Of a stretch of DNA of 23,361 nt, positions 1 through 23,361 are shown piece after piece. The DNA lies in the IMG/VR virus record IMGVR_UViG_3300043427_004180, positions 1 through 23,361 of that record; one strand, written 5' to 3'. A program made the position numbers and the translations under genes. Source of the DNA: a virus. Below the pieces are notes generated by a model that saw only the letters and a program-made list of their open reading frames with translations, ran no database searches and was not told the DNA's origin. Positions within the stretch are counted from its first letter, which is position 1, and each line of letters starts with the position of its first letter.

Positions 1-1
1 G

Positions 2-115
2 TTCGTCGGCACGAAGCCCGCAAACCTCGCTGCCTCCAAGGTGGCAGTCCTCAGCCTCGCCGCGTTTGGCACCACCAACGCCGACGTGGTGGCCGCTTAC
101 GCAGTGCAGTCATGA
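2..115 (+). CDS. C-terminal end of a phage tail-type protein (partial)
   Basis: An open frame enters from the left edge and encodes 37 residues, ending ...VVAAYAVQS before a TGA at 113-115. The visible part is Ala/Val-rich and too short to assign a domain. The stop overlaps the next start codon (ATGA at 112-115), the tight coupling seen throughout this cassette, and the following genes look like tail-fibre genes. It is therefore most likely the end of another tail or baseplate protein. That role is inference from position only. Confidence 0.6.
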   Translation, partial: FVGTKPANLAASKVAVLSLAAFGTTNADVVAAYAVQS

Positions 116-849
116 TGATCCGAGTCACCGAGGCCGGCACGAGCTGGCCCTATTCCCTCAGCCAGCTCCGGGCCGACGAGCCGACCAAGAGCTTCAGCAG
201 CAGCCCTAGCTCTGTAGAGCTTGCGGTGTTCGGCGTCTATCGGATCCAGCCCCAGGCGCAGCCCGCCTACGACCCGGCGACGCATCGGGTGGTGGAGGTG
301 CAGCCGGTGATTGCCGATGGCAACTGGCAGCAAGCCTGGGAGCTGCAGGAGCTGACAGACGCTGAGAAAGAGGCCTACTACCGGGCGACGCACCCGCCAC
401 GGTGGCAGTCATTCGGTGGCGCCGTGTGGGCGATGGTTCCGGTGAACGAACTCCTTGCTACCGCTCTGCAACACGCCCCCGCGCTGGCGATGGCGTTGCC
501 GGTGGGCTTGGGCCAGGCCGCGCAGGGAGATCAGCGCACGTTCGTCGGCGCCTGGCAGGCGGCTCGCAGCGCCGGACTGGTGGCCGATGAGCTAGTGCAG
601 GATCTGCAGGCGCTGGCCGTGGCCCATGACCTGCCGGCTGAGTTCGTGGCCGCCCTCGGTGCGGTGGGGAATCCTGAGTGGGAATGGCCCGACAATCCCG
701 CACGGTTTGATGAGTGGACCGCACCGGATGGGTCGGTATGGCGGTGGGATCAGCCGCGTGATGAGCAGGGCCAGTACCTGCCCGACGATCCGGCGACACC
801 CGAGAGCGAGTCGGCACTGCGGTGGATTGCAGTTGGAGGAGAGGCGTGA
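112..849 (+). CDS. Tail-fibre-associated phage protein (245 aa)
   Basis: A 245-residue protein beginning at the first of two tandem ATG codons. The N-terminal half (about 1-85) has the pattern I associate with small phage tail/baseplate accessory proteins: a Tyr-Ser-Leu followed by residues of the kind LRADEPTKSF, then VFGVYRIQPQAQP, then HRVVEVQP and a Trp-rich stretch. The centre (about 105-180) is Ala-rich and probably helical. The C-terminus is Trp/Asp-rich (WEWPDNPARFDEW). No signal peptide or membrane segment is visible. It overlaps the preceding stop by 4 nt and the following GTG start by 4 nt, so it is translated as part of a tail cassette. A chaperone or connector role in fibre assembly is inferred and not shown by a catalytic motif. 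Confidence 0.75.
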   Translation: MMIRVTEAGTSWPYSLSQLRADEPTKSFSSSPSSVELAVFGVYRIQPQAQPAYDPATHRVVEVQPVIADGNWQQAWELQELTDAEKEAYYRATHPPRWQSFGGAVWAMVPVNELLATALQHAPALAMALPVGLGQAAQGDQRTFVGAWQAARSAGLVADELVQDLQALAVAHDLPAEFVAALGAVGNPEWEWPDNPARFDEWTAPDGSVWRWDQPRDEQGQYLPDDPATPESESALRWIAVGGEA

Positions 850-1625
850 GCGTCTTCGGGTTCTCGGATCTGGCTTTTATAGCTGTCGCTGCGGGCTACA
901 CGCCAACCGATACCGACGCCGCTGCATACATCACTGCGGTTGAAACAGCAGACGGCCAAGCATTGGAACCTGGCGTGCGTCGGGCGATTGATGAGTTCGT
1001 CATCGGCTGCAAAACTGACGGCATCTGGAATGCCATCAAGGCATCGTGCATCCTGGCTGGTGCGCGCACCCGACTTGGTGCGCTGACTCCGCTAGTAGGC
1101 ACTGCTCCGACCAGTTTTAACTTCGTAGACGGCGACTACAACAGGAAGACGGGGCTGGTGGGGAATGGGAGTACCAAATACTTAGACAGCAATCGCGCCA
1201 GCAATGCCGAAGCTCAAAACAATATTCACTTGCTTGTGTATGCGCACACAATTCCTACTACCGGTGCGGCCTTGATTGGAGTAGGAAACGTTGACTCCAA
1301 TAGCTGCCACTTAGCTTCCACGCTAGTGCGGAACAGAGGCTCTGGAAGCACAGCAATCACTGCCATGACTGGATGTATAGGAACATCCAGATCGTCGTCT
1401 ACTGGGTTTAACATACGCAACAACAATTCAAGCACTGTTGTAACACGAGCATCATCTGCTGCAGATTCGCAGAACCACTTTGTTTTCAGCCGTAATTCCC
1501 TTGGGCCAAATCAAACATCTAACGCCCGCCTCGCCTTCTACTCCATCGGTGAATCCCTAGACCTCGCCCTGTTGGATGCCCGCGTCACCACGCTGATGAA
1601 CGACTTCGCAGCGGCGATCCCATGA
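846..1625 (+). CDS. Probable tail fibre / receptor-binding protein (259 aa)
   Basis: Starts at GTG 846, which overlaps the previous TGA (GTGA) and follows a strong GGAGGAGA ribosome-binding site at 836-843. The N-terminus has a helical phage pattern (YTPTDTDAAAYITAVETADG, then IDEFVIGCKTDGIW). Next comes a Gly/Ser/Asn/Thr-rich beta-type region (about 90-240) with VGNGSTKYLDSNR, typical of lectin- or LamG-like fibre ends that contact the host surface. The C-terminus returns to a helical segment (LDLALLDARVTTLMNDFAAAI). The central 1100-1560 stretch is visibly more AT-rich than its neighbours, fitting exchange of a host-range module. Role is inferred from composition, family resemblance and position. 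Confidence 0.7.
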   Translation: MSVFGFSDLAFIAVAAGYTPTDTDAAAYITAVETADGQALEPGVRRAIDEFVIGCKTDGIWNAIKASCILAGARTRLGALTPLVGTAPTSFNFVDGDYNRKTGLVGNGSTKYLDSNRASNAEAQNNIHLLVYAHTIPTTGAALIGVGNVDSNSCHLASTLVRNRGSGSTAITAMTGCIGTSRSSSTGFNIRNNNSSTVVTRASSAADSQNHFVFSRNSLGPNQTSNARLAFYSIGESLDLALLDARVTTLMNDFAAAIP

Positions 1626-1915
1626 ACCTCCTGGATCTCGCCATCGCCTTCGCCATGCTCGGCATCACCGAGGCCGTCGTGAAGCCCTTGGCAAAGCGCT
1701 GGGTCCAGCGCCGCATCCTCCGCGCCGCCCCGGCGATCCTCCGCGCCATCGACGCCCGCCTGCCCGAGCTGCTGGCCCTGCCGACCGGCGAAGCGCTGGA
1801 GGCCCAGGTGCGCAGCATCGCCGAGCAGGTGACCGGCGAGTCCTGGGCGACGGATGACCTGGGGCCGTTGTTTGAGCTGTTTGATCTGCGCGAAGCAGTG
1901 AGGCGGCAGGGGTAG
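1622..1915 (+). CDS. Small protein with N-terminal membrane segment (97 aa)
   Basis: Starts at ATG 1622, overlapping the preceding stop (ATGA), and ends the tail cassette 15 nt before a convergent minus-strand gene. Residues 2-20 (LLDLAIAFAMLGITEAVV) form one plausible membrane or amphipathic segment. A basic stretch (KPLAKRWVQRRILR) follows, then a long charged helix and a C-terminus ending RRQG. One membrane segment plus a cationic helix next to tail genes could suit a holin- or spanin-like role, but nothing in the sequence establishes it. I do not recognise the family. Confidence 0.65.
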   Translation: MNLLDLAIAFAMLGITEAVVKPLAKRWVQRRILRAAPAILRAIDARLPELLALPTGEALEAQVRSIAEQVTGESWATDDLGPLFELFDLREAVRRQG

Positions 1916-1930
1916 GAATTCGCCGGGCGG

Positions 1931-2401
1931 CTACGCGACGAGTTGTATGTGGCGAGCCGTGGGATCGCTTCTTTTTTCTCGATAACTGGCGCACCAACGC
2001 GCAAACTCAATGCCCTCGTCCTGCGGGTCTGGATGCCCCAAGCTGCAACGGTCGCTGGTCCATTGAATGCAGTGCTCGCAAGTTGGCGACTCCGCCTCCA
2101 TGTCGGGCAACTCTTTGGCGCCCTCAGTGTCAAGCTCTTGCATCAATTGCTGACGTATTGCCGCCATCGAGCGTTCCAGAGCCTGAAACTTGTCCAGCAA
2201 ACGAGACGCCCTGGCCGAGGCCGCGGCATCAATTCGAGCCGTGATCTCGTCGTAACGCAGCTCGTAACTAGTGAACCGCGCACCGCAGGCCGCGCAGGCG
2301 CAACGGCGCCTGACGCGACCTGGTAAGCGGCGGGATTCCAGTACCCGGCGGCCAGTCGCGCCACATTCGGGGCAGGTGATGCCGTCCAAGCAGGCGGTCA
2401 T
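1931..2401 (-). CDS. Zinc-ribbon protein with NrdR-like N-terminus (156 aa)
   Basis: The first 48 residues match the zinc-ribbon pattern of the ribonucleotide-reductase repressor NrdR: C10-PE-C13, a VLESRRL strand, RVRRRC, then C36-AA-C39 and RFTSYE. The NrdR ATP-cone is absent. Residues 55-92 form an Ala/Gln/Arg-rich coiled coil. A second Cys cluster follows (C108, C111, C119, C137, with FARWCASY), a pattern I know from small cyanobacterial and phage proteins and presumably metal-binding. The start ATG (2401) overlaps the stop of the upstream gene (ATGA), so the three minus-strand genes are coupled. A DNA-binding or regulatory role is likely; the target is unknown. Confidence 0.75.
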   Translation of the reverse strand: MTACLDGITCPECGATGRRVLESRRLPGRVRRRCACAACGARFTSYELRYDEITARIDAAASARASRLLDKFQALERSMAAIRQQLMQELDTEGAKELPDMEAESPTCEHCIQWTSDRCSLGHPDPQDEGIEFARWCASYREKRSDPTARHIQLVA

Positions 2402-2571
2402 CGCTGCTGTCCATGCTGCCGCCGTTGACCCGCCAGTTCAAGCAGGTGGCGACCCCAGCCCAGGTGCGTCATCTGAGCGTGCGTGCCTGGCGGGGTCGGG
2501 TAGCTCTCGGCCCACCATTCCCGGAACAGCGCCGCCATTTCTGTGTCGGTGATCGGAGACGGTGTCTTCAT
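2398..2571 (-). CDS. Small hypothetical protein (57 aa)
   Basis: The ATG at 2571 gives a 57-residue protein with a compact composition (TEMAALFREWWAESYP, THLGWGRHLLELAGQ). It looks like a small helical phage protein. Its TGA overlaps the ATG of the next gene (ATGA), good evidence that it is translated. The frame stays open upstream to 2736, but that part has no credible protein character, so the internal Met is preferred. Its 5' part lies inside the 3' half of the Cys-rich frame at 2438-2719. Function unknown. Confidence 0.65.
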   Translation of the reverse strand: MKTPSPITDTEMAALFREWWAESYPTPPGTHAQMTHLGWGRHLLELAGQRRQHGQQR

Positions 2572-2719
2572 CTGCAACTGGCATGAAATAGTGGCAATCG
2601 AAGCCAAGCGGCGTGCTCGGGCAGATCCGCGATCGACGATCGTCCCCTTGGCCCACAAACCGCTTGCAGTGCATGCGGAGCGGACATTGGTCCTGGACGC
2701 AGCGCGAATAGTCGCCCAT
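2438..2719 (-). CDS. Cys-rich small protein, possibly extended by frame loss (93 aa as read)
   Basis: Residues 1-46 are convincing: C7, C12, C18, C33 and C42 in a pattern like RCVQDQCPLRMHCKRF followed by PLGFDCHYF. This is typical of small metal-binding cyanophage/cyanobacterial proteins. After about residue 50 the frame becomes Arg/His/Asp-rich and lies antiphase to the 57-residue gene at 2398-2571. I would expect the true protein to end near residue 50, at the ATGA where the downstream gene starts, but that stop is in the third frame. So either the overlap is genuine or a one-base indel has removed the stop. The start at 2719 was chosen because residues upstream are the shadow of the plus-strand gene at 2861. 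Confidence 0.55.
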   Translation of the reverse strand: MGDYSRCVQDQCPLRMHCKRFVGQGDDRRSRICPSTPLGFDCHYFMPVADEDTVSDHRHRNGGAVPGMVGRELPDPARHARSDDAPGLGSPPA

Positions 2720-2790
2720 GCCAGGACCGTGAACACGCCCGATCAGTCTGCCATAAGCCTGGCGTTTCGCAAGACATGGCGCGCGGAAGG

Positions 2791-2855
2791 CGGCGACCTG
2801 GGCAGGTTGATGACCCTCGGACGGCGATTTGGGTAGATTGATGACCCCCGCACGG
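2791..2855. repeat. 31-bp imperfect tandem duplication in a divergent spacer
   Basis: Two 34-nt copies, 2791-2824 and 2822-2855, are offset by 31 bp and match at 28 of 34 positions. Both contain TTGATGACCC followed by CG and ACGG. They fill the spacer between the minus-strand start at 2719 and the plus-strand start at 2861. The second copy ends just before the CGGAGG ribosome-binding site at 2853-2858. A doubled operator is a reasonable reading; a neutral duplication is the alternative. Confidence 0.6.
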
Positions 2856-2860
2856 AGGCC

Positions 2861-3139
2861 ATGGAGGGCAACGCGCTGATTCCACCTGGGAGCACCCCAG
2901 AGCATGAGATCAACCGAACGCGCTTCCTTGAATACCTGTACAGGCTCGACGGGCGGGACGATCCGAGCCATCCCAACCATGCGCTGTACTCCGGCTTGAT
3001 GCAGGAATATCGCTACGTGATTGGCCAGCAGGTCATCGACGACATCGTGACCCGTTGGTCCGAAATCGGGCCCGAACTAGAGAAACACAGAGAAGCTATG
3101 CAAGCCTCCCTCAAGCTGCCGTGTTCGCCGAGCATCTGA
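2861..3139 (+). CDS. Hypothetical phage protein (92 aa)
   Basis: The ATG at 2861 follows a CGGAGG ribosome-binding site. The 92-residue product contains the stretch TRFLEYLYRLDGRDDPSHP followed by HALYSGLMQEYR, a pattern I recall from short cyanobacterial and phage proteins of unknown function. It is soluble, mixed alpha-helical and charged, with no Cys and no membrane segment. The last residues (LPCSPSI) overlap the GTG start of the next gene by 19 nt. It is the first gene of a short plus-strand pair preceding the integration region. Confidence 0.7.
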   Translation: MEGNALIPPGSTPEHEINRTRFLEYLYRLDGRDDPSHPNHALYSGLMQEYRYVIGQQVIDDIVTRWSEIGPELEKHREAMQASLKLPCSPSI

Positions 3140-3444
3140 CCTCCGTCGCCAGCTCCCCGCAGCGACAAATCAGCGCGATCCTTGCCAGCCGCGACTTCCT
3201 TCTGCGATTGACGCGCCCCAAGGAAACCCCCCGGGTCGCCTCGGCTGTGCGCCGAGAGGCCTTGGCCCTGCTGCGGCATTTCCCACCTGCAGAACGGCTG
3301 CGTCCGGTTCTTGAGCAACAGCTGCCCTCGCAGAGCTGCCAGCCGCCCTCGCCGCCAGCCGCAGAACTCGGGATCCACTGGCCCGCTGACGCGCAGCGTG
3401 GCCTTAACGGGTCGAAACAGAATGAAACACAAGACCAGAAATAG
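3121..3444 (+). CDS. BPSL0761-like small protein (107 aa)
   Basis: Residues about 10-60 resemble the BPSL0761 type: a short helical domain with LASRDFLLRLT, then KETPRVASAVRREALALLRHFP. That 'pre-helix, R-R-EA..LLRHFP' ending is characteristic. The role of this family is unknown. The remaining 45 residues are Gln/Pro/Ser-rich and low in structure. The start is uncertain: GTG 3121 is preferred, but the frame is open from TTG 3055. It overlaps the preceding gene by 19 nt. The minus strand also has open frames here with hydrophobic runs; the BPSL0761-like match favours the plus strand. Confidence 0.6.
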   Translation: MFAEHLTSVASSPQRQISAILASRDFLLRLTRPKETPRVASAVRREALALLRHFPPAERLRPVLEQQLPSQSCQPPSPPAAELGIHWPADAQRGLNGSKQNETQDQK

Positions 3445-3683
3445 GCAAGCAACCAGGCAAGCACCGCTGAAAACACTGTCCATGACTGGAGCGCAACCTG
3501 CCTGCACAGCAGTGCCTCGACCCTGCAAAGGCTGCGGGTGTCTCAGGGGCAGATCGCTGTTGTGCCAAGGGCTTTAAGGCACTAAAGGCGTCCGCGGAGA
3601 GCCGGGCGGGGGTCGGAAATTAGGCACGAAATCAGGCAAGCAGAGCCCGCTTGGACCACGATTAGGCAAGCCGTTAGGCAAGC
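3442..3683 (+). repeat. Three pairs of 9-bp repeats upstream of the integrase (putative arm-type sites)
   Basis: The motif [T/C]AGGCAAGC occurs as pairs with starts exactly 12 bp apart: 3442-3450 with 3454-3462; 3621-3629 (TAGGCACGA, degenerate) with 3633-3641; and 3663-3671 with 3675-3683. The last copy ends one base before the integrase ATG at 3685. Short direct repeats with regular phasing beside a tyrosine integrase gene are what arm-type integrase (or Xis) sites look like. Occupancy here would also repress the integrase gene. A related TAGGCAATT lies at 5231-5239. The att core is not identified. Confidence 0.65.
3482..3577 (+). CDS. Possible Cys-rich micropeptide (31 aa)
   Basis: The ATG at 3482 opens a 31-codon frame containing VPRPCKGCGCLRGRSLLC, with cysteines at 8, 15, 18, 20 and 28. 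CxxC plus a later Cys suggests a miniature zinc knuckle. It lies between two sets of integrase-type repeats and is followed by a short GTGCC/GGCAC hairpin at its stop. It is short enough to be chance; no ribosome-binding site or coupling supports it. The 3445-3684 spacer otherwise holds only the repeats. Confidence 0.25.
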   Translation: MTGAQPACTAVPRPCKGCGCLRGRSLLCQGL

Positions 3684-3684
3684 C

Positions 3685-4815
3685 ATGCCTGCTCCCAACT
3701 CCTGGATCAAGCGTCAGAACACAGCACTGCGCCTGCGGGGCTGTGCGGTCTCACTGGACCTAGCTGGATCGAGGATCCGCCTGCGCGCGACCCTGCCGCC
3801 CAAACCATCGGACCCGATCGGCGCATCCGCGAGGCAGCAACGCATCAGCACGGGGCTGCTGTATCCGGAACAGGGAGAAGAAGCGATCGAGCTGGCGGAG
3901 GTCCTCAGCAAGGCCCTGGAACGGCATCGAATCGGCGCCGAAGCATTCGACTGGGCCCCCTGGCTGCGGCTCTCTGCCGCCAAGGAGCCATCGGTCTCGA
4001 CAGTGGCGGAGATCAGCGGACCGGCGGCAATCGAGCAGGCGCGGGAGTGGTGGTTTCGCCACGGAAAACACCGGTACGCCGCTGAGTCGACCTGGCAGAG
4101 CAGCTACGAGCGTCCGCTGCGTCCTCTGCGCGGTATCGCTCGCCTCGAGATGAGCCACCTGCATGCCCTCGTCGAGACCACAAAGGCCAAGACCCGTTAC
4201 CGGCGCGTCCTGACCACAGCGTGCGCCACCGTGGCGAGGGCGCTGCATTGGCCGGAGGATGCCATCGATGAGCTGCTCGCCAAGGGCAAGGGGTACGCGA
4301 TCTCCAGCGTCAAGGCCCGTGAAATCCCACCGGACGGCGTGATCGAGGCCGGGATCGACCGGCTGCCGTCCCATTGGCAGTGGGCCGTCGCCATGGTGGC
4401 GACCTACGGCTGCCGCCCCCATGAAGCCCTGAAATACGCCACGGTCCTGCCATCGGGACTGGCAAGTGTTCAGAACGGCAAGACCGGCGCGCGGCAGTCC
4501 CTGGCCCTGCCGGCGCAGTGGATCGAGAGATGGGACCTGCATCAGCAGCGCAGGCCAAACATTGACTTGAATCGCAACAATCAGCAGGTCGGCGGTCTGA
4601 TGAGCCAGATGCTGCTTCGTCGGAAGGCCGGATTCCGCGCTTACGACCTGCGGCACGCCTGGGCGGTGAGGGCGATCCACGACCCGAGGATCTCGCCGTC
4701 CCTGGCCGCAAAATCCATGGGGCACAGCCTGACGATGCACTCCATGGTGTATCAGCGCTGGTTTGATGGCAGCGAGCTGGAGGGCGTGCAGGCGCTGCTC
4801 AGTGCAACGTCCTGA
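3685..4815 (+). CDS. int: Tyrosine recombinase / phage integrase (376 aa)
   Basis: Site-specific recombinase that would integrate and excise the element. Catalytic residues can be placed in the C-terminal half: R244 in YGCRPHEAL, K266 in QNGKTGAR, the box Y320-DLR323-H324 in AYDLRHAWAVR (Tyr where many families have His), H347 in KSMGHS, and nucleophile Y356 in MVYQRW. The central region (about 105-215) is the expected SAM-like core-binding domain. The N-terminal 60 residues, with RLRATLP and ISTGL, match an arm-binding beta-sheet. Length is normal for the family and the gene looks intact. The Tyr-for-His form is, as I recall, usual in cyanobacterial integrases. Six 9-bp repeats precede the ATG, and a winged-helix gene overlaps its 3' end by 17 nt in convergent orientation. 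Confidence 0.93.
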   Translation: MPAPNSWIKRQNTALRLRGCAVSLDLAGSRIRLRATLPPKPSDPIGASARQQRISTGLLYPEQGEEAIELAEVLSKALERHRIGAEAFDWAPWLRLSAAKEPSVSTVAEISGPAAIEQAREWWFRHGKHRYAAESTWQSSYERPLRPLRGIARLEMSHLHALVETTKAKTRYRRVLTTACATVARALHWPEDAIDELLAKGKGYAISSVKAREIPPDGVIEAGIDRLPSHWQWAVAMVATYGCRPHEALKYATVLPSGLASVQNGKTGARQSLALPAQWIERWDLHQQRRPNIDLNRNNQQVGGLMSQMLLRRKAGFRAYDLRHAWAVRAIHDPRISPSLAAKSMGHSLTMHSMVYQRWFDGSELEGVQALLSATS

Positions 4816-5083
4816 GGTAGCGCTCGACGTTGACGAGATACGTGGACCGCTTGCCGCTGGGGCCGGGTATCCGGCGGTAAGCGATCTCCGGGAAGCGATT
4901 GGCCAGAATCCGCCGCCGCAGCGAGCGAGGCGAGCAATGGAGCAGGGGTGCCGCCTTGTCGAGCGGAAGCCACGGGCTGGCCTTCTCTGGTGGCTGCGCC
5001 TGAGCCGTCAGAAGCTGTAACTGCGCCGATAGCCGCGTGATCTGGGCCGTCAGTTCGGCGATCTCAGGCGAAGCGGCAGGCAT
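4799..5083 (-). CDS. Excisionase-like winged-helix protein (94 aa)
   Basis: Residues 8-30 are a short coiled coil (EIAELTAQITRLSAQLQLLT). Residues 37-94 form a DNA-binding winged helix: WLPLDKAAPLLHCSPRSLRR is the helix-turn-helix, followed by a wing with YRRIPGPSGKR and a terminal VERYLRTLH. Small HTH proteins adjacent to a tyrosine integrase usually act as excisionase (recombination directionality factor) or as its repressor. The frame is open back to 5227, but the Met at 5083 is the natural start because the upstream part lacks protein character. It is convergent with the integrase (17-nt overlap) and divergent from the HNH gene across a 222-bp spacer. Confidence 0.65.
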   Translation of the reverse strand: MPAASPEIAELTAQITRLSAQLQLLTAQAQPPEKASPWLPLDKAAPLLHCSPRSLRRRILANRFPEIAYRRIPGPSGKRSTYLVNVERYLRTLH

Positions 5084-5305
5084 GGCCGAACAGGAGCTGC
5101 AGGGCAGTGTACGCCCTCTCTTGCGGACTGCAAGCCTTGCTAGCGTTGCCAGGCCGGAAGCGGCCTCGACCCGAGCCCTGAACACCTTGAACGGCCGGGG
5201 TACAGAGGGGTCGCAACCGGCATCCAATGCTAGGCAATTTCGGCGCTGCTGAGATTCGCGCGCCGTCGTGGCGAACCTAGGGTTACCGCAGTCTCACCAG
5301 CTGGG

Positions 5306-5893
5306 ATGACGCCAGAACACTGGAATGATTATGTGTTCAGCCTCATCGATTTATCCCCTCGAGCCGCTCGAAGGAGGTTTCAGCAGTCCATCAAAAGCGC
5401 TTGGGGCTCATGCGCGTATTGCGGTCGTTCGCGCGATCAGAGGGGAGAACTCATTCCCCTGACGCTCGATCACGTCAAACCGCGCCACTATGGCGGCAGT
5501 TCTTTGCGCTCGAATCTTGTGCCGGCGTGCCGAGAGTGCAACGAGAACAAAGGCAGCGCCAGGGATTGGAGAACTTGGTACTCTCAGCAGCAGTTCTACT
5601 GCGCCCTTCGCGCAGCCAGAATCGAAGCCTGGCTGCAGCCCGCTTGGGGCCGGTGGGGTGCTCATGAATCAGACTGCTGCGAATCCCATGGACAACGAGC
5701 TCTCGGAGGAGCAACAGTACATGTTGCGGAAAGTCCGCCTAGAGGCGGAATCTATGACTCGGAAAGAATTGATCGAGGCGTTGTGCGATTCCTGGGAGGC
5801 GCGGTATCAGCAGCGGCAGATCTTTGCGTCCATGGGGCGCCAATTCGGGCTGACCTTCACGGTGAGGGAGGAATATCCATGGCAGCGGCCTGA
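5306..5893 (+). CDS. HNH endonuclease with over-long C-terminus (195 aa as read)
   Basis: A clear HNH nuclease: first zinc pair C36-AY-C39, catalytic D55-H56 in TLDHVKPRHYGG, N70 in SNLVPAC, second pair C75-RE-C78, then NENKGS. Phage HNH proteins cut DNA for packaging or behave as homing enzymes. Residues 1-113 look native (helical N-terminus, ending RIEAWLQPAW). The frame then runs 230 nt out of phase into the next gene, giving Cys/Gly/His-rich sequence with no resemblance to a domain. The downstream ATGA (5664-5667) would give a normal stop if one base were gained in the GGGG runs at 5645-5658. A sequencing or evolutionary one-base loss is therefore plausible. Confidence 0.8.
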   Translation: MTPEHWNDYVFSLIDLSPRAARRRFQQSIKSAWGSCAYCGRSRDQRGELIPLTLDHVKPRHYGGSSLRSNLVPACRECNENKGSARDWRTWYSQQQFYCALRAARIEAWLQPAWGRWGAHESDCCESHGQRALGGATVHVAESPPRGGIYDSERIDRGVVRFLGGAVSAAADLCVHGAPIRADLHGEGGISMAAA

Positions 5894-6038
5894 AACCGAA
5901 GAGGAGTTCAAGGAGCACCTGGGGTACGTGCCAACCGAAAACGAAGCCGAGGCTTACCTGAAACAGCTGTGGGAAAATGCGAGAATGGACATAGACATGG
6001 ACGAAATCGTCCTCACGCCGGATGAAGAATCCGGATAG
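5664..6038 (+). CDS. Acidic hypothetical phage protein (124 aa)
   Basis: The ATG at 5664 gives a 124-residue Glu/Met-rich helical protein: LSEEQQYMLRKVRLEAE, RKELIEALCDSWEARYQ, a middle YPWQRPETEEEFKEHLGYVP, and a strongly acidic tail (MDIDMDEIVLTPDEE). It has no membrane segment or Cys pair. It lies 3 nt before the transglycosylase gene and overlaps the HNH reading frame. Placement between a nuclease and a virion-type enzyme fits a structural or accessory role, but I do not recognise the family. The frame is open to 5490; the internal ATG is chosen because protein-like sequence begins there. Confidence 0.7.
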   Translation: MNQTAANPMDNELSEEQQYMLRKVRLEAESMTRKELIEALCDSWEARYQQRQIFASMGRQFGLTFTVREEYPWQRPETEEEFKEHLGYVPTENEAEAYLKQLWENARMDIDMDEIVLTPDEESG

Positions 6039-6041
6039 GTA

Positions 6042-7301
6042 ATGGGGCTTTCCATTCAGGACGCGCAATCCATTGCGTCAACAGCGGGGCGACTGGGCGT
6101 CGACCCAAGGGCACTCGGGGCGCTCATGGAAATGGAGTCTGGCCTGGACCCAAATATCTGGGGCGGCGCCGGAGGACAGTATCGCGGGCTGATTCAATTC
6201 GGACCCGGCGCTCGCAAAGAAGTCGGCTTGCCGAATAAGCCGATGACAATCGCCGAGCAGATGCCGTACGTCGAGAGGTATTTTCAGCAGCGGGGCTTCA
6301 CCCCAGGCAAGCATGGTACAACTGAGCTATATCGGACGGTACTGGTCGGAAACCCACGACAGAGCGGAACTGACAGCTTTGGCACCAACTCGGACAAAGC
6401 TGCTGAGCGCATGAAGCCGGGTGGTGACCTGTATCAACGATTTGCCGGCAAGTTTGATCCGGTTGCCAGCAAGATAGGAGCGCCCGGCAGCGCGGGAGCG
6501 GGGGCTCCTGCGGTACCCAGTACCCCTGACGGAACAAGCACGGAAGACGCCTTGCTCCGCCAGATCATGGGCGGCAGCAGCGAAAACGCGTTGGGGAACC
6601 TCGGATTGGGCTCGCTGAAAGCGCCTGGCCTTGAGGACATCGGTGGCACGCTGCCCGGCCTTAAGCTCGCCGGAGCCGCAGCCCCACTGGTTGCAGCGAT
6701 GTCCATCATGGATCCCGAAGCTGGCAGGATGGCCGGGGCACAGCTGCAGCAGGTGCTTGCCGATCGGCAGATCATGCAGGCGCATGGCGGATTGGCCAAA
6801 GCGTTGATGCCGGAAATTCCGGGGCTGCCAAGCGTGGACAGCGGGCGAGGCGTAGAAGCCATGACAGACATGGGGCAAGTTGCGGCACAAAACCCGTCAC
6901 CCGCGCAGAGGCCGCAAGGCGATGCACCCGGCATCCGAAAAACAGCGTACGGTGACAACGTTCAATTCGAAACACCCGATGGCGCTCGCTATCGACTGAT
7001 CCACGGCACAAAGGACCTCAAGACTGGCACCTATGTCCAGGGCGGCTGGGGACCCCAGGGCGCCAATCAGTACGGCGATCACTTCGATATCGCCCGGGTC
7101 GATGGCGGGTTTTTCGACCGATCGGCCCTGGATCAGTTCGCGCTTGTCAACGGCAAGCCAGTATCAGCAGGATTGACCGTCAAGGGAGGAGAGTTTGGCG
7201 CCTCACGTGATGGAGGCTCGCGGGTACACAAGGCGTGGGATTACGCATTCGGGAAAGGCGCCCGCCTACAACTGGCCAACGGAGCACGCTGGCTGCTGTA
7301 A
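6042..7301 (+). CDS. Virion lytic transglycosylase with C-terminal endopeptidase-like domain (419 aa)
   Basis: The N-terminal domain (about 1-135) fits a goose-lysozyme/SLT-type transglycosylase: ALMEMESGLDPNIW with the putative catalytic E32, then YRGLIQFGP matching the family's GLxQ block, YVERYF and the NSDKAAERM segment. Residues 140-300 are a Gly/Ala/Pro-rich, partly hydrophobic linker. The C-terminal 120 residues contain YGDHFDIARVDGGFF (H347, D349) and HKAWDYAFG (H396, D400), resembling metal-binding motifs of M23-type endopeptidases but in reversed order. Two murein-cleaving activities in one virion protein would serve cell-wall penetration during infection. Substrate and order of domains are inferred; the transglycosylase call is the firmer. 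Confidence 0.72.
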   Translation: MGLSIQDAQSIASTAGRLGVDPRALGALMEMESGLDPNIWGGAGGQYRGLIQFGPGARKEVGLPNKPMTIAEQMPYVERYFQQRGFTPGKHGTTELYRTVLVGNPRQSGTDSFGTNSDKAAERMKPGGDLYQRFAGKFDPVASKIGAPGSAGAGAPAVPSTPDGTSTEDALLRQIMGGSSENALGNLGLGSLKAPGLEDIGGTLPGLKLAGAAAPLVAAMSIMDPEAGRMAGAQLQQVLADRQIMQAHGGLAKALMPEIPGLPSVDSGRGVEAMTDMGQVAAQNPSPAQRPQGDAPGIRKTAYGDNVQFETPDGARYRLIHGTKDLKTGTYVQGGWGPQGANQYGDHFDIARVDGGFFDRSALDQFALVNGKPVSAGLTVKGGEFGASRDGGSRVHKAWDYAFGKGARLQLANGARWLL

Positions 7302-7359
7302 TGGCCTGCACCTGGTACATTGCCGGTGTCTTGCATCGTGCAAGCCTGCACGCGCATTT

Positions 7360-7719
7360 ATGTTGGAAGCCGTCCTTACCGGCGCTGCTGCAGCCATCAT
7401 CGGCATGGCCAGCGGTCAGGCCCTGGTCCTGACTGCAGGTCGTCGTCGCCTGGCTACCCGTGTCTCAGCCCTTGAGCAGAGCGTGCCGGAGTTGATCACG
7501 CGTAATGAAGTGCAGAACGCCTTTGCGCAGGTCGCTCAGATCGAAGCCCAGCGCCAGGCCGCCGCGATGCAGCAGGCCCGGGCGTCGGCTGTCTTTGGGA
7601 ACAGCGCGCCCCCAGCTGCGGCTCCCCGTGGTGACATGAACACCATGATCAACACGCAACTGGAAGCATTGCAAAGCCGGATGAACCGGATCAATCAGGA
7701 GTTTGGTCTTCAGCCTTAG
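7360..7719 (+). CDS. Membrane-anchored coiled-coil protein (119 aa)
   Basis: Starts at ATG 7360, where protein-like sequence begins; the frame is open back to 7195. Residues 1-25 (MLEAVLTGAAAAIIGMASGQ...) form one membrane segment or signal anchor, followed by positive RRRLATRV and a long Gln/Ala-rich helix (35-80). A Pro/Ala hinge precedes a second helix (LEALQSRMNRINQEFG). This plan is common among small virion-internal or lysis-associated phage proteins. It follows the murein-cleaving enzyme gene by 58 nt and overlaps the convergent zinc-ribbon gene by 29 nt. Confidence 0.65.
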   Translation: MLEAVLTGAAAAIIGMASGQALVLTAGRRRLATRVSALEQSVPELITRNEVQNAFAQVAQIEAQRQAAAMQQARASAVFGNSAPPAAAPRGDMNTMINTQLEALQSRMNRINQEFGLQP

Positions 7720-7873
7720 GCTCCAGGGTCTTCACGATCCGCTCGATGCTCGTAAAGCGATACTTGCACTCAGGGCAGCGGTAGCGGCGGCGTCGATGGA
7801 ACTTGTCCCAGGCGTAACGGGTTTCAACCACCCGCATCTGCGGGCCGCTGCATTCGGTGTTCGGGCAGTGCAT
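7691..7873 (-). CDS. Single NrdR-type zinc ribbon protein (60 aa)
   Basis: A minimal zinc ribbon: MHCPNTEC at the start, VVETRYAWDKFHRRRRY, then RCPECKYRFTSIE. This is nearly the N-terminal domain of NrdR (CPxC ... V.ESR ... RRRR ... C..C..RFTT.E) without the nucleotide-sensing ATP-cone. It resembles the first 48 residues of the protein at 1931-2401, though the two are not close copies. It may bind DNA or RNA as a small transcription regulator. It begins 4 nt after the pyrophosphohydrolase stop, so the two are co-transcribed, linking it to dNTP metabolism by context only. Confidence 0.72.
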   Translation of the reverse strand: MHCPNTECSGPQMRVVETRYAWDKFHRRRRYRCPECKYRFTSIERIVKTLEPKAEDQTPD

Positions 7874-7877
7874 GGCG

Positions 7878-8282
7878 TTACTCGGGCTGATGGGCTGCGG
7901 ACGTGTCAGTGCAGAAGATGACGGTATCCGCGAAGGCATCACCCAGGGGGATCTGCGAGCCGCGCCCGTCGTCCTTCATGAAGCCAGCGCCATCAGGGCC
8001 CCGGAAGCGGTCGTCGGTTCCCCACGCGTTGCGCTGGTATTCCATCAGGAACAGCAGGCAGCACCCGGCATGTGCGAGGTGCGAGAAGCCGGTTTCGGGA
8101 TCCCTGTCCTCGCCGCGCCACCAGGCGAACAAGTGCCGGCAGAGGGCCCCGAAGTAACGCCCCCATTCGGTGCCGCGCGCCCAGTTGTTGGCTTCGTATT
8201 TGCGCGCGCCATAAGCCAGTACATCAGCAATTTCGCCCACGGCTGAAAACGGAATCAAGTCAAAGCGGGTCTTCTCGCTCAT
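7878..8282 (-). CDS. dATP/dGTP pyrophosphohydrolase, MazG-like all-alpha fold (134 aa)
   Basis: The first 95 residues match the N-terminal dATP/dGTP diphosphohydrolase family (DUF5664-type): TRFDLIPFSAVGEIADVLAY, YGARKYEANNW (24-34), LCRHLFAWWRGE (47-58), DPETGFSHLAHAG (61-73). The Glu/Asp/His residues are those expected to coordinate Mg2+. The reaction would be dNTP to dNMP plus pyrophosphate, adjusting purine deoxynucleotide pools. The C-terminal 40 residues are not conserved in my memory. The ATG at 8282 is divergent from a plus-strand gene across 41 bp, and the zinc-ribbon gene follows. The frame extends to 8657, but the extension is a shadow of that plus-strand gene. Confidence 0.85.
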   Translation of the reverse strand: MSEKTRFDLIPFSAVGEIADVLAYGARKYEANNWARGTEWGRYFGALCRHLFAWWRGEDRDPETGFSHLAHAGCCLLFLMEYQRNAWGTDDRFRGPDGAGFMKDDGRGSQIPLGDAFADTVIFCTDTSAAHQPE

Positions 8283-8323
8283 CGGGGAGACATAAATAGG
8301 AGTAGTTAGACTGGAGGAGACGC

Positions 8324-8734
8324 ATGTACAAGGTAATGACATCGCCGCCGATCTCGCCCCAGACAGAGAACCGCGACGCACGACGGTCGACACCCTCTGG
8401 AACGACCCGCGGCGCAGCGAATCCCGAGCGGCGCGCCAAGCGACGGGAGGCCGTGGCGAAAGCGGCAGGGCGCATCCGGAAAGCCACCGGCCGTGATGGC
8501 AATGGCTTGAAAGATGCGGCCAGGAGGGTCTCGGATGCCGTGCGTGAGCGGATGGGAAATCGCGGCAGCGAAGAACGCCCTGGGGGTCGCCCGGTCTCGC
8601 GCCCCGTGGAGGCAGGTGGCCGAGAGCGCAGCGAGGCGCCGCAGAAGGCCGCCGCAATGGCCAAGGAGAAGGTGGACCGAGTCAAGAGTGCTGCCCAAGA
8701 TGCACGACAATCGGCGGCAGCGGCTCGAGGCTGA
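8324..8734 (+). CDS. Basic Ala/Arg-rich protein (136 aa)
   Basis: The ATG at 8324 follows a strong GGAGGAG ribosome-binding site. The protein is highly basic, with about a quarter Arg plus Lys, in helical repeats such as RRAKRREAVAKAAGRIRKA and KEKVDRVKSAAQDARQSA. It is probably an extended or coiled helix with no hydrophobic core. Histone H1-like compositions of this kind are found in phage DNA-condensing or internal virion proteins. A competing minus-strand frame (8306-9103) is open across the region because of high GC, but lacks a ribosome-binding site and resembles nothing. Function is not recognised. Confidence 0.6.
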   Translation: MYKVMTSPPISPQTENRDARRSTPSGTTRGAANPERRAKRREAVAKAAGRIRKATGRDGNGLKDAARRVSDAVRERMGNRGSEERPGGRPVSRPVEAGGRERSEAPQKAAAMAKEKVDRVKSAAQDARQSAAAARG

Positions 8735-8743
8735 GGACAGCAG

Positions 8744-9043
8744 GTGGATCGCCGGTACGCCGAAAACAGGTTCTATAACGGCACACGCGCAGGTCCCACC
8801 CGCCGCGAGCGCAGCCAGGCCCTGGTCAGCTCTTACCTGGGACAGGCCCGCCGCGCCCTCTCTGATGCGCAAAGCTACGGAGGCAGTACCGGTGGGCAGA
8901 AAAGCGCCGACGGCGGGGGCGGCTTGAACGCACTGCTGACCCGAAACGAGATCCTGCGGGACGAACGCGAAACCTTCAGGCAGCAGGGGTCTGGAGCACT
9001 GGGCGCGAGGGCCGCGATTGCGGAATCCAGGGGCTACCGCTGA
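8744..9043 (+). CDS. Small basic phage protein (99 aa)
   Basis: Starts at GTG 8744, 9 nt after the preceding gene, with AGGACAG nearby as a weak ribosome-binding site. The N-terminus is Arg/Tyr-rich (DRRYAENRFYNGTRAGPTRR). It is followed by a helix SYLGQARRALSDAQSYGG, a Gly-rich linker, and a second helix with LTRNEILRDERETFRQQG. It has no Cys and no membrane segment. Paired with the basic gene before it on the plus strand, it is likely a virion-interior or DNA-associated protein. The family is not identified. Confidence 0.58.
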   Translation: MDRRYAENRFYNGTRAGPTRRERSQALVSSYLGQARRALSDAQSYGGSTGGQKSADGGGGLNALLTRNEILRDERETFRQQGSGALGARAAIAESRGYR

Positions 9044-9048
9044 TTCGC

Positions 9049-9552
9049 TCATGCTGATTCCGTGGTAACGACACGGTCGTAGTCGAGCGAATGGAGCGGG
9101 CAAGGAGTGCCCTGCGAAAGCGAGATCTCCAGCCAGTGTTCAGATTTCGATCGCGTCACGAGCTCCAGTCGAGCCGGGATCTTGGAAGCAAACCGCTGAG
9201 CGCTGTAGTGCTCAAGACGAATCAGGACCCGGGAGCCATCTTCCCAGCCATCCGTGGCAAACGGATCCCACCAGCGACCGACACGAAACGGCGTCTGGGT
9301 CAGCCGCCTGTAGTCAGGAAGCTGCATGTGTGCAGCATGGATCTTGCAGGCCAAGGTTGTGATTGCGCTCGCGACATCAGTGTCCAACGGACCGGTCATG
9401 GGCTGATCTGGCAGGGCATCCTTCCATGTCAGCCAGCTATCGAGGACAATGGCCCGATAGATCGAGAACCAGTCTCCATTGGGCCCCTGGAATTCTTCCG
9501 CTGCGGTGTCGGAGCAGCGCAGGCGGCAAGGGCGCTCAACCACGGAAGTCAT
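9049..9552 (-). CDS. Hypothetical protein at the end of the early operon (167 aa)
   Basis: The last gene of the long minus-strand operon. Its start (ATG 9552) overlaps the end of the Dam-like gene by 17 nt. The protein is Trp-rich (DWFSIYRAIVLDSWLTWKDALP, RVGRWWDPFATDGWED) with a beta-type C-terminal half containing SEHWLEISLSQG. There is no recognisable catalytic motif or membrane segment. It stops 5 nt after the convergent plus-strand gene, without an obvious terminator between them. I do not recognise it. Overlap with a methyltransferase-like gene suggests a joint role but proves nothing. Confidence 0.65.
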   Translation of the reverse strand: MTSVVERPCRLRCSDTAAEEFQGPNGDWFSIYRAIVLDSWLTWKDALPDQPMTGPLDTDVASAITTLACKIHAAHMQLPDYRRLTQTPFRVGRWWDPFATDGWEDGSRVLIRLEHYSAQRFASKIPARLELVTRSKSEHWLEISLSQGTPCPLHSLDYDRVVTTESA

Positions 9553-10159
9553 AGGGCTTCTTCATTGAGAGGCGAAATGAATCAAGCCAATCGTCTTCGC
9601 CGCTGAATTCGTTGAAGACCACGCGGCCGATTGGAGAAAAGGCAACGCTGAAACGGCTCAGCTTGGCAAGAAACTCGGTGTTTGGCGTGGCGGGGGGCAA
9701 GTAGACCACGAAGGACCATGTGGCAGCATTGACCGGCTGCCAGCGGTCGAACTCGTCGTCGTACCAGGAAGCGCGCAGCCGCCGGTAGGGAATGCAGACC
9801 GGAAAGTCCCAGATCCAGGGATGGCGGATCATGCTTTCGTGCATGGCAATCCAGAGCACGGCCTGCGTGATGCGACCATCCCTGTACTCCCGCAGCGTCT
9901 TGTTCAGTAGGCGCCTGGACAGAGTCGCCCCGGTGGGAGTACCAAGAAACACACGCTGCTGGTCGCCGCATTGCCAATTGCGATGCAGGATGTCATCGAT
10001 ATGGATCATCTCGCAGTTGTAGATGCGAGCAGCCGTGACAAGGCGGTTGTTCAGCGGCGTGCTGAAGGGATCGAGGTCAATGGCGCCCATGACAGCGCGG
10101 GCAGCTTGAATGACATTGACGGGCGGAGCAAAATGACCACGATAGTCTTGCTCATTCAT
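9536..10159 (-). CDS. Phage Dam-like protein lacking the catalytic DPPY/NPPY motif (207 aa)
   Basis: The layout matches the phage N6-adenine methyltransferase (Dam) family: HFAPPVNVIQAARAVMG, then IDLDPFSTPLNN (about 27-38) for the SAM-binding acidic motif, then RIYNCEM and a helix ending in W. At the position of the catalytic NPPYG block the protein reads VFLGTPTGATLSRR. No (D/N)PP(Y/W) motif occurs there. Later parts are intact: TQAVLWIAMHES, CIPYRRLRASWYDDE, VVYLPP. The frame is not broken, so this is either an inactive or repurposed paralogue or an enzyme with an altered active site. Its start overlaps the stop of the 52-residue membrane protein by 8 nt. Confidence 0.68.
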   Translation of the reverse strand: MNEQDYRGHFAPPVNVIQAARAVMGAIDLDPFSTPLNNRLVTAARIYNCEMIHIDDILHRNWQCGDQQRVFLGTPTGATLSRRLLNKTLREYRDGRITQAVLWIAMHESMIRHPWIWDFPVCIPYRRLRASWYDDEFDRWQPVNAATWSFVVYLPPATPNTEFLAKLSRFSVAFSPIGRVVFNEFSGEDDWLDSFRLSMKKPYDFRG

Positions 10160-10310
10160 TGAGTATCACGGCGGCAGCAAAAGAGAGAATGTACAAGAGA
10201 AAAGATATTGCGGCATCGCGATTCATGTCATAGACAAAAAAGAATACGCTACAAGTAAGGGCCAGTGAGGCTGTAATGATTGAAAGGAACTGAACGAGAG
10301 ATTGCATCAT
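10152..10310 (-). CDS. Two-span small membrane protein (52 aa)
   Basis: Read directly on the minus strand: ATG-ATG at 10310-10305 and TGA at 10154-10152. The product begins MMQSLVQFLSIITASLAL and ends SFAAAVILNE. Residues 5-26 and 34-50 are hydrophobic spans joined by a short polar turn with YDMNRD. The start overlaps the previous stop by 4 nt (ATGA) and its own stop overlaps the next gene's start by 8 nt, filling the gap exactly. This is strong evidence of a real gene. A hairpin topology with two spans occurs in small holins and antiholins, but position in the early operon makes that only a guess. Confidence 0.75.
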   Translation of the reverse strand: MMQSLVQFLSIITASLALTCSVFFFVYDMNRDAAISFLLYILSFAAAVILNE

Positions 10311-10753
10311 GCGGCGTATTCCTCCAGAAGCGCTTGAATGGAACGAGCCGGGTATTCACGGCTGACAGGAAAAAGCTGGGCACTGCTGTTGTCTAGCAGC
10401 AGAATTAACGCAGCCTTCTCGGGGCTGGTGCGCTCGATCTGATCAATCACATCCGCAAGGAAGGACTCGAGATCAACTGATCCCGCCTGACTAGCGGTAT
10501 CACGATCAGATCGGAGATCCTCCAGTGAGATATAGGAGCTTTCCTGGGCGTCTTTATGTAACCGAAGGCAGAGAACGCCAAGACCGCGTTGAGCGAGGCC
10601 CTTGTCGTAGAGGTTCAATAAATCGGCCAGCACCGCTTCGCAGGCCAGGGTGTTGACTTTCATGGCGGCTTCTTTGTCGCCTTTGCTGCCACCCTTCTCC
10701 ATGACCTCAGGGAAGAAGCGACGAAGAAGTTCGAGCTTGGTAGGTCGTGTCAT
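10307..10753 (-). CDS. Helical hypothetical protein (148 aa)
   Basis: The ATG at 10753 is one base after the ThyX stop. The product is a charged helical protein: TRPTKLELLRRFFPEVMEKG, KVNTLACEAVLADLLNLYDK, LGVLCLRLHKD, then SYISLEDLRSDRD and an acidic SFLADVIDQIERTSPEKA before a final VSREYPARSIQALLEEYA. The hydrophobic run AALILLLD is a buried strand or helix rather than a membrane span. It could be a small nucleotide-metabolism partner of ThyX, but no motif supports that. The frame is open to 10843; the upstream extension overlaps ThyX and is rejected. Confidence 0.7.
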   Translation of the reverse strand: MTRPTKLELLRRFFPEVMEKGGSKGDKEAAMKVNTLACEAVLADLLNLYDKGLAQRGLGVLCLRLHKDAQESSYISLEDLRSDRDTASQAGSVDLESFLADVIDQIERTSPEKAALILLLDNSSAQLFPVSREYPARSIQALLEEYAA

Positions 10754-10754
10754 G

Positions 10755-11465
10755 TCAGGGCGCGAGCATTGCTTTACCACGGCGGTTCTCGGCCCACCAG
10801 CTATAGACCTCAGGCGCCCAGCGCTGCACCTGAAGCGCAACAAGTTCCATCAGGCAGCGCATCTCCCACTGAGCGTCTGCCTTGAGGCGGATATCCAGAA
10901 GATGAAGCCAGCCACGCAGATTGAATGTGACGACGTCATTCTGGAAGTAACTGGTAATCAGGACCCCGCGAGCTTGCTCTTCGGAGACGCCTTTCTTGCG
11001 GAGATTGGCGTAGTCCATGGCCGAGGAAAGAGCCAACGCGATCGAGTCCTCGACGTCATGCTCAGTCCAGACGTAGGGGTCGCCCTGGCGATCGTGGTAT
11101 TTCCCGGGAGGACGGACGTAGAAGACGTCTTCCGGGGGGATCTCGCCGCTTGCGACCTTTTCGATGCGTGAGCCGGTATAACGCATCGACTGAACATCAT
11201 GCGAAGAAATGCGGTGAGTCCGCAACTGCATGATGGTATTGTGATCAGCCCGTAGAGCCAGTGTGAGCGAAGGATGCTCTAATGGACCCCAATGATTACG
11301 ATTTCCCTGAAGTAAGCGTTTGACGCAGATGCGGCCGCATTCAGACTCATCAAGTGAAGTCGACGCATGAAATTCTTCGGAGTAGTCGTTGTGCAGCGCA
11401 ATGTAAGCGACCATCTGGGGACATTCGGTCGCCGCGACGCGCTCTACCCGGAACGGGAGCGACAA
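10755..11465 (-). CDS. thyX: FAD-dependent thymidylate synthase ThyX (236 aa)
   Basis: Converts dUMP to dTMP using FAD, NADPH and methylene-tetrahydrofolate. The ThyX signature is present at residues 84-96 (HRISSHDVQSMRY), equivalent to the RHRx7S motif ending in S-x-R-Y. It is preceded by HWGPLEHPSLTL, the usual substrate-pocket block. It is followed by NLRGWLHLLDIRLKADAQWE (182-201), the C-terminal conserved segment. Length and domain order are normal. The likely start is TTG 11465, in register with the ThyX N-terminus (FRVERVAATEC); there is no good ribosome-binding site and an internal start cannot be excluded. With dCMP deaminase in the same operon it gives a phage thymidylate route. Confidence 0.93.
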   Translation of the reverse strand: MSLPFRVERVAATECPQMVAYIALHNDYSEEFHASTSLDESECGRICVKRLLQGNRNHWGPLEHPSLTLALRADHNTIMQLRTHRISSHDVQSMRYTGSRIEKVASGEIPPEDVFYVRPPGKYHDRQGDPYVWTEHDVEDSIALALSSAMDYANLRKKGVSEEQARGVLITSYFQNDVVTFNLRGWLHLLDIRLKADAQWEMRCLMELVALQVQRWAPEVYSWWAENRRGKAMLAP

Positions 11466-11560
11466 GAGTCAGGGGTGCAGCTGGGAGGCAGCTTATCGCC
11501 TTGGCGGGCACCACGCAAGACCTAGCGTGCACATGGCGAGTTTCTGACAGGAGTCGCAGA

Positions 11561-12205
11561 TCAGGCGATGAGCTCCTTGTAGCGCTTCAGCTGCGCCATC
11601 GTCTCGTCAAAGGTCGTCGGCTTGGAAACGGCCATCTTCTTGGGATCAATCTGCTGCGACAAGCGAGTCCCGTAATCGAGGCCCTCCGCAATGGCTAACT
11701 CAACTCGCTTCTGCTCGGTTTTTTGACCGGTCAAGTAGTCATCGATGTAGGCCCTGCCATAAGCATTGAGGTCGCTGTAGAAATCCTTTGACATCGGATC
11801 CGCTGGGGGCGGAGTCCGGGGGATTGCAGCGTTTTGTGTCTGGTACTCCTGGGCACGCTCGTAAGCGGCACGACGATCAGCGACTTGCTGTGACGATGCC
11901 GCAGGCTGCTGCGGGGCAGGAGCGGGAGCAGGCGCCGAGGGCTTGACGTCTTCTTTCTTATCGGCTGCTTGATTAAAGTTGATCTTGGACCAGACCGGAA
12001 CATTCTCAAAGCTGTATCCGGCGTTCGGATTGCTCCTCGCAAGGCGTCGCGTATCCGTGATGACCCATTTCTCGTTGGGGTCGTCAGACTTCAACTTCGG
12101 GGGCGCGGTGCCAGTCCACTGACGGCCATTGCCGCTTAAGGTCTGATAATTGGCCTCGAAGTCATCGGCGCGGATTCGAGAGGCGTAAGAAGGCACCGCT
12201 ACCAC
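11561..12205 (-). CDS. Hypothetical protein with Pro/Ala linker (214 aa)
   Basis: Starts at GTG 12205, with another GTG three codons on. The N-terminal domain (about 1-80) is beta/polar (YASRIRADDFEANYQTLSG, WTGTAPPKL, KWVITDTRRLARS). A low-complexity linker of Pro/Ala repeats (about 89-105) follows. The C-terminal helical domain has RRAAYERAQEYQTQN and ends MAQLKRYKELIA. The linker suggests a modular or tethered protein, such as a scaffold or virion component. It lies upstream of ThyX by 95 nt and after the HNH gene by 16 nt. Family not recognised. Confidence 0.68.
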   Translation of the reverse strand: MVAVPSYASRIRADDFEANYQTLSGNGRQWTGTAPPKLKSDDPNEKWVITDTRRLARSNPNAGYSFENVPVWSKINFNQAADKKEDVKPSAPAPAPAPQQPAASSQQVADRRAAYERAQEYQTQNAAIPRTPPPADPMSKDFYSDLNAYGRAYIDDYLTGQKTEQKRVELAIAEGLDYGTRLSQQIDPKKMAVSKPTTFDETMAQLKRYKELIA

Positions 12206-12221
12206 ATAGTCACTGATAGCA

Positions 12222-12917
12222 CTATGTTAAAAGGTCCAACGACCGCTCTGATTCCTCAGCCGGGACGTCGTCGTCCTCGTCTTCTTCATCCCCTAGCAGG
12301 CGCTGCTCAATCCAGGCTTCGTTCTGCTGAAGCAGGGTTTCGAATCGCTTGGGCGTCATCGAGGCGGAAGCTTCAAGGAAATCCTTGGTCTGACGCAGGA
12401 GCTTCATGGAGTTGAACTCCAGATCAATCAGCTGCAGTTTCCGCTGGTGGTAGAAGTGCGGAACGCCCTTGACGCGCAGGTGGAGTGGGTTGCAGCAATT
12501 GACGTTCTTGCAGATGGGGTGAATCGGGAGCCTGCCGACATCCCCCCATGTGTACCAAACGGCAACGCGCTGGGCGGCGTGGGCATTGCCGCGCGTCCAG
12601 TGACGAGCGATATGGAAGCGCCCAGAATTCCATCTGGGGCACTTGGTCCCCTGCCATTCCCAGCAGTCATCAGAGCCGCAGATATCGACAAGACTCCAAA
12701 ACTCGAGAAACTTGCGGCGATGCTGCCTGCTGATTTTGTGGATATCCAGCGAAAGGCGGCCTTCCGTTAACGCGGAAATGCAGCGAACACAAGCATATGA
12801 ATCGGAGTAACGAGGAATGCGGCCATCCTTGCTGCCGATGGCGTGTTCGTGAAAAAAGCACATCGGACCGCCTTCGATCTCGTGGTGGAGATTGGGCGGA
12901 ATCGGCCACTTAGCCAC
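12222..12917 (-). CDS. HNH-type endonuclease (231 aa)
   Basis: Resembles phage HNH proteins of the type with a CWEWQG block: C85-WEWQG (85-90), RFHIARHW, then AAQRVAVWYTWGDV, and the zinc/active region HPICKNVNCCNPLHL (133-147). An N-terminal Cys/His cluster (C20, H23, H25, C43, C46) forms an additional zinc site. The C-terminal half is helical with a final acidic tail (GDEEDEDDDVPAEE). The RVAVWYTW line replaces the more usual RVAYxLxxG; one catalytic His is hard to assign, so activity is uncertain. It may act as a homing or nicking nuclease. It sits inside the early operon between two unknown genes. Confidence 0.75.
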   Translation of the reverse strand: MAKWPIPPNLHHEIEGGPMCFFHEHAIGSKDGRIPRYSDSYACVRCISALTEGRLSLDIHKISRQHRRKFLEFWSLVDICGSDDCWEWQGTKCPRWNSGRFHIARHWTRGNAHAAQRVAVWYTWGDVGRLPIHPICKNVNCCNPLHLRVKGVPHFYHQRKLQLIDLEFNSMKLLRQTKDFLEASASMTPKRFETLLQQNEAWIEQRLLGDEEDEDDDVPAEESERSLDLLT

Positions 12918-12955
12918 CGCAAACCCTAACGCTGCACCGAATGTACCAGTCGAGG

Positions 12956-13231
12956 TCAGGTGTCGACGTCAGAAACCCGCTCCAATCGAAATGCGGCATG
13001 GATGGAAGGTGACTTGAGATGATCCCACTGGACCATGGCGTACTCGCAACGGGTGCCCCTGCTGTTTTTGCGGGCCTCGAAGCCGACGATGCGACCCTCG
13101 CGCCGATGTGACAGGATCTGGCAGATCGTCTTGTAGTTGGGAGAAAAGGGGCTGGCGACACAGTTGCCATTGCGATCGCGCTCACGAACGCGATCGCCGA
13201 GCCGGAGTGGAGGAGTTGACTGGTTTGCCAT
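12956..13231 (-). CDS. Small SH3-like beta protein (91 aa)
   Basis: A basic N-terminus LRLGDRVRERDRNGN is followed by YKTICQILSHRREGRIVGF, then TRCEYAMVQWDHLKSPSIHA and FRLERV. Short beta strands ending in 'VxWD' suggest an SH3- or Tudor-like small barrel, seen in several small cyanophage proteins. The start at 13231 was chosen as the first Met before the conserved-looking part. It overlaps the end of the upstream gene by 50 nt in a different frame. The GC-rich overlap includes two GCGATCGC octamers. Function unknown; nucleic-acid binding is a guess from charge. Confidence 0.68.
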   Translation of the reverse strand: MANQSTPPLRLGDRVRERDRNGNCVASPFSPNYKTICQILSHRREGRIVGFEARKNSRGTRCEYAMVQWDHLKSPSIHAAFRLERVSDVDT

Positions 13232-13481
13232 TGAGGTACAGCGGATAACCGGGCAGTGCAGTGAAGGTGCCGCCATGAGCAGCGAATTGCTCCTTGGTTG
13301 GCCTTGCGCGGATCTGATGCTCGGGCCACAGCTCGGTCCGCGTCATGCCTTCAAGCATGACGGGATACAGGGAGAAGCTGAGCCCATGGGGTTCGCCCCG
13401 GCCGACGATGAGCCCAGGCCTCTTGCTGATCGTGTGCGTAACGCGAAGCCCAACGGGGAAAGGCCCAAATCGACGTGGCAT
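13182..13481 (-). CDS. Small SH3-like beta protein (99 aa)
   Basis: Starts at ATG 13481. It contains PVGLRVTHTISKRPGLIVGR followed by FSLYPVMLEGMTRTELWPEH, then an ordered end with LYLNGKPVNS. The alternation of short strands and 'W-P-E' endings is much like the following 91-residue gene and may be a diverged relative. It overlaps that gene by 50 nt. It starts upstream of the shared region and terminates within its partner, a long overlap even for a phage. No catalytic motif. Function unknown. Confidence 0.62.
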   Translation of the reverse strand: MPRRFGPFPVGLRVTHTISKRPGLIVGRGEPHGLSFSLYPVMLEGMTRTELWPEHQIRARPTKEQFAAHGGTFTALPGYPLYLNGKPVNSSTPARRSRS

Positions 13482-13530
13482 GGAAGGGTGGTCTGATGAA
13501 AATCAAGGGGTGCATACGGCGGCCAACGGC

Positions 13531-14064
13531 TTAGGCGTCGATCGGCAAGAGCTGATCTTCGTAACCGTCCAAAGCGGGTTCAACCGCGCCAGAAAGCGGA
13601 ATGCGAGCGACAGGAATGCCTGCTTCGATAAACATCTGCCGGGCTGCGTCAAAGCTTTCCTGCCAGCGCATTGGCTCGACAAAGTTCGGAACGACGACGC
13701 GATTGATGCCCGCCTGAATCAACTGAGCAGCACACTGATTGCAAGTCATCAACGGAAACACATAAATCGTGCCGCCATGGAGGCAGACGCCGTGGCGAGC
13801 GGCGTAGGCGATGACATTGGCTTCGGCGTGCACCGTCATGAGCAGACGGGTTTCCCGGTGCTTCAAGCGAGCGATGTGATCGCCAACGTGCTGCGGGAAG
13901 CCGTTGTAACCAGAGGCCAGGACGCGCCGGTCGCGGACGCAGACGGCGCCAACCTTGGTGCTGGGATCCTTGCTCCATCCGGCAATGGTCCGAGCCAGAA
14001 GTAGAAAGCGCTGGTCCCAGTCCTGCGGCTGCCGTGGCGGGCGCATCTCGGGAGGGTTAGGCAT
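13531..14064 (-). CDS. Deoxycytidylate deaminase (177 aa)
   Basis: Zinc-dependent dCMP deaminase, converting dCMP to dUMP and so feeding ThyX. Key features: an N-terminal FLLLARTIAGWSKDPSTKVG (20-39), the family's usual opening; SGYNGFP; the active-site HAE at H79-A80-E81 in TVHAEANVI; and zinc cysteines C108 and C111 in LMTCNQCAAQLIQAGI. The usual PPC preceding the first zinc Cys is here LMTC, a minor variation. Length is typical for phage enzymes. The start is ATG 14064, 53 bp from a divergent plus-strand gene. Phage dCMP deaminases are usually regulated by dCTP/dTTP; the allosteric region is present in length but not verifiable here. Confidence 0.93.
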   Translation of the reverse strand: MPNPPEMRPPRQPQDWDQRFLLLARTIAGWSKDPSTKVGAVCVRDRRVLASGYNGFPQHVGDHIARLKHRETRLLMTVHAEANVIAYAARHGVCLHGGTIYVFPLMTCNQCAAQLIQAGINRVVVPNFVEPMRWQESFDAARQMFIEAGIPVARIPLSGAVEPALDGYEDQLLPIDA

Positions 14065-14117
14065 GTTTCACCCGGCTAGTCATCTTTACAATCTCCAAAG
14101 GATTCAGCAGTTGAGCC

Positions 14118-14339
14118 GTGGTTGAAGTTGCCGCCGCAATCTCAGTTGCGGCTGTAGGAGCGCTATGGAAAATAGCCAGCGAACACGGAACTATCCGTGA
14201 GAGCATGCGCTCAATCTTGAAGGAGCTGCAGTTACTAAGAACCGAGCTGACCAAGGATATAGTCCAGCTACAGGACGACATCAGGGACCACGAGATTCGG
14301 ATTCGTCGGATCGAGCGTGGTCAAGGCGAAGAGGGTTGA
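14118..14339 (+). CDS. Membrane-anchored coiled coil (73 aa), plus strand inside the minus operon
   Basis: Starts at GTG 14118. Residues 3-19 are a short hydrophobic span (EVAAAISVAAVGALWKI). From 27 to 67 heptads of Leu/Ile run through ILKELQLLRTELTKDIVQLQ and IRDHEIRIRRIER. Span plus coiled coil is the plan of small phage lysis or anchor proteins such as the XhlA type, although the order here is span first. It is the only plus-strand gene between 9049 and 19616, divergent from dCMP deaminase and convergent with 14321-14542 (19-nt overlap). A minus-strand Ser-rich frame in the same place is less protein-like. Confidence 0.6.
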   Translation: MVEVAAAISVAAVGALWKIASEHGTIRESMRSILKELQLLRTELTKDIVQLQDDIRDHEIRIRRIERGQGEEG

Positions 14340-14542
14340 AAGCGGCGCAATTCATCTGCCAGGGCGATGATCCGCCGGCGGATGGACGCCTGCTTGCTGT
14401 AGCGGCCCCATTCCTCGAAATCCCAGTCAGCGGGCGGCGCATGACAGGGAGGTACGAGCTTGTCGGCTGCGATCTCAAACGCCGCAGCAAGACCGCTTTC
14501 AGTGGTTGGCGCCTGATCAAAGGCGATCAGGATCGATGTCAT
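14321..14542 (-). CDS. Small hypothetical protein (73 aa)
   Basis: The ATG at 14542 starts a 73-residue product. It opens TSILIAFDQAPTTESGLAAA, continues FEIAADKLVPPCHAPPADW and ends with a basic helix SIRRRIIALADELRRFQ. It is mixed helical with one Cys. It begins 17 nt downstream of the 61-residue gene and ends in the convergent plus-strand gene. I do not recognise it. The conserved-looking FEEWGRYSKQ middle suggests a folded domain and not a chance frame. The upstream extension to 14698 was rejected as a shadow of the preceding gene. Confidence 0.6.
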   Translation of the reverse strand: MTSILIAFDQAPTTESGLAAAFEIAADKLVPPCHAPPADWDFEEWGRYSKQASIRRRIIALADELRRFQPSSP

Positions 14543-14559
14543 CAATGGCGTAGGTTCGT

Positions 14560-14745
14560 TCACGGATCGAACGGCTCGACTGGAGTGAGAATGATTTGCG
14601 CCTGCTTCCCCCAGCCGAAGGAACCTTCCTGGATGAACTGAAAATTGCCGAAGCCTGGGATGTTGTACCAGCGCGGCCGGGTGTCGGCATTGATCCACCA
14701 GAAAGGACCGAGACGGCCGCAGTCAGAATCAATGTGCATGTGCAT
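14560..14745 (-). CDS. Small aromatic-rich protein (61 aa)
   Basis: Starts at tandem His-Met codons (MHMHIDSDCGR) at 14745, three bases after the membrane-protein stop. The product is rich in Trp, Phe, Gly and Asn: LGPFWWINADTRPRWYNIPG, then FGNFQFIQEGSFGWGKQ, and the end is TPVEPFDP. It is likely a small beta-sandwich or a peptide attached to a partner. The two genes before and after it are similarly short and closely spaced, so it is probably translated as part of the operon. No motif is recognised. An overlapping longer minus-strand frame (14517-14825) has no protein character. Confidence 0.58.
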   Translation of the reverse strand: MHMHIDSDCGRLGPFWWINADTRPRWYNIPGFGNFQFIQEGSFGWGKQAQIILTPVEPFDP

Positions 14746-14748
14746 GAT

Positions 14749-14955
14749 TCAATTCTCCGCGAGAGCGGAAAATACGGCGAAAACGGCAAGTACCGAAGCA
14801 ATGGCCACAAGAAGTCCAGACCCAATCAAGGTCGGCAGCAGAGCCTGCCACCAAGGCCAGCTGATGTAGCCAATTAGCTTCAGGCCAATAAGAAAACCCT
14901 GCAGGAATCCCCAAGAGGCAATGACGCCAGAAGAAAAGGTAGACGCAGAAGACAT
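14749..14955 (-). CDS. Two-span membrane protein (68 aa)
   Basis: The product begins MSSASTFSSG, then spans at about 13-32 (ASWGFLQGFLIGLKLIGYIS) and 40-66 (LPTLIGSGLLVAIASVLAVF), with the PWWQ turn between. A short cytoplasmic tail ends ALAEN. Small hairpin membrane proteins in phages are often holins or antiholins, or inhibit superinfection. Here the gene is in the early operon, next to a two-HTH regulator, and not beside the murein enzyme, so a superinfection role is equally plausible. Together with 10152-10310 this gives two small hairpin membrane proteins in one operon. Start ATG 14955. Confidence 0.62.
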   Translation of the reverse strand: MSSASTFSSGVIASWGFLQGFLIGLKLIGYISWPWWQALLPTLIGSGLLVAIASVLAVFAVFSALAEN

Positions 14956-14956
14956 A

Positions 14957-15631
14957 TCACTCCGCAGTAAATGTGACCTTCATGTCAGGAGCGGCATCTA
15001 GTGTCGGGGCGACAAAGTGCATGACGACCAATCGCAGGAAATCACGCTCCATGCGCAGCTCCGCGACCTGCTCACGCAACTGGACGACATCAGCGGCAAC
15101 TCCATTGGTCAAGCGATCATCGAAGGGAAGCTCCGTAAAGAGTTGATCGCTGGAGGATTGAGGCTGGGCGGGCTCGACCGGCTGGTTTTCCGGAACTGGC
15201 GCCTCCATGGCCATGTCTTCAGATCGTGAAGACCCCTGGCTGTTATGACGCATCTCCCGCAGCCAGCGGCTGATCGTGCTGTACGCGATACCGGTACGTG
15301 CCCCTGCCGCGAAGGCGGACAGCCCTTCATCCAGTACCAGCCGCAGGGCCTCTGCTTTCTGCTCATCCGAAATGAAGCGATACCCCCCAACGGGACCCAG
15401 AAGCGCACTTGTAATCAGGGTCCCGGCGGGTGTCTGGGATTGGGACTCGAGGGCCTGGGCCCTGTTGACCCAGTTCTTGACAGTGGACCAGCAAGTGCCG
15501 AACTCCCGGGCAACGGAGTTAATCGGCCGCCCCTCTTCGAGGACAAGGCGGACCATTTCGCGGCGCTCGGCGGGCTTGAAGCGAAGACGGTTGCGATGGC
15601 GAGTACGCGTGCGATGTGGAGTGTTAGGCAT
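14957..15631 (-). CDS. Transposase-derived DNA-binding protein with two HTH domains (224 aa)
   Basis: Two homeodomain-like HTH units are visible: residues 16-59 (FKPAERREMVRLVLEEGRPI ... FGTCWSTVKNWVNRA) and 85-129 (ISDEQKAEALRLVLDEGLSA ... TGIAYSTISRWLREM). The two share RLVLxEG and the S-T-(V/I) turn, so they arose by duplication. A linker of Pro/Gln/Ser follows, then a leucine-zipper-like coil (181-208: VVQLREQVAELRMERDFLRL). IS3 and related insertion sequences have an OrfA with this HTH-plus-coil plan. No integrase core (DDE) gene is adjacent and no inverted repeats are visible, so it is likely domesticated as a phage regulator. Start ATG 15631. Confidence 0.75.
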   Translation of the reverse strand: MPNTPHRTRTRHRNRLRFKPAERREMVRLVLEEGRPINSVAREFGTCWSTVKNWVNRAQALESQSQTPAGTLITSALLGPVGGYRFISDEQKAEALRLVLDEGLSAFAAGARTGIAYSTISRWLREMRHNSQGSSRSEDMAMEAPVPENQPVEPAQPQSSSDQLFTELPFDDRLTNGVAADVVQLREQVAELRMERDFLRLVVMHFVAPTLDAAPDMKVTFTAE

Positions 15632-15660
15632 GGGTTAGTGCGCGATGGGATGGTGCGTGA

Positions 15661-16092
15661 TCAGTCTTCGGGCTGGTCTGGCTGAGGCAGTGGCGCATGG
15701 GGCATCCAGTTGCCGGATTCACCCAATCGCCACCAAGCCGTGCCGTCGTCAGCAATGGCGTCAAAGACCCAGCCGCCAGAGGGCGACGGGATTCTCGTGA
15801 TTGACCTATACGTGCGAACGACGGGCTCCTGGGAGGCGTCGTCCAGGTCCGCAAGAACCTGGAGGCTGAGCTGCTTGAGCTCGTGATCCAGGTTGCGACT
15901 GCTGCGCCAACGCCAGGTGCGCCGCCAGGGAGTGCCGTGGCCGACATTGCCCCAGAATGCGAAAGCGGTGTGAGCAGAGCGGTCGGGATCACGGCTGAGG
16001 CGGATCTCGACCTGGTAGAACTCGTCAGCGTCCTGCTCGCTGGGACGAGCCCAGTCGATCCAGTCGCTGGCGATGAGGTCTTGTACGGACAT
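15661..16092 (-). CDS. Hypothetical Trp/Asp-rich protein (143 aa)
   Basis: Starts at ATG 16092, 6 nt after the previous stop. The N-terminal part SDWIDWARPSEQDADEFYQV continues FWGNVGHGTPWRRTW. The middle (HELKQLSLQVLADLDDASQE) is helical, and the end is beta-rich with SGGWVFDAIADDGTAWWRLG. No membrane segment, Cys or catalytic motif is apparent. The composition suggests a small globular protein. I do not recognise it. It is the second gene of the minus-strand operon. Confidence 0.65.
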   Translation of the reverse strand: MSVQDLIASDWIDWARPSEQDADEFYQVEIRLSRDPDRSAHTAFAFWGNVGHGTPWRRTWRWRSSRNLDHELKQLSLQVLADLDDASQEPVVRTYRSITRIPSPSGGWVFDAIADDGTAWWRLGESGNWMPHAPLPQPDQPED

Positions 16093-16098
16093 GGCTCA

Positions 16099-16389
16099 TC
16101 AGGCGGCGTTGACGTCAGCACCGGAGCCGACCTCTGCGGCATCGAGCTGGATGGGGCGGTAGCCCTCCTGCCAGACAGTGCGCGCAGAGGCGTTCAGCTC
16201 GGTCCTGGTGAGGTTCCAGGACCGGAGGCAGTGGGTGAGGTCCGCCTTGATGTCAGCGGCGCCGTCAAAGGGCTCGTAGCGATTCCAGAGGCGGGCGCAG
16301 TCGACGATGTCCTGCCGAGAAGGCGTGGTGGCTGCCAATAGTCGATCCACCGTATGGCGATCAGTGGCATATAGGGGGTGTTGCTGCAT
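16099..16389 (-). CDS. Helical hypothetical protein, first gene of the early operon (96 aa)
   Basis: The ATG at 16389 opens a 96-residue helical product: ATDRHTVDRLLAATTPSRQD, then VDCARLWNRYEPF, DLTHCLRSWNLTRTELNASA and a C-terminus with AEVGSGADVN. It lies next to the repeat-rich region and is preceded by a candidate promoter, so it should be expressed first after infection or derepression. No motif is recognised. Short helical leaders of phage early operons are often regulators or host-takeover proteins; this is context only. Confidence 0.65.
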   Translation of the reverse strand: MQQHPLYATDRHTVDRLLAATTPSRQDIVDCARLWNRYEPFDGAADIKADLTHCLRSWNLTRTELNASARTVWQEGYRPIQLDAAEVGSGADVNAA

Positions 16390-16412
16390 GCGGTGTCCGC
16401 TGTGTCGCGCGG

Positions 16413-16440
16413 ATCGTAGCGCTTATCGCGCAAGCAGCAA
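16413..16440 (-). promoter_or_regulatory. Candidate promoter for the early operon
   Basis: On the minus strand TTGCTG (16440-16435) and TACGAT (16418-16413) are separated by 16 nt, about 23 nt before the ATG at 16389. Matches to sigma-70 consensus are partial (3/6 and 4/6). It lies 34 nt downstream of the GGTGAC...GTCACC inverted repeat at 16474-16492, which could be its operator. Confidence 0.35.
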
Positions 16441-16473
16441 GGGGGCGGGGCTTGGCCCGGGGAAAACCAGCGA

Positions 16474-16492
16474 GGTGACGGGGGGAGTCACC
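16474..16492. repeat. Inverted repeat GGTGAC-N7-GTCACC
   Basis: Arms at 16474-16479 and 16487-16492 are perfect. The left arm overlaps the first GTGACGGGG copy. This is the copy closest to the early-operon start (16389) and the best operator candidate for that promoter. Confidence 0.6.
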
Positions 16493-16500
16493 ATTGAAGC

Positions 16501-16520
16501 CAGTCATTGCAAAGGGTTTG
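16501..16520 (+). repeat. Direct repeat copy 1 (CAGTCATTGC type)
   Basis: A 20-bp element, 18/20 identical to 16893-16912, begins CAGTCATTGC and ends GGGTTTG. Both copies lie 27-44 bp downstream of the start of a GGTGACGGGG copy, so they form composite units with it. Confidence 0.55.
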
Positions 16521-16737
16521 AGCGAAGCCCCTGCGATTTAGTGACCCCCCGTGATCAAGGCGTCATCTCAGGATCGGCTGCAGGGGAAGAGAGTTCGCGG
16601 AAGGTGACGGGGTTGACGGGGTTTCCGTAACTCTCTTTTTATTGTTCTCCCTCTTTCCTGTCTTTAGAGAGCAGGCTTCATGGACGAATGCTAGCGAGCA
16701 CGCCATGGGTAGTTGTACCTAGAAACGAGCAGTCTCA

Positions 16738-16764
16738 GTGACGGGGTAGAAGAGACCCCGTCAC
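16738..16764. repeat. Perfect 10-bp palindrome of the GTGACGGGGT motif
   Basis: GTGACGGGGT (16738-16747) and ACCCCGTCAC (16755-16764) flank a 7-nt centre. No T-run follows on either strand, so it is not a terminator. The arms being the 9-mer of this region marks it as a head-to-head pair of protein-binding half-sites. Confidence 0.75.
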
Positions 16765-16892
16765 GGGCCCCCTACCAATGACAGGTCTCTGCAAAAGCCT
16801 GACAACCCCGCACATCGGCCCAGATCGACTGCAGTGCAGGGAATCTGAGGTGACGGGGTCGCGGCAGACCCCTGACAGGGTCAAATCGAGCC

Positions 16893-16912
16893 CAGTCATT
16901 GCAGTGGGTTTG
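16893..16912 (+). repeat. Direct repeat copy 2 (CAGTCATTGC type)
   Basis: The second copy of the 20-bp element at 16501-16520, differing at two positions. The separation is 392 bp. Confidence 0.55.
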
Positions 16913-17071
16913 GTTTTCCTTAAGAATCTCGGCGAACGCGTAGCCCAGCAAGGAGTGTACGCGTTGCTACAAGAATGCAAGCCCAACGGCGTCTCGCCAT
17001 GGGACTCATGAGCCGGAGGTGACGGGGTCGCCGTGAAGAAAACATAAACACGAAGACAGCAAGAGGCAATG

Positions 17072-17093
17072 AAAAAGCGCCCCATCGGAGCGC
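17072..17093 (-). terminator. Rho-independent terminator of the primase-helicase gene
   Basis: On the minus strand GCGCTCC, GAT loop, GGGGCGC, then five T (17076-17072). The seven-pair stem includes one G-T. It lies 33 nt after the primase-helicase stop at 17127, the expected place. Confidence 0.7.
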
Positions 17094-17126
17094 CTTGTGG
17101 ATCGGATGTGTGTCGGCGATGCAGGC

Positions 17127-19616
17127 TCAGTCCTCCAGCAGGGCATTTCGGATCCAGATGCGCCGAACCTGTCCAGCGATCTTGGCGCGCTTAACCTGCC
17201 AGCCAAGGCGCTTCAGGGCATCCGTGATGGCCAGGGAGATCGTGGGTTGCCGGTCGACCGGGATATCGAGCCACTCAAAGATATCGGCCAATGTGACGTA
17301 ATTGATCTTCTGCCAGATCCCACTGCAGCGAGTCTCAAGCACGCTGGCCACCTTTGCCTCAATAGCACTGTCGCTGATGAAGCTGTTTTGGTAGCCGTTG
17401 ATCATTGCCAACTCGTGGCTAGCCCAGGTGTGCGCTTTATTGTCCATGTAGGCCCTGCAGGCAGCAGCCCAGATGGCTTCCCGGTCGCGCTTAAGGCGAT
17501 CCAGATCGACAATTTTGACGCTGCGATTGAGCGGGTTACGGATCTTGCCAGCAACCACGACTGGCATGAAGCGTCGGTTGCCGGTTGGATCAACGAGAAA
17601 ATCCGTACTGTTCGTGGCGCCGCAGAGAACAAAGCCACGGGGGAAGTCACGTTCGTTCTCGTACTTGCGAGCTGAACGGTCGACTGAGATGGACACCATG
17701 TTCTTGAGCTCCTCGGTGTAGCGACGCTTGAAGAAGCGCTCCACCTCGTCAAGAACAACGAACCAAGCAGCGTGCAACTGGTGCGGGCGATCCTTCAGGG
17801 TCTGAATTCCCTGCTGGATAGTGCTGACCCACGGATAATTGTTGCTGTCGTTATTATCGGGCGGAGTGAGGTATCGGAAGAAATTCGATTTGCCCGAGTT
17901 CTGACTGCCAATCAGGATGGGCATCCAGTCATGGTCGCATCCTGGCTGCATCACGCGAGCGACAGCACCAATAAGAAAGCGTTCAATGATGACATCAGCA
18001 AGCTTGCGGCCCTCATCGAGATCAGGATTCATCAGTGGATCCCCGCTGAGACCAAGGATCTCGGTAGCGATGCTTTCGAAATAGGGGCAGGGCTCGGCAT
18101 TGGCAATACAGTGCTCGAGGTAGGCCCTCACCGGGTGGTAGCGATTTTCGTAGCCGATGACTTGCGCGACGTCGTAGACCAGGGTTTTAGGAAAGACCTT
18201 GTCAGTGCCCCGTGAGATGCGGACGTAAGATGTCGAGGAATCGTGGATGACCTTGGGTGCGTCGGCGGGCCCGTATTCCAGCTGCAGCGACAATGCGTTT
18301 TGCCGTAGGCCTGGGTACATAGCCTGCAGCCGGGACTTGATTGTCTCGATGACATCGTCTTCACCGCCACGTTGTCCGCGTCGACGCGGAATACCTGCTC
18401 GAGGTTGCTCTGGCGGAGTGAAGTCGCCCAGGATGTCGGCGTAGGGATCCTCGAGGAGTTCAGGATCGATCTCCTCGTCGGAGTCGTCGAAGTCCTCGTC
18501 GTGGAAGGCGGGAGGTCCGTCGGCACCTGAACCTGCTGCGATACCGGCAGGTTTAACGGCTGGCTGCTCCGGCGGTTGCAGGACAGTCATCCAGGGCCGC
18601 TCGGTGTCGAACAGCGAAGGAGTCGCCAGTTCTGCCGTGGTGATCTGCCGGGGGCGTTCGTTTTCTTCGTCGATCAGGCCGAGGAAGTCCTCGTGGTCGT
18701 AGCCGGCGACATTGGCGGTGGCGTGCGTGAAGGAGAACGATGAGCGCAGCTCCTCGGGCAGGGCCTTGCGCCAGTCCGGGTTCTGCTCGGACGCCAGGAA
18801 GAAGAGCGTCGCCAGGGTCGAGCGACCATGGAAGCCCCGGAAGAACTTCTCGTTGGCCTGCCGGGAGTTCTTGCCGGAGCCGTGGTGTCCGCGAGAAGCC
18901 CAGTCACTCCAGGCTTGGAACAGAGGTTCGCCAGCCGAGGCTGCTGCTGCAGTGGTGCGGATGAAGCGATCCCGCTCGCCGTCGGAGGTGGGCTCGAGGA
19001 CCTGCTCCAACACGAAGACTGCTTGTCGGATGGTGTTGTCGTCGTAGTGAGCGGTGGCCCGGTCGTACTGGACGCGGGTACGGCCTGCTTCCGTACGGGC
19101 GTCGTCGATGATGGATTCCGGCAGGACCGCGTCGGGATTCCAGATCGGGTGCTCGGCCTGGTCGTTGCCGTAGAAGAGGCGGCAGGGATCCGTGCAGGAG
19201 CGGTCCCCGCCGAGGGAACGGCTCAGTAGCGTGACGGTCGCCTTGTAGAGGTCGGGGTCATCGATCCGCCACGGCAGACGGAAGATCACGCGGAAGCGCT
19301 CCTGCTCACCCGGGCGGTGACTGCAGGTGGTGTACACCCAGGCAGCCGAGGAAGCCAGTGGGTGGGAGCGGAACTGCTCGATGGTGAGGCCATGGTCGAT
19401 GTCGACCACGACGAGGTCCGCGTACCCAAAGGCGGCGGTACTGCGGTGAGCGCTGGTCATTGCCGCAGGGATGAAGGCGTATCCCTGCGAGATGAAGCCC
19501 TTGAGGGTCTCAAGGCTGCCCTTGCGTTCGGCCCAGTCGTCAGCGAAGGCTGGCTCCCAGGTGGGCGGCTTGTTGCGGATGATGGGGTGGATCGAAAACG
19601 GATGCTCGACTGCCAT
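17127..19616 (-). CDS. AEP primase-polymerase fused to a VapE-type helicase (829 aa)
   Basis: Replication initiator of the element. The N-terminal domain is an archaeo-eukaryotic primase: motif I D72-I-D74 in VVVDIDHGL, motif II S99-H100 in YTTCSHRPGE with RFRVIFRLPW, motif III D143/R146 in TDPCRLFYGN. A linker with a very acidic stretch (371-392) follows. The C-terminal half is a VapE/SF3-like ATPase: Walker A GSQNSGKS (570-577), Walker B WFVVLDEVE (618-626), then RSARKYE, CGATNSTDF and GNRRFMPV (679-686). The frame is open to a GTG at 19694, but that extension contains the operator and promoter region, so ATG 19616 (MAVEHPF) is chosen. The fused layout is typical of plasmid/phage primase-helicases. 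Confidence 0.9.
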   Translation of the reverse strand: MAVEHPFSIHPIIRNKPPTWEPAFADDWAERKGSLETLKGFISQGYAFIPAAMTSAHRSTAAFGYADLVVVDIDHGLTIEQFRSHPLASSAAWVYTTCSHRPGEQERFRVIFRLPWRIDDPDLYKATVTLLSRSLGGDRSCTDPCRLFYGNDQAEHPIWNPDAVLPESIIDDARTEAGRTRVQYDRATAHYDDNTIRQAVFVLEQVLEPTSDGERDRFIRTTAAAASAGEPLFQAWSDWASRGHHGSGKNSRQANEKFFRGFHGRSTLATLFFLASEQNPDWRKALPEELRSSFSFTHATANVAGYDHEDFLGLIDEENERPRQITTAELATPSLFDTERPWMTVLQPPEQPAVKPAGIAAGSGADGPPAFHDEDFDDSDEEIDPELLEDPYADILGDFTPPEQPRAGIPRRRGQRGGEDDVIETIKSRLQAMYPGLRQNALSLQLEYGPADAPKVIHDSSTSYVRISRGTDKVFPKTLVYDVAQVIGYENRYHPVRAYLEHCIANAEPCPYFESIATEILGLSGDPLMNPDLDEGRKLADVIIERFLIGAVARVMQPGCDHDWMPILIGSQNSGKSNFFRYLTPPDNNDSNNYPWVSTIQQGIQTLKDRPHQLHAAWFVVLDEVERFFKRRYTEELKNMVSISVDRSARKYENERDFPRGFVLCGATNSTDFLVDPTGNRRFMPVVVAGKIRNPLNRSVKIVDLDRLKRDREAIWAAACRAYMDNKAHTWASHELAMINGYQNSFISDSAIEAKVASVLETRCSGIWQKINYVTLADIFEWLDIPVDRQPTISLAITDALKRLGWQVKRAKIAGQVRRIWIRNALLED

Positions 19617-19656
19617 GGCGTGCGCCGTGTTGGTCTCTGTCTGACACGGCGGGCAG

Positions 19657-19684
19657 ATGCTAGCCAGGACCCTGTCCCCGTCAA
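19657..19684 (-). promoter_or_regulatory. Candidate promoter of the primase-helicase gene
   Basis: On the minus strand TTGACG (19684-19679) and TAGCAT (19662-19657) are separated by 16 nt, placing transcription start about 30-35 nt before the ATG at 19616. The -35 box is part of the GGGGTTGACGGGG motif at 19676-19688, so a protein binding that motif would occlude RNA polymerase. Confidence 0.5.
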
Positions 19685-19688
19685 CCCC
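19676..19688 (-). promoter_or_regulatory. Operator-like GGGGTTGACGGGG
   Basis: This 13-mer on the minus strand matches the one at 16609-16621 on the plus strand exactly. It is a TTGACGGGG variant of the GTGACGGGG motif and overlaps the primase-helicase promoter. Confidence 0.6.
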
Positions 19689-19730
19689 ATGCACGGCGTG
19701 CCTTGTACCCCTGCAATGCCAGTCCAGGAC

Positions 19731-19759
19731 TTGCTTGCTGCGTAATTGATACTGATAAT
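19731..19759 (+). promoter_or_regulatory. Candidate promoter of the XRE regulator
   Basis: TTGCTT (19731-19736) and GATAAT (19754-19759, 5/6 of TATAAT) are separated by 17 nt. Transcription would begin near 19766, inside the double operator at 19764-19785, implying autoregulation. Confidence 0.45.
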
Positions 19760-19763
19760 GGGC

Positions 19764-19785
19764 GTCAACCCCGTCACCCCGTCAC
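19764..19785 (-). promoter_or_regulatory. Double operator: two overlapping GTGACGGGG plus GGGGTTGAC
   Basis: The minus strand carries GTGACGGGG at 19785-19777 and again at 19777-19769, sharing one base, then runs into TTGAC. It sits just downstream of the regulator's -10 box and upstream of the primase-helicase promoter, a divergent control region. Confidence 0.65.
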
Positions 19786-19828
19786 GACGGACTACGGTGC
19801 TATCACCCCCAGATCAGCGAGTCTTGCA

Positions 19829-20482
19829 ATGACACAGGCAGGCGATAAGCCAGTACGACAGCCCGTGCTCCATACAGATGAGGAGCGCGCCCAGATCGAC
19901 CGATTTGTCAAGGCCATCAACCAGGCGATGGTGGTCAACGGCCTGTCGCAGCGCGGGCTGTGCAATCTGATCGGCGTCAAGGTCGGCACCCTGACCAAGT
20001 ACCTGCGCGGTGAGGTGGCGCCCATGAAGGTCGGGATCGGGATCCAGTCCGCCCTGGCAGACGTGCTGGGTGTGACGACCGATGCCCTGCTGGGTTACTA
20101 CCGGAATGAGGAGTACCTGACGGCGGTGACCCTGGATCAGGTGGAGAGCTGGATCCGTAGCGACGCAGGCCAGGAAGATTTCCCTGTGATCATGGCGTCA
20201 CTGCAAGCCGCCAGCCAACGATTGGTGAGCGGTGAAGCGAAGCCGGCGCAGCAAGAAGAGGAGGATGTACTGCAGCCATGGGATTGGCCTCAGCGCGAAC
20301 TGGAGGAGGCGCAGCTGTCGGAGCGGTTCCTGGAGCGAAATGGACTCACTGAGGAGCGGATTGCAGCACTGGTGGAGCGAGGTGAGTACGACGAAGACCT
20401 GGTCGAGGCATTTTCTGTGGCGTGCAATTACGAGCTGGATGCCGTGCGTGAAGCATTCAGGTCGCGTCAAGCCATCGCGTAG
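19829..20482 (+). CDS. XRE-family transcriptional regulator (217 aa)
   Basis: Residues 20-90 form a helix-turn-helix of the XRE/Cro-CI type: FVKAINQAMVVNGLSQRGLC, then NLIGVKVGTLTKYLRGEVAP (46-65). The rest is helical and charged: LDQVESWIRSDAG, FPVIMASLQAASQRLVSGEA, an acidic EEEDVLQPWDWP, and a long C-terminal helix ending REAFRSRQ. There is no LexA/CI S24 peptidase domain, so it is not a self-cleaving repressor; the extra 120 residues may be for oligomerisation. Start ATG 19829 is chosen because upstream codons lie in the promoter region. It is divergent from the primase-helicase gene and flanked by GTGACGGGG operators, making it the likely switch protein. Confidence 0.82.
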   Translation: MTQAGDKPVRQPVLHTDEERAQIDRFVKAINQAMVVNGLSQRGLCNLIGVKVGTLTKYLRGEVAPMKVGIGIQSALADVLGVTTDALLGYYRNEEYLTAVTLDQVESWIRSDAGQEDFPVIMASLQAASQRLVSGEAKPAQQEEEDVLQPWDWPQRELEEAQLSERFLERNGLTEERIAALVERGEYDEDLVEAFSVACNYELDAVREAFRSRQAIA

Positions 20483-20544
20483 TCGTGTTAAATTCGCGTT
20501 GGCTGCCTCGGGGGTGGTAGCCTGCGTGTGTGAAAGAGCCACTG

Positions 20545-20580
20545 CGGACCCATTCTGCGATGCGGATGGGTCCGTTTTTT
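20545..20580 (+). terminator. Rho-independent terminator after the XRE regulator
   Basis: CGGACCCAT (20545-20553) and ATGGGTCCG (20566-20574) form a perfect 9-bp stem, followed by T6 (20575-20580). It lies 62 nt after the regulator stop, isolating it from the next plus-strand genes. Confidence 0.9.
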
Positions 20581-20946
20581 ATGCGCCAGCCATAATTCAT
20601 GTAAAATGAGAAGGTCCCCGCTCTACCCCGGCTGGAAACATCCGGATGGGGTATCGGGCTCCTGCTGGCCCACGGTCCTTCCGCATGACCGGGGAGTCGA
20701 CCCAGCAGAAGAAGTCCACCCTGGCGGAGGGGTGGCAGCATTCCCTCGAGTAGTCGGGGTATTGGCTGAGCGGTCATCGGACGCGATGGCTTCAACGCCG
20801 GTCACGCCGGGGACCCATTCGGCAAGCGTGACAACAGAGCCCAGGCCCCTGTCCAGTCCATGAGGCGGGTCACGCCTGGGCCATCTGCTGTTTGCGAATA
20901 GCGAAGCGGAGAGAATAGCTAGACTCGTTGCAATAGTGGTTGGTCG
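20581..20946 (+). other. 366-bp region without a clear gene
   Basis: There is a possible 35-codon plus-strand peptide at 20646-20753 with a protein-like end (TGESTQQKKSTLAEGWQHSL). In another frame, sequence up to 20863 reads LAERSSDAMASTPVTPGTHS. Switching frame near 20750 would join them, so a frame-shifted small gene is possible. There is no strong ribosome-binding site. The last 60 bases are AT-richer and should hold the promoter for 20947 onward, but no clear -35/-10 was found. Confidence 0.35.
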
Positions 20947-21456
20947 ATGGCGGGCCTCCAGAATTTAGGCCGACGGTTTGCAGGTCAGGATCCCGAGTAC
21001 CTGGGGCTCTTCCGTGAACCGGCGCTGTGGACTGCAGGATTAGGAGCCCTCGGTGTGCTTGACGCAACCAATAGCGACAGCAGTGGAAGTGAGCTTGGCT
21101 TGAATGCTCTCATGACGCTCCTGCCGATGATTGGAGCCACTGGTGGCGCAGCTGCGTTGGCGATGAGAAGTCCGAGGGTGGGTAAGTACGTCGACGACCG
21201 GTTGGCTGCCCGGTTTGGTGGCAGGCGCGTACAAGGGAAAAAGCAGGCAGAGGAGGCTGAGCGGTCGATCGAAACGCAGGAGCAGGTTCAGAGGCTGCTG
21301 AACCCATGGCTAACCAAGGATGAAATCCAGAGCGCGATTGCAGCCGAGACACGAGAGCGGTTGCAACGTGTCATGAGCTATGGGTCCATGGCCGGCGCAG
21401 GTCTCGGCGCCCTCGGGGTGCTGGGTCATGAAAGCGCGTTGCCAGGTACCGTGTGA
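20947..21456 (+). CDS. Multi-span virion/membrane protein (169 aa)
   Basis: ATG 20947 begins the last plus-strand cassette. Hydrophobic, Gly/Ala-rich spans lie at about 26-39, 49-72 and 144-160. The first and third both contain AGLGALGVL (30-38 and 151-159), an exact internal repeat. The middle is a charged helix with KKQAEEAERSIETQEQVQRL. Small Gly/Ala-rich membrane proteins of this kind occur among phage internal virion or ejection components. No catalytic motif is visible. Its stop overlaps the next start (TGATG), so the downstream genes are coupled. Confidence 0.65.
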   Translation: MAGLQNLGRRFAGQDPEYLGLFREPALWTAGLGALGVLDATNSDSSGSELGLNALMTLLPMIGATGGAAALAMRSPRVGKYVDDRLAARFGGRRVQGKKQAEEAERSIETQEQVQRLLNPWLTKDEIQSAIAAETRERLQRVMSYGSMAGAGLGALGVLGHESALPGTV

Positions 21457-21770
21457 TGACCATCCGAAAAGCCGGAGATCCTGCTGTACTTGCCCTGTTG
21501 CGCCAGGACAAGTATCGGTATCTGCCCCCAGAAGACCTGCCGACCGCGCAAGAGCAGCGCTGGATTGACGGCAATATTGATGGTGAGCGAGAAGAAGAGC
21601 TGGATCGAAATGAATTGGCTAGATGGATACAAGAAAGAAACCAAATGCCCCCTGAATCCGAGGTTCAGGCGTATGAGGAAGCGGTTGCGCGAAGGATTGC
21701 AGAGCTTTCGATAAGGTATCCACAGCTGAGTCCGCCGGAGGTATTGAGTATGGCGATTGAGGCACGATGA
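21456..21770 (+). CDS. Hypothetical helical protein (104 aa)
   Basis: ATG 21456 overlaps the previous stop by 1 nt (TGATG); a GTG one codon earlier is also possible. The protein is helical and polar: DPAVLALLRQDKYRYLPPED, then EQRWIDGNIDGEREEELDRN, and ends VARRIAELSIRYPQLSPPEV. No Cys, no span. It resembles small phage virion-associated or scaffold proteins by composition only. It is translationally coupled to the next gene by ATGA. Confidence 0.65.
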   Translation: MTIRKAGDPAVLALLRQDKYRYLPPEDLPTAQEQRWIDGNIDGEREEELDRNELARWIQERNQMPPESEVQAYEEAVARRIAELSIRYPQLSPPEVLSMAIEAR

Positions 21771-21898
21771 CCACACGCATGGCCGGAGACAAGCTCGCCG
21801 ATGCCTGCTGGAAGGGCTATGAGGCGTACGGCATGAAGATAAAGGACGGCAAGAAGGTGCCGAACTGCGTGCCAGTGAAGAAGGAGGGCGGGCAGTGA
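21767..21898 (+). CDS. Small phage protein with CWKGYEAYGMK...VPNCVP motif (43 aa)
   Basis: ATG 21767 overlaps the previous stop (ATGA) and its TGA (21896-21898) overlaps the next GTG. The product begins MTTRMAGDKLADACWKGYEA, continues YGMKIKDGKKVPNCVP, and ends KKEGGQ. I recall this W-K-G-Y...G-M-K...G-K-x-V-P-N-C-V-P pattern at the C-terminus of many marine phage proteins and as stand-alone short genes. It is well supported despite its length by the overlaps and the motif. Role unknown. Confidence 0.75.
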   Translation: MTTRMAGDKLADACWKGYEAYGMKIKDGKKVPNCVPVKKEGGQ

Positions 21899-21969
21899 AC
21901 ACCCGCATGGCTGGAGATCGTGCCGTGGCCGATGCCGTAAAGCGGATCTACGCGGGGATGACGTCATGA
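21895..21969 (+). CDS. 24-residue peptide gene, related to the previous one
   Basis: GTG 21895 overlaps the preceding stop (GTGA) and its TGA (21967-21969) overlaps the next ATG (ATGA). The start, MNTRMAGDRAVADAVKRIYA, mirrors MTTRMAGDKLADACWKGYEA of the gene before, sharing TRMAGD, ADA and Y. It is likely a truncated duplicate that keeps only the N-terminal half. It fills the gap exactly between neighbours, which argues for translation, but a remnant maintained only for coupling is possible. Confidence 0.55.
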   Translation: MNTRMAGDRAVADAVKRIYAGMTS

Positions 21970-22523
21970 ACCCCCTCTACCGCCTAGCGCAAGCCATCGG
22001 CCAGCAGCGTCTGCGCGAGGGCCGTGCAGAAGGCAGCGAGCGCCGTGATTTCCAGAAGCTGGGGCTGGACTATGAGCCAGTGATGCAGGCCCGCCGCCTG
22101 GCTGCAACAGAAGCCATGCAGCGTGCGGCAGCAGCGCAGCGAGAGCCGTATCAGTTGCCGGTGCCGGGCATCAACCCGACGATGCTGGCGTTGAGGGCCA
22201 AGGATCAGCCGATGACTGCCAACGAAGCGGTCGCTGCTGGCGTGTATGGCGTGGGGTGGCAACGGAGTCCCGCGTACCCCGAACACCAGCAACTGGATCT
22301 CGAGTCCCTGCTGATGGCGAAGCAGCTGAACGAACTGACGCAGGGTCAGGCCGCGCCGCAGCTGGCCGAGATTGTCGAGGAACTGGCCAAGACCGAGCCC
22401 CAGAAAACCCGCTCCGGCCGCCGCTTGGCAATGCGCTGGGGGCTCCCGGCCGCTGGAGCGGGGCTGGGACTGTATGCGCTTGCGGGAACCGGTCAAGAAC
22501 GCGAACCAGTCGCAGCAGGATAA
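21966..22523 (+). CDS. Hypothetical protein with C-terminal membrane span (185 aa)
   Basis: ATG 21966 overlaps the preceding stop. Residues 1-60 are Arg/Gln/Ala-rich helices (QAIGQQRLREGRAEGSERRD, MQARRLAATEAMQRAAAAQR). The middle contains YQLPVPGINPTMLALRAKD and SLLMAKQLNELTQGQ. Residues 159-175 (GLPAAGAGLGLYALAG) form a Gly/Ala-rich span like those of the 169-residue gene upstream. It may be a virion-internal or ejection protein. The final gene of the cassette; a weak hairpin follows but is oriented for the minus strand. Confidence 0.65.
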   Translation: MNPLYRLAQAIGQQRLREGRAEGSERRDFQKLGLDYEPVMQARRLAATEAMQRAAAAQREPYQLPVPGINPTMLALRAKDQPMTANEAVAAGVYGVGWQRSPAYPEHQQLDLESLLMAKQLNELTQGQAAPQLAEIVEELAKTEPQKTRSGRRLAMRWGLPAAGAGLGLYALAGTGQEREPVAAG

Positions 22524-22552
22524 AACCCAGCCAGGTAGTCAACCAGGCTGGG
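22521..22552 (-). terminator. Terminator-like hairpin 1 (minus strand)
   Basis: CCCAGCC (22526-22532) and GGCTGGG (22546-22552) form the stem. On the minus strand it is followed by TTTT (22525-22522). It starts at the end of the plus-strand gene at 22523. The short T-run makes it the weakest of the three. Confidence 0.45.
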
Positions 22553-22645
22553 CAGTACCCACACAGACCGGGAAAAGAATAGCAGCTTGTCCGCTGTGGC
22601 GGGCATAAGACTGCATTGGATGCTACTTTGTGGAGACGCTGACAG

Positions 22646-22672
22646 AAAAACCCCGACCGAAACCGATCGGGG
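22646..22672 (-). terminator. Terminator-like hairpin 2 (minus strand)
   Basis: CCCCGA (22651-22656) and TCGGGG (22667-22672) plus an inner CG/CG pair form the stem. On the minus strand it is followed by five T (22650-22646). A convincing intrinsic terminator. Confidence 0.7.
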
Positions 22673-22757
22673 CGCCGTCTCCAACAGGCACAGCGTAAGT
22701 ACAAATGCCCACTAGTGCGTGCAGTTGTCAGCAACAGCGCACCGGTGCACGGCAATG

Positions 22758-22795
22758 GCAAAAGAAAACCCGACCAGGCTGGCGCCGAGTCGGGT
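22758..22795 (-). terminator. Terminator-like hairpin 3 (minus strand)
   Basis: ACCCGAC (22768-22774) and GTCGGGT (22789-22795) form a 7-bp stem with a 14-nt loop. On the minus strand TTTTCTTTT follows (22767-22759). It lies 54 nt downstream of the 68-residue minus-strand gene and is its most likely terminator. Confidence 0.7.
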
Positions 22796-22848
22796 CCGTC
22801 CGTCCATTGGTTCCGTCGAAAGTGTATCACGAAAGACGTGGCGGGCGT

Positions 22849-23055
22849 CTAGGCAGCAGGGTCCGGTAGAGGGGTGTCGGGGTAGACGGTGCATTGCGGC
22901 GGCTCCTCGCCGAAATCAGCGACGTACATCTTGTGCAAGACAGCATCGAGCATGTGTTCCTGCGCGGGTGTCGGAGCCTCGCCGGTCATCAGGAACCAGG
23001 CATCTGCTGCAGTCAGGGTTTCGTGACCGTGGGGATCGGGGGTGGTAGCGCTCAT
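22849..23055 (-). CDS. Small hypothetical protein (68 aa)
   Basis: ATG 23055 opens a 68-residue product. It begins SATTPDPHGHETLTAADAWF, continues LMTGEAPTPAQEHMLDAVLH and KMYVADFGEEPP, and ends with a Pro/Asp tail. It is an acidic helical protein with no Cys pair and no membrane span. The frame is open to 23139, but the extension is Arg-rich and lies in the divergent spacer, so the internal Met is preferred. It is divergent from the partial gene at 23167, separated by 111 bp. Role not recognised. Confidence 0.65.
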   Translation of the reverse strand: MSATTPDPHGHETLTAADAWFLMTGEAPTPAQEHMLDAVLHKMYVADFGEEPPQCTVYPDTPLPDPAA

Positions 23056-23166
23056 TGGCAGGGCGGAAGTCGAGCACTGCAGCTTAGAGCGCCTGTCACG
23101 CCTTGCGGTGGAGACTGCGATACGCGCTCGGTAACTCACCTAAAATGATTCCGAAGCTCTGAACCC

Positions 23167-23361
23167 ATGACCATCCGCTACGCCGGTGAGGTGTTCCAGG
23201 GCTACGACAAGCCCAAGCGGACTCCAGGCGAGGACAAGAAGTTTGCGGTCCTCGTGAAGGACGATGGCCGCGATACGATCGTGCGGTTTGGTGATCCATC
23301 CATGCAGAACTACCGCAATGGCCCCGATGGGCGCGGTGGTCATGGTGACGAGGACAGGCGC
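23167..23361 (+). CDS. Phage protein with PKRTPGEDKKF...FGDPSM motif (partial, 65 aa visible)
   Basis: ATG 23167 opens a frame that runs off the right edge. The visible product begins TIRYAGEVFQGYDKPKRTPG, continues KKFAVLVKDDGRDTIVRFGD and then PSMQNYRNGPDG. I recognise the 'YxKPKRTP...KFxVLVKxxx...xxxRFGDPxM' pattern of a short family (DUF6321/DUF5754-like) that is very common in marine phages and cyanophages, of unknown function. The usual family then has a DxxRRxSFRARH segment; only a possible start (DEDRR) is seen before the edge. Confidence 0.75.
   Translation, partial: MTIRYAGEVFQGYDKPKRTPGEDKKFAVLVKDDGRDTIVRFGDPSMQNYRNGPDGRGGHGDEDRR

Follow-up and report, generated by a model that had tools for sequence, protein, structure and literature searches.

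A candidate iteron-type replication origin 3' of a VapE-like primase-helicase gene in cyanophages

A 737-bp non-coding gap located 3' of a primase-helicase gene quite likely represents a replication origin, composed of iterons and a DNA-unwinding element and read by the C-terminal winged helix of the primase-helicase. The window analyzed here is a 23,361-bp virus record (IMG/VR IMGVR_UViG_3300043427_004180) in which no terminase was detected. The iteron-origin reading is well supported only for the cluster of repeats 3' of the primase-helicase gene, because the position of this cluster is kept in about 30 relatives, it adjoins the least stable DNA and it covaries with the C-terminus of the initiator. 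The first-pass annotation had proposed an iteron origin on both sides of the initiator; the 3' half of that proposal holds across the relatives, whereas the upstream cluster is confined to the window.

Repeats and genes in the window

The features on which the argument depends are the following.

16099..16389, minus strand: DUF3288 gene (PF11691, E=1.8e-23), which follows the candidate origin
16390..17126, minus strand: candidate replication origin, a non-coding gap of 737 bp between the 3' end of the primase-helicase gene and the 5' end of DUF3288
16475..16483, plus strand: DUF3288-proximal iteron
16604..16621, plus strand: tandem iteron pair GTGACGGGG-TTGACGGGG with 9-bp spacing; the DUF3288-side array, its position conserved among relatives
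16621..16670, unstranded: candidate DNA-unwinding element and conserved purine-rich box (minus strand AAAGAGGGAGAACAATAAAAAGAGAGTTACGGAAA), from stability and alignment
16738..16764, unstranded: inverted iteron pair with perfect 10-bp arms GTGACGGGGT / ACCCCGTCAC
16850..16880, plus strand: iteron GTGACGGGG and TGACAGGG variant
17019..17027, plus strand: primase-proximal iteron, beside a GAGTCYCAT element also present in many relatives
17127..19616, minus strand: primase-helicase, the proposed initiator, with N-terminal AEP-like primase, VapE/SF3-type helicase and C-terminal winged helix (residues about 736-829)
19617..19828, unstranded: divergent primase/regulator spacer of 212 bp; relatives that have the regulator keep the divergent layout
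19676..19684, minus strand: TTGACGGGG, the -35 of the candidate primase promoter TTGACG-16-TAGCAT
19769..19785, minus strand: double iteron with 8-bp spacing, directly after the candidate -10 of the regulator, in an operator-like position
19829..20482, plus strand: divergent XRE/Cro-type regulator (HTH_31 and HTH_3 below the Pfam cut-off; PHROG transcriptional regulators)

The word GTGACGGGG occurs in eight exact copies (16475+, 16604+, 16738+, 16756-, 16850+, 17019+, 19769- and 19777-), compared with 0.32 expected by chance, and none of 100 shuffles reaches eight. Six copies in the gap and two in the spacer are thus placed as the first-pass annotation had reported, and its statement that the word is absent elsewhere was borne out by a count over the entire 23,361-bp record, which yielded no others. 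Both TTGACGGGG variants (16613-16621, 19676-19684) were likewise recovered, as was the perfect 10-bp palindrome, with arms at 16738-16747 and 16755-16764. The widened motif TGACRGGG has 12 sites in the window, eight in the gap, three in the spacer and one elsewhere; 11 of the 12 therefore fall within 4% of the window. A 16-mer, GGTGACGGGGTTGACG, at 16603-16618 in the gap has an exact inverted copy at 19763-19778 in the spacer; this 16-mer and the TGACAGGG site at 16873 had been overlooked at first reading.

The tandem pair at 16604-16621 shows a 9/9 match that none of 100 shuffles equals, and it is touched by the 50-bp stretch of lowest duplex stability in the window (16621-16670, 62% AT), which is flanked by the iteron sets 16604-16621 and 16738-16880. 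The gap folds better than its shuffles (z -3.34), a value that inverted repeats alone can produce, and a search of Rfam for structured RNA in the region returned no match. A GC-skew minimum, suggested earlier as a marker of the origin, was not found: in four long contigs the skew does not switch at the gap but follows gene direction or drifts, and is uninformative.

The helicase domain of the proposed initiator is VapE-like (PF05272, E=6e-42). A profile of the protein and its relatives (A2) matched a single solved structure at the sequence level, that of PriRep1 with dsDNA (7pds_A, E=1.3e-21), and a Foldseek search with the AlphaFold model placed 7pds first (1.3e-7), followed by the AEP domain of S-2L PrimPol (3.4e-6). 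In this model the helicase core is poorly predicted (pTM 0.38), but confidence is high for most of the N-terminal domain and for the C-terminal winged helix, a fold name given to residues about 736-829 because of the succession of helices and strands there. Since relatives start at the equivalent position, ATG 19616 is preferred as the start codon to GTG 19694, which would probably make the protein too long.

Conservation of the array among relatives

An IMG/VR DNA scan with the pattern TGACGGGGNTGACGGGG, which used no protein information, returned 81 stretches, three of which (L003, L018 and L029) encode primases 50–58% identical to that of the window; in all three, the paired repeat of 16604-16621 is present in identical form between the primase gene and DUF3288. 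A second scan, with GTGACGGGGTGACGGGG, yielded contigs with repeats, none of which was found to encode a primase of the window type, and a scan with the single primase protein retrieved nothing, an alignment query being required. About 30 relatives, mostly metagenomic fragments, were gathered via protein alignments, and they keep the gene order primase, gap, DUF3288, dCMP deaminase and HNH protein, with the divergent upstream regulator present in some. Their records reach 80–85 kb, and one of them (G002) encodes TerL (phrog_38, E=2e-66), which is 52% identical to the terminase of Synechococcus phage S-EIV1, as well as a virion protein. The window and its relatives are cyanophages, a host assignment that we infer; the window itself has no direct DNA similarity to phage records. 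One relative carries an hli-like gene. S-EIV1 was considered as a close reference and set aside, its primase being a different one that matches only at the N-terminus (20%), with no matching array seen beside it.

The gaps of most relatives contain 8–9-bp tandem repeats, many with a shuffle P of 0.02 or less, and the spelling of the repeat varies: ACCCCGGTT in L124, GTACCCCGC in L121 and L123, CCTGGCAC in L129, GACCGTCAC in L136 and GTACCGC in L147. By shuffling, the arrays of L125, L132, L133, L135, L140, L144, L149 and L166 are weak or non-significant. In the relatives checked, the repeated words seldom or never occur beyond the gap, with five GGTACC inside and none outside in 18 kb of L120, five GGGTAC and none in L121, and four CCCTGTC and none in L118. 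In a 50.8-kb record (G005), all six TGACRGGG sites fall within 264 bp of the gap. The nearest relatives of the window by primase N-terminus (L134 and L164) have somewhat different repeats.

Other elements of the gap are conserved as well. The purine-rich box, which is aligned across relatives, lies ahead of the DUF3288-side array; farther upstream, ACCTTTATT-like and GAGTCTCAT elements are found repeatedly. The weakest stretch of the gap is within the weakest 1.2% of the locus in 14 of 15 relatives (3.1% in L119), and in several loci the weakest 50 bp of all lies in the gap. Two iteron sets around an AT-rich region are clear in L117, L118, L126, L131 and L147 and weak in several others. The isolated Synechococcus phage S-LBS1 has 11 copies of CCTAACC and six of GCCCAACC 3' of its primase gene and none upstream in the locus examined; these repeats are partly spaced by 9 bp in opposite orientation and adjoin the weakest DNA of the locus. 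A weaker version of the array lies 3' of the primase gene in the isolated phage S-2L. No obvious iterons were seen beside the gene in VapE plasmids of Nostoc and Cyanobacterium aponinum.

Candidate readers of the repeat

Pairwise differences between right-hand arrays, whose segments were chosen by eye, were compared with differences between proteins in 17 representatives, with significance from label permutation, which ignores phylogeny. Among the parts of the primase, each taken given the rest of the protein, only residues 736-829 track the repeat (partial r 0.56, p about 0.001), compared with 0.08 for the N-terminal domain, 0.21 for the middle and 0.13 for the VapE domain. The control genes gave 0.26 (HNH) and 0.41 (dCMP deaminase, p 0.03), values that background phylogeny can produce. 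This covariation of sequences supports, without proving, a role of the C-terminal winged helix in reading the repeat.

It is improbable that the repeats are instead operators, unconnected with any origin, through which the XRE regulator would act on its own promoter, on that of the primase and on transcription entering the DUF3288 operon. The geometry of the spacer and the 16-mer common to both regions speak for such operators. The promoter TTGACG-16-TAGCAT is the sole sigma-70-like match for the primase gene, and a repeat does overlap its -35, as had been claimed, but one such match is found where 0.8 are expected by chance. The candidate -10 of the regulator, TGATAAT at 19753-19759, has TTGCTT 17 bp upstream, as judged by eye; given this -10, the double site would span roughly +3 to +20 of the transcript, close to the start as first proposed, although the promoter is not significant alone. 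Beyond the window, sites do not accompany the regulator and its promoter: in none of the 13 relatives that have such a spacer is the gap repeat shared with it beyond shuffles. Four relatives (L117, L118, L126 and L131) keep the TGACRGGG array with the regulator undetected in their records, and differences between XRE proteins do not follow those between repeats (-0.06, 8 taxa), so that binding by the XRE protein is not supported as the general explanation. Nor would operators be predicted to adjoin the weakest DNA. As the relatives examined lack the upstream copies and arrays persist where the regulator is undetectable, autoregulation through these copies would be specific to the window. One protein may possibly use both groups of sites, as had been suggested, and the primase-helicase is a better candidate for it than the regulator.

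That the gap serves the DUF3288 operon as promoter and operator, under the control of DUF3288 itself or of a different phage protein, seems to us very unlikely. The array is directly 5' of DUF3288 in many relatives, but 215 bp separate it from the DUF3288 start in the window, and in S-LBS1 the repeats 3' of the primase gene are at the end of the record, where no DUF3288 is annotated. The divergence of DUF3288 does not follow the repeat (-0.06), and a structure search with its four-helix model gave no significant match, on which ground DUF3288 was rejected as a DNA-binding protein. Hardly more credible is an origin whose repeats are recognized by some other phage protein or by a host factor, and to which the primase-helicase would be brought indirectly, since the repeat varies among phages and tracks the primase C-terminus.

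If the gap is an origin read by the primase-helicase, the protein would bind the TGACRGGG iterons via its C-terminal winged helix, and hexamers assembling on the iteron sets would open the weak duplex at 16621-16670. The VapE-type helicase could then be loaded and the N-terminal primase domain would make primers. In the lineage of the window, where iterons are also placed in the divergent promoter, the initiator could in addition repress or couple its own transcription. We tentatively put forward a broader proposal, the balance being slightly against it as a whole: this cyanophage lineage, a widespread one, would have a satellite-like, PICI-type origin in which iteron and initiator C-terminus switch together from one lineage to the next, forming groups of origin-initiator compatibility among phages that co-infect a host, and in the window the iterons would serve the initiator as operators in its own promoter too.

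Comparison with known replication modules

Iteron plasmids of the RepA type combine iterons with an AT-rich unwinding element, and their initiators often autoregulate; the cyanophage initiator is, in contrast, a helicase-primase and not RepA-like. The alpha/ori/crr system of satellite phage P4 resembles the present one in that primase and helicase are united in a single protein and short repeats act as the origin. The P4 primase, unlike that of the cyanophages, is of the Toprim type (PMC4234260). Closer in domain content are pRN1 ORF904 and phage BIP-1 (PMC4234260), which share the AEP primase, SF3 helicase and C-terminal winged helix, an essential element 3' of the gene and an adjoining repressor gene. 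The pRN1 origin, however, is a long stem-loop (about 100 nt) without iterons (PMC4234260), whereas the cyanophage gap has clear ones.

The closest parallel is the rep-ori module of SaPIs and other PICIs (PMC6092414, PMC7581432), in which SaPI Rep recognizes iterons 3' of its gene via its C-terminal domain (PMC7581432). The cyanophage loci have a homologous, PriRep1-related initiator, a candidate origin immediately 3' of its gene and two iteron sets around weak, AT-rich DNA, and in both systems a divergent regulator lies upstream of the replication gene. PICIs are small, helper-dependent and devoid of virion genes of their own; the relatives of the window are phages with terminase and virion proteins, as in G002, and not satellites. 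They differ also in carrying an AEP-type primase domain in the same chain, in the DUF3288 gene that follows and, for the window, in iterons within the initiator promoter.

Among the open-access papers searched, the two that mention cyanophages together with iterons do not, judging from title and abstract, concern cyanophage origins, and none pairs VapE with an iteron. The gap offers a defined candidate origin for freshwater and marine cyanophages related to S-EIV1 by terminase. Matched repeats and C-terminal domains form a natural set from which the recognition code of VapE-type initiators could be read, and with which mutual exclusion of phages according to their type of origin could be examined. 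An origin with two iteron sets has been described as restricted to PICIs among known bacterial replicons (PMC6092414), a statement that the PICI-like layout in phages would, if true, challenge.

Linkage of the gap to DUF3288

In three records carrying primase relatives, L003 (at 6551-7222), L117 and L131, additional genes, which by eye alone resemble 2OG-Fe oxygenases, sit between the primase and the non-coding gap; because these genes intervene, the gap is linked to DUF3288 and not to the primase stop codon. Among DUF3288 homologs the C-terminal GSGAD is identical in all 19 of the 19 sequences, the remainder being divergent (alignment A3). Besides the iterons, the gap of the window holds a second repeat family, with 28-nt units at 16493-16520 and 16885-16912 that share 82% identity and include CAGTCATTGCA..GGGTTTG.

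Other genes of the window

The window also encodes the following proteins:

1931-2401, minus strand, NrdR-type zinc ribbon protein (domain match, PF22811)
3685-4815, plus strand, integrase, weak match (phrog_1, E 5e-4)
7691-7942, minus strand, NrdR-type zinc ribbon protein (domain match, PF22811)
10755-11465, minus strand, ThyX-like thymidylate synthase (phrog_85)
13531-14064, dCMP deaminase
14957-15631, minus strand, protein matching two HTH families of the transposase type (PF13518, PF01527)

The weak integrase match hints that the element is temperate or mosaic. The transposase-type HTH protein is located close to the replication module. A single phage record encodes two proteins that carry NrdR-type zinc ribbons, and both the ThyX-like thymidylate synthase and the deaminase are present.

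Peculiarities of the compared records

The cyanophage primase module described here is also encoded on L165-L168, genome-collection contigs labeled as a Euryarchaeota MAG, which are probably misbinned phage contigs. In the compared record L181, a proline-rich protein (10375-12693) carries an apparent intein or Hint-type insert (CPTPDQQILL...HNK), as judged by eye. In the isolated Synechococcus phage S-LBS1 (MG271909), approximately 125 bp at the record end duplicate a nearby stretch (about 6127-6250 and 6381-6509), perhaps an assembly end effect.
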